Shown: positions 1 through 59,583 of the stretch, one piece after another | Position numbering within the stretch: the stretch's first letter is position 1 | How the letters are laid out: each line of letters opens with the position of its first letter | Origin: an uncultured Gammaproteobacteria bacterium | GTDB taxonomy: Bacteria > Pseudomonadota > Gammaproteobacteria > Arenicellales > JAANXG01 | Length of the DNA: 59,583 nt | Assembly (NCBI GenBank): GCA_947258975.1 | Contig: CAMYKK010000021.1 | Coordinates: 1-59,583 of the forward strand | Direction of reading: 5' to 3' | The notes under the pieces: model-generated | Told to the model about the DNA's origin: nothing | Seen by the model: only the letters and a program-made list of their open reading frames with translations | Database searches by the model: none | Program-made: the position numbers and the translations under genes

Positions 1-3000
1 ATTGGTGGTTTCGAAGTCGAGGTTGGTGTTGTCCAGGACGGTGATCTCACCGGTCGAGCTGTTGATGGTGAAGATGCCATCGGTATTGCCGGCGGTGATC
101 GAATAAGCAATTGCGTCGCCGTCTTCGTCGGTGTCATTGCCGGTGTTGGCGTCATCGACGTTGTAGACCGAAGTCCCATTCACGGCGTCTTCGTTGACGA
201 TTGTCGTGGCATTGACGATCAACGGGGCCTCGTTCACGTCGTTGACGTCGATAGTGATGGTGGCGGTGTCGAGCAGGGTTCCGTCGTCGGCCTCGATGGT
301 GACGACGTGCTGGCTGGCGGTCTCGAAGTTCAAATTGGTGTTGTCGGCGATGCGGATTTCGCCGGTGTTCTTGCCGATGACGAAGATGCCGGCGGTATTG
401 CCGGCGACGATGCTGTAGATGATCGTTTCCCCATCGACATCGGTGTCGTTGCCGGTGTTGGCCTCGTTGATGTCATGCACAATAGTGCCGTTGGCCGCGT
501 TCTCGTCAACGGCTACGGTGGCGTCGTCGATCAGCGGCTGATCGGGCACCGGGTTCACGGTGATGGTGGTAGTGGCGACGTTGGAGTCCGCCGCGCCGTC
601 GTTAAGTTTGTAGGTAAAGGTGTCGACGCCGTTGAAATCGGCCACCGGCGTGTAAGTGAATGTGCCGTCCGCGTTGAACGTGAACGAGGCAGCGTTGCTC
701 GGAGCGGAGACAAGGATGGTCTGCAGTGGATCACCGTCAGCATCGCTATCGTTCATCTGCACGCTGGCGATGATCGGCCCGGTCTCCGGGGCACCATGGG
801 TAATAAACCCGTCGGTCATGGACAGATACTGGGCCTTGATCCAGTCCGCGGACCGGCCGGTAGTGGCGATCCGTGTTTCATCGATGCGGCCGTCGAAGAA
901 TTCGGCGCTGCCATCGTCTTCGCTGCCCAGGGCGTTGCTGGTGGAGTTGGTTTGTGGCGTCGACAACCTATTGAACGCCACGTCGCCCACCGTTGCTTGG
1001 GCCACGCCGTCGACGTATACGGTAATGCCGTCGTTGGCGTAGTCGATGACCGCAGTGACCCAATGCCACGACCCCACCGACAGCGGGCTGGCGGTGGTGG
1101 TCACGAAGTTGACATCGCCACCTCCGTCGATGCTGCGGCCGAACACCTCGATCTCGCTGCCGTTGCGTTCGATCCCGGCGCGGGAGATGGTGGTCGGAGC
1201 GCCGCTGTTGACCGACAGGGAGACGATCTGGCTGGTTGCCGCGACCGTATCCGTATTGATCCACGCGGAAAGCGTGACCTCGATAGCGGAGTTGATGAAG
1301 GCGCGATCCGCGCCCAGGTCGATGTATTGGTTGGACGCCGCGTCGAAGGCCTCGGCATTGCCGATAACGCCGGCGCTGTCCGTGCTTCCCTGGTTGGTGG
1401 CATCGAATGCATTGATGGTTGAGTCGGCAAACGCGCCCGCGGTCAAGGCCGGATCCTCGTTCAAGTGATAGATGCCCCGATAATTACTGCTCCAAACCGC
1501 CTCCGGATCTTGGCTGTCTGCGGCCGCGGCGTTGCCGTAGTACATCCAGATGGAATCTGTATTCGACAGACCGTCGATCTGGGGGACCTTTACCCACACG
1601 TGAGAGTTTCCCGACTCGTCCCATCGTTCGACCTCGTGCGCCAACGGTGTGCCGTTCGCGTCCACGAAGCGCAGGTCCTGGCCACTGTCTTGGGTCAGGG
1701 CGTAGTCGATGTTGGTACTGTTCAGCGTGACCAGGACGGGAAAGTCTCTGAGATCCTCGGTCTGCGCCGAATTATCGAAAGTCAGAGTCTGCCGCCGAGC
1801 CCAGTCGGTGTGCCACCAGTAAGCCTCCAGCGTGTCGTCTTCGTCCATGGTGTAGCTGTCGTCGGCGGCCACCGGCGCTTGATTACTGCCCGCTTCGCTG
1901 GAGGTGACCAGGGTCAATCCGTGGACGTTTTCGGTGACGTCCTCGAGTCCCACCGTGCTGCCGTCGAAGAACATCCTCGCGGTGCCCACCGTAGTGTTAT
2001 CGCCGGTGGCGGTCACGTTGAGGACGAAGACATCCTCCGCGTAGACTTTCAGGGAGTTGTCCCCGACGCCACCCCACTGTCCGCCTCCGATGTCGTTACC
2101 GTTTACGCTCAACAGGATCTCGCCGGCGAACACCACTTCGTCCCCAATGACGGCGGTGGTCTCGATGAGTTCGACCCCGGTCAGTGGCCGGGCGCGATGG
2201 ATGTTGTCGTTGCCGTCGATGAGGATGGTGGCGGTCCCGCTGGTGGTGCCTTGTCCCAAACCGCCCGTACCCGTGGGATCGAAGTGATACACGTGCCCCC
2301 ACTGCGGGTCGACGCTGTCCAGCAACAGCAACGTCCCCGCTTCCAGAGTGGTGTCGCCCACGGTCGTGGATTGCTCCACCAACGACACCCCGGAGACGCT
2401 CGTCAACGGCGCCGGTAGGCCGGCGGAGTCGATGAGCATGCTGAAGGTACCGGTGCTGTAATCGCCGGCCGTGTCCGGACGGAACGCGAACACGTCGCCG
2501 GCTTGCACTTCGAGGGTGTTGCTGCTCTCCAGTTCTTCGAAGCCGGCCGTGGACAGCAGCAGGTCCCCCGACTGCAGCGCCACTTGTCCGCCGCTGCCTC
2601 CCACGGTGATGTCGTTGGTGACGTGATGGATGGCATCGATGTCGACGCTGGCGTCGCCGGCGTAGGCGCCGGTGAGCTGGTCGAACAAGTCGAAATTGGC
2701 CAGCGAACTGAAACTGCCGCTGGCGGGGGCGCCGAAGGTCCTGGCGGGTCCGCCAAGTTCGAGGATCTCGCCGGCGCTCCAGCCGTTGGGCAGACCGTTG
2801 GCGCCCGGCGGGATGACGTCGAAATGGGTGCTGATCCAGAGCTCGTTGTCAATCCATTCGTAGGCGCCGATATCGGTGACCGCATCGTGCCGCTGCAGTC
2901 CGCGCTGATCGACGCCCGGGGCGCCGGTGTTGTCGCCCGCATCGATCGCCGGGCTGTCGCTGGCCAGGGCATGGGTGCGGGTCGGGCCGCCGTTGTCTTG

Positions 3001-6000
3001 CAGCGGGCCGAGCCGCGCATCAATGGGACTGGCCGCGTTCCCGACCTGGTCGCCGTTCACGCCGTCGGTGAAACCGCTCGAGCCGGTATTGTCGCCGATG
3101 AGGTTATGCCCCAGCGAGTTGAACGAGCCATCGACATCGTCGCCGGTGTTGCCGGCAACAATGGTATTGCGCAGATCGGTCTTGGCGCCGCCGTTATCGT
3201 GGATGCCGCCGCCGCTGCTCAATGCGGTGTTGGCGGTAATCGTCACGTTCTGCAGGGTCGCATCACCGTCGGTTCGGATACCGCCGCCGTCTTGGTTCGC
3301 ACTGTTTCCGCTGATGGTGACGTTGGTGGCCCAGAGTTCGCTGCCGTTTGCGTTGTAGATGCCGCCGCCGTGGACCCTGGCGGTGTTGCCACTGATCTCC
3401 ACGCCGTGCAGAACCAGGTTTCCGGTGTTGAAAATACCGCCGCCGTTGTTGTCTGCGTAATTGCCGGTAATGGAGACATCGGTGATGCTAAGGTTGGCCT
3501 GGTTGCGAATGCCGCCGGCGTTGTTATCGCTGGCCCCGTTTTGAATCGTGAGTCCGTCGATGCTGGCGTTAGTCGCTCCTGCCTTGAGCTCGAACACGGT
3601 GTCGAGACCGCCACCGTCGATGATGGTCAGACCGGCGCCAGCGCCGCTCAGATTCACGCTTTCGGCGATATCCAGGTCGCCGGTCAGGGACCCATCCTCA
3701 CTTTGCCCGGCGATGGTGAGGGTATAGGTGCCCTGCGGCACGTAGATGTCGTCTAGGCCGCTGGTATTGTTGGCGGCGATAATGGCCTCGCGCAGGGATA
3801 CGCCGCCGTCTGCGCCGGGGTCGGCGTTCAGGGCCTCGATCGAGGAGGTGTCGCCGTCAATGGTATCGTCGGTGGTGGTCACCACCAGGTTGTTCGCGAC
3901 GTCCGTCACCGTGACATCAATCAGCTGCTGGTCGCTACCGCCGTTGCCGTCGTCGGCCGTCACCTCGACTTGGTATACGTTGTCGGCGTCGGTATCCGCC
4001 GGCGACTCGAAGTCGGGCGCGCTGTTGAAGCGTAGGTCCCCGCTGCTGCTATCGATAGAAAAGCTCGTCGCGTCCGTACCGCCGGAGATCGAATAGGTGA
4101 CGGTATCGCCGATATCCGGGTCCGTCGCGGTTACGGTCGTGACCACGGTGGTGTTCTCGGCCACGCTAACACCGGCGGTGGCCCCGCCGCCGTCGGAGGT
4201 GATCACCGGCGGCGTCGCATAATCGACCGAGAGCAACGGACGCGCGCCGACGCTCGAATTTTCCGAGGACAGGAACTTGACATCCTCGGTCATCGAGTCG
4301 GTGATCAGGGCCCAGCCGAAGTTGGTATCGCCGTCGGCCCACGCCTGCAGAGAGGCACCGATGTCGAACACCTTCGATCCCGACGTGTCGGTGGCGACGG
4401 TGTCGTCGGCGACCGCCAGGGCCTCCAGGTCATTGGTCTGGATGCCGTTGGTCATCGAGTTCCAGGTCGAGGTCTCGTCCCAATTCACCACGATGCGGTG
4501 CATGCTCACGCTCGAACCCGGGTCGCCTTCTTTTCCCGCCGGAATGAAGAGCGTCAGGGTCGCCGAATTGATGGTCGCGCCCAAGGGAATCTGGCTGGCG
4601 CCGTTGCCGAAGATGTCGTCGAAGCGGATCAATCCTTCCTTGAGATCGGTCTGCAGTTCAATATCGATCGCGTCATGGGGCGTTGAGGGATTGTTCGACT
4701 GGATTTCCGTGTCCTGGGTGCCGGCGTAGCCGCCGACACCTTCCTGGAAGTTGACCACCGCCATGCGCGCGACCCAGGTATCCTGCACCCCGGCGCCGAC
4801 CGCGATGGGGGTCTCGATGACGCCGGTTTCATATTCCAGATCCCAGTTGCCGCCGAGGCTCGCGTGGCCGGTGTCGTCGGCGCTGGCGGCCACGTCGGCG
4901 CCGGTCAAGGCGCTCAATCCTTGCACCAATTGCCGGCCGGCCTCGGATTCGGCCAGGTCGCAGCCATAGATCAGCAGGTCGCCGTTCTCGTCGAAGGCCC
5001 GGTTCCAGCCGGCGATTTCGCCCGCGTAGGCGTCCAGGTTGTCGAGCCGCAGCCACATGCTGCCGAGCTTGACCGCGCCGTCGGCGCCGTGGGACAGGAT
5101 GTGCACACCGTTCAGCCCTTCGAAATCGGCCAACTGCTCACCGATCTGCTCGATGCCGTTGCGTGTGTTGTCGAGCACAAATATCTGCGTGTCGCCCAAC
5201 ATGGCGGCGCCGTAGGTATGCAGATCGAACAGCACCGGGTCGTTCTCGGTTGCCGCGGCATCGAATCCGGTTGCGTCGCCGGTTTGCGGCATCACTGAAG
5301 AAGCTTCGCCGGATACGTCCGTCGTGACGGCCCCGGTTCCAGTGGCGCCGGAGGTGCCGTCGCCCGCAGCGGTATCCGTTGCGCTTGCTTGGTCGATGAT
5401 GCCTTGCAGCAGCCCCTCATAGTCGGCCACGGTGGGATCGACGAAGACCACTTCCTGGATGGCGGTTTCTGCCGGCGCATCCGTTGCCATGGACAGCGGG
5501 TTCCCGCTGCTGTTTTCGGGCGTTGCCGGCTCGCCGTCCGCTACCCCGGCGGCAGCGATTTCAGCAGCCGGTGGATTGGCGGTGTCTTCCGGGTCGGTAG
5601 TCTGCGCAGTTGCGTCGAGCGTGTTTCCGATTTCTGTCGTGCCGGTAGATGTGTCGAGTGCGGTTTGCGAAGCGATATTACCCAAGTCAGCTTCTGTCAG
5701 CGGTGCGCCGCTCGATCCCTCATCCGTCCCGGCGTTTGCAGCAGATATACCAGGTGCGGGGGGCGGGGATTCTGAGTCCGGTGGCTGAGATGTGCTGGGG
5801 TCGCTCCCGCCGGTGTCGGTATTGATAACCGGGATGGTGTCTGTTGCAGGCGTGATGTCCGCTTCGGACGTGGACCCGGCATCGCTCTGGACGATGGCGG
5901 GCTCCGGAACCGGGTCCGTTAAGTCATCGGTTATATCGATGGGTAGATCGGCGGAAAGCAACAACCGCGGTTCCAGTTCCTCGAAAATAACCGGCAGCCG

Positions 6001-6030
6001 CCTTCCACGGCGTATTTTTCGCTTCTTCAT
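1..6030 (-). CDS. Giant LEPR-XLL / DUF4347 / cadherin-repeat surface protein (N-terminal 2010 residues, runs off the left edge)
   Basis: The reading frame is open from an ATG at 6030 to base 1 with no stop, so the C-terminus lies outside the window. Residues 1-28 hold a very basic stretch ([11 protein letters not shown]) and the [10 protein letters not shown] motif of LEPR-XLL proteins. A low-complexity Ser/Thr/Asp/Ala-rich linker follows. Next come a DUF4347 domain (about 188-405, HILSHGADG), a DNRLRE-like module (about 424-600), a cadherin-like domain (about 604-714) and a right-handed beta-helix beginning SLREAI (about 717-1043). Three related repeats follow (about 1055-1375), then DUF2341 (about 1398-1510), a LamG-like domain (about 1520-1735), a VCBS/Big-type domain and cadherin-like repeats of 104 residues. 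Such proteins are predicted to be secreted, adhesin-like surface proteins. It is the last gene of a unit that also encodes a SecA-like ATPase and HlyD adaptors, with a 181-bp gap after the HlyD gene. No strong ribosome binding site precedes the ATG. Confidence 0.9.
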
Positions 6031-6211
6031 CCTCAGACACCCCAACTCGGCACCGACATGCATGCCCACAGTTAAAGTGTAGTAACAAAGCGCGGTTTAT
6101 CCAGTCGCGACACGTAGAAAATAGTCGCCAAATCATAGAGTTAAATTAAGATGCGCCGGGTTGACCGAGCTTAACGGGATGCCGGCGGCCAAGCGGGTGT
6201 GAAACTAGGTA

Positions 6212-7105
6212 TCAGGACTCGGGAATGACTCGGTATTGCAGTTCGGCTTGAATCGGATCCGGCTTCGGGGATGCGGCGTCGGATGCAAAGGATTCGGGAT
6301 TGTGAAATTGAATTTTACACCGCAGACCACTGGTTAACCGGTAGTCGGGATTGGGCAGTTGCAGCCTGATTCTGAACGTCCCGCTACCGGCGTCCAGGAC
6401 CGGATCGACGGTCATGACCGTGGAATCGTATTCGCCGCCCACCGGTGACTCAGGAAGCACGGTCGCGGGCTGCCCGGTCTTTATGGTGCCAAACAACTCA
6501 ACTGGCGCCACGACTTCGACTCGAAGTGGATCGATTTGCGCGAGCCTGGCAATGGGGCGGTCTTCCACCGACTCCCCCGGGTTGAGATAACGATCGACCA
6601 CCACACCGCTAATCGGGCTGTGGATGGTTTGCAGGTTGAGAACTTCCATTGCCCGATTCAGTTCCAGCTCGGCGAGCCGTTTGTTGTCCCTCGCCTGTTG
6701 CAGTTTATAGCGTGCGATCTGTGTTTCGGTCTCGACACGATCAATATCATGAACCGGCACGACCTTTTTGGCGTGCAGCTCAGAGATGCGCTGCTCATTG
6801 CGTTGACCGAACGCAACATTGATCTCATGGGAGTGGATTTCCGCCATCATCGCGGCGCGAGCGCGAGCTTGATCAACAGCGGCCTGCTCTACGCGCGAAT
6901 CAAGTTTGGCGACTACCTGACCGGCGTCCACCTGGTCACCTCGTTCGACGAACAGTCGGTCGATAATACCGTCCGCCCGGCTGCTGAGTTCCACCAGGAC
7001 ATTGGGCTCGATCACACAATCGAGTTCTTGCACCTGTGCTGCGGCCGGTAACGTGGGCAGCAGCAGTAACAGCGTGTAAAACTTCACTAGGTCGCGTTTT
7101 TTCAT
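6212..7105 (-). CDS. Periplasmic HlyD-family membrane fusion (adaptor) protein
   Basis: 297 residues. A Lys/Arg n-region, a Leu-rich core and an AAA-Q cleavage site around residue 23 make a standard signal peptide. A half lipoyl domain (about 38-70, SSRADGIIDRLFVERGD), an alpha-helical hairpin (about 75-155) and the second lipoyl half (HSPISGVVVDRYLNPGE) follow, then a beta-barrel domain. This is the fold of RND and type I secretion adaptors that bridge inner and outer membrane components. It starts 20 bp after the SecA-like gene and is transcribed toward the giant protein gene, so it probably belongs to the same transcript and serves export of that protein. It is short for an RND adaptor (usually 350-400) and no RND pump or TolC gene is beside it. 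Family assignment is firm; the role is inferred from position. Confidence 0.88.
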   Translation of the reverse strand: MKKRDLVKFYTLLLLLPTLPAAAQVQELDCVIEPNVLVELSSRADGIIDRLFVERGDQVDAGQVVAKLDSRVEQAAVDQARARAAMMAEIHSHEINVAFGQRNEQRISELHAKKVVPVHDIDRVETETQIARYKLQQARDNKRLAELELNRAMEVLNLQTIHSPISGVVVDRYLNPGESVEDRPIARLAQIDPLRVEVVAPVELFGTIKTGQPATVLPESPVGGEYDSTVMTVDPVLDAGSGTFRIRLQLPNPDYRLTSGLRCKIQFHNPESFASDAASPKPDPIQAELQYRVIPES

Positions 7106-7125
7106 TTTCGAGTTCGAGCGATTGC

Positions 7126-9111
7126 TTATTCCAACGGTCCGGTAAAGGCCAGCATCTGCTTTGTTTGCTCGTCAAACTTCACGAGGTTACGGCGCAGCCG
7201 GGCGTCGCGGTGTTCGGCGATGCGCTGCGCGAGGTCCATAATCCACCCAAACCGGACCGGCAGATGCCGTTTCCCCAGATATCTTCTTGTTTTCAGTATA
7301 GTACGTGGCAGGGCGGCTGCTAGCAGTTCGTCCTCCAGGGAGGCGATGACGACGACATAACCCGGATCGCCCTGGCGGCCGCAGCGCCCGAAAAGCTGGC
7401 GATCGATGCGGCGGGATTCGTTGCGCTCGGTGGCAATCACGTGCAGGCCGCCGCTCGCGGCGACGCCGGGACCCAGGCGGATGTCGGTGCCGCGCCCGGC
7501 CATATTGGTGGCCACCGTGATCGCGCCGCGGGTGCCCGCATTGGCGATGATCTCGGCCTCGCGCCGGTCTTGGCGCGCGTTGAGTACCTCATGGTGCAGG
7601 CCGGCATCCGCGAGCAGTTTGCTCAAGCGCTCCGATGCGGCAACGGAGCGCGTGCCCAAAAGCACCGGGTGACCGCCGGCGTGCAGCTGTTTGATGCGGG
7701 CCACGACCGCGGCCCATTTCGCGGCAGCGGTGGCATACACCAAATCGGCGCTGTGCCGGCGGCGAACCGGGCGGTGGGTTGGGACCCGCACCACTTGCAG
7801 GGCGTACAGCGACCACAGCTCGCGCGCTACTTCTAGCGCGGTGCCGGTCATACCGGACAGGCGCAGGTAGCGGCGGAAGAAGCGTTGGTAACTGGTGCGC
7901 GCGAGGGTTTGTTTCCGCGGGGTGATCTCGCAGCCTTCCTTGACTTCGATTAGCTGTTGCAAGCCCGACTCCCAGGAATGATCCGGCAAGGTCCGCCCGG
8001 TGTTGCTGTCAATGATGTGCACTTTTCCGTCAGTCACCAGGTAATCCTGATCCCGGCGATAAAGATGATGGGCACACAATGCCTGTTTGATCAGCGGTTC
8101 CCGCCGCCGATGGTCGTGCCAGAAATCGCCCAAGCCGGAGTATTCTTTATCCAGCCGCGCGTGTCCGGACCGCGTGATTTCAATTTCCCGGTGCCGGCGG
8201 TGCACCCGAAAATCGCGTTTTTTGTGTAACTGTGTCGCCAGAGCCAGGGCGTCTTGGTAGATGTCTAACTGCGGTGCTTCGGCGATGCTTTGTGAGAGGA
8301 TAAGCGGCGTGCGCGCCTGGTCGATCAGCACGCTGTCGGCCTCATCGACGATGGCGAAACAGAGCCCACGGAGCAATGCCTGGCGCTTCATATCATCACC
8401 CGCGCGGAGCCGGTCGAGTTGCCGATCCAGCCGGCTGCGGCGCGGGCCCGACGACACGCGATCCCTGAGGTAGTCAAAGGCCACCTGCTTGCTGGTGCAG
8501 TAGGTAATGTCGCAGCCGTAGGCTTGGCGCCGCTGATGGGGTTCGCTAACCTTCTCGGTGACGATCCCCACGGTGAGGCCGAACCTGTAAAAGATCGGCG
8601 CCATCAGTGCGGCGTCGCGCTCGGCCAAGTAATCGTTGGCGGTCACGATATGTACGGGTATGCCGGCCAAGGCGGCGGTGCAGGCAGGCAGCGTGGCCAC
8701 CAATGTCTTGCCGTCGCCGGTTTCCATCTCCGCCAACATACCGTTTAACAACACCCAGCCTCCCATCAACTGGGTGTCGTAATGCCGCATCCCCAAAGTA
8801 CGGTGTGCGGCCTCGCGGACTAATGCGAAGGCCTGTGCGGCGAGCGGTTCTTGTAATCCCTGATGGACCAGACTTTGCCTCAGTGTCCGCACGCTTAGCG
8901 CGAAGGCGCCGTCATCGAGAGTATGCAACTGCTTGGAACACGCGTTGACCTGGGAGACGAATCGTTTTGCTAGATACAGGCTGCGGTTGGATAAACGGTG
9001 CCCGAGACCACTAACGGTGTGTATCGCCTGGTCGACTTTGCCGCGTGGCGCGGGCTCGTTCTCCGGATAACTGCCGAGCGTCGCACCGGGCCGCAGTGCG
9101 TGACTATACAT
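7126..9111 (-). CDS. SecA-like preprotein translocase ATPase, short accessory form
   Basis: 661 residues from an ATG at 9111 that overlaps the stop of the upstream M50 gene by 8 bp; a longer in-frame ATG at 9192 would lie inside that gene. All helicase motor motifs of SecA are present: Walker A METGDGKT (about 126-133), Walker B IVDEADS followed by LIDQARTPLILS (about 252-270), a preprotein cross-linking region, SGMTGTA, TNMAGRGTDI (about 533) and GRCGRQGDPG (about 575). The protein stops early in the helical scaffold, so the helical wing and the Cys-rich C-terminal SecB-binding tail of housekeeping SecA (about 900 residues) are missing. This suggests a second, specialised SecA. Its position between two membrane fusion protein genes and upstream of a giant surface protein points to a dedicated export role. 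The motor assignment is secure; the dedicated cargo is inference. Confidence 0.9.
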   Translation of the reverse strand: MYSHALRPGATLGSYPENEPAPRGKVDQAIHTVSGLGHRLSNRSLYLAKRFVSQVNACSKQLHTLDDGAFALSVRTLRQSLVHQGLQEPLAAQAFALVREAAHRTLGMRHYDTQLMGGWVLLNGMLAEMETGDGKTLVATLPACTAALAGIPVHIVTANDYLAERDAALMAPIFYRFGLTVGIVTEKVSEPHQRRQAYGCDITYCTSKQVAFDYLRDRVSSGPRRSRLDRQLDRLRAGDDMKRQALLRGLCFAIVDEADSVLIDQARTPLILSQSIAEAPQLDIYQDALALATQLHKKRDFRVHRRHREIEITRSGHARLDKEYSGLGDFWHDHRRREPLIKQALCAHHLYRRDQDYLVTDGKVHIIDSNTGRTLPDHSWESGLQQLIEVKEGCEITPRKQTLARTSYQRFFRRYLRLSGMTGTALEVARELWSLYALQVVRVPTHRPVRRRHSADLVYATAAAKWAAVVARIKQLHAGGHPVLLGTRSVAASERLSKLLADAGLHHEVLNARQDRREAEIIANAGTRGAITVATNMAGRGTDIRLGPGVAASGGLHVIATERNESRRIDRQLFGRCGRQGDPGYVVVIASLEDELLAAALPRTILKTRRYLGKRHLPVRFGWIMDLAQRIAEHRDARLRRNLVKFDEQTKQMLAFTGPLE

Positions 9112-11236
9112 TGAACCGTGTGAGGAAAAGTTGGCGCAGGCGCCGATACCACTGCCGTGCCAGGGGTTCGCGGCCGTGTTCGAACAGCGCATAGACGCGG
9201 CCGCCGAGTTTATCGACCGCTATGGGCAGTTGCAGTCTGACCTCAAAGATCCCCTCGAGCGTGGTGACGCCGTGGATGTCGCCGGGGTCCACCGGGAACG
9301 GTCCCCCGCCATGGGGGCCTAGAGCGGGTCCCGGCAGCCGGTTGGATGCGGCGGGCACCTGGCGGATTATTTTTGCGGCGACCACCGTATCCAGGCGCTC
9401 AGCCAGACGGACTTGTACTGCGTGGGTTTTCCGCCGCACCAGGCCGATGTCGGCCTGGGGAATGGCAACACGGACCGTGGGGCGGTCGACATCCAGAACA
9501 TAACCCACCAGATCTCCCTGACGGAGAAATAAGCCGGGAAGATTCTCCGGTCGCTCGACAATAAACACGCCATCCGCGGGACTGTGCAGGAGCAGGGAAT
9601 CCAGCCGCTTTTCTGCCGCATTGAGATCCGCCTGGACGACCGCGATCTCCTCCTTGACAAGATCCGCCCGCACCTGCTGATGCGCGCCTTTGAGGGCCTC
9701 GTATCGGGCCGCGAGTCCCAGCAGCCGCGCCGCAAGTATTCGCACCTCGGCATCGAGAAATACATCTTCCGTTTCTATCAACGGTTGTCCCTGTTTCACT
9801 AACTGTCCGGGCGTCGTAAGCAAGCGTTTAATGACACCATCACCCGCGGCTCGAACTTCGGATTGCTCGGGCGGTGCAATAATTCCTTCGGCGGTGGTCG
9901 TAAGTGGAAACGGCACCACGAGGAGCAAGCCCGCCACACCGAAAACCAGTGACGCGGTGACCGATAGCGCGCGAAACCGGTTTCGCTGCACCCGCGGGTG
10001 CATGAACACAAATGTGAATTGCTTGCCGATGGGGATGATAAACAACGTGGTCGCCGCCCACACCGCTAAGATGATACCGACGGCAAGGTACTTCTCGGCG
10101 ACGAACAGGATGATAGTGAGCAGGATAACGATTCGATAGAGATATGACGCGATGCCGTAGCAGATGAACCAAAAACGTTCACCCGGCGCCATGACGGGAG
10201 ATTTTGCATCACGCAGGCCGAGCAGATAGTACTGCACGAGGTATCCCAAGTAATTCTTGGAGCGCGTCGCCAGGTTGGGGATATCGATGGTGTCGGCAAA
10301 CACATAGTAGCCGTCGAAACGAAGCAACGGATTGCCGTTGATGAACACGGTTGACACGGCACCGATGAGCATAACGTTGAAGGCGAGGGCGCTGACCACA
10401 CCGGGTTCCACGTTCAGCCACAGTAACAGTGCCAATGCTGCCAGGAACAGCTCCACCATGATGCCCGCAGCGCCGACCACTATGCGCCGCCGTTTTTCCG
10501 GGAATCCGGTGGCGGACGAGGCGTCCACATAAGGGACGGGCAACAGGGCGATCAATATGATTCCCATGTCGTGGACTTCCCCTCCCCAAACTTTAGTGGC
10601 CAGACCATGCCCCAATTCATGCAGGGCTTTGACCAGCGGATAGAGCAGCCACAGCAGAAACAAATTCTGTGGCGATAGTGCTCGATCGACGATGCCGTCG
10701 GTTAGTTGCTCCCAATGGGCGGTGGCCACGGCGGCCGCAGTGGTAATCATCACCATCCAGATAACGATGCCAGCAAGACCAAACACCGGGCGCGTCAGCG
10801 GCACGAGCCGCCCCAGCAAGCGGTCCGGATCGAGCAGTGGAATGCGGATCGCCAAGGGGTTCTTTAGGGTCCGCACCCGCTTTTGGTGCTGCTGCTGAAC
10901 ACGGCGTTCGAACAACGCCTCCATGTCCGGCGTTATATTTGATTGCAACGCATCCGCGGAATGGAGCCGGGCCAAGAGATCGATGGTTTCGTCTTGCGTC
11001 GGGGCATTGTCACCGAGGGAATCGTTGGCTGCATCCCAGATCTTTTGCACGGAGTGCGAGCCATCCATGAGGCTGATCAAGTGATGGGCGGTGGGAGAGA
11101 ACCGGAAGAACCGCCCTGACACCTGGTTGTGTAGAACGTACCACGTCTGTTGGCGAAATCGCTGTGGTTGAATCCTTACGTGGACAGCGAGACGGGGGCG
11201 CAATGCCGACACGCGGTACCAGAGCGGGTTTTCCAT
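9104..11236 (-). CDS. PqqD-like / M50 site-2 protease / HlyD fusion membrane protein
   Basis: 710 residues from ATG 11236. A TTG at 11248 with GGGAG seven bases upstream is an equally plausible start; the longer ATG at 11305 overlaps the preceding gene by 44 bp. The N-terminal 90 residues look like a PqqD-type winged-helix (leader-binding) domain. Several membrane segments follow, with the zinc protease motif HELGH at about 206-210 and the second metal site in NGNPLLRFDGYY near 308. After further membrane helices a biotinyl-lipoyl/HlyD region with coiled coil occupies the C-terminal third. Related M50-HlyD proteins such as YydH occur in peptide maturation and export loci. It may recognise and process the N-terminus of the giant protein or anchor the export machine. 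The domains are visible; the substrate is inference. Confidence 0.85.
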   Translation of the reverse strand: MENPLWYRVSALRPRLAVHVRIQPQRFRQQTWYVLHNQVSGRFFRFSPTAHHLISLMDGSHSVQKIWDAANDSLGDNAPTQDETIDLLARLHSADALQSNITPDMEALFERRVQQQHQKRVRTLKNPLAIRIPLLDPDRLLGRLVPLTRPVFGLAGIVIWMVMITTAAAVATAHWEQLTDGIVDRALSPQNLFLLWLLYPLVKALHELGHGLATKVWGGEVHDMGIILIALLPVPYVDASSATGFPEKRRRIVVGAAGIMVELFLAALALLLWLNVEPGVVSALAFNVMLIGAVSTVFINGNPLLRFDGYYVFADTIDIPNLATRSKNYLGYLVQYYLLGLRDAKSPVMAPGERFWFICYGIASYLYRIVILLTIILFVAEKYLAVGIILAVWAATTLFIIPIGKQFTFVFMHPRVQRNRFRALSVTASLVFGVAGLLLVVPFPLTTTAEGIIAPPEQSEVRAAGDGVIKRLLTTPGQLVKQGQPLIETEDVFLDAEVRILAARLLGLAARYEALKGAHQQVRADLVKEEIAVVQADLNAAEKRLDSLLLHSPADGVFIVERPENLPGLFLRQGDLVGYVLDVDRPTVRVAIPQADIGLVRRKTHAVQVRLAERLDTVVAAKIIRQVPAASNRLPGPALGPHGGGPFPVDPGDIHGVTTLEGIFEVRLQLPIAVDKLGGRVYALFEHGREPLARQWYRRLRQLFLTRFNV

Positions 11237-11261
11237 GTGATTGTGCAAGTCTGGGCTCCCG

Positions 11262-13133
11262 TCAATGCCACCAAGACCACAGCGACAGCCGTAGCCGGTC
11301 GACAATACCGTGCGTCCAGATCCAGATCCGCCGCCGCGTTCCCGCTTCTATCTTGCCGACTCCGTGCATGCCGGGCCGCAGCAGCGGGCCGCTTTTGTCC
11401 AACCGGGCTTCCACACGGAACAGGTTCTGACCCTCGAGGGCGGTTGATATCGGTGTCACTCGCTCCACGGTAAAGTGATGCACATCGTTGGGCAGACCCG
11501 CCAAAATCAGCTGGCCCGATTGGCCCGCGTGCACCGCGGCGATGTCACGCTCGTCCACATTGAGGAGGATGCGGTAGGAATTGAGGGGAGCCACTTCGAA
11601 CAACACCTGCCCTCTTTGCACCGGGGCGCCTAGAGATTGACTGAGATCACCGCTGACCACGATGCCGTCGATGGGCGCAGCGACACGGGTACGACTGAGT
11701 TTTTCCGCGACCAGCGCAAGTTGGGCATCGGCTTGATCGAGCTTGGCCTTGAGCATGCTGATGCGAGACCGGTCGTGGGTGGCCAGGGCTTCCCGGTATT
11801 CTTTTGCGAGTTTGGCTTTCTCCCCCGACAATCCGGTGTGCTCCAGGCTGAGTTCCCGGTCTTCCAAACGGCTCATTACCTGCCCCGCGCGCACCAAATC
11901 ACCGGCGCGTACCGGGGCCTCGGCAAGATAGCTGTCGAAGGGGGCAATGACTACGCGCTGTACCGTCCCTTGCAGACGGGCCTTGGCATCGATTCGGTAC
12001 GCGCTTTGACTAACAGAGAAAACTACGACCAACGCCGCGGTGAGCACCACCACGGCCGTTCTCCAAACCTGAGCTCGGCTGCCGAGCGGCGCGGCCAGCC
12101 AGTCTTTAATTGTGGCGATTATTTTTTTTAGCAGCGAGCGTTGTTCGCGGCGCTTGAAGTCAAGGATGGGACCCACAAGGGAAGCCGTATATTCACACAG
12201 ACTGACGGTGTCGGCATCGAATGGCTGTTCCCGGGTACGTTCCAGGACCAAAGCGCCGATGGTGCGACCGTTATGACTCATGGGTACGGTACACACGGCG
12301 CTCGCTCCATATTCCCGGGCCAGCCTTGCGTGGGCGGTGGACAGAGCCGGCATACCCTCTGCGCTGGGCGGGAACAGCACACTGGCGTCTTGGTTCAGCG
12401 CTTCTTCGATGGTGTTGCCGAGCGTGCGGACCAAGTTGGTTTTATCTTCGATCTGTACCGTCTGCGAAATTGCCTCGATTTGCACGTTATGGCCGCGCAT
12501 GAAACCAAGGCTGACACGATCGCAACCAAGACGATTGGTCAATTCGGTGGCGACCGCCATCGCCGCGGCGCCAAAGTCATATTGATCGAGGGCCTTGGCA
12601 AGGACATCAACCACGGTGAGTAGGCGCTGTTCGAGTGGATTGGCGTCGTGGGTCATCAACATTTCGAGCCATGCGGCGCCCCATTGCAGCACGCGAATTG
12701 CGGCGCGCTGATTCTTGGCCGGACGGCTGGTGATCTCGGCGGCCACCGCACCGGTCAAGGCGCCGTTGAGCAGAACGGGGCAGGCGACGATGTCGTGCAT
12801 CCGTTCTCCCGGCGGCGAGCCCCGTTCTCCATTGAGCCGCGGACGGCGTTCGCGCAGGGCTTGCAGCGCGGCATCGAGCAGGGACGCATCCACATCGGTG
12901 TCCTCGGGCCACCGGGCGATGGGATGATGGGCATCGGAGTCCGCTGCGCCGAGCACGACAACGGCGCGATTGACTCCCGACAACATGCTGCACTGCAGGC
13001 TCAACCAGGTGCGAGTGAGTTCAGATACTCCTGCCCGTTGCGCGCTGCGGGGTGTGGAACTCGACCCATGAGACGAGCGCCCGGGGCCCGGCGTATTACC
13101 GAGTTCTGGTGCCTCGTGTTTGCGTTCTGCCAT
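11262..13133 (-). CDS. GAF-domain / HlyD-type membrane fusion protein
   Basis: 623 residues; ATG 13133 is preceded by GGAG at good spacing. Residues 36-160 resemble a degenerate GAF-like domain and about 165-345 a better one (ELTNRLGCDRVSLGF). A single membrane helix lies at about 365-385, then a lipoyl half (APFDSYLAEAPVRAGD), a coiled coil, the second lipoyl half (RVAAPIDGIVVSGD) and a beta-barrel region. The GAF part would be cytoplasmic and the adaptor part periplasmic, an unusual combination that could let a cytosolic signal gate an export complex. It is the first gene of the minus-strand unit ending in the giant LEPR-XLL protein. No GAF ligand can be deduced from sequence. Confidence 0.82.
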   Translation of the reverse strand: MAERKHEAPELGNTPGPGRSSHGSSSTPRSAQRAGVSELTRTWLSLQCSMLSGVNRAVVVLGAADSDAHHPIARWPEDTDVDASLLDAALQALRERRPRLNGERGSPPGERMHDIVACPVLLNGALTGAVAAEITSRPAKNQRAAIRVLQWGAAWLEMLMTHDANPLEQRLLTVVDVLAKALDQYDFGAAAMAVATELTNRLGCDRVSLGFMRGHNVQIEAISQTVQIEDKTNLVRTLGNTIEEALNQDASVLFPPSAEGMPALSTAHARLAREYGASAVCTVPMSHNGRTIGALVLERTREQPFDADTVSLCEYTASLVGPILDFKRREQRSLLKKIIATIKDWLAAPLGSRAQVWRTAVVVLTAALVVVFSVSQSAYRIDAKARLQGTVQRVVIAPFDSYLAEAPVRAGDLVRAGQVMSRLEDRELSLEHTGLSGEKAKLAKEYREALATHDRSRISMLKAKLDQADAQLALVAEKLSRTRVAAPIDGIVVSGDLSQSLGAPVQRGQVLFEVAPLNSYRILLNVDERDIAAVHAGQSGQLILAGLPNDVHHFTVERVTPISTALEGQNLFRVEARLDKSGPLLRPGMHGVGKIEAGTRRRIWIWTHGIVDRLRLSLWSWWH

Positions 13134-13235
13134 GGGAGCTCCATTTTGGCCTGTGTTAATCCGCCTTTCTCGCCAGGCGCCCCGCCGGTGAATGGTTACC
13201 GCACACCTGCGCTTGGCCTGCGCGCAGGCGAGAAC

Positions 13236-13326
13236 GGGGTCGGAGTGAGAACGCTGACCCCCATTTTCTTAGCTCCAGGCGCGGCGCCAAGTGGCGCGAG
13301 TCCGGCCTCAGTATCCGGGATCCTGG
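13236..13326. repeat. Dispersed hairpin repeat, copy A, in the 404-bp region between the export operon and gcdH
   Basis: GGGGTCGGAG (13236-13245) pairs imperfectly with CGCTGACCCC ending near 13261, and ATCCGGGATCCTGG follows at 13313-13326. The same two modules recur at 35321-35579 and 49671-49772. Between them is a GC-rich inverted segment (GGCGCGGCGCC). The element sits in the divergent promoter region of two transcription units. No gene is visible in 13134-13537. The type resembles REP or RAYT-associated repeats, but no transposase gene is in the window. Confidence 0.6.
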
Positions 13327-13537
13327 CGGGAAATGCGGGTCAACAGGCGTTATATTGCATCTTACTTATATCGACCATAAGCGCCGGAATCGCAAGTAAA
13401 CGGGGCCTGTCCGAGGATTCTGTGGAACCCCGTGATGGCGAAGATCCCTGATCGCGTGATCAATCGTGTTGGATTTGGCCACTGCGAGGCGAAGCTGATT
13501 TAAGATTAGGTTTAGATTTCAAGCCGGAGACCTGGTG

Positions 13538-14719
13538 ATGTCCACGCAACCCCTCCCGATCTGGGACGATATCCTGCTGCTCGGCGAGCAGCTCGATGGC
13601 GAAGAGCGCATGGTGCGCGATGCCGCTTATGATTATTGTCAGGGAAAGCTGATGCCGCGGGTGCTTTCCGCCAACCGAGAGGAGCGTTTCGACCGGGAAA
13701 TTGTGCATGAAATGGGGGAGTTGGGGTTTCTCGGCTGTACTTTGAAAGAATACGGTTGTGCGGGGCTCAGTTATGTCGCCTACGGATTGATTGCCCGCGA
13801 GGTGGAGCGGGTAGACTCCAGTTACCGCTCGGCAATGAGCGTGCAGTCGAGCTTGGTGATGTACCCCATCGACGCGTATGGAACCGCGGCGCAGAAAGAC
13901 AAATACCTGCCGCGGCTGGCGACGGGGGAACTGGTGGGCTGCTTCGGGCTCACCGAGCCCGATGCGGGCTCCGATCCGGCGGGCATGAAAACCCGCGCCA
14001 GGACCGTGGACGGTGGTTACGCCCTGAGCGGCGCCAAGACCTGGATCACCAATTCTCCAATTGCCGACGTGTTCGTGGTCTGGGCCAAGGACGATGAAGG
14101 CAAGATCCGTGGCTTCGTGTTGGAAAAAGACATGCAGGGGCTGTCGGCGCCGAAGATCGAAGGAAAATTTAGTCTGCGTGCCTCCGAGACCGGTGAGATC
14201 GTGATGAATGATGTATTTGTCCCGGAGGAGAACGCCTTTCCAGAGATTCGCGGATTAAAAGGGCCGTTCGGTTGTCTGAACCGGGCCCGCTATGGGATTG
14301 CCTGGGGAGCGATGGGCGCCGCGGAATTTTGCTGGCATGCCGCCCGTCAATATACGCTGGACCGCAAGCAGTTCGGCCGTCCCTTGGCGGCCACGCAATT
14401 AGTACAGAAAAAACTTGCCGATATGCAGACCGAGATTTCCTTGGGGCTGCAGGGCGCCCTGCGGGTGGGCAGACTGATTGATGCGGGAGACTGGGATCCA
14501 ACGAGGATATCACTGATTAAGCGGAACAACTGCGGCAAGGCATTGGAGATTGCCCGCACCGCGCGGGACATGCACGGCGGTAACGGCATCGCCGACGAAT
14601 TTCATGTGATCCGCCATGTGATGAACCTCGAGGCAGTCAACACCTATGAGGGCACCCATGACATCCATGCGCTGATAATCGGCCGGGCGCAAACCGGAAT
14701 ACAGGCGTTTACAACCTAA
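13538..14719 (+). CDS. gcdH: Glutaryl-CoA dehydrogenase (acyl-CoA dehydrogenase family)
   Basis: 393 residues. GGAGA lies seven bases before ATG 13538, which is preferred over the GTG directly upstream. It is FAD-dependent and oxidatively decarboxylates glutaryl-CoA to crotonyl-CoA in lysine, tryptophan and glutarate degradation. The glutaryl-CoA dehydrogenase signature [12 protein letters not shown], the [12 protein letters not shown] flavin loop and the catalytic Glu in [17 protein letters not shown] near the C-terminus are all present, and the length matches the family. It stands alone, with no electron-transfer flavoprotein or CaiB-type transferase gene beside it. Confidence 0.93.
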
Positions 14720-14776
14720 TCCATATTCCGCACCCGGGCGTCCCGTCCCGATGCGGATAGGCGATTGTGCGGTGGA

Positions 14777-15331
14777 TCAGCTCGTTGCAAACTGCCGCAC
14801 ATATTCATACATCACGATGGAGGCGGCGACGCTCACATTCAGGCTGTCGGTGCTGCCGAATTGGGGAATTCCGAGGCAGAGAAGATCTGGATATCGGGTC
14901 CCGTCGATATTATTGCCAAATTCCTCATGTCCGAACACAAAGGCGCTCTTCGTTGGGAAAGGATGCCGGGACACTGAGCGTTCGCAGCGCGGTTCGAGAA
15001 TGAATAAGGTGTATCCACGCGCGGTGAGAGCGTCGTAGGATTGCTGAAAGTCGGAGAAAAATCGCGCCGGCACCCGCCGGAAAGCGCCGACCGCCGGCGC
15101 CGGGTCAAAAGGACCGATATTGATCAAATGAACTTCGCTGGCTCCGAAGATATCGGCGCTGCGAAATATCTTAGGCACGTTGAAACCCGCCTTGAGACGG
15201 TTTAACACAATGACGAAATCGTGACGGCCGGGGGACGCCGACAGCTGGTTGCGCATGCGGTCGCATTGGTAGCGCTGCATCGCCCGGTCACGTTCTTGCC
15301 GGCGGAGTGCCTTTGATTTTTGCCTATTCAC
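14777..15331 (-). CDS. TrmH/SpoU-family RNA 2'-O-methyltransferase
   Basis: 184 residues from a GTG at 15331. The three SpoU knot motifs are present: NVPKIFRSADIFGA, FVFGHEEFGN and IPQFGSTDSLNVSVAASIVMYEY at the C-terminus. These bind S-adenosylmethionine in the trefoil knot. The basic N-terminus (KSKALRRQERDRAMQR) probably contacts RNA. The short length and lack of a substrate-binding L30e-like domain resemble TrmL or TrmH types more than RlmB, but the target RNA position cannot be told from sequence. Confidence 0.85.
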   Translation of the reverse strand: MNRQKSKALRRQERDRAMQRYQCDRMRNQLSASPGRHDFVIVLNRLKAGFNVPKIFRSADIFGASEVHLINIGPFDPAPAVGAFRRVPARFFSDFQQSYDALTARGYTLFILEPRCERSVSRHPFPTKSAFVFGHEEFGNNIDGTRYPDLLCLGIPQFGSTDSLNVSVAASIVMYEYVRQFATS

Positions 15332-15654
15332 CTTCGCATCTTTCGATCACGTGCCTTGGGGGCAATACTAATCGATCGTTACGATGTCCGCCCAATGTCA
15401 TGTTGGTTCCGATCCGGAGTGTGTGCAAAAACGCATGATCCTTATCGTTGGCGACGCTCATGCACGCCGATGCAGCACGAGCTTCGAAGGTCTGGTGAAT
15501 CAGGGGCAGAAAACGGGGCCCTGTGCGCGCGGTGATGGGGTTCGTGCCGGCTATGAAAACGGGAACTTTTTTGATTGATATCAAGTAAAACCATCGGCGC
15601 ATCTGTCTATAGTACCGGAGGCGCCACTTCGAGTGTTGGGAGGATCAGGAAGCC
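15332..15654. other. Intergenic region, no supported gene
   Basis: A minus-strand frame of 92 codons (15324-15602) ends on the GTG start of the TrmH gene (GGTGAATAG overlap), which would allow translational coupling. It has no ribosome binding site and I recognise no domain in it. The region must also hold the promoter of the DUF3775 gene; AGGA-type spacing before 15655 is good. Nothing else stands out. Confidence 0.4.
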
Positions 15655-16038
15655 ATGTTAGCGGTTAATCCAGAAACAGTGTGTTTTATCATCAACAAGG
15701 CACAAGAGTTCCAAACCCAAGAGCAAGGGGTCTTCCAGGATGAACCGGCCGACACCGGTGGCGATTGGTCATCGCAGTCCGCTCCCGAATACCAAAATGA
15801 CATGTCCTATCAAGAGCTCAAAAGCACAATCGAGGATCTCGAACCCGATCAACAGGTAAACCTCGTGGCGCTGATGTGGCTGGGTCGCGGCGATTTTTCC
15901 ACAGACGAATGGGAGGCCGCAATAGAGCAGGCGAAGGACAATTGGAACAATCGAACCGCGGATTATCTGATCGCCACACCTTTGATAGCCGATTACCTGC
16001 AGGAAGGTTTGAACCAGCTTGGTTATTCCTGCGAATAG
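15655..16038 (+). CDS. DUF3775 family protein
   Basis: 127 residues, acidic, with GGAGGATCAGG ahead of the ATG. The core (SYQELKSTIEDLEPDQQVNLVALMWLGRGDF and WEAAIEQAKDNWN, read as separate blocks) matches the DUF3775 family as I know it, including the MWLGRGDF signature. It is soluble with no signal peptide. Function is unknown. It is followed after 58 bp by a Cys-rich small protein on the same strand. Confidence 0.8.
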   Translation: MLAVNPETVCFIINKAQEFQTQEQGVFQDEPADTGGDWSSQSAPEYQNDMSYQELKSTIEDLEPDQQVNLVALMWLGRGDFSTDEWEAAIEQAKDNWNNRTADYLIATPLIADYLQEGLNQLGYSCE

Positions 16039-16096
16039 CAAGACCCCGAAGCTCGCGCTATGCTCTCACTGAGAGTCATTCCATGCGCTTGATTTC

Positions 16097-16483
16097 ATGA
16101 AAGCTGGCGCCAATCTAGTCTGTTGGAAATGCGGCAGACCGTTGGACGCGGTGTTGCTGCCGATTCGACGTTTGGAGGTCTGTCCCGATTGTGACGCGGA
16201 ACTTCACGTTTGCAAAATGTGCGAGTTCTACGCTGCGCACGTCGTGGAGGCGTGTACCGAGGATCACGCCGAGGAGGTACGTAATAAGGAACGTGCCAAT
16301 TTTTGTGACTATTTCAAGCCCACTCCCGACGCCTATCAGTTGCGGGATGGTGCTGCGACCCAGGCTTCCCGCGCTAAACTCGACGCGCTGTTCGATCAAG
16401 ATACGCATGCAGGGAATGCGGACACGGCATCCACGCGCGGGGCGTTGGACGATTTATTTACGGACGATTGTGATGGCAAATAG
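16097..16483 (+). CDS. Small Cys-rich (zinc-ribbon-like) conserved protein
   Basis: 128 residues. The N-terminal half has CWKC (9-12), CPDC (29-32), HVCKMC (37-42) and further Cys/His residues (CTEDH, NFCDYF), consistent with one or two zinc-binding ribbons. The C-terminal half is polar and carries two related ALFDQD/DDLFTDD ends (LDALFDQ, LDDLFTD). No function recognised. Its start is not well supported by a ribosome binding site, but the Cys pattern and codon-level coherence argue that it is real. Confidence 0.7.
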   Translation: MKAGANLVCWKCGRPLDAVLLPIRRLEVCPDCDAELHVCKMCEFYAAHVVEACTEDHAEEVRNKERANFCDYFKPTPDAYQLRDGAATQASRAKLDALFDQDTHAGNADTASTRGALDDLFTDDCDGK

Positions 16484-16641
16484 CCCGTTTATTTCAGCAT
16501 GGCGTCTAACCGCCGCGTCCCTTCGCCATTGTCCCGGTTCCGCGCCGCAATACACGGGCGGTAGAGATTGGCCGAGAAAGCCACTGGGTTGTCAGAGTTC
16601 TATTTGTAATTGATTGAACAGGCGGCGTTAGCAATTGAATC

Positions 16642-16788
16642 TCCCCGCGCTTATGCGCGGGGAATCGTCCCGGCTACGCCGGGATACACTGGACTTGGCC
16701 GGCTGTCGGCAAAGCCGCACCCGACCTCGTCCGTGGCCCGCACGATACCGTGCGGGCATCGCGTCCATCCCCGTGCTCACGCACGGGG
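16642..16788. repeat. Cluster of GC-rich short hairpins
   Basis: Four strong inverted repeats lie within 147 bp: 16642-16663 (9-bp stem, loop TTAT), 16668-16684 (7-bp stem, loop TAC), 16736-16757 (9-bp stem, loop ATAC) and 16769-16788 (8-bp stem, loop TCAC). A weaker 5-bp stem lies near 16700-16717. The stems differ in sequence but share length, GC content and three- to four-base loops. The cluster occupies most of the 331-bp gap before the DUF3429 gene. It resembles a REP-type cluster or a decayed palindromic repeat array; function unknown. Confidence 0.65.
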
Positions 16789-16814
16789 TGTTGTTCCGCG
16801 ATAAAATCGCACCC

Positions 16815-17252
16815 ATGAGCCAGCGAGCTGTCCCCAGATTTGTTGTGTGGTTGGGCTATGCCGGCCTGGCGCCGTTCGTAGCCAGCACCGTGGCGTTTTT
16901 AATAGCGCCGCCAAGACTGCACGGCTTCGTGTTGTACTCATTGCTTACCTACAGTGCGGTCATCCTCTCGTTTTTGGGCGCGATACATTGGGGATTGGCC
17001 ATGCGTGACGAGGGTGTATCGTCTCGGGTGCAACTGGGCCTGAGTGTGGTCCCGGCCCTGGTGGGCTGGGTTGCGCTGGCATTGTCTCCGACGATGTCCT
17101 TTGTGGTGCTGATCGTTGCGTTTGTCGTGTTATACACTGCGGACACCTGCGCAGCCCGGTTTGGGCTAACGCCCACGTGGTATCCCCGTCTGCGATTACC
17201 CCTGACCGTTGTCGTGGTCTTATCTCTGATTATGAGCGCGATACTGGTGTGA
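16815..17252 (+). CDS. DUF3429 membrane protein
   Basis: 145 residues with four to five predicted membrane segments (WLGYAGLAPF, LLTYSAVILSFLGAIHWGLAM, VVPALVGWVALAL, VVLIVAFVVLYTAD, LPLTVVVVLSLIM). The SFLGAIHWGLA motif is typical of DUF3429 proteins of proteobacteria. The ATG at 16815 begins immediately before the first conserved segment; longer in-frame starts run through the hairpin cluster and are unlikely. Function unknown. It ends four bases before the convergent dehydrogenase gene. Confidence 0.85.
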   Translation: MSQRAVPRFVVWLGYAGLAPFVASTVAFLIAPPRLHGFVLYSLLTYSAVILSFLGAIHWGLAMRDEGVSSRVQLGLSVVPALVGWVALALSPTMSFVVLIVAFVVLYTADTCAARFGLTPTWYPRLRLPLTVVVVLSLIMSAILV

Positions 17253-17256
17253 TCTG

Positions 17257-18150
17257 CTAACCGTCCTCGTTGGTCTCGTGGGTGTCCAGCAGGTCGATCA
17301 AATGCGGTACCGGGCGGTCGCCGCCTGTTGATTCCGCCAGTTCGAACACCTGTTGGACCGCCTGGGCAACGGTTGCGGGGACGTGCTGTTGGTAGGCCAT
17401 GCTGGTGTAATAGGACAGATCCTTGCGGCAGTTCGACAGCGAGAATCGAAAGCCGCCTTCATCGCGGTGGAGAATATAGGGGGTCAACCGCTGCAGAGCG
17501 ATGCTGTCTCCCCCGCCGGAAGCGAGGACGTCGATCAAGGTATCCATATTGACACCGCCCCGACGTGCGCAGACGACGGCCTCGGCCAACACTGCGCAAT
17601 TACCCAGAGAGACGAAATTGTGCAGTAGCTTCAAGGTGTGACCCGCGCCCACCGGCCCGGCGTGATAGATATTTTCGGCGAACGCTTCCAACAATGGCCG
17701 AACTTCACTGAGGGTTTGTTCATCACCGCCCACCATGATATTGAGGCGTCCTTCCTCCGCCTCCTTGGGGGTGCGTGTCAGCGGCGCGTCCAGGAAGCGG
17801 GCATCCTTTCCAAATACCGCATCGGCAACCTTGAGCGTTACATGTGGTTCAACGGTGGAGCAGTCCACCACCACCTTGCCGTCCTCCAGTCCCGCGAGCA
17901 CGCCATCTGTCCGAAACATTACATCTTCCAACTGCGGAGAGCCGGTCACACACAGGAAGATTAATTGGTTGCGCCGCGCAAGCTCTGCCGCACTGACGAG
18001 CGTCCCGGCGCCAAGTTCGAGCAGGTCATCGACCGGCTGGTTACCCGCGTGTTCCAGAAGGGTCAGCTTGTAGCCGCTGCGCAACAAGTTCTTTGCGATG
18101 CCGTGCCCCATCAGGCCCACACCAATGAAACCGATCGTCACGTTAGTCAC
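17257..18150 (-). CDS. NAD(P)-dependent beta-hydroxyacid dehydrogenase (3-hydroxyisobutyrate dehydrogenase family)
   Basis: 297 residues. The N-terminal Rossmann motif GFIGVGLMGHGIAKNL, the substrate-loop region and the catalytic Lys in GAGHTLKLLHNF mark the family that includes tartronate semialdehyde reductase, 3-hydroxyisobutyrate dehydrogenase and succinic semialdehyde reductases. Substrate cannot be resolved. The start overlaps the stop of the upstream membrane protein gene by ATGA, so it is the last gene of a tight four-gene minus-strand operon. Confidence 0.88.
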   Translation of the reverse strand: MTNVTIGFIGVGLMGHGIAKNLLRSGYKLTLLEHAGNQPVDDLLELGAGTLVSAAELARRNQLIFLCVTGSPQLEDVMFRTDGVLAGLEDGKVVVDCSTVEPHVTLKVADAVFGKDARFLDAPLTRTPKEAEEGRLNIMVGGDEQTLSEVRPLLEAFAENIYHAGPVGAGHTLKLLHNFVSLGNCAVLAEAVVCARRGGVNMDTLIDVLASGGGDSIALQRLTPYILHRDEGGFRFSLSNCRKDLSYYTSMAYQQHVPATVAQAVQQVFELAESTGGDRPVPHLIDLLDTHETNEDG

Positions 18151-18557
18151 CGTTCGTCTCCCTGGGCATGCCCTGGTTCGATGACTCTGTCCCCGGGAGG
18201 TGAAGACCGGTCATGCTCCCGATTAAACAGGCTGATGATCAGCATAACAATGCTGGCCGCGATGGGTATGTAGTAGATCGCGCCACCTGCATACTGGTCG
18301 AAAGCGATGAAGCGCTGAAAAAATTTTACAATGGCATCCAGTCCCAGAACCGCAAGTCCACCCAGCATCAGTGCCGTAGAAGGCTGAATTTCCGTCAACA
18401 CGAGGTAAGTGAGATATGGAATGATGCCGATCAACAGCACCGAAAACCACAGTGCGTGATGCTCATAGTGTGGGACAACCGCAGTAGCCATGGCAAGGGC
18501 GCAGCCAAATGCGACCACGATATAGATCATAGACCTCAAAGTGGGATTCATATTCAT
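18147..18557 (-). CDS. Small inner-membrane protein, unknown function
   Basis: 136 residues from ATG 18557; a second ATG lies at 18551 and a longer frame reaches 18656. Four hydrophobic segments (IYIVVAFGCALAMATAVV, FSVLLIGIIPYLTYLVL, ALMLGGLAVLGLDAIV, IYYIPIAASIVMLIISLF) and a polar C-terminal tail are visible. I recognise no family. It lies between a sugar nucleotidyltransferase gene and a dehydrogenase gene that overlaps it by four bases, so co-expression is likely. Confidence 0.7.
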   Translation of the reverse strand: MNMNPTLRSMIYIVVAFGCALAMATAVVPHYEHHALWFSVLLIGIIPYLTYLVLTEIQPSTALMLGGLAVLGLDAIVKFFQRFIAFDQYAGGAIYYIPIAASIVMLIISLFNREHDRSSPPGDRVIEPGHAQGDER

Positions 18558-18642
18558 AAGCCGCAAGATACAAAGAATCGGGTTGAGATGAAATCCCCAA
18601 TCAAGAAAAATCGGCTGGAACGACTCGCTTTGAGCGGGAAGA

Positions 18643-19413
18643 CTATCCGCTGGCATCGATGTGCCTCATGCAATGCCGGTATCCATCGGGGTTGCCAACG
18701 TCGAACACGGTACCAGGGAGGTGGATCCCCAGTAAACCGCGTTCACGTACCAGCAGGTCGCGAAACGGCTCGTCGGTGAACTCTCCTTGGCTAACTTGTG
18801 CGCGCGCGCGATGGATCGTGTCAAAAATGTGCGGCCCGGTCACCATCATGCCGCAGGTGCGCCACTCCCTGGCGTGACGACGCTCGAACGGGCCGGGGCC
18901 TTTGGGCAGGCCACGCACCACGCGAGATGTCGTCTCGTCAATGGTTTCCAGGTCTACTCTGCCGCTGTTCCTGAAGGCGCATTCGTTTGCCTCGGTGACC
19001 AGCGACAGTGCGACGACGTCAGCCTGCCGCTCAACGTGTACTCGTGCGAGCTTTTTCAGTGCCCCGGGCGCGGGCAGAAAGATGTTGTCGGGATAAAGGA
19101 TCGCCAACGAATGGTTTCCGACTACCGGTTCCGCCAGCGCGATGGCGTCGGCTTCGCCGGTTAGCTCGTGTTGGTACAAGACCGTGGCGTCCAGTGCCTG
19201 CTGCTCCAGGTAGCGGCGTACGATCTGTTTGCCACGATTCAAAATGACGACCAGGTGATCGATTTGCGCGTCTCGGGCCTCCTGCAGTGCATAGTAGATG
19301 GCGGGGTGCGCGCCGAGGCGCAGCATCTCTTTGGGAAGCCACGGATACACCAACTTCATGCGCGTGCCAAGACCGGCGGCGGGGATCACCAGATAGCGTG
19401 GTGGGTTGAACAT
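18643..19413 (-). CDS. Sugar nucleotidyltransferase (GalU/RmlA-like)
   Basis: 256 residues. It begins VIPAAGLGTRM, the nucleotide-binding loop of NTP-transferases, followed by KEMLRLGAHPAIYYALQEA, which matches the GalU-type KPM...PAIQY element, and a YPDNIFL motif for the Asp-metal site. It would transfer a nucleoside monophosphate to a sugar 1-phosphate. It is somewhat shorter than GalU (about 290). TAA of the upstream hydrolase gene is followed directly by its ATG. Sugar specificity is unknown. Confidence 0.8.
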   Translation of the reverse strand: MFNPPRYLVIPAAGLGTRMKLVYPWLPKEMLRLGAHPAIYYALQEARDAQIDHLVVILNRGKQIVRRYLEQQALDATVLYQHELTGEADAIALAEPVVGNHSLAILYPDNIFLPAPGALKKLARVHVERQADVVALSLVTEANECAFRNSGRVDLETIDETTSRVVRGLPKGPGPFERRHAREWRTCGMMVTGPHIFDTIHRARAQVSQGEFTDEPFRDLLVRERGLLGIHLPGTVFDVGNPDGYRHCMRHIDASG

Positions 19414-20166
19414 TTAATCCAGGGTCATGAAGTCTTCGGCCAGTCGGACATCGGCGCGGCAAAATGCCTTCGCTTCGGCGAGCCGCGTGTCGTCTTCCGG
19501 GCGCACTGGATATAGGTGTGACAGGATCAGCGTATGCACATTTGCCTGCGCCGCGATCCGTCCGCATTCCCCCGCCGACAAATGACCTGTAATCTTGAGT
19601 GCGTCTGGAAACGAGCAATCCAGGATTAAAATGTCCGCATTGTGCGCCAATGTGGCGATCGCGGGATCATAATCGCAGTCACCCGATAACACGATGGAAC
19701 GCCCGGCCATTTCAAATCGATATGCGACACTGTTTATTTGGCGCGAATGCCGGATCGGACAGGTGGTCACCGACAGATCGCCGATCTCCAAGGATGCCGG
19801 CACCTCCAGCACTTCAATGTTGAAATGTCGAGGCGTGCTGGCAACGGGAGTGACACATCGTTCGAAGTAGGTCTTGAATCCGGACGGCCCGTACAAATAC
19901 AAAGGTGACTCTCGCCGGAAGGCTGGGGTCGCCTTGAGCGCGTGAATCAGGGGAATCAGATCGCCGATGTGATCTGGATGGGTATGAGTGATGAAGACGG
20001 CGTCGAGCAACTTATAGCTGCTGCCGGCCCTGATGAGTTGCCGCAACGTACCGCTGCCGCAATCTATCAGATACTCGCCAGTGTGGACCGAAAGCAGATA
20101 GCCGGGAGACCCGCGTTCCAACAAGGGCACACCGGTACCGCTTCCAAGTATTGTCAACTTCATCAT
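19414..20166 (-). CDS. MBL-fold metallo-hydrolase, RNase Z-like
   Basis: About 250 residues from the ATG pair at 20166/20163; a further in-frame ATG lies at 20181 and none has a clear ribosome binding site. The metal site HTHPDHIGD follows FIT, and a GSGTGVPLLERGSPGYLL opening with a CGSGTLRQL segment is typical of RNase Z/arylsulfatase-type hydrolases. Downstream SGDCDYDP and a final LSHLYPV supply the remaining ligands. Whether it processes tRNA 3' ends or a small molecule is not decided. It is the first gene of the four-gene operon. Confidence 0.85.
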   Translation of the reverse strand: MMKLTILGSGTGVPLLERGSPGYLLSVHTGEYLIDCGSGTLRQLIRAGSSYKLLDAVFITHTHPDHIGDLIPLIHALKATPAFRRESPLYLYGPSGFKTYFERCVTPVASTPRHFNIEVLEVPASLEIGDLSVTTCPIRHSRQINSVAYRFEMAGRSIVLSGDCDYDPAIATLAHNADILILDCSFPDALKITGHLSAGECGRIAAQANVHTLILSHLYPVRPEDDTRLAEAKAFCRADVRLAEDFMTLD

Positions 20167-20289
20167 AACTTGATGCGCCAAAAGCGGTGCAATTCGACAG
20201 TCGATATATGGTTCATCGGAAAACCAATTTTACATTGCTATCAATTAGACTGCTTTGCTTTGCTATGGGCTTTGAGGCAGTATGCAAAC

Positions 20290-20979
20290 ATGGACGCATC
20301 TGGTGGAAACAACGCGATCTTGCCGTCTCAGGGGCGCCGTTTTGGCTGCTTGCATGTCACGATATTTCTTTTAGTTGCCATAATAGCGACAGCGGGCGTG
20401 ACCTTTTGGGTTGTGCGCAGTTACGTGTTCCCGTCCGCATTTAAACCGGTCACCCTCAATGCAAAAGAAGAGCAGGCATTGAATGTCAAGTTAGAGCGAT
20501 TGGACCCGCTCAGTCAACCGGTTGCAGGACGCCCGGGAAGGGGAAGCGATACGTTGCAGCCCGAACGCTACAGCGAGGCCGATGCGACTCGCGAGATCAA
20601 CCTCACAGAGAGAGAATTGAATGCCTTGGTAGCAAAAAATACCGATCTTGCACACAAGCTGGCCATTGATCTTTCTGACAGCTTGATTAGTGCGAAGCTG
20701 TTGGTTCCGGTAGATCAGGATTTTCCCGTTTTTGGCGGGCAGGTGATCAAAGTTCGGGCCGGTTTGGAACTGGCTTACGAAATGGGAAAGCCCATCGTGG
20801 TTTTGAGGGGCGTCAGCATTATGGGAGTACCGATTCCCAATGCCTGGCTGGGCGGCATCAAGAATATTGACCTGGTGCGGGAATTCAGCGCCGACGAGGG
20901 CTTTTGGAAGGCGCTCGCGGAGGGTGTCGAGGATGTTCAGGTTGCTGAGGGGCGCCTGCAAATCAAGCTCAAGGAGTAG
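20290..20979 (+). CDS. Membrane-anchored conserved protein, unknown function
   Basis: 229 residues from ATG 20290. One hydrophobic segment (VTIFLLVAIIATAGVTFWVV, about 24-43) anchors an otherwise soluble domain that would be periplasmic. The domain includes EINLTERELNALVAKNTDL and a later GVSIMGVPIPNAWLGGIKN stretch. I do not recognise the family. It is followed after 76 bp by a patatin-like lipoprotein on the same strand, so the two may form an operon. The start is chosen because it directly precedes the anchor and longer frames overlap the divergent hydrolase gene. Confidence 0.72.
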   Translation: MDASGGNNAILPSQGRRFGCLHVTIFLLVAIIATAGVTFWVVRSYVFPSAFKPVTLNAKEEQALNVKLERLDPLSQPVAGRPGRGSDTLQPERYSEADATREINLTERELNALVAKNTDLAHKLAIDLSDSLISAKLLVPVDQDFPVFGGQVIKVRAGLELAYEMGKPIVVLRGVSIMGVPIPNAWLGGIKNIDLVREFSADEGFWKALAEGVEDVQVAEGRLQIKLKE

Positions 20980-21055
20980 CCAGCAACAACGGCAATTGCG
21001 TCTGTTGCGAAAGGTCGGCAATCCAGGTTTTGCAGCCGGCGATGCCGAGTAAATC

Positions 21056-22006
21056 ATGAGTACATTTACTGCTCGTTTCGTTTTATATCTTGTCCTAACC
21101 GCGATTACAGGCTGTGCTGGCCTACCCACGGAGACCGTTTCCAATCCCCCGATTGCCGCGTACCGGGCTCCCGTCTCGGTAGATGAGCGGCCGGTAGTTG
21201 CCTTTGTCTTGGGTAGCGGCGCAGCGCGGGGTTTCGCCCATGTCGGAGTACTGAAGATATTGGAGGAGCACGGCGTATGGCCGGACGTCATCGTCGGCAC
21301 CAGCGCGGGGAGTCTCGTGGGCGCATTGTATGCGGGGGGTATCCGGGGTGAGGAATTGGTACAAGCTGCACTGGAGCTGGAGCGTAGCGATGTGACTGAC
21401 TGGTCACTGCCTAACCGTGGCGTCATCCACGGTATGTTGTTGCAACAGCTGGTCAACAAGCGTCTCAACAACCGCGCTATAGAGGAACTGGACATTGCCT
21501 TCGCCTGTGTTGCGACGGCTTTGCGCACCGGTGAACGCACGGTATTTACGCAGGGCAACACGGGGATGGCGGTTCGTGCTTCCAGCAGCTTTCCGGGTAT
21601 ATTCCGCCCGATAACGATCAACGGTCAAGAATATGTTGACGGGGGGCTCGTGAGCCCGGTTCCGGTGGCGGTGGCGCGTGAGCTTGGCGCCGACTTCGTA
21701 ATTGCGGTGGACGTCTCCAAGTTGCCGAAAAAGGATGCGAACATCGACAGCACCTTCGAAGTATTACACCAGTCATTCCTCATCATGTCCCAGGCGATGG
21801 TGGACGCCGAACTTGAAGATGCGGATGTGGTGATTCGTCCTGACGTGAGTGCGATGTCGATCATGGAGTTTGATAAACGGGAATACGCCATGAAGGAGGG
21901 TCAGCAGGCGGCGCAAGCGTCAATCGTTCAGATTAAAGAACTTCTCCTGCGGAAGGCTCGCGACAAACGATCGCGTCGATGGAACGCCGCGATTTCGGGT
22001 AATTGA
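21056..22006 (+). CDS. Patatin-like phospholipase, predicted lipoprotein
   Basis: 316 residues. The signal peptide ends in a lipobox with Cys20 (AITGC). The oxyanion region GSGAARGFAHVG, the nucleophile motif GTSAG (Ser83) and the catalytic Asp in DGGLVSPVP form the patatin Ser-Asp dyad (RssA/NTE type). Lipid attachment places it at the periplasmic face of a membrane, where it could hydrolyse phospholipid acyl esters. A small gene begins three bases after its stop. Confidence 0.9.
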   Translation: MSTFTARFVLYLVLTAITGCAGLPTETVSNPPIAAYRAPVSVDERPVVAFVLGSGAARGFAHVGVLKILEEHGVWPDVIVGTSAGSLVGALYAGGIRGEELVQAALELERSDVTDWSLPNRGVIHGMLLQQLVNKRLNNRAIEELDIAFACVATALRTGERTVFTQGNTGMAVRASSSFPGIFRPITINGQEYVDGGLVSPVPVAVARELGADFVIAVDVSKLPKKDANIDSTFEVLHQSFLIMSQAMVDAELEDADVVIRPDVSAMSIMEFDKREYAMKEGQQAAQASIVQIKELLLRKARDKRSRRWNAAISGN

Positions 22007-22008
22007 AT

Positions 22009-22251
22009 ATGCGTGGATTGGTCCCGCCGGATCCGGAAACCGATGTGTCGCAAGCCCACTATGCAGTGGTTTACGTACCGCGGCGAAGTAGAAGCCGTTT
22101 TCCGGCAAGCTGCGTCGAACTGATGACGTCGGCACAACATGCTTTGCAGCATGCAGATCGCGGTGAAAAGCGATTCCCAGCCCGGATTGTTGGGCCTTCG
22201 AAGTCATCGGAGGGACAGTTGATTTACTATCTCCTGGAATGGTTGGATTGA
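22009..22251 (+). CDS. Small conserved-looking protein, unknown function
   Basis: 80 residues from ATG 22009, three bases after the patatin stop, so translational coupling is likely. The protein is basic in the middle (VPRRSRSRFPASC) and ends in a hydrophobic YYLLEWLD. No signal peptide and no recognised domain. It is called real because of the tight spacing and the absence of any competing frame; the evidence is moderate. Confidence 0.5.
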   Translation: MRGLVPPDPETDVSQAHYAVVYVPRRSRSRFPASCVELMTSAQHALQHADRGEKRFPARIVGPSKSSEGQLIYYLLEWLD

Positions 22252-22300
22252 GTTACGATTAAGTGATCCCGCGTCAGCGACAGAACCGGAAAAATTAACC

Positions 22301-22915
22301 ATGTATATCGACTTCACTAATATGGATTCTGCCCAGGTTTATTTTACGATGATTCAAACCGTGGTCCCAAGGCCCATCGCGTGGGTGCTTTCGGAGAACG
22401 CCCAAGGCAAATATAACCTGGCGCCTTTTTCTTATTTCAACGCAGTGAGCAGTGACCCGCCGCTGATCATGATATCGGTAGGCAAAAAGCCCAATGGGGA
22501 ACACAAGGACACGCGCGTCAATATTGAGCAGCGCCGCGATTTCGTTGTGCATATCGCCCATCGGGAGGTGCTCGACGAGATGAATCAAAGTTCGGCAACC
22601 CTGCCCGCCGAGGAATCGGAGTTGGACGCGTTGGGCATGAACACCCTCGCGTTCGAGGGCTCACGATTACCGCGTTTGACAGACTGCCGCGTTGCGTTCG
22701 GTTGTGAGTGCTATGAGATCAAGGAGATCGGCGGTGTGCCGCAATCGCTGATACTGGGCCAAGTCAATGGGGTGTACGTGGATGAGGCGATCACTGACCG
22801 CGATGACAAGGGTCGCTTGAAGATCCGTGCCGAACGGTTGGATCCGCTCGCCCGTTTGGGAGCGAGCGAGTTCATGACCTTCGGCAGAATTGAAACGCGC
22901 TTACGCCCGAAATAG
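22301..22915 (+). CDS. Flavin reductase-like FMN-binding protein
   Basis: 204 residues. VPRPIAWVLSENAQGKYNLAPFSYFNAVSSDPP, read as a continuous block at 20-53, is the signature of the flavin reductase-like FMN-binding split-barrel family (RP-I-W, N-L-A-P-F-S, S-DPP). ISVGKKPNGEHKDT and a VNIEQRRDFVV segment follow as expected. Such proteins bind FMN and reduce flavins or act as flavoprotein oxidoreductases. No partner oxygenase is adjacent. Confidence 0.88.
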   Translation: MYIDFTNMDSAQVYFTMIQTVVPRPIAWVLSENAQGKYNLAPFSYFNAVSSDPPLIMISVGKKPNGEHKDTRVNIEQRRDFVVHIAHREVLDEMNQSSATLPAEESELDALGMNTLAFEGSRLPRLTDCRVAFGCECYEIKEIGGVPQSLILGQVNGVYVDEAITDRDDKGRLKIRAERLDPLARLGASEFMTFGRIETRLRPK

Positions 22916-22995
22916 ACCGTCTACCAGAACCGTTGCGTGTGGCGAATCCTGTAATAGGTATACAAAATTGTCGCTTTTCCTGATGCGGGCTGGGG

Positions 22996-23427
22996 TCACG
23001 ACAATGGAATGCGAATCTTCTGTCCGGGATAGATGAGATCCGGATCCTTGATCACCTCGCGGTTGGCTTCGAATATCTCGGGATATTTGCTGCCATTCCC
23101 CAGAAACCGCTTGGCGATCGCCCACAGCGTGTCGCCTTTTTGGATTTCGTAATACTCGACTTTTTGTTCTGACGACGGCGCGTTCAGCTCGTCGGCATTC
23201 ACGGCTTCGATACCAAGCACGTTGCCCGCCATGAGTACCGCTTTCTCCATGGCAGTGCGGTCCTTCGCCTTACCCTTGATATTGGCGATGCCGTCAGAGA
23301 CCACGATGTCGAGGTCATCTATCCCCGGATTGTCGGCTTCGATATGTTGCTTGATCTTCTCGCCGCCTTCCTCGTCATCATCGAAGAGCTTCTTTCCGAT
23401 TGTCTTGGCAAAATCAAACAGCCCCAT
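22996..23427 (-). CDS. lysM: BON- and LysM-domain protein
   Basis: 143 residues; GAGGAG seven to eight bases upstream fixes the ATG at 23427. It starts [21 protein letters not shown], continues with a BON domain (about 25-85, [14 protein letters not shown]) and closes with a LysM domain ([20 protein letters not shown] to GQKIRIPLS). The layout is that of the E. coli YgaU/LysM potassium-binding protein Kbp. It is likely cytoplasmic or periplasmic with no classical signal peptide. Confidence 0.9.
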
Positions 23428-23483
23428 AAGTGTTCTCCTCGGGTTGATATATGGATGATTGGAGCGAGTATAAAGTAATTGTC

Positions 23484-24410
23484 TCAAATGCCGAACCCAA
23501 CCTCGGTCAAGACAGACATGGGTCCGTGTCTTTTTATGAGCGCTGCTTGCTCCTGATTTTTTACAAACAGTGATCCCGCATAGCCCAAGCCGTTAATAGA
23601 TACCGCGTCAAAATATTCTTTGGAACGCGGAATCAACAGCATCCACTCAACGGTTGCCAATAGATTATACGGACCGCATTGGTGAGCGTCATCTGCCCGT
23701 TTGACAGGATCAAGGCCGGCGGCCTCCAGCATTGCCCAGTACAGTTTACGCAGCAGGCCCGGCTCCCCGACTGGCGGCCCGAGGCGCACGAAGGCGTGAC
23801 GAAATGGCAACCGGTCACACACCCCGACCCGCCCGTTCGGCGAGGACGACCGCAACAAGGGCAGCATGGGTATATGCACCCCGGTGGCGGCGAGCGGCAG
23901 GGGTATCAACTGCAGATGCTTGTGTGCCTGACTGGCCCCGGCCACGGCGCCGCCATTATAGAAACCGAGGCTGGGGAATTCGCCCAGACAGCGCCATAAC
24001 GCGGTAAAATCGGACTCGTTGAGCAGTGTGTCCTGATGTTCAAATCTCCGTGTTACGATCAGCAGATGATGCGTAATGACATTGAATTTATTGAGCACGG
24101 CAAGATGAGTGCTGGAAACGCCGCCGACGAATAGGGCCGGTTCCGGCGGCAGAAACGGATTGATGTGGGTTCTGTCGCGAGCCACTTGCTGCATTCGACG
24201 GTTTTGTTCCTTGCGTGCCAGGCTGGATACCACGCGGATCACGAACGCAACGCCGTTGTCTTCAACGAATGTTTGCTCGGTAGCGATGGTATGCAGCACG
24301 CCGCGTTCAATGGCAAGTCGCGACTGATCGGTGATTCGCTGCCAAAGAGTGCCCGGTTGAAGTACCGGTGCGCGTGGGCGGGGTACGGGTTTTGAGGACG
24401 GATCTGTCAT
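23484..24410 (-). CDS. Ap4A phosphorylase / ATP adenylyltransferase-like HIT-superfamily protein
   Basis: 308 residues. The [18 protein letters not shown] segment and the HIT-type active site [10 protein letters not shown] fit the Ap4A phosphorylase family, in which a diadenosine polyphosphate is cleaved by phosphate to ADP and [14 protein letters not shown] upstream of the His motif is also typical. A C-terminal segment ([17 protein letters not shown]) matches the family's ATP adenylyltransferase C-terminal region. It lies 56 bp upstream of the BON-LysM gene. Confidence 0.85.
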
Positions 24411-24456
24411 GACGTTATATATTACAAGGAATCGTGCAACCGATGAGGAGGCCGCG

Positions 24457-24924
24457 ATGCATGTTTATCTGGTGCGACACGGTGATGCGGTATCCGTCCA
24501 TCCCAGCGGTGACCGGCCGCTGAGCGATCAGGGACGGCGCGAGGCGCAGCGTATGGCCGTTTTCCTGGCCGATGCCGGCGTGCGCGTCGACACCATCGTG
24601 CATAGCGGAAAGGCCCGCGCGGCACAAACTGCGGAGATCCTGAATGCCGGCCTCGACGGCAATGCGAAACTCGAAGCTTGGGCGGGCCTGCGTCCCAACG
24701 ATGCGGTCGCACCGGTCGCCGAGCGATTACGTCAGGCCGGCTCGGATCTCATGGTGGTTGGACACCTGCCGTTCATGGCCAAGCTCGCGGGCTTTCTGGT
24801 CTCCGCGCGGGACGATGCGATTTTGGATTTTCACACTACCGCGGTGGCGTGTTTTCTCAATAGTGATACCGGGACGTGGTTGCTTGAGTGGTTGGTGAAT
24901 CCGGATCTGCTCGGTGACAAGTGA
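24457..24924 (+). CDS. sixA: Phosphohistidine phosphatase SixA
   Basis: 155 residues; GAGGAG precedes ATG 24457 at a workable distance. The RHG motif (VRHGDAV) near the N-terminus and the second catalytic His in VVGHLPFMAKL identify the short SixA branch of the histidine phosphatase superfamily. SixA removes phosphate from histidine phosphotransfer domains or PTS proteins. It is 21 bp upstream of an asparaginase-type gene on the same strand. A second SixA-like gene is at 31651. Confidence 0.9.
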   Translation: MHVYLVRHGDAVSVHPSGDRPLSDQGRREAQRMAVFLADAGVRVDTIVHSGKARAAQTAEILNAGLDGNAKLEAWAGLRPNDAVAPVAERLRQAGSDLMVVGHLPFMAKLAGFLVSARDDAILDFHTTAVACFLNSDTGTWLLEWLVNPDLLGDK

Positions 24925-24945
24925 CAGCGAAAAAGGAGTCTGCAG

Positions 24946-25797
24946 GTGGCTGTGGCAAGGGCACTAGTGGTGCATGGGGGCGCGGGCGCGGTTGCCGAAG
25001 ACACGGTGCCGGCGCGCCTGCTGGGGTGCCGGGAGGCGGCGCAGGCTGGTTGGACGGTGCTCATACACGGTGGTTCTGCGGTGGATGCGGTGGAGGCGGT
25101 GGTGGTGATCCTCGAGGACAATCCGCTGTTCAACGCCGGTGTCGGATCGCCGCCCAACAGCGATGGTCAGATTGAACTCGATGCATCGATCATGGATGGG
25201 GCACGAGGCCGCGCGGGAGCGGTGGCGGCGGTCAAGCGGATCAAGAATCCAATTCGGTTGGCACGCCGGGTGTTGCAGGATCAGCGCCACATATTGTTAA
25301 CCGCCGATGGTGCTGAACGATTCGCGCAAGCGAGCGGGATGACCCTGTGTGATCCGCAAGACTTGATTTACCCGCCTCCGGGGCATCGCCAGCAACGGCA
25401 CGGGACCGTAGGGTGTGTGGCGCTGGATAGAGCCGGCCGGCTCGCGGCGGCAACGTCCACGGGCGGAATCGCTAACAAATACCCCGGTCGGGTAGGTGAT
25501 TCGGCGCTGATTGGTTGTGGCACGTATGCCAACCGCGACAGCGGCGTGTCGTGCACCGGTATCGGTGAGGCGATCATCCGTGTCGTGTTGGCGAAAACAT
25601 TGGTCGATTTGATGCGCCTCGACGTGCCGATACAGGTTACCGCCAAGCAAGCGATCGGCATACTTGCAGAACAAACCGGTGACGCGGGAGGCCTGATCGT
25701 GGTCAACCAACGGGGCGATGTCGGCTATGCGCGAAATACGACGCATATGCCGGTGTGTTGGGTTCGAGAAGGTGGCGATCTAGTGACGGATATCTGA
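24946..25797 (+). CDS. Isoaspartyl peptidase / plant-type L-asparaginase
   Basis: 283 residues from a GTG at 24946, with GGAG seven bases upstream. It is an N-terminal nucleophile hydrolase; autocleavage before the Thr of HGTVGCVA (Thr154) would give two chains. HGGAGAV at the N-terminus, STGG with KYPGRVGDS and GCGTYA after the nucleophile are family motifs. It hydrolyses isoaspartyl dipeptides and asparagine. It forms a likely operon with sixA. Confidence 0.92.
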   Translation: MAVARALVVHGGAGAVAEDTVPARLLGCREAAQAGWTVLIHGGSAVDAVEAVVVILEDNPLFNAGVGSPPNSDGQIELDASIMDGARGRAGAVAAVKRIKNPIRLARRVLQDQRHILLTADGAERFAQASGMTLCDPQDLIYPPPGHRQQRHGTVGCVALDRAGRLAAATSTGGIANKYPGRVGDSALIGCGTYANRDSGVSCTGIGEAIIRVVLAKTLVDLMRLDVPIQVTAKQAIGILAEQTGDAGGLIVVNQRGDVGYARNTTHMPVCWVREGGDLVTDI

Positions 25798-25809
25798 AAA
25801 ATCAGACGC

Positions 25810-25836
25810 AAAAAGCGGTGCTCGAACAGACACCGC
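25810..25836 (-). terminator. Probable intrinsic terminator for the helix-hairpin-helix gene
   Basis: On the minus strand a GCGGTG/CACCGC stem with a 10-base loop is followed by TTTTTGCG. It lies between the convergent ends of the asparaginase gene and the HhH gene, about 80 bp beyond the latter's stop. The stem is only six base pairs, so the call is moderate. Confidence 0.5.
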
Positions 25837-25914
25837 GCAACCCGCGTTAGCAGGTCGCACGGTGGCCACAATTAATTAACTAAGCAACGACGCAAGCCGC
25901 GCACGAAGGGCGGG

Positions 25915-26622
25915 TCAATGTTTGCACAGCGCCTTCGCTTGCCCGATCCAGTTATCGCGTAGAACCCGGCCCGGGAACTTGATGATGGTGGCTTCCAGAT
26001 GCTGAATCTCTCGTGGCGACAGCTCGGCAAGCTGGCGATAGGAGACGATGCCTTCACCTTTGAGTTTCTTCTCCAGACCAGGACCAATTCCGGCGATTTT
26101 CTTGAGGTCATCATTGGTGCGCAGCTCGAGTTGTACCGATGTTGCGGTGGCTTTTGCCCGCACCGCCGGTTTTTTAACCGTCTGGGTTTGCGGTTGCTGC
26201 TTCGCGGATGTTTGGCTGCGCGCGCTTTTCGCGGTCTGCGGTTTGCGTTCTGTGGCCTTGGTCTTTGGCGGTAACGATACGGCAGGCTTGTCGCCACGTG
26301 AGAAAAATCCGAACCAGTAATCCCAGACCTGTTTTTGCAGGTCGAGGCAGGTGTGGACGGCCCGGGTCCCATAGCGCGAGGCCTGCAGATACGGTTCCGG
26401 TGCGAGTGTCCGCTTCAATTGATCCGCAGACCGAGACGCCCAATCCGCCGGCATCGTGCGGTAGGGTGCGCTCATACCGGTCCAGTCGCTATTGGACCAT
26501 GCGTTCTGGCCCCACAGCCGGGACCAAGAGGCCGGTCCGCCGAAATCCGGGGACGACGCCCACCAGTGCTGCTGGGCTTGCCGCCAATAATTGGTGAAGT
26601 TTTCAAAATATGGTTGTTGCAC
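25915..26622 (-). CDS. Phasin-like protein with C-terminal helix-hairpin-helix domain
   Basis: 235 residues from a GTG at 26622, chosen because AGGAG lies eight bases upstream; an ATG at 26643 adds seven residues. The N-terminal part is Trp/Gln/Tyr-rich (NYWRQAQQHWWAS, DLQKQVWDYWFGFF), recalling phasin or PHA-associated proteins. A Lys/Thr/Gln-rich linker (about 125-165) follows. The C-terminal 60 residues contain the HhH motif IAGIGPGLEKKLKGEG, as in DNA-binding or NuoE-tail-type domains. A promoter with 17-bp spacing precedes it. Function unknown; a role in granule or nucleoid association is speculation. Confidence 0.7.
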   Translation of the reverse strand: MQQPYFENFTNYWRQAQQHWWASSPDFGGPASWSRLWGQNAWSNSDWTGMSAPYRTMPADWASRSADQLKRTLAPEPYLQASRYGTRAVHTCLDLQKQVWDYWFGFFSRGDKPAVSLPPKTKATERKPQTAKSARSQTSAKQQPQTQTVKKPAVRAKATATSVQLELRTNDDLKKIAGIGPGLEKKLKGEGIVSYRQLAELSPREIQHLEATIIKFPGRVLRDNWIGQAKALCKH

Positions 26623-26669
26623 GGGGGTATCTCCTGGATGCATGTGAGTGCAGATGTGTTGGCACTCTT

Positions 26670-26698
26670 GTTATAGCAATATTTATTGTGCAGTGCAA
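26670..26698 (-). promoter_or_regulatory. Sigma-70-type promoter of the HhH gene
   Basis: On the minus strand TTGCAC and TATAAC are separated by exactly 17 bases, 27 bp upstream of the ATG at 26643. The surrounding sequence is AT-rich, unlike the coding regions on either side. The match is by eye only. Confidence 0.5.
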
Positions 26699-26741
26699 CA
26701 TTTTTTGTCACGAGGCGGGTTGTTTAGGCCTCGGTCAGGCC

Positions 26742-28139
26742 TCACAAGCTAGTCAAGTCAACGATCTGTCCGGGGCGCGCGACGCTGACCGGAGCCTTGA
26801 GCTGCCTGTGCAGCTTCGCCGCGAGGGCTTGGGCGGATGCGGTTTCACCGTGGACCAGATACACGGGTGGCTTGGTGTTGAATCCGCGGTACCAGCGGAC
26901 CAGATCGTTTTGGTCGCCATGAGCCGACAGTCCGCCGACGGTGTGAATCTTGGCCGCCACCTTGATGGTCTCGCCGCGAATCCGGACACGCCGGCGGCCG
27001 TCGACCAGTTGTCTGCCCAGCGAGCCCTGGGCCTGATAACCGACGATAATGACGTGGCACTCCCGCCGCCACAAATTGTGTTTGAGATGGTGCACGATGC
27101 GGCCGCCATTGCACATGCCACTGCCGGCGATGACGACTGCGCCACTTTTAAGCCGGTTGATGACCCGCGATTCTTGAGCCGTTTCGGTGAGATGCAGATT
27201 TGCCAGCGCGGGCATTTCGTTGAGCCGTTTGCGCAGCTTGGTTGCCTCCTCATCGTACAGGTGCGGATAGTCCCAGTAGACCTTGCTCACGTCGATCGCC
27301 ATCGGGCTGTCCAGAAATACCCGCCAGTTCTCGAGTTTCCACGGTTGGTAGTGCTTACCCAACATGTACAGGACATCCTGGCTGCGGCCGATCGCGAACG
27401 CCGGTATCAGGATGTTGCCATGTTCATGGGCGGCGTTCTGAATGATGTCGCCGATTTCGGAAATCGTGCGTTCCCGGTCACGATGCAGGCGTCCGCCGTA
27501 AGTGCTTTCCATTAACACCAGGTCAGCGGCGTCAATGACAGCCGGGTCGTGCAGGATGGGTGTGCCGTACTGGCCGAGATCCCCGCTGAAAACCAGTGTT
27601 CGCTGCAACGCGCCTTCGCGCAGGATGACTTCGACGATGGCCGAGCCCAAGATATGCCCGGCGTCGTAAAAGCACACGCTGATGCCGGGCAGTATTTCCT
27701 TGCGCTCGCGATAAGCAAGGCCCGCCAATCGTTTTAAGGTGTCGAGCACGTGCGCGCGGCGATACAGGGGTTTGATGGCCGCCAGTCCTTTGCGCATCCG
27801 GCGACGATTCTCGGCCTCGGTGTCGCGTTCGTTGAGATCAGCGGCGTCCAGCAGCAGTATCCGGCACAGGTCCTTGGTCGCATTTTGCGCGTATACCGGC
27901 CCTCTGAATCCGCGCTTCACGAGTAACGGCAAGCGGCCGGAATGATCCAGATGCGTGTGGCTCAGTACCACGGCGTCGATGGCGTCGACCGCAAAGGGAA
28001 AGGGATCGCGATTTCGGTCTTCGTCCTTCCTGCTCCCTTGGATCATTCCACAATCGAGCAGGATCTTGTGTGATCCGACTTGGAGAATATGACAGGAACC
28101 GGTGACTTCACCGGCAGCCCCGAAAAACTCGAGCTTCAT
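26742..28139 (-). CDS. MBL-fold / beta-CASP RNA-processing hydrolase
   Basis: 465 residues. The metal motif SHTHLDHSGRLP, SGDLGQYG, the beta-CASP region (STYGGRLHRDR, IPAFAIGRSQD, SGMCNGGRI) and the final GGLSAHGDQNDL with VHGE identify the CPSF73/YSH1-like beta-CASP group. Members act as RNA endo- or exonucleases. It is a single gene between the HhH gene and the YdbL gene, with no RNA-processing partner adjacent. Confidence 0.9.
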   Translation of the reverse strand: MKLEFFGAAGEVTGSCHILQVGSHKILLDCGMIQGSRKDEDRNRDPFPFAVDAIDAVVLSHTHLDHSGRLPLLVKRGFRGPVYAQNATKDLCRILLLDAADLNERDTEAENRRRMRKGLAAIKPLYRRAHVLDTLKRLAGLAYRERKEILPGISVCFYDAGHILGSAIVEVILREGALQRTLVFSGDLGQYGTPILHDPAVIDAADLVLMESTYGGRLHRDRERTISEIGDIIQNAAHEHGNILIPAFAIGRSQDVLYMLGKHYQPWKLENWRVFLDSPMAIDVSKVYWDYPHLYDEEATKLRKRLNEMPALANLHLTETAQESRVINRLKSGAVVIAGSGMCNGGRIVHHLKHNLWRRECHVIIVGYQAQGSLGRQLVDGRRRVRIRGETIKVAAKIHTVGGLSAHGDQNDLVRWYRGFNTKPPVYLVHGETASAQALAAKLHRQLKAPVSVARPGQIVDLTSL

Positions 28140-28295
28140 TTAGTGCTTCTTGTTAATTCTTTGGATAACGATTCAATTTTGAATGATCCCCGCTTGCATG
28201 GGCTTACCGTTTCGGCGCACGCGCGTGCTCGAGTTGGACACGTCGCGCGATCTTCCCGCGTCATTTCGCTTCGTGTGTTGATGGTTCCGGTGGTG

Positions 28296-28613
28296 TTAAT
28301 TACAGCGATACTGCGGCGCGGCGCCGATCACCTTTTTGGCAGTCAGACGCGCTACTTGATCCACTGGGACGCCATTTTTCTGGGCGATACGTTGATACTT
28401 GGCCTTTCGTTGACCGTTCACAGCGCCGACCATCGCCTTGACGTCTGCAGGGGCGTTGGGCTTGGCAACCCGCGCGTAGCCATCATCCTGCTCGCATACC
28501 CAGCCGGCGGCCTTGGACTGCGAGATGTCCGCGGCGAAGGTGTGTGCGCCGAACATCAAACCGGCTACCAGTGCGACAGCGCTACAAAATTCGCGTGTAG
28601 AGATTGTCTTCAT
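28296..28613 (-). CDS. ydbL: YdbL family periplasmic protein (DUF1318)
   Basis: 105 residues from ATG 28613, preceded by GAGGAGGG. A signal peptide (AVALVAGLMFGAHTFAAD) precedes a small domain with GWVCEQDDGYARV and INGQRK-like VNGQRKAKYQRIA, as in E. coli YdbL. The longer in-frame ATG overlaps the end of the YnbE gene. It is the last gene of the YdbH-YnbE-YdbL set; YdbL is thought to act on or chaperone the YdbH-YnbE complex in the envelope. Confidence 0.9.
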   Translation of the reverse strand: MKTISTREFCSAVALVAGLMFGAHTFAADISQSKAAGWVCEQDDGYARVAKPNAPADVKAMVGAVNGQRKAKYQRIAQKNGVPVDQVARLTAKKVIGAAPQYRCN

Positions 28614-28627
28614 TATTTCCCTCCTCA

Positions 28628-28831
28628 TCAAAACAGGTCCTTGTTCTCCGATAACAGGTTATCGATATCTTTCTCCACTTTGACCCTGATCTCATGCTCG
28701 ATCTTGACATTCATATTGATTTCAATGGGTTTGTCCGGCGCCTGTACCTTCACTGTCGGCGCACAGGCGAGTAACAGACTGGCTGCCACCATGCACACCG
28801 CAGCGGCGTATATTGTATCTTGATATGTCAT
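28628..28831 (-). CDS. ynbE: YnbE-like outer-membrane lipoprotein
   Basis: 67 residues. The lipobox LLLAC precedes a short conserved domain with VKIEHEIRVKVEKDIDNLL and a DLF end, very like YnbE. YnbE is known to bind YdbH and complete a bridge across the periplasm for phospholipid transport. Its stop is followed 14 bases later by the YdbL start. An in-frame ATG at 28861 would add ten residues but places the hydrophobic core further from the N-terminus. Confidence 0.9.
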   Translation of the reverse strand: MTYQDTIYAAAVCMVAASLLLACAPTVKVQAPDKPIEINMNVKIEHEIRVKVEKDIDNLLSENKDLF

Positions 28832-28909
28832 AGCATTGGTGTATCTCGTATTGGCGGACATTGTACCCGTTTATTCCTGAACCATAACTGAACATTTCGT
28901 ATCATTTTA

Positions 28910-31237
28910 TTATCGGCCGGACTGAATATCCTTCATTATTTGCTTGCTGAAATCACCTGACAGTATGCCGGTGCGTAATAGGTCGGGCAATTCTCCGGAA
29001 AGGTTGAGATTAAACGCGATGGGATATCCATTGTATAGGGCGGGATTGCGCCCTTCCAGCCTCAATCGAACCTGGTAGGTGCCGTTGGGCTCATAGTTGA
29101 TCCAAATCGTCATTACGTCATAGCGAAAATCTTGCAGCGCCTGTAGCGCGATATTATCTAGCGCCGACTCCGTCCCGCCTGCCCGATAACGCAGTGTTCC
29201 CGGCGCCGTGCTTTGAAGCTCGGCATCATTGATTGCTACGCCGTCACCGACAAACGTGAGCGGAATCGTCCCGTTCAGCCGGCCGCTGCCGGACAATCCC
29301 CGTTGATCAATCATGGCCAAGACCTGGCCGAAATCGAGGCCGGCGACACTGACCGCCAAGCGCTGGTCCTTACCGCCTGGTTTTACGATGGTGGGCCGTA
29401 CCGCGAACCCACCGCCGAGGATGTGCCAGTTGGCTGCCTTGAGTTCAATCGTGTCATCCTGCCAATGAAAACTGATCCCCACGTCGGAAACCGTGATTTC
29501 GCCCGCGGTCTTCGCTTGCTCTATGTTGATGCGCACATCGTAGTCGGCAGCGAAAATATCCCGGCTGTTCAGCTCGATGTCCAGGCCCGTAAAATCGGCG
29601 TCTCCGTAGCGGCCTTTGATTCCCATGCCACTCAGGGTCATCGTGCCAGTAGTGCCGCCGTCCCAGATGAAACGGGCGTCTCCGGTAACGGGCCCGGACG
29701 CGAACGACAAACTGTCCCAGTTTTGGCCGAACAGCGGTTTGACGTATGACCACAAGGTCGTGACAGCGAAATCAGCAGTGGCCATTAATGCAGTCACTGA
29801 TGAGTCTCTTGGTTCGATGCGCCAGCTGGCGATCTTGCTGTTTCCTAATTGCGCCTCGCCTAGCGCGGTTATCTTGCGGTCGTGGTGATCGAACTGCCCC
29901 GTTAACGACAAAGCATTCATTGCTGTCGGCCATTCCTGCAATTTCACTCCGGCGGCAGTAAAAGTGCCCTTGGCGCGTAACTGGCGATCGGTGTCAAACG
30001 TCGCATCGGCGTGCAGACTTTCGGCGGTGATCTTCAGTGACGGCACTATTGGTTGTGACGCCAAAGCGCGCAGTTCCACTCGGCTGTGGTCTCCCGATGG
30101 TAAGACTTTCCCGCTTAGTTCGAGTTGCTGGGTGCGCACCCGCGTATCCGGATCCAGAAACATCTCCAGCGCATCCGCGCGCGCCACGAACGAGTCGACG
30201 CGCGTACGCCAACCTTTATCGCCGTGAAACGTTGTTACTTCGGCTGCTATGTCAAACTCCGCCTGGGGAATATCAATCGACGCATTTTCATCTCCCCAAT
30301 GGACATCGGCCAAGATCAATCGTGATTTCGGCAGCGCCGTCACCCGCCACCGGTCGCTGTTCGCGTTCACGTGGAAATCGATCTGTCCGCCAAACACCAT
30401 CCCCTGTTGTTCCCAGCCGCGCCAGGAGCCTTGCCCGTGTCCTTCGAATTCGTATTCGCCGGCATCGCGGGTCAGTTGACCCCGCACGCTGAGTAGTCCG
30501 TGAGCCATGGTGAGTTGTTGCAGGGTGGTGTGTACGTCTATGGGGAGCAGTTGATTGTTCTGGGACCACTTCCGTAACCGATGAAGTTGTGCGGTCCCGT
30601 CAACGGCGGTGTTCTCAGTGAATGGATGTGTGGCACTCAGGTTGGCAACCGGTTCACCGTCGGCAGTGATCGTGACCGCCGCGGAAAGGAACTCTGGATC
30701 GGCGATTAGTTGCAGGGATTGGCGCCGATCCGACAACGACAGGGTGATGTTGTCGGCCTGTTCTGCCAAATGCAGTTCCCCGCTGAATATGCTCGGCCCC
30801 CATTGTGAGTCGAGCAAGATCGCCATGCGTTTGACCTGGATCGGCGGTAACGGCGGCAAGCGCGGCGTAGTGACACTGGCTTGTGTCGGGCTGGTCCCGG
30901 ACTCCTGGCGCCAAGTGAGGCCGCCCGATTCTACGATGACCGCAGTGAGCGCCATGGCGGTGAGTTGATAACGGACGGTTAATCCGTCAAGGTCCAAATC
31001 TACGGGCCCGAGTTGGGTCTGCGTTTTAAAGGCCAGCCGGCGGATGGCCGCGTGATCCCAGCGCACCGATTCGATATCGACAATGACTGATTCGAGTCCG
31101 TTGCGCTCGGCTACCGACTGAATCATCATGCGCAGCAGATGGGGGAGGGCGAGCCAAGCGCCGGCGGCCAGCAGCGCCAGCAGCACAAGGAGACCGCCTA
31201 GACGAAAAACGAGTTTGCTTGCTTCAGGCATCTGCAA
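28910..31237 (-). CDS. ydbH: YdbH-family AsmA-like intermembrane lipid transport protein
   Basis: 775 residues. A single N-terminal membrane anchor (LGGLLVLLALLAAGAWLAL) is followed by a long beta-rich periplasmic region of AsmA/YdbH type, with repeated amphipathic strands and the late conserved GRLNGTIPLTF and INYEPNGTYQVRLRLEG stretches. E. coli YdbH, with TamB and YhdP, carries phospholipids to the outer membrane. The YnbE and YdbL genes follow within 80 bp and about 15 bp on the same strand. It is somewhat shorter than E. coli YdbH (about 880). Confidence 0.9.
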   Translation of the reverse strand: MQMPEASKLVFRLGGLLVLLALLAAGAWLALPHLLRMMIQSVAERNGLESVIVDIESVRWDHAAIRRLAFKTQTQLGPVDLDLDGLTVRYQLTAMALTAVIVESGGLTWRQESGTSPTQASVTTPRLPPLPPIQVKRMAILLDSQWGPSIFSGELHLAEQADNITLSLSDRRQSLQLIADPEFLSAAVTITADGEPVANLSATHPFTENTAVDGTAQLHRLRKWSQNNQLLPIDVHTTLQQLTMAHGLLSVRGQLTRDAGEYEFEGHGQGSWRGWEQQGMVFGGQIDFHVNANSDRWRVTALPKSRLILADVHWGDENASIDIPQAEFDIAAEVTTFHGDKGWRTRVDSFVARADALEMFLDPDTRVRTQQLELSGKVLPSGDHSRVELRALASQPIVPSLKITAESLHADATFDTDRQLRAKGTFTAAGVKLQEWPTAMNALSLTGQFDHHDRKITALGEAQLGNSKIASWRIEPRDSSVTALMATADFAVTTLWSYVKPLFGQNWDSLSFASGPVTGDARFIWDGGTTGTMTLSGMGIKGRYGDADFTGLDIELNSRDIFAADYDVRINIEQAKTAGEITVSDVGISFHWQDDTIELKAANWHILGGGFAVRPTIVKPGGKDQRLAVSVAGLDFGQVLAMIDQRGLSGSGRLNGTIPLTFVGDGVAINDAELQSTAPGTLRYRAGGTESALDNIALQALQDFRYDVMTIWINYEPNGTYQVRLRLEGRNPALYNGYPIAFNLNLSGELPDLLRTGILSGDFSKQIMKDIQSGR

Positions 31238-31650
31238 ATATTGAGACCGGGGACACGCGCCGGGTAATTTAACCGGCGTCGGGCGATCGATGACATCGGT
31301 TGCGGCAAATCCGGGTATTTGCGGACATAAGTTGTCTCATCTGAGCGTCATGGGTCCGCCACCGTCTCTTTTGGTGTTGATTGAACTCTTTCACAGTCAG
31401 CAGAATATCATTGACTAGTCAGAAAATTCTGTCATGTTTGATAATGATTGAGCCGAAATCGTGTGACCTCTCATAGGATCAGGGTTTGCGTTCAGCAATC
31501 CGGAACAATTTTCCTTGAAGCCGCCGGATGACGGTCCAAAGTTAACGGCGTTGTCGAAGTTCGGCAAGTTATGTGTTGGCCTTTTGTACCGCAAGGACAG
31601 CAAATCATAATCGAAAATTATGAATTAGCGGGATCTGCATCGAATTCAAC
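31238..31650. other. Divergent intergenic region, no gene seen
   Basis: The 413 bp between ydbH and the second sixA-like gene are AT-richer toward 31400-31640. TGACTAGTCA at about 31412-31421 is a ten-base palindrome that could be an operator. A 62-codon minus-strand frame (31415-31603) has no recognisable domain and no ribosome binding site and is not called. Promoters for both flanking genes must lie here, but I could not fix them. Confidence 0.4.
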
Positions 31651-32181
31651 ATGGGTAGACAGCTGATTTTGTTGCGTCACGCCAAGTCATCGTGGGACAG
31701 CGGCGCGAAAGGTGATTTTGACCGTCCACTAAACAAGCGTGGACTTCGTAATGCTCCGCGTATGGGCAGGTGGCTGAAGGAAAAAAAGCTTATCCCGGAT
31801 CACATTGTCAGCTCCCCGGCCAGGCGTGCGGAATTAACCGTTAATGCGGTGGTTCGAGAATTAGGTTTGACCAAGGACATGGTTGGTTTTGACGACGCTT
31901 TATATTTAGGCGATTGTCATACATTGTTGCATGCGTTGGCGAGTTTTCCGGATACAGTGCAATGCGGGCTGGTCGTGGGACACAATCCAGGCCTGGAAGA
32001 TCTATTGTTGTACCTTTGCGGTAATGCGGTGCCTCGCACGCGGGACGGAAAGATACTGGTCACCGCGGCCATAGCGCGTATTGCGATGCCGGATGGTTGG
32101 CGCGATTTGCACCAGGGAAGCTGCCAGGGAAGCTGCGATTTGCTCGCGCTCGTGCGTCCCAAAGAACTGGAACCGAGATGA
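31651..32181 (+). CDS. SixA-like histidine phosphatase family protein
   Basis: 176 residues. LLRHAKSSWDSG near the N-terminus supplies the RHA/RHG catalytic His, and VVGHNPGLEDL the second. FDRPLNKRGLRNAPRMGRWL is typical of the SixA-like branch annotated as phosphohistidine phosphatase. It differs from the shorter SixA at 24457 in its RHAKSSW motif. The last 20 residues are Cys/Gln/Ser-rich (QGSCQGSCD), a short duplication visible in the DNA. Confidence 0.88.
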   Translation: MGRQLILLRHAKSSWDSGAKGDFDRPLNKRGLRNAPRMGRWLKEKKLIPDHIVSSPARRAELTVNAVVRELGLTKDMVGFDDALYLGDCHTLLHALASFPDTVQCGLVVGHNPGLEDLLLYLCGNAVPRTRDGKILVTAAIARIAMPDGWRDLHQGSCQGSCDLLALVRPKELEPR

Positions 32182-32236
32182 GTTACGACCGCGAACGCAG
32201 GCCTTACGTCATCGGCTCGTACTCCCGAGGGATTCG

Positions 32237-32866
32237 TTAGCCTGTCTTACCCCAAAGTTGTTCGAGCCGTCGATCGCGACCGCATCCACGTCGATATAAC
32301 TTGTAGCGCAGCGGATTCTTTAGATAATAATCCTGATGATACGTCTCTGCCGGATAGAATTCGGCAGCCTGCGTGATCTCCGTGACCACCGGCTCGGGAA
32401 ACGTCTTTGTGGCTTTTATCCGCTGTTTAGAGTCTTCCGCGAGACGTTTCTGATCGCCGTCATGGTAAAAAATCCCCGGCCGATACTGACTGCCTTTATC
32501 GCAAAATTGGCGATCGGGCGTCGTCGGATCAATGTTTTGCCAAAACACCTTCAATAATTCTTGATAAGTGACCTTACTGGGATCGTATTTGACCTGCACG
32601 GCCTCGGTATGACCGGTAATGCCTGCGGACACCTGCCGATAAGTCGGGTTCTTGGTGCTACCCCCGGTATAACCGGATGTGGTGGAAATCACCCCGTCGA
32701 GCTCATCATAAGGATGTTCCATACACCAAAAGCAACCACCGGCGAATGTGGCGACGGTATAGCCATCGCCGTCGGTGCTTGCCTTTACTGTAGTCTCCGC
32801 CTGCGCAATGGTGAATGCGAGAGCCGCGGGGAGCAGCAGAGCAATAGCGGTATAATATTTACGCAT
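32237..32866 (-). CDS. msrA: Peptide-methionine (S)-S-oxide reductase MsrA, exported
   Basis: 209 residues with an N-terminal signal peptide (ALLLPAALAFTIAQAE). The active site is AGGCFWCMEHPYDEL, with a resolving Cys also visible in DRQFCDKGSQYRPGI. GYTGGSTKNPTY and TGHTEAVQV are further MsrA motifs. It repairs oxidised methionine in periplasmic proteins. It converges on the sixA-like gene. A cytoplasmic-type paralogue lies 515 bp away on the other strand. Confidence 0.93.
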   Translation of the reverse strand: MRKYYTAIALLLPAALAFTIAQAETTVKASTDGDGYTVATFAGGCFWCMEHPYDELDGVISTTSGYTGGSTKNPTYRQVSAGITGHTEAVQVKYDPSKVTYQELLKVFWQNIDPTTPDRQFCDKGSQYRPGIFYHDGDQKRLAEDSKQRIKATKTFPEPVVTEITQAAEFYPAETYHQDYYLKNPLRYKLYRRGCGRDRRLEQLWGKTG

Positions 32867-32966
32867 GTTTTTCGCTTTAGAGTTGATTATTCAATGAAAT
32901 TGAGACCACCGATTATCGATTTTGTTTCTTGCAAGTTCTACATGAGTTCCCGTTTGTGCTCGCAGC

Positions 32967-33240
32967 GTGACCACGATCTATACCATCGGCCACAGTATTC
33001 GTACACAGCACGAGTTAGTCGAGCTCTTGCGTAGTCTTGGTGCAACTGCGCTGGTTGACGTTCGCGCCATGCCGCGTTCCGCCCGACATGCACAATTCAA
33101 ATATGACAGCATTGCGTGAGGCGTGCCAGCAGGCGTCAATCGCCTGTCATTGGGCCGGCAGGCAGTTGGGGGGCATACGAAGGGCGGCTGAAAAATCGCC
33201 GACACACGATTGACCATCGCGTATTTGCATGATGTTCACG
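32967..33240 (+). pseudogene. Broken DUF488-family gene
   Basis: From GTG 32967 the frame reads TTIYTIGHSIRTQHELVELL and LVDVRAMPRSARHAQF, the N-terminal signature of DUF488 proteins, then stops at 33117. A one-base shift restores ALREACQQASIACHWAGRQLGG, the expected next block, which ends at 33211. The rest of the family's C-terminal domain is missing except perhaps a NRRHTIDHRVF remnant near 33190-33230. This is a frameshifted and shortened gene between two msrA genes. The identification is by motif memory. Confidence 0.7.
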
Positions 33241-33380
33241 ACATTAGGGCGATGATATCATGTGTCAAATGGGTGCATTTGAACATGGTGCGCATACTTG
33301 ATACGGACTTTTTTCTAGTACGCGAACCGCACATCGAGCCACGTGCTTGAAATGATCAGCGAGTCGAGTGAGAGCGGACC

Positions 33381-34013
33381 ATGCTGCTATTCAGAAACAA
33401 GACCGATATTCCCCGGCGCGAGCAGGCGCTGCCGGGGCGAGCGCAGGCGATGGAGGTGCCGGACGAACACCACGTCACCGGACATCCGCTTAAACCGCCG
33501 TTCCCGGCGGGAAGTGAGAAAGCATTGTTCGGTGTAGGATGTTTTTGGGGTGCCGAACGTTCTTTCTGGCAGACCGCGGGTGTGTACACCACGGCGGTGG
33601 GCTATGCCGGAGGACACACGCCGAATGCGACTTATGAAGAGGTGTGCAGCGGGAAGACCGGGCACAATGAAGTGGTTCTGGTGGTCTTTGATCCCGAAGC
33701 CATCAGCTTTGATCAGTTGTTACGAATATTCTGGGAATCCCACGATCCGACCCAGGGGATGCGGCAGGGTAATGATGTGGGGACCCAGTACCGATCGGCG
33801 ATTTATACCTATACACCGGAGCAACGTTCCGCGGCGCTCGCAGCGAAAGATGCTTATCAAAAAAAGCTCGATGCAGCCGGTTTCGGACCAATTACCACAG
33901 AAATTTTGGATGCCCCGGAGTTCTACTACGCGGAACATTACCACCAACAATATCTTGCCAAGAACCCCCGCGGTTATTGCGGCCTGGGCGGGACCGGTGT
34001 GTGTTATTCGTAA
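33381..34013 (+). CDS. msrA: Peptide-methionine (S)-S-oxide reductase MsrA, cytoplasmic form
   Basis: 210 residues without a signal peptide. The active site is [28 protein letters not shown] and [10 protein letters not shown] follow, and the C-terminus carries resolving cysteines in [13 protein letters not shown]. An N-terminal extension of about 45 residues ([15 protein letters not shown]) is typical of the longer E. coli-type MsrA. Together with the exported MsrA at 32237 it would protect two compartments. Confidence 0.93.
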
Positions 34014-34112
34014 CGCTTAAATCGTTGTCTTTGTAGCACCAGCGTCCATAATAGTCCGCACATTGCACCAACGTGCCCCCTATCGCGGCTTGTTAGTCAC
34101 AACGTCTCACCG

Positions 34113-35294
34113 ATGAGCGACGGCTTTTCAATCGCGAGATTGCCGCATATCGAATTCGGTAGCGGCATGATGTGTGCGTTGCCGGATGTGGCAGCCCAAT
34201 ATGGTCGTCGCCTGCTGTTGGTGACCGGTGAGCGATCTTTGTTGGACAGTGAAGCATGGCCGCGGCTACGCTCGGCATGGGGGGCCAAGGGACTGTCCTT
34301 CGAACGGGTCAAGATCTCCGGCGAGCCGGCTCCGCAGCGGATAGATGATATCGTTCGTACCTGCGCCCCGGATGCATTCGACGTGGTAGTGGGTATCGGC
34401 GGTGGCAGTGCCTTGGATGCCGCCAAGGCCATCGCCGGGCTGCTCAAAGTGCGGCGATCGGTGATGGATTATCTGGAAGGAGTAGGGCCGGAGTTGCCCT
34501 ACGAAGGACCGGCGGTGCCATTTATCGCTGTGCCGACCACCGCGGGTACCGGCAGCGAGGCTACCAAGAATGCCGTGCTCAGCATGCAAGGGGATGGCGG
34601 ATTCAAAAAGTCCTTTCGACACGAAACGCTGGTCGCTCAATACGCAATTGTCGACCCGGACTTTTTGGCGACGTGCCCCGTCGAGGTGATCGCCGCCAAC
34701 GGCATGGACGCCCTGACACAGCTGATCGAATCCTATGTGTCAATCCGCGCCAATGCAGTCACGGAAGCTTTGTGCATCAGCGGGATGCGTGCCGCGCGCG
34801 ATGGGTTGTTGCCGCTGTATCAGCGTAATCACGCGGCCGCGCGGGAGAAAATGGCCTATGCGTCCTTGATCTCCGGTATATGTCTGGCGCAAACAGGTCT
34901 TGGTTCGGTGCACGGGTTGGCGTCTCCCTTGGGCGCGTTCTATCCCATCCCCCACGGTGTGGTATGCGGCACATTGGTGGCGGCGGCGACGCGGACCAAC
35001 ATAAAAACCATGTTGATGCGCGATCCAGACAATCCGGCATTAATGAAATACTCGCGGGTTGGTGAAGTGCTATGTCAAAAGCGGCACTCGTCGCCTCAGA
35101 TCGCCCGCGCGGCATTGTTACAATTACTGACTGACTGGACCGAGTCTTTACATTTGCCGCGTCTATCTCACTTCGGATTGATGAACCAAGGATTGGATCA
35201 CGTGGTTGCGTACTCCCGGGGGAGCAGTATGAAGACCAATCCGATCGTACTGTCTGACGATGAGATCAAGTCGGTACTCGAGGATCGACTTTAG
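34113..35294 (+). CDS. Iron-containing alcohol dehydrogenase
   Basis: 393 residues. The GGGSALDAAKAIAGL nucleotide-binding motif, PTTAGTGSEATKNAV and the metal-ligand segment GSVHGLASPLGAFYPIPHGVVCG define the group III iron-dependent alcohol dehydrogenases. The substrate is not evident. It stands alone between msrA and a repeat-rich region. MSDGFS starts at a usable ATG without a strong ribosome binding site. Confidence 0.9.
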   Translation: MSDGFSIARLPHIEFGSGMMCALPDVAAQYGRRLLLVTGERSLLDSEAWPRLRSAWGAKGLSFERVKISGEPAPQRIDDIVRTCAPDAFDVVVGIGGGSALDAAKAIAGLLKVRRSVMDYLEGVGPELPYEGPAVPFIAVPTTAGTGSEATKNAVLSMQGDGGFKKSFRHETLVAQYAIVDPDFLATCPVEVIAANGMDALTQLIESYVSIRANAVTEALCISGMRAARDGLLPLYQRNHAAAREKMAYASLISGICLAQTGLGSVHGLASPLGAFYPIPHGVVCGTLVAAATRTNIKTMLMRDPDNPALMKYSRVGEVLCQKRHSSPQIARAALLQLLTDWTESLHLPRLSHFGLMNQGLDHVVAYSRGSSMKTNPIVLSDDEIKSVLEDRL

Positions 35295-35320
35295 CCCGCG
35301 TATCTCACCAGGCAAAAAAC

Positions 35321-35579
35321 GGGGTCGGAGTCACAGACTCTGACCCGAATGGCACTTACGTTACGCCTTACAGGGGCCAAAAAGTGTTGAATTGGGGGAG
35401 AATTTCCGGGACCGTCGCCAGCAAGGGTGCTGGCGACGAGCCTACATGGAGGGTTTGACGGCGCGTCCCGGGAATGGTCACTCGGTTCAGCGTGTCGTGA
35501 TCCCTTACGTAAGTGCTATTCGACTCTGACCCCCGTCTTGGCGCGTAGTCGCAGTGTGCGCCCACATCCGGGATTCTGG
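35321..35579. repeat. Dispersed hairpin repeat, copy B, interrupted by a MITE
   Basis: GGGGTCGGAGTC (35321-35332), ACA, then GACTCTGACCC (35336-35346) form the hairpin; GACTCTGACCCCC recurs at 35522-35534, after the inserted element, and ATCCGGGATTCTGG ends the copy at 35566-35579. A short TAGCCCG...TATCTCACCA motif at 35293-35310 precedes it and has a relative at 41993-42010. Removing the insertion and one 11-bp duplicate restores a GGGGTCGGAGTC/GACTCTGACCCC hairpin with a 3-base loop. Confidence 0.7.
35347..35521. mobile_element. MITE-like element with inverted ends and 11-bp target duplication
   Basis: The 175-bp element starts GAATGGCACTTACGT and ends ACGTAAGTGCTATTC, inverted repeats of 15 bp with one mismatch. 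It is flanked on both sides by GACTCTGACCC, an 11-bp direct repeat that fits target-site duplications of IS4-type transposases. Inside, GTCGCCAGCA/TGCTGGCGAC (35414-35437) is a perfect 10-bp hairpin with a 4-base loop. No transposase is encoded, so it would depend on one elsewhere. The IS4 link is inference from duplication length. Confidence 0.7.
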
Positions 35580-35631
35580 TGAGAATTGCTGGCCAGCGCC
35601 AAGGCGTTGCACCCGAGCACGCGCAAAGGAC

Positions 35632-36987
35632 TCAAGAACTCTGCGGTGCGGCCCCGCGGCCGGCGGTATTGACCAGCGGTCGCGCCCACAGATCGTAATC
35701 ATCGGAGCGTTCGACTACTGCCTTGATCAAATCGCCAGGTTCGAAACCGCAATTTTGCAGATACACGCATCCGTCAATATCGGGGGCGTCGGCGGTGCTG
35801 CGTCCAACCGCGCCGTCACCTTCCAACCGGTCGACGAGCACCATAATCCGCCGGCCTACCTTTCGTGCCAGCCGCTCGGCGCTGATCCGTGCTTGGGTTT
35901 GCATGAAACGGTTATACCGCTCCTGTTTGGTCTCATCACTCACCGCGTTGGGCAGCGCGTTGGCCTTGGCGCCTGCTACCGGAGAATATTGGAAACATCC
36001 CACGCGATCCAACTGGGCCCGCTCGAGAAAATTCAACAGCTGTTCGAAATCTTCCTCGGTTTCTCCCGGAAACCCAACAATGAAGGTGCTGCGCAAGGTC
36101 AGATCGGGGCATTGATCGCGCCAAGACCGTATCCGCCCGAGCGTGTCTTCGGTGGCGGCGGGACGTTTCATTGCTTTTAGGACATTTGAGCTGCCGTGCT
36201 GGTACGGAACGTCGAGATACGGCAATAACCCGCCTTCCGCCATCAACGGTATCAGTTCGTCCACGTGGGGATAGGGATAGACGTAGTGCAAACGAACCCA
36301 CACACCAAAGGTCGATAATGCCCGGCACAGTTCGGTAAGTCGCGATTTGACCGGCCGACCGTTCCAGAAACTGGCAGCGTATTTGAGGTCGATGCCATAG
36401 GCGCTGGTATCTTGAGATATGATCAATAATTCCTTGACTCCCGCTGATACCAAGCACTCCGCCTCCGTCAAGACATCCCCCGCGGGCCGGCTCACCAGCG
36501 GGCCACGTATGGACGGAATGATGCAGAATGTGCAGCGGTGATTACAGCCCTCTGAGATCTTCAGATAGGCATAGTGCCGGGGGGTCAACTTGATCCCCTG
36601 GGGAGGGACCAGGCTAATGAAAGGATCGTGTTGCGCCGGTGCGGGGAGGTGGCGGTGGACGGCAGCGACCACCTGATCGTAAGCCTGGGGTCCGGTTATC
36701 TCGAGCACCCGTGGTTGGCGCGCACGAATGTCATCGGCCTGCACGCCGAGACAGCCGGTGACGATGACCTTCCCGTTCTCCTCAATGGCCTCCCCGATGG
36801 CGTCGAGAGATTCAGCTTTCGCCTCATCGATGAAGCCGCAGGTATTCACAACCACCAGATCTGCTTGGTCATAGGAGGGCACGATTTCATAACCCTCGTT
36901 GCGCAGCTGGGTCAGTATGCGTTCGGAGTCGACTAGAGCCTTGGGGCAGCCCAGGCTGACGAAGCCCACCTTCCGCGTCGTGTGCAT
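35632..36987 (-). CDS. rimO: Ribosomal protein S12 methylthiotransferase RimO
   Basis: 451 residues from ATG 36987, directly before [21 protein letters not shown], the RimO N-terminal UPF0004 signature. The radical-SAM cluster motif CNHRCTFC follows, then [19 protein letters not shown] and a TRAM domain ([15 protein letters not shown]). RimO methylthiolates an Asp of ribosomal protein S12 using two iron-sulfur clusters. The frame extends further upstream without a stop, but those codons lie beyond the conserved start. It is divergent from matB. Confidence 0.95.
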
Positions 36988-37146
36988 GGCGCCGCATTGT
37001 AGCAATGAAGGGACAACAATAGCAGCGCGCAATGATCTTTCTACTCGGCGTTTGGTGTTTAGTACAGAATTTTCCTGCGCCTTGCGCGCCCAAGGCGCGA
37101 TTAAGGGTATGATTCCGTTTTCAATGAATTTGCCGACGCCACTTTG

Positions 37147-38673
37147 ATGGAAGCAAATCTTTACCACCTTCTGCAAGGGCGCTTTCTAACGAACTCCGCC
37201 GATCCCGGGTTGGAGTTGGCGGGTGATCAAACCATCAGCTATGCCGATCTCGATGATGGTTCAGCCAGGATTGCACGGTTGTTCCAGGAGCTTGCGCTCG
37301 CGCCGGGAGACCGGGTCCTGGTGCAAGCGCATAAATCACCGCAGGCCGTCATGTTGTACCTGGCGTGTCTGCGCACGGGCATGGTTTATGTGCCGTTGAA
37401 CACCGCGTATACCGCTGCAGAGTTGGCTTATTTTTTTTCCGACAGCGAGCCGCGGTTGGTGGTTTGCGATCCACAAGCGGCGAACAAGGTCGCAGGGGAG
37501 GCGGCTGCCGTCGGTGTACCGCATGTGTTGACGATGGATGAGCGAGGAGACGGCACGTTGATGACACAGGCCGTGAGTCTGCTGCCCAAGAACGACATCA
37601 TCAGATTGAAGTCCAGTGATTTGGGTGCCATTTTGTATACATCGGGAACCACCGGCAGATCGAAGGGCGCGATGTTGAGTCACGGCAACCTGTCCAGTAA
37701 CGCGCTGGCGCTGCATTGTATTTGGGGTTGGATCCCGGGCGACGTGTTGATTCACGCGCTACCGATCTTTCATGTACATGGTTTATTCGTGGCGCTTCAC
37801 ACCGCGATGTTGAATGCGAGTCGGATACTCTTCTTGCCGCGCTTCGATGCCGATGAGATAGTGAATCTTTTGCCACGTGCGACGGTGATGATGGGTGTCC
37901 CGACCTTTTATACGCGACTGCTGCAAAACCCTGATTTGAACCACGATGTGTGTCGTAACATGCGATTATTTGTCGCCGGGTCGGCGCCGCTGTTGAAGGA
38001 GACGTTTGACGCCTTCGAGACACGTACCGGTCATCGCATTCTAGAACGCTACGGCATGACCGAGGCCGGTATGATTACCTCGAACCCGTTGAACGGCGAG
38101 CGGTTGCCGGAAACTGTCGGTTTCCCGCTTCCCGGTGTTAAAGCTAGAGTTGCCGATGAGCACGGGCGAGCCGTGGGACGCGGTGAAGTGGGCGTGTTGG
38201 AAATCAAGGGACCGAATGTGTTTCAAGGTTACTGGCGCGCGCCGGATAAAACCAAAGCGGAGTTTCGTAATGACGGATATTTCGTTACCGGCGATCTGGT
38301 GCGAATGGACAAAGACGGTCGCGTTTTCGTTGTCGGCCGGGCCAAGGATCTGATTATTTCCGGCGGTTACAACGTATATCCAAAAGAAGTGGAAGTCTGT
38401 ATCGATAATCTGGAGGGCGTAGTGGAATCTGCGGTCGTTGGTCTCCCGCATCCGGATTTCGGTGAGGGTGTGGTTGCTTACGTGGTGTTGCATCAGGACG
38501 CCAATATCAGCGAGCAATCCATAAAAGATGCATTGGAGAATTCGCTCGCCAGGTTCAAGATCCCCAAAAAAGTATTTTTCGTTGATGAGTTGCCGCGCAA
38601 CTCAATGGGAAAGGTACAAAAAAACCTGCTGCGGGAGCGACACACAGGCGTCTTCCAGACCACCGTCTCATGA
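37147..38673 (+). CDS. matB: Malonyl-CoA synthetase (AMP-forming)
   Basis: 508 residues from ATG 37147. The P-loop-like [19 protein letters not shown], the A5 motif [14 protein letters not shown] and the C-terminal [20 protein letters not shown] and NSMGKVQKN identify the acyl-adenylate family, and [11 protein letters not shown] with [10 protein letters not shown] is specific for MatB malonyl/methylmalonyl-CoA synthetases. It activates malonate (and in several species methylmalonate) with ATP and CoA. It opens the malonate/propionate block and shares it with MatA and a TRAP transporter. Confidence 0.9.
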
Positions 38674-38715
38674 CGGTGCGTGGTTGCACTCATTCTCAGG
38701 TTTGCTAGCCGGGTG

Positions 38716-39495
38716 CTACTCTCCTTTGAATTCAGGTTTGCGTTTTTCCAGAAAGGCGTTGATACCTTCCTGATAATCTTTACTGTCGTAAACTCGGCGG
38801 CGCAGTCCCTGAATACGCTCGAAAGTCAATGCCGAAAGGTGGTGAGCGCCGGCGAGCAGGCGCAATTCCTCTTTGATGACTGAAATGCTCAGGGGCGAAT
38901 TCTGGGTGATACGAGAGGCCAGATCCCACGTAAAACTATCGAGCTGCTCGGCGTCGACGACATAATTGATAATGCCGAGATGCTCGGCACGTCCGGCGTC
39001 AATGGGTGCGGCGGTGTAGAACATCTCTTTAAGGATTGCCATGTTCACCCGTTTCATGACCGTGAGGATTCCGGTCAAATTGTATGGCACCCCCAGTTTG
39101 GACGGTGTGATGGCAAAGGTCGCATTGGGTGCGGCGGTCAATAGATCGCAGGCAAGCGCCACCTCGCACGCACCGCCCCAGACTCCGCCCTCAATCATGG
39201 CGATAATCGGCGCCGGGAAACTCTCCACCTCGCGCACCGCCCTGCGCAGTGGGTCGCTGTAAGCAAGCGGATCCCGCCGGGTGCGGGGTAGCTCACGAAC
39301 ATCATGACCGGCAGACCACACCTTTGTGCCCAAAGGCGCGCGCAGGATTACGGCTCGCGCCTGCTGCCGCTTGAGGTCCGCCATCGCATCTACGAGGTCA
39401 TCGATGAGCGCCGCGCTGAGCGCATTGTGTTTTTCCGGATGATTGAGCGTGATAATACCGATTGCAGCCCGAAATTCGCTTAGTACTTTTGGCAT
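38716..39495 (-). CDS. scpB: Methylmalonyl-CoA decarboxylase
   Basis: 259 residues; GAGGATA precedes ATG 39495. It is a crotonase-fold enzyme very close to E. coli ScpB/YgfG along its length: [10 protein letters not shown] with [65 protein letters not shown] and a FLEKRKPEF end. It decarboxylates methylmalonyl-CoA to propionyl-CoA. It is divergent from the mutase gene and convergent with matB. Confidence 0.92.
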
Positions 39496-39829
39496 GTTTG
39501 TATCCTCGTATATGGTTGCGGCAGCGGGTATTTTCGCGTGCATTATAGAAAGATTAAGGATCTTTGGGTCGGGAAAAATTGGTGCCAGAAGCATCGCCCC
39601 GACCACGTATATTCATTTATTTGTTGAGGGTCATCTCAAATTCGGCGCCGCCTGCCCCGTTTGTGGTTATAATTACCCGTCTTCTTTAGGGTTGCTATCG
39701 TATCGGGATATCGCTGCGACGACTGGGATGGCGCATGCCACGCGGAACAGCGATGTTCTCAAACGATTCGCAGATGTCACGGGTAGCCAGGTTGCGTTGC
39801 GCAACCTGGCGCGCAAGGTCAGACAAAAC
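39496..39829. other. Divergent control region between scpB and the mutase gene
   Basis: The mutase frame stays open leftward through this 334-bp stretch, so longer starts (for example ATG 39728) are possible, but the conserved protein begins at MAKNPKY. No cobalamin riboswitch hallmark was seen by eye. CAGGTTGCG at 39788 with CGCAACCTG at 39799 is a nine-base inverted repeat with a two-base loop just before the start, a possible hairpin affecting mutase translation. Confidence 0.4.
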
Positions 39830-41983
39830 ATGGCAAAAAACCCGAAATACACGACTGAGAGGTGGGCCGATCTGGCCGGGCAGGAACTCAAAGGCCGCTC
39901 CGTGCAAGATCTGGTTTGGGAAACGCCGGAAGGCATCGGGGTCAAGCCGCTGTATACGGCCCGAGACCTGGAGCGCTTGGAACACATGGACGGTCTGCCC
40001 GGTTTTCCTCCTTATACACGCGGGCCGCGGGCGACCATGTACGCAGGCCGTCCCTGGACGGTACGTCAATATGCCGGCTTTTCCACCGCCGAAAAATCCA
40101 ACGAGTTCTACCGCAAAAACCTCGCCGCCGGACAAACCGGTCTATCTGTGGCCTTTGATCTCGCCACGCATCGCGGTTATGACTCTGATCATCCGCGGGT
40201 GCTCGGTGATGTCGGTAAGGCCGGCGTTGCCATTGACACGGTCGAGGACATGAAGATCTTGTTCGCTGGTATTCCGCTGGATCGCATGTCGGTATCGATG
40301 ACTATGAATGGCGCGGTGCTGCCGATCATGGCGATGTACATCATCGCCGCTGAGGAACAAGGCATCAACCCGGATAAATTAGCCGGTACCCTGCAGAATG
40401 ACATCCTCAAGGAGTTTATGGTGCGGAATACTTACATTTATCCGCCCGCACCGTCGATGCGCATCGTCTCTGACATTATTGGTTATACCGCCGGGTACAT
40501 GCCAAAGTTTAATTCGGTTTCGATATCCGGTTACCACATGCAGGAAGCCGGAGCCACGTGTGTCCAAGAATTGGCGTTCACGCTCGCCGATGGGATCGAA
40601 TATGTGCGCTCCGCGATCGCGACGGGACTGGAGGTCGATGCCTTCGCGCCGCGGCTGTCTTTTTTCTTCGCCATCGGCATGAATCTGTTCATGGAGGTAG
40701 CAAAACTGCGTGCGGCGCGGTTTCTATGGTCAACCCTCATGCAACAGATCTTTCAGCCAAAAGACGAACGCTCGCTGATGTTGCGCACCCATTGCCAGAC
40801 ATCGGGTGTCAGCCTTACCAGCCAAGATCCCTATAACAACATCATCCGTACCACGATTGAGGCCTTAGCCGCGGCATTGGGCGGCACACAATCCCTGCAC
40901 ACAAACTCTTTCGATGAGGCGTTGGCGTTGCCTACTGAATTCTCCGCCCACATTGCTCGCAATACACAATTGGTATTGCAAGAGGAAACCGGCATCACCA
41001 AGGTGATCGATCCATTGGCTGGCTCTTATTATCTCGAGAGCTTGACGGCTTCCCTGGTTGCGGATGCTCGTGAACTTATTGACGAAGTGGAAGCATTGGG
41101 CGGTATGACCAAGGCGGTGGAGTCCGGGATGCCTAAGCTGCGCATTGAGCAAGCGGCGGCGCTGCGCCAAGCGCGTATCGACCGGGGCGAAGAAGTCATC
41201 GTTGGCGTCAACAAGTATCAGTTAGAGCATGAGCCGCCGGTTGATGTCCGCGACATCGACAATACCGCAGTGCGCGACACGCAAATAAAACGATTGCATG
41301 CAGTCCGCCGGGAACGCGATGAGTCTGGTTGTCGCGCTGCCCTGGAGTCGCTTAGAGCGGCGGCGGACACAAATTCCGGTAATCTTTTAGCGTTGGCTGT
41401 GGACGCCGCACGGGCACGCGCGAGCGTCGGCGAGATATCTACGACCCTGGAAGAGGTATACGGCCGGCACCGTCCGGAGATTCGGTCAATTAGCGGCGTG
41501 TATGGATCCGCTTTTGCCGCGGACGAAGATTTTGCCAACATCAAGCGCGAGGTGGCGGCGTTTGCGGAGGAAGAAGGCCGCCGGCCGAGAATCCTGGTAG
41601 TGAAAATGGGACAGGATGGCCATGACCGGGGCGCAAAGGTGATCGCTACCGCTTTTGCTGATATTGGTTTCGATGTCGACATCGGGCCTCTGTTTCAGAC
41701 CCCGGATGAGGCGGCCCGCCAGGCAATAGAAAATGACGTCCATGTAGTTGGTGTGTCAACGCAGGCTGCGGGACACAAAACCCTCGTGCCGCAACTTATC
41801 GAGGACCTAAAATCCAACGGCGCAAATGAAATTCTTGTTGTGTGTGGCGGCGTGATTCCACCTCAGGATTACGAATATCTCAAAAACCAGGGCGTCGCCG
41901 CGATATACGGGCCGGGCACGAAGATCCCGGAAGCCGCTAAGGAGGTGCTCCGTCTCATTCGCGGGCATCGCGTTGCCGCCTAG
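39830..41983 (+). CDS. scpA: Methylmalonyl-CoA mutase, fused single-chain form
   Basis: 717 residues from ATG 39830, with AAGGT upstream. The barrel domain carries the [18 protein letters not shown] and [12 protein letters not shown] segments typical of the mutase active chain, and the C-terminal domain carries the cobalamin lower-ligand motif DGHDRG near residue 595 followed by a GG-type loop (VVCGGVIPP). It interconverts (R)-methylmalonyl-CoA and succinyl-CoA using adenosylcobalamin. Length and fusion of barrel and B12 domains match E. coli Sbm/ScpA. The carboxylase, MeaB and epimerase genes follow on the same strand. Confidence 0.95.
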
Positions 41984-42075
41984 CTCGGACTCTAGCCCGG
42001 ATATCGCACCAAGGATACCGGGGACCGGAGATGGGCAGAAGCGCGCAGAAAACATAATCAACATGGGGAGGGTTC

Positions 42076-43608
42076 ATGCAGGACATCATAGGGCAGCTGA
42101 ATGAAAAGCGCGCCGCTGCGCTGCTGGGAGGGGGCGAGAAGCGGATCGATGCGCAACATGAGAAGGGAAAGCTGACGGCCCGTGAAAGGATCGAGTTGCT
42201 GCTCGATGAAGCGAGCTTCGAGGAGTGGGACATGTTCGTGGAGCACCGCTGCGTCGACTTCGGTATGGCCGACAACAAGATCCCCGGAGATGGCGTGGTG
42301 ACGGGTTACGGAACGATCAACGGCCGCGTAGTCTTTGTGTTTAGCCAGGATTTTACGGTGTTCGGAGGTTCGTTGTCCGAGGCCCACGCTGAAAAAATCT
42401 GCAAGATCATGGACCACGCGATGAAGGTCGGCGTTCCGGTGATCGGGCTCAATGACTCCGGTGGTGCGCGCATTCAAGAGGGTGTTGCTTCGCTCGGGGG
42501 ATACGCCGAAGTATTTCAGCGCAACGTGATGGCATCCGGTGTGATCCCGCAGATTTCTGTGATTTTGGGGCCCTGTGCCGGGGGTGCAGTTTACTCGCCG
42601 GCGATGACCGATTTTATCTTTATGGTAAAGGACACATCGTACATGTTCGTGACCGGCCCTGATGTGGTGAAGACAGTGACCCACGAGACGGTTACCGCCG
42701 AGCAGCTTGGCGGCGCAGTCACTCATTCAACGGTCTCGGGAGTTTGTGACCGGGCGTTTGAGAATGACATAACGGCGCTGTTAATGGTGCGCCGCTTCAT
42801 TAACTACTTGCCCGCCAATAACCGTGAAAAACCACCCTTTAGACCGACGCCGGATCATGCTGATCGCATCGAAATGTCGCTGGACACGTTGATACCCGAT
42901 AATCCCAATGTGCCCTACGACATGAAGGAATTGATCTACAAAGTAGTGGATGACACGGATTTCTTTGAGATACAGCCCGAGCACGCGCAGAACATTATTG
43001 TTGGATTCGGGCGCATGGAGGGTAATCCTGTAGGTATCGTTGCGAATCAGCCCTTAGTGCTGGCAGGTTGCCTGGACATCAAATCCTCCATCAAGGCCGC
43101 GAGGTTCGTGCGCTTTTGCGATGCCTTCAACATTCCGATTATTACTTTCGTGGATGTCCCGGGCTTTCTTCCCGGCACCGCTCAGGAGTATGGCGGGATT
43201 ATCAAACATGGTGCCAAGCTCTTGTACGCTTACGCTGAAACCACGGTGCCCAAGGTAACGATAATCACGAGAAAGGCTTATGGGGGCGCCTACGATGTGA
43301 TGAGTTCCAAACACCTGCGCGGTGACGTTAACTTCGCTTGGGCCAGTGCCGAGATAGCAGTGATGGGACCGAAGGGCGCGGTAGAGATAATCTTCCGCAA
43401 AGACATCAATGATGAGGAAAAGATCGCGGCACACACCGAAGAATATCGTCGCAAATTTGCCAATCCATTTATTGCCGGACACCGTGGGTATATAGATGAC
43501 GTTATTGCGCCCCATGCGACCCGTCAGCGAATCTGCCGCTCACTTGCCATGCTGCGCGATAAGAAATTGGAAAACCCGTGGCGCAAACACGGGAATCCGC
43601 CTCTCTGA
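42076..43608 (+). CDS. pccB: Propionyl-CoA carboxylase, beta (carboxyltransferase) subunit
   Basis: 510 residues; GGGAGGG precedes ATG 42076. Crotonase-fold carboxyltransferase motifs include [36 protein letters not shown] and [17 protein letters not shown]. These mark acyl-CoA carboxylase beta chains of the propionyl-CoA type, which move CO2 from carboxybiotin to propionyl-CoA. The biotin-bearing alpha subunit gene starts 41 bp downstream. Confidence 0.94.
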
Positions 43609-43649
43609 CGTCATCGATACGAATCGTTAACAACAGCTATAAGGTCACG

Positions 43650-45635
43650 ATGATCAAGAAGATCTTGGTTGCAAACCGCGGTGAGATCGCCTGCCGGGTG
43701 TTCAAGACCGCACGGAAGATGGGCATCGATACGGTGGCCGTTTACTCGGATGCCGATCGTGGTGCCTTGCACGTTCAGATGGCGGCAGAGGCGGTCCATA
43801 TCGGCCCCCCTGCGAGCGCTGAGAGTTATCTGCTGGCGGACCGCATTATCCAGGTCTGCCGGGATACCGGCGCGCAGGCGGTGCATCCGGGCTACGGTTT
43901 TTTGTCCGAGAACGCGGGGTTTGCCCGCGCGTTAGAGGAACAGGGGATCATATTTGTCGGTCCGGGAATCCGCGCAATCGAGGCCATGGGTGACAAGATT
44001 ACCTCCAAGAAACTCGCCGATGAGGCCGGCGTAAACACGATTCCGGGTTTCGCTGGCGTGATCGAAGATTCCAATCACGCGGTGAAGGTCGCCGCGGGGG
44101 TTGGTTATCCGGTAATGCTGAAGGCGAGCGCCGGCGGAGGTGGTAAAGGCATGCGTGTGGCTTGGAATGATGATGAATGTCGCGATGGATTCAAACGGGC
44201 CTCGAGTGAGGCGATGTCTAGTTTTGGCGATGATCGCGTCTTCATAGAAAAATTCATAGAGGAACCGCGTCACATAGAGATCCAAATCATTGCCGATGAA
44301 CACGGAAACATTGTCTATTTGGGCGAGCGCGAATGTTCAATCCAGCGCCGTCATCAGAAAGTGATCGAGGAGGCGCCTTCACCGTTTGTCGACGCGAACA
44401 TGAGAACCGCAATGGGTGAGCAGGCGGTGGCTCTTGCGAAAGCGGTGCAGTACAAATCAGCAGGCACGGTTGAGTTCATTGTTGATGCAGACAAGAACTT
44501 CTATTTCCTCGAGATGAATACGCGGCTGCAAGTCGAGCATCCGATCACGGAGTTTGTCACCGGACTTGATTTGGTTGAACTGATGATCCGTGTGGCGAAC
44601 GGCGAGCAATTACCCATCACCCAGGGTGATATCAATTTAACAGGATCGGCAATTGAGTGCCGAGTATACGCGGAGGATCCATTTCGCAATTTCCTGCCCT
44701 CTACCGGGCGCCTTTTTCGGTACCTGCCACCTGAAGAATCTGACCATGTACGTGTCGACACCGGCGTGATTGAGGGCGGGGAGGTGTCAATGTATTACGA
44801 TCCCATGATCGCAAAACTGGTGACGCACGGCGCGACACGCGATCAGGCGATTCAACGTATGCGTGACGCGCTGGACCGATATTATATCCGCGGAGTAGCG
44901 CACAATATCAGTTTCTTGGCTGCGCTAATGGCTCATCCGCGGTTCACAGAGGGCAGGCTGAGCACCAACCTGATTGCCGATGAATATCCGGATGGTTTCC
45001 ATGCCTCCGACATCCCCCACGAAGATCCGGCTCTGATCATCGCCGTGGCTGCGTCAATCAATCGCCGCTATCGTGATCGTGCGGCTAAGATCACCGGCCA
45101 AATGCCGGGACACGAGCGAACAGTGCGGGACAGCTGGACGGTGATTATCGATGGGCAATACCATCCGGTGTCGGTAACCACGGCGGATGGCGGCCATGAT
45201 GTTGAATACAACGGCGAAGTCTTCGCGGTACGCAGCGAATGGCAGTTCGGGCGGCCCCTGTTCGAAGGTACATTCAACGGTGCGGAATTATGTGTGCAAG
45301 TGGAACGCCGCGATATGAGTTACAAGTTGTTTCACCGTGGATCTGAAGTCGAGGTCACGGTCCTGACCCCGCGTGTGGGCGAATTGTATCGACATATGCC
45401 GATTAAAAAGCCGCCGGATATGTCGAAGTTCCTTTTGTCTCCCATGCCCGGGCTCCTGACATCCCTCGCGGTCAAGCCCGAACAGGAAGTCAAGGCAGGT
45501 GAAGAGCTTGCCGTGGTTGAGGCCATGAAGATGGAAAACACCTTGCGTGCGGAGCGCGACGGCACGGTGCTCACTATTCACGCATGGCCAGGTGACACGC
45601 TGGCGGTAGATCAACCCATCGTCGAATTCGCATAA
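43650..45635 (+). CDS. pccA: Propionyl-CoA carboxylase, alpha (biotin carboxylase/BCCP) subunit
   Basis: 661 residues from ATG 43650 (MIKKILVANRGEIACRVF). The biotin carboxylase ATP-grasp domain has KASAGGGGKGMR and EMNTRLQVEHP; a BT linker domain follows; the C-terminal biotinyl domain carries VVEAMKMENTLRAE with the biotinylated Lys. It carboxylates biotin with ATP and bicarbonate. The upstream frame stays open but overlaps pccB. It ends 10 bp before meaB. Confidence 0.95.
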   Translation: MIKKILVANRGEIACRVFKTARKMGIDTVAVYSDADRGALHVQMAAEAVHIGPPASAESYLLADRIIQVCRDTGAQAVHPGYGFLSENAGFARALEEQGIIFVGPGIRAIEAMGDKITSKKLADEAGVNTIPGFAGVIEDSNHAVKVAAGVGYPVMLKASAGGGGKGMRVAWNDDECRDGFKRASSEAMSSFGDDRVFIEKFIEEPRHIEIQIIADEHGNIVYLGERECSIQRRHQKVIEEAPSPFVDANMRTAMGEQAVALAKAVQYKSAGTVEFIVDADKNFYFLEMNTRLQVEHPITEFVTGLDLVELMIRVANGEQLPITQGDINLTGSAIECRVYAEDPFRNFLPSTGRLFRYLPPEESDHVRVDTGVIEGGEVSMYYDPMIAKLVTHGATRDQAIQRMRDALDRYYIRGVAHNISFLAALMAHPRFTEGRLSTNLIADEYPDGFHASDIPHEDPALIIAVAASINRRYRDRAAKITGQMPGHERTVRDSWTVIIDGQYHPVSVTTADGGHDVEYNGEVFAVRSEWQFGRPLFEGTFNGAELCVQVERRDMSYKLFHRGSEVEVTVLTPRVGELYRHMPIKKPPDMSKFLLSPMPGLLTSLAVKPEQEVKAGEELAVVEAMKMENTLRAERDGTVLTIHAWPGDTLAVDQPIVEFA

Positions 45636-45645
45636 GATCCCGTCC

Positions 45646-46632
45646 GTGGACCCTGACGTACTTGCCGACGCCGTTCGCAGCAGTGACCGTCGGGCGCTCG
45701 CGCGGGCCATAACCCTGATCGAATCCACGCGCAGCGATCACCGTGCCGCAGCCGCAAAAGTGCTGGAGCGGCTCATGCCGTACACTGGAGATTCGATTCG
45801 TGTCGGTATTTCAGGTGTGCCCGGAGTCGGCAAATCGACTTTCATAGAGGCGCTCGGTAATCACGTGATCGACCAGGGACATAAGGTGGCGGTGCTGGCG
45901 GTAGACCCGTCGTCGGCCGTGAGCGGTGGATCGATATTGGGAGATAAAACGCGCATGGAGCGGCTCGCCTGCCGCCGCCGCGCCTTCATCCGGCCTTCTC
46001 CTGCCGGCCGAACTCTCGGTGGGGTCGCCCGGCGCACTCGCGAGTCGATCTTGGTCTGTGAGGCGGCCGGTTTCGACGTGATCATCGTCGAGACAGTCGG
46101 TGTTGGCCAGTCCGAGACCGCGGTGGCGGATATGACTGACGCCTTTATCTTGATGTTGTTGCCTGGTGGTGGTGACGAGCTGCAGGGGATAAAACGCGGC
46201 AATCTGGAGTTGGCGGATATGGTCTTGGTGAACAAGATGGACGGTGAGTTGTCGGCTGCAGCGAAGCGGTCGGCCGCTGATTATGCCAATGCGCTTCAGT
46301 TTCTCGTACCGCGATCCCCGCATTGGCGGGTGCCGGTTAAGACCTGTTCCGCACTCGTCGGTGACGGTATCGCCGAGGTATGGCAGACGGTGTTACGCTA
46401 CCGTGATGCCTTGTCCGCGGGAGACGAACTCGCGGCTCGGCGCGCAGCACAGTCACGCGCCTGGATGTGGGCCGAGACCGCGGCAAGCCTGATGACGCAG
46501 CTCGAGGATCACGTGGGGGTCAAATCACGCGTTCGAGACTTGGAAGAGGCGGTCACCCAAGGTCGTCTTCCACCGACCTTGGCAGCACAGCGCTTAATCG
46601 ATGTATTCTTGAGCGGTAAGACGAAGGCCTGA
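45646..46632 (+). CDS. meaB: Methylmalonyl-CoA mutase-associated GTPase MeaB
   Basis: 328 residues from a GTG at 45646, 10 bp after pccA. The G1 loop GVPGVGKSTF, AVDPSSAVSGGSILGDKTRM, the G3 region ETVGVGQSE and NKMD (G4) mark the SIMIBI-class GTPase MeaB/ArgK. It loads and protects adenosylcobalamin on methylmalonyl-CoA mutase. Its placement with the mutase, carboxylase and epimerase genes is the expected one. Confidence 0.94.
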   Translation: MDPDVLADAVRSSDRRALARAITLIESTRSDHRAAAAKVLERLMPYTGDSIRVGISGVPGVGKSTFIEALGNHVIDQGHKVAVLAVDPSSAVSGGSILGDKTRMERLACRRRAFIRPSPAGRTLGGVARRTRESILVCEAAGFDVIIVETVGVGQSETAVADMTDAFILMLLPGGGDELQGIKRGNLELADMVLVNKMDGELSAAAKRSAADYANALQFLVPRSPHWRVPVKTCSALVGDGIAEVWQTVLRYRDALSAGDELAARRAAQSRAWMWAETAASLMTQLEDHVGVKSRVRDLEEAVTQGRLPPTLAAQRLIDVFLSGKTKA

Positions 46633-46680
46633 CGCGACAGCCAAGCGGTGGCCATCGAAAAATTGAGTACGGGGAACCTG

Positions 46681-47085
46681 ATGATTGGCAAATTGAACCA
46701 CGTTGCTGTTGTTGTGCCGGATCTTACCGCCGCCAGCGCGATTTATCGCGATATACTGGGAGCAAAAGTATCCACGCCGGTGGATATGCCCGAACACGGT
46801 GTGACCACGGTGTTTGTAGAACTTCCAAATACAAAAATCGAGTTGCTGCAACCGCTGGGCGACGAATCACCTACATCAAAGTTTTTGCACCGGAATCCCA
46901 ATGGAGGTATGCACCATGTCTGTTACGAAGTGGCGGATATCATTGCGGCTCGTGATAGCTTGGTGGCGGCAGGGGCGCGTGTGCTCGGTGATGCCGAACC
47001 CAAGATAGGCGCGCACAACAAACCGGTATTGTTTCTACACCCCAAGGATTTTTGCGGCACCTTGATAGAGTTGGAGCAGATTTGA
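46681..47085 (+). CDS. mce: Methylmalonyl-CoA epimerase
   Basis: 134 residues from ATG 46681 (MIGKLNHVAVVVPDL); a GTG at 46648 would add eleven residues without homology. A glyoxalase-fold protein with metal ligands in NHVAVVV, GGMHHVCYEV and a C-terminal GTLIELEQ. It converts (S)- to (R)-methylmalonyl-CoA, linking propionyl-CoA carboxylase and the mutase. It ends the plus-strand propionate operon. Confidence 0.93.
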   Translation: MIGKLNHVAVVVPDLTAASAIYRDILGAKVSTPVDMPEHGVTTVFVELPNTKIELLQPLGDESPTSKFLHRNPNGGMHHVCYEVADIIAARDSLVAAGARVLGDAEPKIGAHNKPVLFLHPKDFCGTLIELEQI

Positions 47086-47152
47086 TAATCGGTAAAGACC
47101 CGCGCCTTTGAGGCGACATCGGCGATCATCTTGTAATGCACGGACTGACGCC

Positions 47153-48139
47153 TCAAGCATCAGCAAAAAATTGTGCGGTCGTGCCGATTGTCCGGCAATT
47201 TATCGCCGGCAGGTAAGTCGCTTCGTGATCGGATATGCGGCATGTCTTTTTCAAAATGCTCTCCAGGTTCGGGCGCATCCCATCAGGTGTTTCGGAGCGA
47301 CCGATGCCTCCTCCAAACTCGACAAAGGTATTAATGCCGTCGTTGATCGCCGTCTGCAGGCATCCAACCCAATTCACCGTATTGAACAGCTGGAAAAACA
47401 ATCGTGATTTAATACCCGCGGCGTCGGAGTCGTGGTAGTCGCCCGTGTAGTTGGACAAGACGCGTATATTCGGGGCGGCGAAATCGGCGGCGTCCAATAT
47501 AGACCTGAAGTGCCGCGCGGCGGTAACCATGAAATAGGTATGAAATGCGCCCTCCGTTTTCAGCGGCACCGAACGCCGGCGGGGAAACAATTCCGTGGCT
47601 TCCTTGGCCAGCGCGTCCATATCCTCGTCCGTCCCGCCAACCACAGTTTGTTCCGGAAGGTTGTGACTCCCGATCCCACAGTAATGCTTGTCAGCCAGGG
47701 GGCGCGCGGAGTCGATGTCGAGCGCCATCGCGAGCATTCCGCCCTCGCCGTATTCGCCCATCAGTTCCCCGCGTTTTTGAACAAGACGCAGGGCACCCTC
47801 AAAGCTGACTGCTTCGGCGGCGACCAGTGCGGTATATTCACCAAGGCTGTGACCCGCCGCCGCCACCGGAACCGGAATCTTCTCTGCTACTTCCCGGTAG
47901 ACCTCGAGACATGCAACATGATGGGTGAGTAGCGCTGGTTGCGTGAACCGTGTTAGATCAAGCTGATTGTCGGGGTCCTCGAAAGACACGCGTACTATGT
48001 CGTAGCCCAGCACCTCGCTTGCTTGATCGTATATGCGCCTGGCTGACGCGTAGTCGCGATACAGGTCACTCCCCATTCCTTTGTACTGGGAGCCCTGACC
48101 GGGAAACACATACATAACGCGGTGATGGTCGGCGGACAT
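47153..48139 (-). CDS. Malonyl-CoA:ACP transacylase (FabD/MdcH-like)
   Basis: 328 residues. VFPGQGSQYKGMG at the N-terminus, the nucleophile motif GHSLGEYTAL, QKRGELM and the catalytic His in GAFHTYFM identify an acyl transferase specific for malonyl groups (Arg in QKRGELM). It is longer in the middle than FabD and is not near fatty acid synthesis genes. It could pass malonyl from MatB-made malonyl-CoA to an acyl carrier protein. It is divergent from the TRAP transporter genes. Whether it is a malonate decarboxylase epsilon subunit is doubtful because the other Mdc genes are absent. Confidence 0.85.
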   Translation of the reverse strand: MSADHHRVMYVFPGQGSQYKGMGSDLYRDYASARRIYDQASEVLGYDIVRVSFEDPDNQLDLTRFTQPALLTHHVACLEVYREVAEKIPVPVAAAGHSLGEYTALVAAEAVSFEGALRLVQKRGELMGEYGEGGMLAMALDIDSARPLADKHYCGIGSHNLPEQTVVGGTDEDMDALAKEATELFPRRRSVPLKTEGAFHTYFMVTAARHFRSILDAADFAAPNIRVLSNYTGDYHDSDAAGIKSRLFFQLFNTVNWVGCLQTAINDGINTFVEFGGGIGRSETPDGMRPNLESILKKTCRISDHEATYLPAINCRTIGTTAQFFADA

Positions 48140-48439
48140 ACGAAGTCGTTCTCCAGATTGTTGCCATTCGTTACATGATCCAGCGACGCCGAGAAAAAAG
48201 CGATGATTTCTGTGACTGGCGCCGCGCCTGCAATCATAGCGATATCAAGAAGTGGTGTCATGGATCGGCAGCGGCCGGCAAATCGTTTGGACAAATAACC
48301 CCCCGTGACGGGGCTGAAGCGCCGCCGATCCGCTACGGCCCCATTCCATAAGCGGGCTAGCGGATTTCGGTAAACGGCCCTATCTGCATTAGAATGTTCG
48401 GTTCGCGGGTTTTTAAGATAACCAATCGGAGGATAAGAG
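48140..48439. other. Divergent intergenic region upstream of the TRAP operon
   Basis: No gene is supported here. CCCCGTGACGGGG near 48301-48313 is a compact hairpin, and TCCGCTA (about 48330) with TAGCGGA (about 48358) form an inverted repeat about 20 bases apart, possible regulatory or attenuation structures. GGAGGATAAGAG precedes the ATG of the binding protein. Promoters for both directions must lie here but could not be fixed. Confidence 0.4.
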
Positions 48440-49447
48440 ATGAGAAAGTTGATGTTTTCAACCTTGGCGGCGATGTTGGGGGTGTTATACCTGGCGTTGC
48501 CCGCAGCCGTGGTGGCGGCGGATGTGCAAATGCGGGCATCACATCAGTGGCCCGGCGGCAAGGGTGATATTCGCGATGAAATGGTGCAAATCATTGCCCG
48601 GGAGATGAAATCCGCGGGCGTGGGCGTCGACATCACGGTATATCCCGGCAAGTCCCTGTTCAAACCGAAGGAGCAATGGAGTGCTATGACGCAGGGCAAC
48701 CTCGATATCAGCGCGTTTCCATTGGCCTATGCGGGCGGTAAACATCCCGAATTCAATCTGACATTGATGCCGGGACTGGTGAAGAATCACGACCACGCCA
48801 AGCGCTTGAACAGTTCGGATTTCATGCAACGAATCAAAAAGATCATGAACGACGCCGGCGTGATGGTATTGGCGGATACTTGGTTAGCCGGTGGTTTTGT
48901 ATCCAAAGATGCATGTATTCTTGAGCCCAAAGATGTCAAGGGCCAGCAGTTCCGGGCCGCTGGAAAGGCCTTCAATCAGATGCTGGCGGCGGCGGGGGCG
49001 TCGATCGCCTCGATGCCGAGTTCGGAGATCTATACCGCCCTGCAGACCGGGGTGTTGAACGGCGCCAACACCAGCTCCGCCAGTTTGGTCTCCTACCGCA
49101 TCTACGAACAGGTCAAGTGTCTCACCGCTCCAGGCGATCATGCCTTGTGGGTGATGTACGAACCAATTTTGATGTCGATCAAGAGCTTTAATAAGCTGAA
49201 CTCAGCGCAACAGGACGCGCTGATGAAGGCGGCAAAGAAGGCAGAGGAGTATGCCTTTCTGGAGGCCAAAAAGACCGATGACCGTCTCGTCGACGTCTAT
49301 AAAAAGGCCGGCGTGGAGGTTGTTACCATGAACGCTGATCAAGCCAAGATGTGGCGTGATATCGCCAATAACAGCTCGTACAAGTCGTTTGTAGACAAGG
49401 TCAAGGGCGGCCGCGAGCTGCTGGATATGGCGTTGTCAGTCGATTAA
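48440..49447 (+). CDS. TRAP transporter solute-binding protein (DctP/MatP type)
   Basis: 335 residues with a signal peptide (LAALPAAVVAAD-type end). The body has typical DctP features: WPGGKGDIRDEMVQIIARE, YPGKSLFKPKEQW, the conserved Arg segment QFRAAGKAFNQML, SSEIYTALQTGVLNGANTS. It binds a small carboxylate in the periplasm. Downstream DctQ and DctM genes and a malonyl-CoA decarboxylase gene make malonate or a related dicarboxylate the likely ligand, as in the MatPQM system of rhizobia. Confidence 0.9.
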   Translation: MRKLMFSTLAAMLGVLYLALPAAVVAADVQMRASHQWPGGKGDIRDEMVQIIAREMKSAGVGVDITVYPGKSLFKPKEQWSAMTQGNLDISAFPLAYAGGKHPEFNLTLMPGLVKNHDHAKRLNSSDFMQRIKKIMNDAGVMVLADTWLAGGFVSKDACILEPKDVKGQQFRAAGKAFNQMLAAAGASIASMPSSEIYTALQTGVLNGANTSSASLVSYRIYEQVKCLTAPGDHALWVMYEPILMSIKSFNKLNSAQQDALMKAAKKAEEYAFLEAKKTDDRLVDVYKKAGVEVVTMNADQAKMWRDIANNSSYKSFVDKVKGGRELLDMALSVD

Positions 49448-49466
49448 ACACGCACCGTCGGGATGC

Positions 49467-49502
49467 AAGCGGACTACCGGCCCTGGGATCGGCAGTCCGC
49501 TT
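49467..49502 (+). terminator. Intercistronic hairpin after the binding-protein gene
   Basis: AAGCGGACTACCG and CGGCAGTCCGCTT form a 12-bp stem with one mismatch and a 10-base loop, 20 bp after the stop. There is no T-run, so it more likely stabilises the upstream mRNA or attenuates than terminates. Such structures commonly make binding proteins more abundant than their permeases. Confidence 0.55.
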
Positions 49503-49670
49503 CCGGCATGTGGGTAATCCGTGTGTTGCGCCAACGCGCCCCATCCTTATTCTATGGCGCAGAACTGGAGACACCCACAACATGCCGTTCCGGAAATGAC
49601 TATATTCGACCCTCCAGCGTTGTCGGCAAGAGTTAACAGCGGGGCCATCCCGGTGCCGGTCCGAGGTCAT

Positions 49671-49772
49671 GGACTCCGACCCCTATTTTCCATCGCGCCA
49701 GCGCGGCGTTCAGCCGCCCGATCCTGTGACTACGCGCAGGACAAGTCCCGTCGCCGGCATCCGGGATCCTGG
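49671..49772. repeat. Dispersed hairpin repeat, copy C, inside the TRAP operon
   Basis: GGACTCCGACCCCTATTTTC (49671-49690) and ATCCGGGATCCTGG (49759-49772) are the two modules shared with the copies at 13236 and 35321. The segment between them is GC-rich (CGCCAGCGCGGCG). The copy sits in the 351-bp gap between the binding protein and small permease genes, which are normally close, so it probably inserted there. No gene is seen in the gap. Confidence 0.6.
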
Positions 49773-49798
49773 GTGCGCTCTGCGGGTTGGTTGGAACG

Positions 49799-50311
49799 AT
49801 GAAGTACTTTGTGGGCGGAGTGGAGTTCCTATCCAAGGTGTGCGGGGTCATTGCCGCGTTAATGATTCTGGTTTCCGTCGCCGTGGTGTGCCACATGGTT
49901 TGGGTCCGCTACGTGCTGGAGGAATCGTCATACTGGCAAACGGAGTTTGTGACCTATCTGTTGATTGCTGCCACGTTCGTGGGCAGTCCCTATGTACTGT
50001 TGACCCGAGGACACGTGAACGTAGAGTTGCTGCCCATGTATCTCTCGTCAAGACCGAGGCGTTACCTGGCTTTAATCGCCTATGGCATTGCGTTTGTTTT
50101 TTCCATCGTCATTGCCTGGCTTGGATACGGACTATGGCTCGAAGCCTGGGATAAACACTGGTTTTCAGAAACAATTTGGGAAGTGCGACTCTGGATACCC
50201 TACCTGGCGATGCCTGTCGGTTTCGGCATCCTATCGCTTCAATACCTGGTCGATATTATTAACTTATTGTCCGGGAGGCATTTGCCATTCGGGATTGAGG
50301 AAGGGGACTGA
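49799..50311 (+). CDS. TRAP transporter small permease (DctQ/MatQ type)
   Basis: 170 residues from ATG 49799. Four membrane segments and the conserved EFVTYLLIAATFVGSPYVLLTRGHVNVELL block, read at about 42-72, define DctQ. It pairs with the large permease in the inner membrane. Its stop overlaps the ATG of the large permease gene by one base. Confidence 0.88.
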   Translation: MKYFVGGVEFLSKVCGVIAALMILVSVAVVCHMVWVRYVLEESSYWQTEFVTYLLIAATFVGSPYVLLTRGHVNVELLPMYLSSRPRRYLALIAYGIAFVFSIVIAWLGYGLWLEAWDKHWFSETIWEVRLWIPYLAMPVGFGILSLQYLVDIINLLSGRHLPFGIEEGD

Positions 50312-51627
50312 TGTCAGAATTGACTTGGGGAGTCCTGGCGGCGGTGACGTTGATACTCTTCTTGCTCACCGGTATACCGGTGGCGTTCGCATTGGGATCG
50401 GTCGCGATGCTGTTTCTGTTGATTGTCGACGGCCCCAGCAGCTTCAATGTCATAGCCGAGACGCTGTTTGGCGGTCTCGATGAATTTGCGTTGTTGTCCA
50501 TCCCCATGTTTCTGCTCATGGGTGCGGCGGTCGCAGCATCCCGGGCCGGCGCCGACCTTTATGAGGCCCTGGATCGCTGGCTGTATCGAGTTCCGGGGGG
50601 GTTGCTGATCTCCAATATCGGAGCATGTGGCGTGTTTGCCGCATTGACCGGCTCGTCACCGGCGACCTGCGCCGCTATCGGCAAGATGGGGATCCCCGAG
50701 ATGCGCAAGCGCGGTTACCCCGCGGGACTGGCGACGGGGGCCATTGCTGCCGGCGGTACCCTCGGAATTCTCATCCCGCCGAGCATCACCATGATCGTTT
50801 ACGGCATCTCGACCGAGACTTCCATTGGACGGTTGTTCATCGCCGGTCTGCTGCCCGGCATCATGCTCACTTTGTTGTTTATGATCTGGGCATGGATTTA
50901 CGCCTACTGGCGGGGCTATCGATTTACCGAAGAAGGGAAGAGTTTCTCACTCAAAGAAAAACTGGTCATCCTGCCTAAGGTCATTCCGTTCCTCCTCATC
51001 ATCGCGCTCGTGTTGTGGGCATTGTACGGCGGTGTTGCAACGCCCTCGGAGGCAGCCGGTGTCGGTGCCTTTTTTGCAATCATGTTGGTGATGCTGATCT
51101 ACAGGGTGTGGCGGCCGACTGCATTGTGGACGATCTTGAAGACCGCTACCCGGGAATCCGTGATGCTGATGCTGATCATCGGTATGGCGGCGTTGTTCAG
51201 CTACATGATGTCGACCTTGTATATCACTCAAGGGATTGCCGAATGGATTGCGGGGCTGGACGTGAACCGGTGGACGCTGTTGTTGTTCGTCAATATCTTT
51301 TTGCTCGTGACCGGGTTCTTCCTGCCGCCGGTGGCGGTGATCTTGATGACCACGCCGACGCTCTTGCCGATCATTACCCAGGCCGGATTTGACCCGATAT
51401 GGTTCGGCGTCGTATTGACGATCAACATGGAGATAGGCCTGATTACTCCGCCAGTAGGCCTTAACTTATACGTCATCAATGGCATTGTTCCCGATGTAAA
51501 ACTACCGGTGGTGCTATGGGGGGCGTTGCCATTTATGGTCTGCATGGTTGTCGGTATTGTACTTTTGTGCGCCTTTCCTCAAATTGCGACGTGGTTGCCA
51601 GACTTCCTGATGGGAACCATACAATAA
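50311..51627 (+). CDS. TRAP transporter large permease (DctM/MatM type)
   Basis: 438 residues, overlapping the DctQ gene stop by one base (TGATG). About 12 membrane segments; GIPVAFALGS, LLSIPMFLLMGA, SGSSPATCAAIGKMGIPEM-like TGSSPATCAAIG, GGTLGILIPPS and the final GLITPPVGLNLYVINGI are DctM signatures. It carries the sodium-coupled substrate across the inner membrane. The malonyl-CoA decarboxylase gene begins in its stop codon. Confidence 0.93.
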   Translation: MSELTWGVLAAVTLILFLLTGIPVAFALGSVAMLFLLIVDGPSSFNVIAETLFGGLDEFALLSIPMFLLMGAAVAASRAGADLYEALDRWLYRVPGGLLISNIGACGVFAALTGSSPATCAAIGKMGIPEMRKRGYPAGLATGAIAAGGTLGILIPPSITMIVYGISTETSIGRLFIAGLLPGIMLTLLFMIWAWIYAYWRGYRFTEEGKSFSLKEKLVILPKVIPFLLIIALVLWALYGGVATPSEAAGVGAFFAIMLVMLIYRVWRPTALWTILKTATRESVMLMLIIGMAALFSYMMSTLYITQGIAEWIAGLDVNRWTLLLFVNIFLLVTGFFLPPVAVILMTTPTLLPIITQAGFDPIWFGVVLTINMEIGLITPPVGLNLYVINGIVPDVKLPVVLWGALPFMVCMVVGIVLLCAFPQIATWLPDFLMGTIQ

Positions 51628-53027
51628 TGAGAACCCGTTGGTGGGACCGTTTTATGGAGACCGTTGCCGACCGCGGTCGGGAGCTGCTGCGCCTGCAAGC
51701 GGGGAAAAGCAATGGCGATTCAATGGAGGAATGGTGTCAAAAACTGCTCGATGGGCATGGTGAGGCGTCATCGATCGCAATAGCGAGGGATATTTTACAA
51801 CGGTATATAGACGCCGATGATACGGAACGTACGCAGTTTTTTGAGTTACTGTATTCGCAGTTCGGGCCGAGTGCGAGCCAAATCAATCGAACCGCACAAA
51901 GATACTTTGAAACCGAGCAGGATGACGATCTGCTCGAGTTGATTCAAGCTGTAGAACCTCCCAGGCAAGAACTGTTTCGGCAATTGAATATGGCACCTTA
52001 TGGCACAAGGACATTAGTCGATATGCGTTCCGATTTAATTCGTTTCGCACGAGCGCGGCCCCACCTACAAATTGTAGATGCGGATCTCAAGCATCTTTTC
52101 AGCTCCTGGTTCAATCGTGGATTTCTGCGGCTCGAACGCATCGAATGGACCAGTCCTGCGCATATATTGGAGAAGTTGATAGCTTATGAATCAGTGCATG
52201 AAATAAAGGGCTGGAACGATCTGCGGCGACGGTTGGCGGAGGATCGGCGTTGCTTCGCTTTTTTTCATCCCGCCCTACAGGACGAGCCGCTCATTTTTCT
52301 GCAGGTGGCGCTAATGAATGGGATTGCGACAACCATTTCGCCCTTGCTTGATCAAGATGCAGATATTGCCGACGCGCAACAAGCTGACACGGCCATTTTT
52401 TATTCAATAAATAACAGTCAGCAAGGGCTGCGTGGAATATCGTTTGGGAACTTCTTGATTAAGCAGGTGTTAACCGAACTGCAGCAAGAATTTCCGTCGC
52501 TCAATACCTTTACTACACTGTCGCCTATTCCCAGATTCGGCGGTGTTTTACGAAACATGGCGACCGGCGGATCGCAAGTTGGGTTTGATTCCGATTTGGT
52601 TCGCACTATGTTGGGAGGTTTTGCCGATGTTCTGCGCGACCCCTCTGGTTTGGACGATGTGATCGAGGCCTTGTTGGCGGCCATGGATGATGAGCGCAAC
52701 AACCTACGCGAAGAATTGCGGGATGCGCTGCGATTGATTGTGTTGGCTTATTTGACGAGGGCGCGTCGTGTAGACGGAAGCCTACACGATCCGGTGGCCG
52801 AGTTTCATCTTGCAAACGGTGCCGCTTTAGAACGAATCAATACATTTGCCGATGTATCAGAACGTGGTCTTCGACAGTCCTTTGGTTGTATGGTGAATTA
52901 TCGATACGATCCGGATATGGTAGTTGCCAATCACGAGAGGTTCGTCAATGCGGGTACCATTGCGATGTCAAAATCGATGGCCAGAGATTGCCAGCGGATC
53001 GAGTCTATGCTGGACGAAGCGGCGTAG
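51627..53027 (+). CDS. matA: Malonyl-CoA decarboxylase
   Basis: 466 residues from an ATG sharing one base with the TAA of the DctM gene. The all-helical N-terminal part is followed by the GNAT-fold catalytic region: CFAFFHPALQDEPLIFLQVAL, IFYSINNSQQGLRGISFGNFLIK and TTLSPIPRF with the conserved Ser, then the late NYRYDPD segment. It converts malonyl-CoA to acetyl-CoA and CO2. The tight coupling to the transporter argues that malonate is imported, activated by MatB and decarboxylated here. Confidence 0.93.
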   Translation: MRTRWWDRFMETVADRGRELLRLQAGKSNGDSMEEWCQKLLDGHGEASSIAIARDILQRYIDADDTERTQFFELLYSQFGPSASQINRTAQRYFETEQDDDLLELIQAVEPPRQELFRQLNMAPYGTRTLVDMRSDLIRFARARPHLQIVDADLKHLFSSWFNRGFLRLERIEWTSPAHILEKLIAYESVHEIKGWNDLRRRLAEDRRCFAFFHPALQDEPLIFLQVALMNGIATTISPLLDQDADIADAQQADTAIFYSINNSQQGLRGISFGNFLIKQVLTELQQEFPSLNTFTTLSPIPRFGGVLRNMATGGSQVGFDSDLVRTMLGGFADVLRDPSGLDDVIEALLAAMDDERNNLREELRDALRLIVLAYLTRARRVDGSLHDPVAEFHLANGAALERINTFADVSERGLRQSFGCMVNYRYDPDMVVANHERFVNAGTIAMSKSMARDCQRIESMLDEAA

Positions 53028-53312
53028 CACCCACGTTTGGCTTAGGTCTCACGATTGCTGTGACCAGAATGCCGCAGGACGGCACGGCATTGGAGCACGC
53101 GGCAGGAGACGACGTGTTCCATACGGCATTGCCCAATCGGACACCTGGGGCGTTAGATTTATCGGTGATTGACAACACGTGGCCGCGACCCCGACCGGCG
53201 AGCAGGATCAGTATCGCCGCGACGCCGCGGACGACAGTGGCAGTTGCCGGACCTGCCGATAAGCTGTTGGTTGCTGCGTCGATACCTACCCACTAGCCCC
53301 AGGACATTATCC

Positions 53313-53879
53313 ATGGGAAAACGCTGGTCTCATGTTATCGGGTTTGACGATGGCGCGTTTGAGCGCAAACATCGCGGCGATGTGCTATTGGTAGGTGCTG
53401 TGTTTGCCGATCTGCGTTTGGAAGGCGTGCTTGCGGGAAAGGTTAGGCGCGACGGACGCAACGCCGCGGACACGATTGTTCGTGTAATTCAACGGTCACG
53501 CTTCGTCAGTCATCTGCACGCTGTGTTGTTGCAAGGTGTTGCGGTGGCGGGATTCAATGTGGTTGATTTAGATCGTGTTCACAGTGAATTAGCGCTACCC
53601 GTCATCGCGGTTGCGCGCAAACTGCCGAATTACACGGCTATCAGGCGGGCATTACTGGAACAGGTGTCCGGGGGAAGACGAAAATGGCAGCTCATAGAGC
53701 GGTTGGGACCGATGGAGCCGGTAGCGAGCGTGTACGTGCAACGCGTTGGTATCGGGCTTCGCGATGTAGAAAACTTACTTACGCGTCTGGCGGTGCATGG
53801 CTCGCTGCCGGAACCGATTCGTGTGGCGCATCTGATTGCCAGCGGGATTACGACAGGTGAAAGCCGCCATCGTGCGTGA
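53313..53879 (+). CDS. DUF99 family protein
   Basis: 188 residues from ATG 53313. HVIGFDDGAFE at the start, VLLVGAVFADLRLEGVL, VLLQGVAVAGFNVVD and a long LPVIAVARKLPNY segment match DUF99 proteins, which are common in archaea and scattered in bacteria. The fold is thought to be RNase H/endonuclease V-like; no proven role is known to me. It follows matA after a 285-bp gap in which I see no gene. Confidence 0.82.
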   Translation: MGKRWSHVIGFDDGAFERKHRGDVLLVGAVFADLRLEGVLAGKVRRDGRNAADTIVRVIQRSRFVSHLHAVLLQGVAVAGFNVVDLDRVHSELALPVIAVARKLPNYTAIRRALLEQVSGGRRKWQLIERLGPMEPVASVYVQRVGIGLRDVENLLTRLAVHGSLPEPIRVAHLIASGITTGESRHRA

Positions 53880-54011
53880 CTCGATACGCTCGGCGATGAC
53901 ATAGATAGAGCCCAACAATCACCGCCCCACTTCCAGGGAGCCGACGGATGCGCGCACACTAGAAGCCGACGTTGGTTGATGGTGGTTCGACGGGCGCTGG
54001 TGAGGCCCGTT

Positions 54012-54347
54012 TCAGTCGCGCTTGGGCGGCGTGATCGGAATCGGAAACGGTGTCACGTTTCCCTTGTCCTCGCCAGTGGATAAAATTTTATTTTTTCCTT
54101 CTTTGTCTACCTCGTCAATCCGCACCACGCTATGCAATGGAATGAAGGTACGTTTGACTCCCGCGAATTGCGACTTAAGTTGTTCCTCGGACGGATCGAC
54201 AACGAGTTTGGAACGTTCACCGAAGATGATTTCTGCCACTTCCACAAACGCGAACATCCCGTTTTGACTCACCTCGTGAGCATACAGCTCGTAGACGTTT
54301 CCCTGATTGTGAAAAATGATCCGATAAATGCTTTTCTTATTACCCAT
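54012..54347 (-). CDS. DUF1820 family protein
   Basis: 111 residues. KSIYRIIFHNQGNVYELYA, GMFAFVEVAEIIFGER and HSVVRIDEVDKEG match DUF1820 proteins, small cytoplasmic proteins widespread in gammaproteobacteria. A Pro-rich tail ends the protein (FPIPITPPKRD). It follows the Mth938-like gene by 10 bp on the same strand. Function unknown. Confidence 0.88.
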   Translation of the reverse strand: MGNKKSIYRIIFHNQGNVYELYAHEVSQNGMFAFVEVAEIIFGERSKLVVDPSEEQLKSQFAGVKRTFIPLHSVVRIDEVDKEGKNKILSTGEDKGNVTPFPIPITPPKRD

Positions 54348-54357
54348 GATAGTGAAC

Positions 54358-54702
54358 CTAACAGGTTAGATGCAGCGCCGCAACGATATTGGCGTAATCC
54401 CGCTGTAAGCGGTTGAACCCATCAATCGCCTCCCGGGTGGGAGCGCTGACCACGCTGACACCCTTTGCCTCCAGGTAATTGCATGTTTCCTCAGGTACGG
54501 TCATGCGGCCGTAGTATCCGGTGCCGACAACAAGGATGTCCGGTGTGAACGCCAGCACCGGTTCGAGGTCTTCGATTTGTAATCGATGTCCTAGTTTGCG
54601 CTGCCAATTGTCCCGTACTCGCCGGCTGGCAATGATGACATCCGAGGTATACGTGATTCCGGCAATCTCGATGCGTCCAAAATTGTATTGATCTATCGGC
54701 AT
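54358..54702 (-). CDS. Mth938-like (DUF498) domain protein
   Basis: 114 residues from the second of two adjacent ATGs (54702), four bases after GAGGG. It contains EIAGITYTSDVIIA, DILVVGTGYYGRM and a C-terminal GFNRLQRDYANIVAALHLTC, typical of the Mth938/DUF498 family (NDUFAF3-like in mitochondria). It is the first of two genes read leftward with the DUF1820 gene. Confidence 0.86.
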   Translation of the reverse strand: MPIDQYNFGRIEIAGITYTSDVIIASRRVRDNWQRKLGHRLQIEDLEPVLAFTPDILVVGTGYYGRMTVPEETCNYLEAKGVSVVSAPTREAIDGFNRLQRDYANIVAALHLTC

Positions 54703-54705
54703 CAT

Positions 54706-55037
54706 ACCCTCTTTTTACAGTGCATCCAGGATAACCACCCAGTGATTGCTAAAAATTGTAACGTCGTCGACAGAACTTTTGTGCCTGGGTATTTGCCGCA
54801 ACACACGCAGACGGGATGCCGATAGTTCAACTTGTTGGCAGTAGTCCCGGGATTCTACCTCTTGGTTATGGGGTGGCCCGATGCGGGTTTCAAGATCTGC
54901 ATTGTCTGTTATTCTAGCGGTATTACCGATGCCGTGCGTGCCCGTCGATTGCGGCGGCACGTCAACTTACTTATAGATCAAGCTGAGTGCCGAATGCGCA
55001 GACACCCGCGCGATAAACCAACAATGGGCTTCAGGCC
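54706..55037. other. Divergent intergenic region
   Basis: A minus-strand frame of 81 codons (54715-54960) ends nine bases before the Mth938-like start, but I recognise nothing in it and it lacks a ribosome binding site. Nothing else stands out in these 332 bp. Confidence 0.35.
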
Positions 55038-55697
55038 ATGACGACCCGGCTCTTCGCGGTGCTGTTGTGGATCCTGTGGTGCGTGTCGTTGCCGGTGGCC
55101 GCCGGACAGACGCGGATCAAGGACTACGAAGAAGCCCGGCACCTTTTCTGGTCGGAGCTGTACAAAAAGGGTGGGAAGACCTTGTATTGTGGGCAGCCAT
55201 TCAGCCCCCGGCATCGCCGTGGAGTCAACATCGAACACGTGTTCCCGATGTCATGGGCGACGCGCGCCCTGGATTGTGGCCGGCGCAAACAGTGTCGCGA
55301 GAACGATCAGCGGTTCAATCACCTGGAGGCGGATCTGCACAACCTGTATCCGGCGCGGAAAGACATCAATGATGCCCGTGCCAGTTTCCGCTTCGGTGAT
55401 GTGGGGGGTGAGAGGCGCGATTTTGGGCAATGTAATTTTGAAATCGACGAACGGCGGCGGGTGGTCGAGCCGCGACCGGTGTCACGGGGCGAGATCGCAC
55501 GGTCCATGTTTTACATGCACACAGCATACGGCATGACGATATTTACCAAGCTGGGTCGGACCTTGCAGCGCTGGCATCGGGAAGATCCGCCGAGCAAGCA
55601 CGAACAGTATCGTAACGACGTCATAGAAAGATTGCAGGGGACCCGCAATCCCTTCATCGATCAGCCTGACAGTGCCGGCAGGTTGCATTTTAAGTGA
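55038..55697 (+). CDS. endA: Endonuclease I, exported
   Basis: 219 residues with a signal peptide (LLWILWCVSLPVAAGQ). LYCGQPF, the beta-beta-alpha metal motif in VNIEHVFPMSWA, FNHLEADLHNLYPARKDIN and GDVGGERRDFG are endonuclease I signatures. It is a periplasmic nonspecific DNase, with several cysteines for disulfides. Single gene with its own promoter region. Confidence 0.93.
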   Translation: MTTRLFAVLLWILWCVSLPVAAGQTRIKDYEEARHLFWSELYKKGGKTLYCGQPFSPRHRRGVNIEHVFPMSWATRALDCGRRKQCRENDQRFNHLEADLHNLYPARKDINDARASFRFGDVGGERRDFGQCNFEIDERRRVVEPRPVSRGEIARSMFYMHTAYGMTIFTKLGRTLQRWHREDPPSKHEQYRNDVIERLQGTRNPFIDQPDSAGRLHFK

Positions 55698-55916
55698 AAA
55701 TTATGAAATGCGGAAAGCAGGCGTGCAGTAAATGTAATCTGAGTAATTTAACACACTGTATGTACACTAGTTGCTGTCGATGAAATGATCGTTATGTGGG
55801 CGTCCTTGATCAACTTAGTCCGGAAGCTGTAACACGCGGCCGCAGTGACCGTCACCGTTGCATGGGCGGCCGGGTTTCTCATCGCACGGATTGTGTCGCA
55901 ACTCGAGGAATAAAAC

Positions 55917-56699
55917 ATGAAGAAGTTGTGGTTACTTCTGCCGCTGCTGGGACTGTTTCCGCTGGCGTGTCCGGCGCAAACCGCGGAAGAAAAGGGATTA
56001 GAAATTGCGGTGGAAGCGGATAAGCGCGATTTGGGCTGGAGTGACAGTACAGCCGACATGAAGATGATCCTTCGCAACCGGCAGGGTGAGCAAAGCGAAC
56101 GCGCGATTCGTGTGCGCACCCTCGAAGTACAGGGCGACGGCGATAAATCCTTGACGATCTTTGACCATCCCGCAGACGTGAAGGGGACTGCATTCTTGAG
56201 TTACACCCATGCTGTAAAAGCGGACGATCAATGGTTGTATCTGCCAGCCCTGAAGAGGGTGAAACGAATCTCGTCAGCCAATAAATCCGGTCCTTTTATG
56301 GGCAGCGAGTTTGCATACGAAGACATTAGTTCGCAGGAAATTGAAAAGTACCATTATAAATATCTGCGTGATGAGACCCTCGATGGTCAGGAGACGTTCG
56401 TCATTCAGCGTACTCCTCAATACAAGCACTCGGGCTATACCAAGCAGATGGCGTGGATCGATAAACAGCATTATCGCGTGTTAAAGGTGGCGTATTTTGA
56501 TCGCAAGGGTGCACATTTGAAAACACTCACGATCAAAGACTACAAACAGTATCTCGATAAGTACTGGCGTGCTGATCGCATGCATATGGCCAACCATCAA
56601 AATGGTAAGAGCACCACTTTGTTATGGAGCAAGCACCGATTCAAAAGCGGCTTTTCGGACAGGGATTTCGACCGCAACAGCCTCAAGCGGGCGCGCTGA
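55917..56699 (+). CDS. LolA-like outer membrane lipoprotein-sorting protein
   Basis: 260 residues with a signal peptide (LLLPLLGLFPLACPAQ). The domain shows TADMKMILRNRQGEQSERAIRV, DDQWLYLPALKRVKRIS and a MAWIDKQHYRVLKVAYFDRKG block, typical of the LolA-fold proteins that often accompany RND/MMPL exporters. Its hydrophobic half-barrel would bind lipid or a hydrophobic compound. No MMPL gene is present, but a SPOR-barrel gene follows after 69 bp and an MCE lipoprotein after that. Confidence 0.87.
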   Translation: MKKLWLLLPLLGLFPLACPAQTAEEKGLEIAVEADKRDLGWSDSTADMKMILRNRQGEQSERAIRVRTLEVQGDGDKSLTIFDHPADVKGTAFLSYTHAVKADDQWLYLPALKRVKRISSANKSGPFMGSEFAYEDISSQEIEKYHYKYLRDETLDGQETFVIQRTPQYKHSGYTKQMAWIDKQHYRVLKVAYFDRKGAHLKTLTIKDYKQYLDKYWRADRMHMANHQNGKSTTLLWSKHRFKSGFSDRDFDRNSLKRAR

Positions 56700-56768
56700 G
56701 ATGATTCTGATGTAATTATATATATAATCGTCAATTCAGAAAGTAACAATGATTACTTAAAGCGTGAC

Positions 56769-58355
56769 ATGAGCATTGGACCTGGGCGCGTCAGTACCTC
56801 CATGCGTGGTTGCGTAGCGCTGATGGCGGGTTTCATGTTGGGCCTACAGGCTGATGCATTCTGTGCGGATTTTGTGGTTCAAGTCGGCGCTTTCGCAAAC
56901 CGCGGCAATGCCGAACGTCTCATGACGCGTCTTGGGGAGGTGGGAGTTTTCAATACCAGGCTGTGGGACGTCGGGCGGCCGGCGCGGACACTGACTACGG
57001 TGTTGTCAGGTCCGTTCTCTGATCGCGAACAGGCGCGCGAGGCGCAGTTGGAACTGGCCCGGTTTGGTTATTCTGGTTTTATTCGCGGCTGCTCAGTTGC
57101 GTTGCCGGCGCAGCACTATGCCGCCAAGACTGAGCCGGAATCGTCCACTACGCCGTCGATTGCGCAGCCGGCGCCAACGCCGCAATTTGTTTCCGCCGCG
57201 GAAACAGTCCGCGCAGAGGGCGCCCGGTCTGAGTGGACCGGGAATGTGAATCTGGAATATCGCACTTTCTTTCATTCACCGGGCGATCCGCGCCAGCATG
57301 GTGACAACGTCTCGCTATCGGCGCAACCGGAACTGTATTATGCATGGAACAATGGGCGTGACTCATTGACCTTTGTACCGTTTTTTCGATGGGATCAACA
57401 TGATGACGAGCGCACCCATTTAGATATCCGCGAACTCATGTGGTTGACCGCACGGAATGGTTGGGAACTGCGTATCGGTGTTGGCAAGGTGTTCTGGGGA
57501 GTCACCGAGTCCCAGCATCTCGTTGACATCATCAACCAGACCGACCTGGTCGAGAACATCGATACCGAAGAAAAGCTTGGTCAGCCGATGCTCAACTTAG
57601 CATTGATTCGTGATTGGGGTACGCTGGACACCTTCGTGCTGCCGTACTTTCGCGAGCGTACATTCCCCGGCCCCGAGGGCCGATTGCGCATGATGCCTGG
57701 AGTCGACCCGGGTGGCGCAATCTACGTGTCCTCGCGCGAGCAGGAGCACATTGATTTCGCGATCCGTTGGTCGCATTCTCCGGGAGACTGGGACCTCGGG
57801 CTATCCCATTTCACCGGAACCAGCCGCGACCCGAGATTTACACCCGGTACGCGCGAAGACGGTGAAGTGGTCATGTTTCCGATCTACGATCAGATCGATC
57901 AAACCGGATTGGATGTTCAAGCCACGAAAGGCTCATGGCTGTGGAAGCTGGAGGCGATTCGCAGATCAGGACAGGGGCCGTCGTTCGTCGCCAGCACCAC
58001 CGGATTCGAATATACCTACTTTGGAATATTCGAGACACCAATGGATGTGGGACTGGTGATGGAATATCTCTATGATGACCGTCCCAAAGATATCACCGCA
58101 CCGTTCGCGGACGATATCTTTGCCGGAGTTAGACTGACGTTGAACGACGTGCAAAGCACGGAGGCTTTGCTAGGATGCATCTTTGACATGGATTCGTCGG
58201 CGAGACTTTGTAACGTGGAAGCCAGTCGCCGGTTGAGCGATCACTGGATGGTCGAATTCGAGGTGCGAACCTTCCAAGAACTCACGGAACGGGATCCCCT
58301 GTTCTCTCTGCGCCGCGATGACTACGCACAACTGGGACTTTCTTACCACTTTTAG
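56769..58355 (+). CDS. SPOR-domain outer-membrane beta-barrel protein
   Basis: 528 residues. A signal peptide ends near residue 33. A SPOR domain (about 34-110, FVVQVGAFANRGNAERLMTRL and GPFSDREQAREAQLEL) is followed by a Pro/Ala-rich linker and a long region of amphipathic strands with aromatic girdles (RTFFHSPGD, YYAWNNGRDSLTF). It ends in GLSYHF, a C-terminal Phe typical of barrel proteins. The barrel resembles DUF1302-type proteins often found beside LolA-like genes. SPOR would bind denuded septal peptidoglycan. The fusion is unusual to me. Confidence 0.8.
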   Translation: MSIGPGRVSTSMRGCVALMAGFMLGLQADAFCADFVVQVGAFANRGNAERLMTRLGEVGVFNTRLWDVGRPARTLTTVLSGPFSDREQAREAQLELARFGYSGFIRGCSVALPAQHYAAKTEPESSTTPSIAQPAPTPQFVSAAETVRAEGARSEWTGNVNLEYRTFFHSPGDPRQHGDNVSLSAQPELYYAWNNGRDSLTFVPFFRWDQHDDERTHLDIRELMWLTARNGWELRIGVGKVFWGVTESQHLVDIINQTDLVENIDTEEKLGQPMLNLALIRDWGTLDTFVLPYFRERTFPGPEGRLRMMPGVDPGGAIYVSSREQEHIDFAIRWSHSPGDWDLGLSHFTGTSRDPRFTPGTREDGEVVMFPIYDQIDQTGLDVQATKGSWLWKLEAIRRSGQGPSFVASTTGFEYTYFGIFETPMDVGLVMEYLYDDRPKDITAPFADDIFAGVRLTLNDVQSTEALLGCIFDMDSSARLCNVEASRRLSDHWMVEFEVRTFQELTERDPLFSLRRDDYAQLGLSYHF

Positions 58356-58486
58356 ACCCGCTTTTCGTAGCATACTGGCATCAAGACACAAGGATGGCGC
58401 GCAATTATCTTAAGTTATAGTAAGATTGTCGCATCAACAAATCTCGTAAAGTGCAATTATTGTTGATCAGCCGGGAGAACGTTTCG

Positions 58487-59254
58487 ATGAATAAATGGGT
58501 AGTGATTCTTAGCATTGTTACGATCGGACTTGCTGCGTGCGCGCGCAGTTTGGACTTGGTGGTGTTTTTTACCGCTGCGCCCGGGCTGCACAAGGGTGAT
58601 GCAGTGATGTTGAATGGTGAGCAGATCGGCAAGGTCGCCAAGCTGGAGACCGTCAATCAACGTACAAAAGTGCTCTTGGCGCTGGATCCGGACAAAGCGA
58701 CTAGCTTACGCAGCAACGCTGCGGCGATGCTCGTAACACAGGATGCGACCCATGTGGTGGAAATCTATAATTCGACCACGGGTTCCAGTCCCGTTGATCC
58801 GGGCCATGAATTGCTGACCATCGATTCAAGTCTGGAGCTTCTAGCATGGCGTGCCGGAGAGACGTTGGACCAAACCAATAAGCAGGTCGGCGAGGCGCTA
58901 AGTTCCTTACAGGCGTACTTTTCCAGTCCCGAGTGGGAGCAACGGAAACAGGGGCTGCAAGAAGATCTTGCCGGGTTGGAGCAAGCGGTAGGTCGATCTT
59001 CGGACGAAGCACGGCGCGAGTTGGAAGCTTTGCTTGGTTCGCTGGAAGATAAATCGCAGGAAACCGCGAAGCAATTGGAACAGCAATATCAGGCGTTGAA
59101 GGATGATTTGTCCGAACTCGGCAACGATCTGGCGAAGCAGGGGCAAGAAGACCTGTTACCAGCGTTGGAGAAAATATTATCCACGGTTCGCGAGGCCCTG
59201 GAGCAATACCAACACCAGGACAATCCGCCCACGAATCAGAAAAAATCCTCTTGA
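58487..59254 (+). CDS. MCE-domain lipoprotein with coiled-coil tail
   Basis: 255 residues from ATG 58487. The lipobox LAAC gives Cys18, so it is a lipoprotein. Residues 20-100 form an MlaD-type MCE domain (FFTAAPGLHKGDAVMLNGEQIGKV). From about 125 to 245 it is a long Glu/Leu/Gln-rich coiled coil (EQQYQALKDDLSELGND). MCE proteins make lipid-conducting rings; here lipid anchoring replaces the usual membrane helix. It follows the SPOR-barrel gene by 131 bp. Confidence 0.85.
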   Translation: MNKWVVILSIVTIGLAACARSLDLVVFFTAAPGLHKGDAVMLNGEQIGKVAKLETVNQRTKVLLALDPDKATSLRSNAAAMLVTQDATHVVEIYNSTTGSSPVDPGHELLTIDSSLELLAWRAGETLDQTNKQVGEALSSLQAYFSSPEWEQRKQGLQEDLAGLEQAVGRSSDEARRELEALLGSLEDKSQETAKQLEQQYQALKDDLSELGNDLAKQGQEDLLPALEKILSTVREALEQYQHQDNPPTNQKKSS

Positions 59255-59264
59255 GAGCAAAGAG

Positions 59265-59309
59265 TAATGGGGTCAGAGTGCATTAAAAAAATGCACTCCG
59301 ACCCCATTA
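59265..59309. repeat. Long hairpin of the dispersed repeat family, copy D
   Basis: TAATGGGGTCAGAGTGCATT (59265-59284) and AATGCACTCCGACCCCATTA (59290-59309) form a 20-bp stem with one mismatch and a 5-base A-rich loop. It is the same GGGGTCRGAGT core as copies A-C but with the longest stem. It sits 10 bp after the MCE gene. Confidence 0.7.
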
Positions 59310-59319
59310 GCTAATCAGC

Positions 59320-59337
59320 GGGGCCAGACCCCTTTTT
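59320..59337 (+). terminator. Short intrinsic terminator-like element
   Basis: GGGG CCAGA CCCC followed by TTTTT, 65 bp beyond the MCE lipoprotein stop and just after the long hairpin. The four-base-pair GC stem is short but the T-run is clear. It may itself be a decayed copy of the GGGGTC/GACCCC repeat. Confidence 0.45.
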
Positions 59338-59367
59338 ACTCCTTTTTGCTCTACTTGGGAGGATGAC

Positions 59368-59583
59368 ATGAAAGATTTTGATGCTACGAAAACAACCGTC
59401 GATACCTCTCGGCGTAACGCTCTCAAGGCCCTTGGCCTCGGTACCGCCGCGCTAGCTGCCCCTGGCTTGTTACGCAGCGGTCCCGCGCTGGCGATACCGG
59501 CAGATCTCGCCATGAAACCGATCCCGCGCACGGGCGAGAAAGTGCCGGCCATTGGACTCGGCACGCATATGACGTTCGATGTC
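59368..59583 (+). CDS. Tat-exported aldo/keto reductase (N-terminal part)
   Basis: 72 codons are visible from ATG 59368; the gene continues past the right edge. GGGAGGATGAC precedes the start. SRRNALKALGLGTAALAAPG is a twin-arginine signal (RR with a hydrophobic core). After the signal, PIPRTGEKVPAIGLGTHMTFD matches the start of aldo/keto reductases (IGLGT). A periplasmic location would need cofactor loading before export, as the Tat route allows. Confidence 0.85.
   Translation, partial: MKDFDATKTTVDTSRRNALKALGLGTAALAAPGLLRSGPALAIPADLAMKPIPRTGEKVPAIGLGTHMTFDV

Follow-up and report, generated by a model that had tools for sequence, protein, structure and literature searches.

The closest described counterpart of the leader reported here is the LEPR-XLL domain (NCBIfam NF012209, LEPR-8K), which occupies the same N-terminal place in giant proteins and whose entry names a domain with no machine or receptor attached. 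In Planctomycetes, the motif RRLxxExLExRxLLA has been proposed as an export signal (Studholme 2004, cited in PMC8567305); according to that article, T. immobilis has 52 genes with the related motif LxLExLExRxxP, of which 20 were detected and 8 only in fraction S3, and 8 of its 10 longest proteins carry the motif (PMC8567305). The Planctomycete motif, modelled as PF07595, resembles the leader of our locus in its basic stretch, in ExLExRxLL(A/S), in its position at the extreme N-terminus of very long surface proteins and in the presence of an RRE-M50-HlyD gene, while it differs in having LED instead of LEP and A instead of SAD; a Planctomycete genome may hold many motif proteins, with 44 matches at E<=0.5 in genome G507. 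RREs bind RiPP leader peptides. TbiB1 and lasso B1 have been solved with their leader peptides, and the fold of these RREs and of PqqD is predicted to be common to the N-terminal domain of the fusion protein described below, although here the proposed client is thousands of residues long and the proposed outcome is export. Type I and MacAB- or RND-type tripartite exporters share HlyD-type adaptors with our locus and TolC-family genes with its relatives, whereas no ABC or RND pump is found here among the operon genes and the proposed signal is N-terminal, not C-terminal. Finally, SecA2 accessory Sec systems encode a second SecA beside a giant surface-protein client, as does our operon; in contrast to SecA2, the SecA-like protein found here is without wing, finger and tail, stands apart from ten housekeeping SecA and is missing from some loci.

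The locus lies in a 59,583-nucleotide stretch of DNA (the window) on contig C21 of a 5.49 Mb draft genome, a contig that ends inside the gene for the giant and leaves the C-terminus of this protein beyond it. The genes follow each other on the minus strand: a GAF-HlyD adaptor (11262..13133, from domain matches), a fusion of a PqqD/RRE domain, an M50 site-2 protease and an HlyD part (9104..11305, from domain matches, alignment and an AlphaFold model), a truncated SecA-like ATPase (7126..9192), an HlyD/RND-type periplasmic adaptor with a Sec-like N-terminus (6212..7105, from domain matches and hydropathy) and the giant LEPR-XLL protein (1..6069, from its ORF and domain matches), whose frame is still open at the edge of the window, where the contig also ends. 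The giant runs for 2,010 codons up to this end and displays choice-of-anchor Q, cadherin, Big_9, Laminin_G_3, DUF2341 and POMP-type repeat matches. As in type I secretion, an HlyD-type adaptor is present; among the five window operon genes we found neither an ABC exporter nor any ABC or RND inner-membrane pump. TolC-family genes occur in the operons of relatives, and no TolC gene is in view in the window, whose contig ends inside the giant.

A frequent order on the plasmids of relatives is giant, DUF3467, GAF/HlyD, PqqD-M50-HlyD, SecA-like and HlyD (Pontibrevibacter). TolC is added in Methylosinus; in Pseudosulfitobacter there is no DUF3467 gene at this place and a SapC-family gene stands between the fusion and the SecA-like gene; HlyD precedes GAF/HlyD in Mesorhizobium, and in Thalassospira marina the operon set includes TolC and no SecA-like gene. 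The small DUF3467 protein is conserved beside the GAF-HlyD or HlyD gene, mostly after the giant (L168 11836-12117, L174 12766-13071, L167, L170 and L171), and might serve the cargo as chaperone or partner. At L126 (9578-10009) and L127 (9713-10144), a separate 143-codon ORF that matches part of the fusion, and which we take to be its RRE part, sits beside a shorter M50-HlyD ORF. The window genome encodes three further giants with ALEPRxMFDGA-type N-termini, on contigs C69 (above the NF012209 cut-off), C6 and C54 (both below); their clusters contain TolC, HlyD, GAF-HlyD and a 25%-identical fusion, without SecA.

The leader of the giant spans residues 1-28 (5947..6030, minus strand), as delimited by translation, the NF012209 match, conservation in congeners and hydropathy. 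Its translation from an ATG start is exactly the 28-residue peptide of the sequence-only reading, and the core motif occupies residues 16-28 (5947..5985, minus strand), E17 being the acid at -2 that marks class A. Because GTG 6069 and ATG 6063 are also in frame, the start of the giant is uncertain. That a short N-terminal motif lies at this place was borne out by a match to NF012209 at residues 15-29 (22.5 bits, cut-off 17), which makes the window giant a member of the family, and by conservation: in four congeners, the window genome among them, 90% of positions are invariant over residues 10-30 and 13% over residues 31-130, which indicates strong selection on the leader segment. E at +1, R at +3 and an acid at -2 are each present in 35/35 class A N-termini, in lists of class A and B that were sorted by eye, by motif, and that by themselves prove nothing.

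We then consider how the motif is distributed relative to the fusion. Among 397 Pseudomonadota genomes, with thresholds of E<=0.005 for LEPR-XLL (46 genomes) and E<=1e-18 for the fusion (85 genomes), the fusion is encoded by 45 of the 46 LEPR-XLL genomes and by 40 of the 351 LEPR-negative ones (Fisher p=2e-34, relatedness ignored). The single LEPR genome without a fusion has its match in a 64-codon frame. Fusions were assigned to class A at >=300 bits to the window fusion, to class B when closer to the C69 fusion, or to the rest. In 38 of the 40 LEPR-negative fusion genomes there are only lower-scoring fusions (class B or other), whose motif the profile scores weakly, and a LEPR match is present in 33 of the 35 genomes with a class A fusion. 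This near-obligate co-occurrence with the fusion of the operon lends good support to the idea, raised from the letters of the DNA, that the motif is a private signal.

Beyond NF012209, two motif subtypes (LLSAD and MFDGA/LLDAA) follow two fusion subtypes. Among neighbouring giant/fusion pairs with a known N-terminus, for which motifs and class labels were compiled by hand, the motif class given by the acid at -2 equals the fusion class in 34/34 class A and 18/18 class B pairs (52/52 in total): the acid two residues before LExR is found in all 34 class A giants and in 0/18 class B giants. Position +7 is S (31), N (2) or D (1) in class A and D in 18/18 class B. G066:C39, with its fusion off the contig, was classed B from its GAF/HlyD/TolC genes, and G441 because it scores low against the window fusion; the giants of G245:C7 and G329 are on the opposite strand, some 10 kb away from their fusion. 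The comparison omitted giants on contigs other than that of the fusion, the linked giant of G172 and giants that share the contig of the fusion but lie far from it (G358, the second giants of G127 and G498, the third giant of G114 and L085 of G172). It also omitted G211, which has a class B fusion and whose N-terminus, seen later, MALEPRVLYDGAA, agrees. In G114, a genome with two class A fusions, a further giant has a class B-like motif (L274); fusion scoring covered two candidates per genome, and thus a class B fusion in G114 is possible. The lower-scoring fusion places are represented by 40 fetched loci out of a larger number. Motif and fusion could also covary by shared descent without contact.

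The sequence-only reading had placed a leader-binding domain in the operon, and the best candidate receptor is the N-terminal domain of the fusion (10928..11203, minus strand), which displays an RRE-like fold in the predicted model and in structure searches. The AlphaFold model of the window fusion, from a 79-sequence alignment, has a pLDDT of 93 and contains the three-stranded sheet and winged helices of an RRE; residues 12-103 resemble two RREs solved with their leader peptides, TbiB1 (5v1v, Z 10.3, 3.0 A over 87) and lasso B1 (6jx3, Z 10.2, 2.8 A over 84). Since GdmN (Z 10.6) and Rv2067c (Z 10.2) obtain similar VIA-align scores, the RRE-like fold alone is no proof of leader binding. The PqqD HMM matches the window fusion weakly (E 0.011) and the L168 fusion above gathering. 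Residues 442-697 resemble MacA/MexA adaptors (Z 13-15). In the M50 part, the HELGH metal site (10607..10621, minus strand) has an HExxH that is invariant in 79 sequences (H206, E207, H210), as is the distal Asp ligand, D308; no M50 structure is among the matches listed in the structure search with the fusion model, which has no bearing on the fold of that part. Judging from the model, the RRE domain of the fusion is the likeliest receptor of the leader.

Altogether, the sequence comparisons are best explained by a dedicated exporter with its own N-terminal leader, and we consider it probable, with some reserve, that the basic stretch and (F/L)ExLExRxLLSAD form an export leader which the RRE of the fusion reads, with an adaptor/TolC conduit and the SecA-like protein as a helper. 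In the cytoplasm, the PqqD-like RRE domain of the inner-membrane fusion would bind the leader, and the giant would then be threaded through an envelope-spanning conduit composed of the membrane part of the fusion, both adaptors (HlyD and GAF-HlyD) and an outer-membrane channel of the TolC type. At loci that have it, the truncated SecA-like ATPase may act as an unfolding or pushing motor with no say in cargo choice; the site-2 protease, and in many cargoes also DUF4347, would probably remove or release the leader end. This explanation is weakened by the lack of an ABC transporter as energy source where the SecA-like gene is absent.

The alternative that survives best, though we judge it unlikely, is that the motif is a retention, anchoring or processing tag, the giant crossing elsewhere while the RRE/M50 protein grips and then cuts its N-terminus. 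Such a role would suit a fusion that is a protease with an intact metal site and a motif followed by adhesin-like repeats, and would also suit DUF4347 (residues 272-419, 4774..5217, minus strand), which comes after the leader and a variable stretch and has a predicted caspase-like fold. The best match of the DUF4347 model is Tce1 (9qpe, Z 12.0), with CHAT, legumain and autoprocessing domains following at Z 5-7.6, in the range of common arrangements; C129 is invariant and H86 conserved in >=90% of sequences (n=35), and the fetched loci hold 39 DUF4347 stretches, some in overlapping loci and one being that of the window. By fold and His/Cys dyad, DUF4347 is thus predicted to be a clan CD (caspase-like) cysteine protease; that it processes its own protein is a guess. 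Against a tag, an RRE ahead of the first membrane helices would normally be cytoplasmic (presumed topology) and meet the uncleaved N-terminus before export, and no other exporter gene is present among the five operon genes.

Somewhat more doubtful is a role of the private SecA-like protein as both reader of the leader and motor that moves the giant across, by way of SecYEG or of a private channel. The protein matches PF07517, PF21090 and PF01043 and retains the DEAD motor, the P-loop and the preprotein cross-linking domain; most of the 53 SecA-like sequences aligned keep the Walker motifs, and a SecA-like gene adjoins the class A fusion at 66 of 70 loci, a contig end accounting for one of the four exceptions. 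It is adjacent in 42/45 Pseudomonadota loci (window included), 8/9 plasmid loci and 16/16 Planctomycetota loci, the latter figure holding for high-scoring fusions because the 20 places were drawn from the top of a 148-genome fusion search. However, the alignment to solved SecA stops at residue 608 of 783 (3jv2, best alignment), and in alignments to solved SecA chains the protein is without the helical wing, the two-helix finger and the C-tail, which, by the domain limits of SecA, lie past the aligned part. Class B giants have a related leader, yet a SecA-like gene was found beside 0/32 fetched class B fusions; at other fusions the count is 6/32, four of these being 6-8 kb away. Three class A loci retain motif and fusion without the SecA-like gene, and in G273 and G386, drafts rated 100% complete with a class A motif, a genome-wide search at E<=1e-10 found only one full-length SecA each, a search that a very diverged copy could escape. 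Some copies are strongly degenerate, Walker A being unrecognisable and Walker B altered in five of the 53 sequences.

Because the class A leader is kept at loci without the SecA-like gene, the leader goes with the fusion rather than with the SecA-like gene. The idea of a private SecA as reader of the leader, which had been advanced from the operon layout, finds no support, given these three loci, the class B loci and the unrecognisable Walker A of some copies; when motif conservation is set against SecA-like presence, as had been suggested, it is the RRE-M50-HlyD fusion that the motif tracks instead. SecA as specificity factor was accordingly rejected as the main reading, motif and fusion staying class A where the SecA-like gene is missing, and the truncated protein is probably accessory to the dedicated exporter that we favour.

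SecA-like proteins form a separate group: in a tree of 45 SecA-like rows and ten housekeeping SecA of both phyla, with no SecA2 included and a root set for drawing only, a single branch (support 100/100) divides the two sets. The search of the window genome yielded just two SecA proteins, a full-length one and that of the window. Strongly diverged SecA-like genes remain in place in the operon at L041 (13213-15138), L093 (8048-9850), L122 (3946-5811), L123 (3418-4902, cut by the contig end), L124 (10085-12037) and L242 (11057-13009). Walker A is unrecognisable in the first five, in an alignment that long branches make uncertain; L242 is seen only as a long tree branch, and L169 is a fragment with a gap at this place. 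The diverged genes may encode pseudo-ATPases with a kept structural role. SecA-like proteins are annotated 'prepilin peptidase' at L167 (16195-18111) and L172 (17095-19119), and elsewhere DEAD/DEAH helicase or SecA.

Far less probable is a degenerate ordinary Sec or Tat signal peptide. The leader does have a basic n-region, twin Arg at residues 10-11 and an LLLSA that looks like a short h-region, and some class B leaders reach an 11-residue Kyte-Doolittle mean of 1.94 (class B average 1.57), little under the 2.17 of the operon HlyD. The best such mean in the first 60 residues of the giant is nevertheless 1.51, with other class A leaders averaging 1.33 (maximum 1.73), and conserved E, E and R lie within the only hydrophobic part. 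By hydropathy, no uncharged h-region of ~7-15 residues as in Sec/SPI signals was found, acids and Arg lying inside, nor was a Tat-like one, the RR being followed by EELEPR. For 19-residue stretches the highest mean is 0.67 within the first 60 residues and 1.38 over all 2,010, compared with 2.2-2.4 for membrane helices in the fusion and in GAF-HlyD; this measure does not tell the giant from the signal peptide of HlyD (1.37). No membrane-helix-like stretch was detected by Kyte-Doolittle in the leader or in the 2,010 residues in view. Hydropathy thus agrees with the sequence-only reading that there is no normal signal peptide and no membrane helix after it; together with the charged conserved residues it led us to reject an ordinary Sec or Tat signal, which would also sit poorly with the strong co-occurrence with one machine. 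It is just as improbable that leader and machine co-occur merely as one mobile or inherited operon, the leader having a role unrelated to the fusion: the operons are on plasmids in several Alphaproteobacteria and the statistics ignore relatedness, but motif subtype tracks fusion subtype and some LEPR giants and the machine of their genome are on different contigs (e.g. G138, G126; draft assemblies).

The operon is present in a second phylum, the Planctomycetota. A DNA pattern for FExLEDRRLLA returned 30 stretches: 24 with Planctomycete titles, 4 titled 'bacterium', 1 from an alphaproteobacterial MAG, and one from Halomonas (L176) that looks like a chance match. For 20 of the 30 the genomes were examined, and 19 of these 20 encode the fusion. 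Planctomycete fusions are often clustered with GAF and HlyD genes, a SecA-like gene being present in 4/20 loci; at L246 and L247 motif protein, GAF, fusion and SecA-like gene stand in a row. Across 148 Planctomycetota genomes, the fusion occurs in 43, PF07595 at E<=0.05 in 36 and both in 22, most PF07595 matches being below the curated cut-off, which 5/148 genomes pass. The fusion is found in 22/36 genomes with a match and 21/112 without (p=4e-6), and at E<=0.01 in 10/17 and 33/131 (p=0.008). The association is thus weaker than in Pseudomonadota: the motif is present but no fusion was matched in 14 genomes, and the reverse holds for 21, which disfavours a tight link between motif and fusion in this phylum. 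The search at E<=0.05 replaced a strict motif model (A1), dropped as too strict since it matched 6/148 genomes, 4 of them with the fusion. The window giant itself has no match to PF07595 (Planc_extracel) at E<=1. From these comparisons, Planctomycetes appear to carry the same operon, and a related tag with the same machine.

We regard it as a serious but still tentative possibility that these loci represent a distinct secretion system, present in at least Pseudomonadota and Planctomycetota, in which an RRE/site-2 protease/adaptor fusion reads LExRxLL and replaces the type I ABC pump, an optional motor being a SecA paralogue that lacks the finger, and which would be the missing machine for the Planctomycete motif proposed in 2004. 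The LEPR-XLL domain name and the Planctomycete motif were already known; an open-access literature search (titles and abstract starts) returned no paper linking the two to each other or tying the motif to an M50/HlyD/SecA-like cluster. If true, this would give some of the longest bacterial proteins, with frames up to 19,427 codons, a candidate receptor and a candidate machine, would join a domain that NCBI has named, and to which no machine is assigned, to the export signal proposed in Planctomycetes, and would mean that RiPP-type leader recognition is used for secretion. The longest frame among the matches listed, an open frame of 19,427 codons, has its LEPR-XLL match at G169:C115:112865-112924. 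At L223 (12920-17151), near a fusion and a SecA-like gene, a Planctomycete ORF combines a QLEDRVLFDA leader with DUF4347, mixing class A and class B features.
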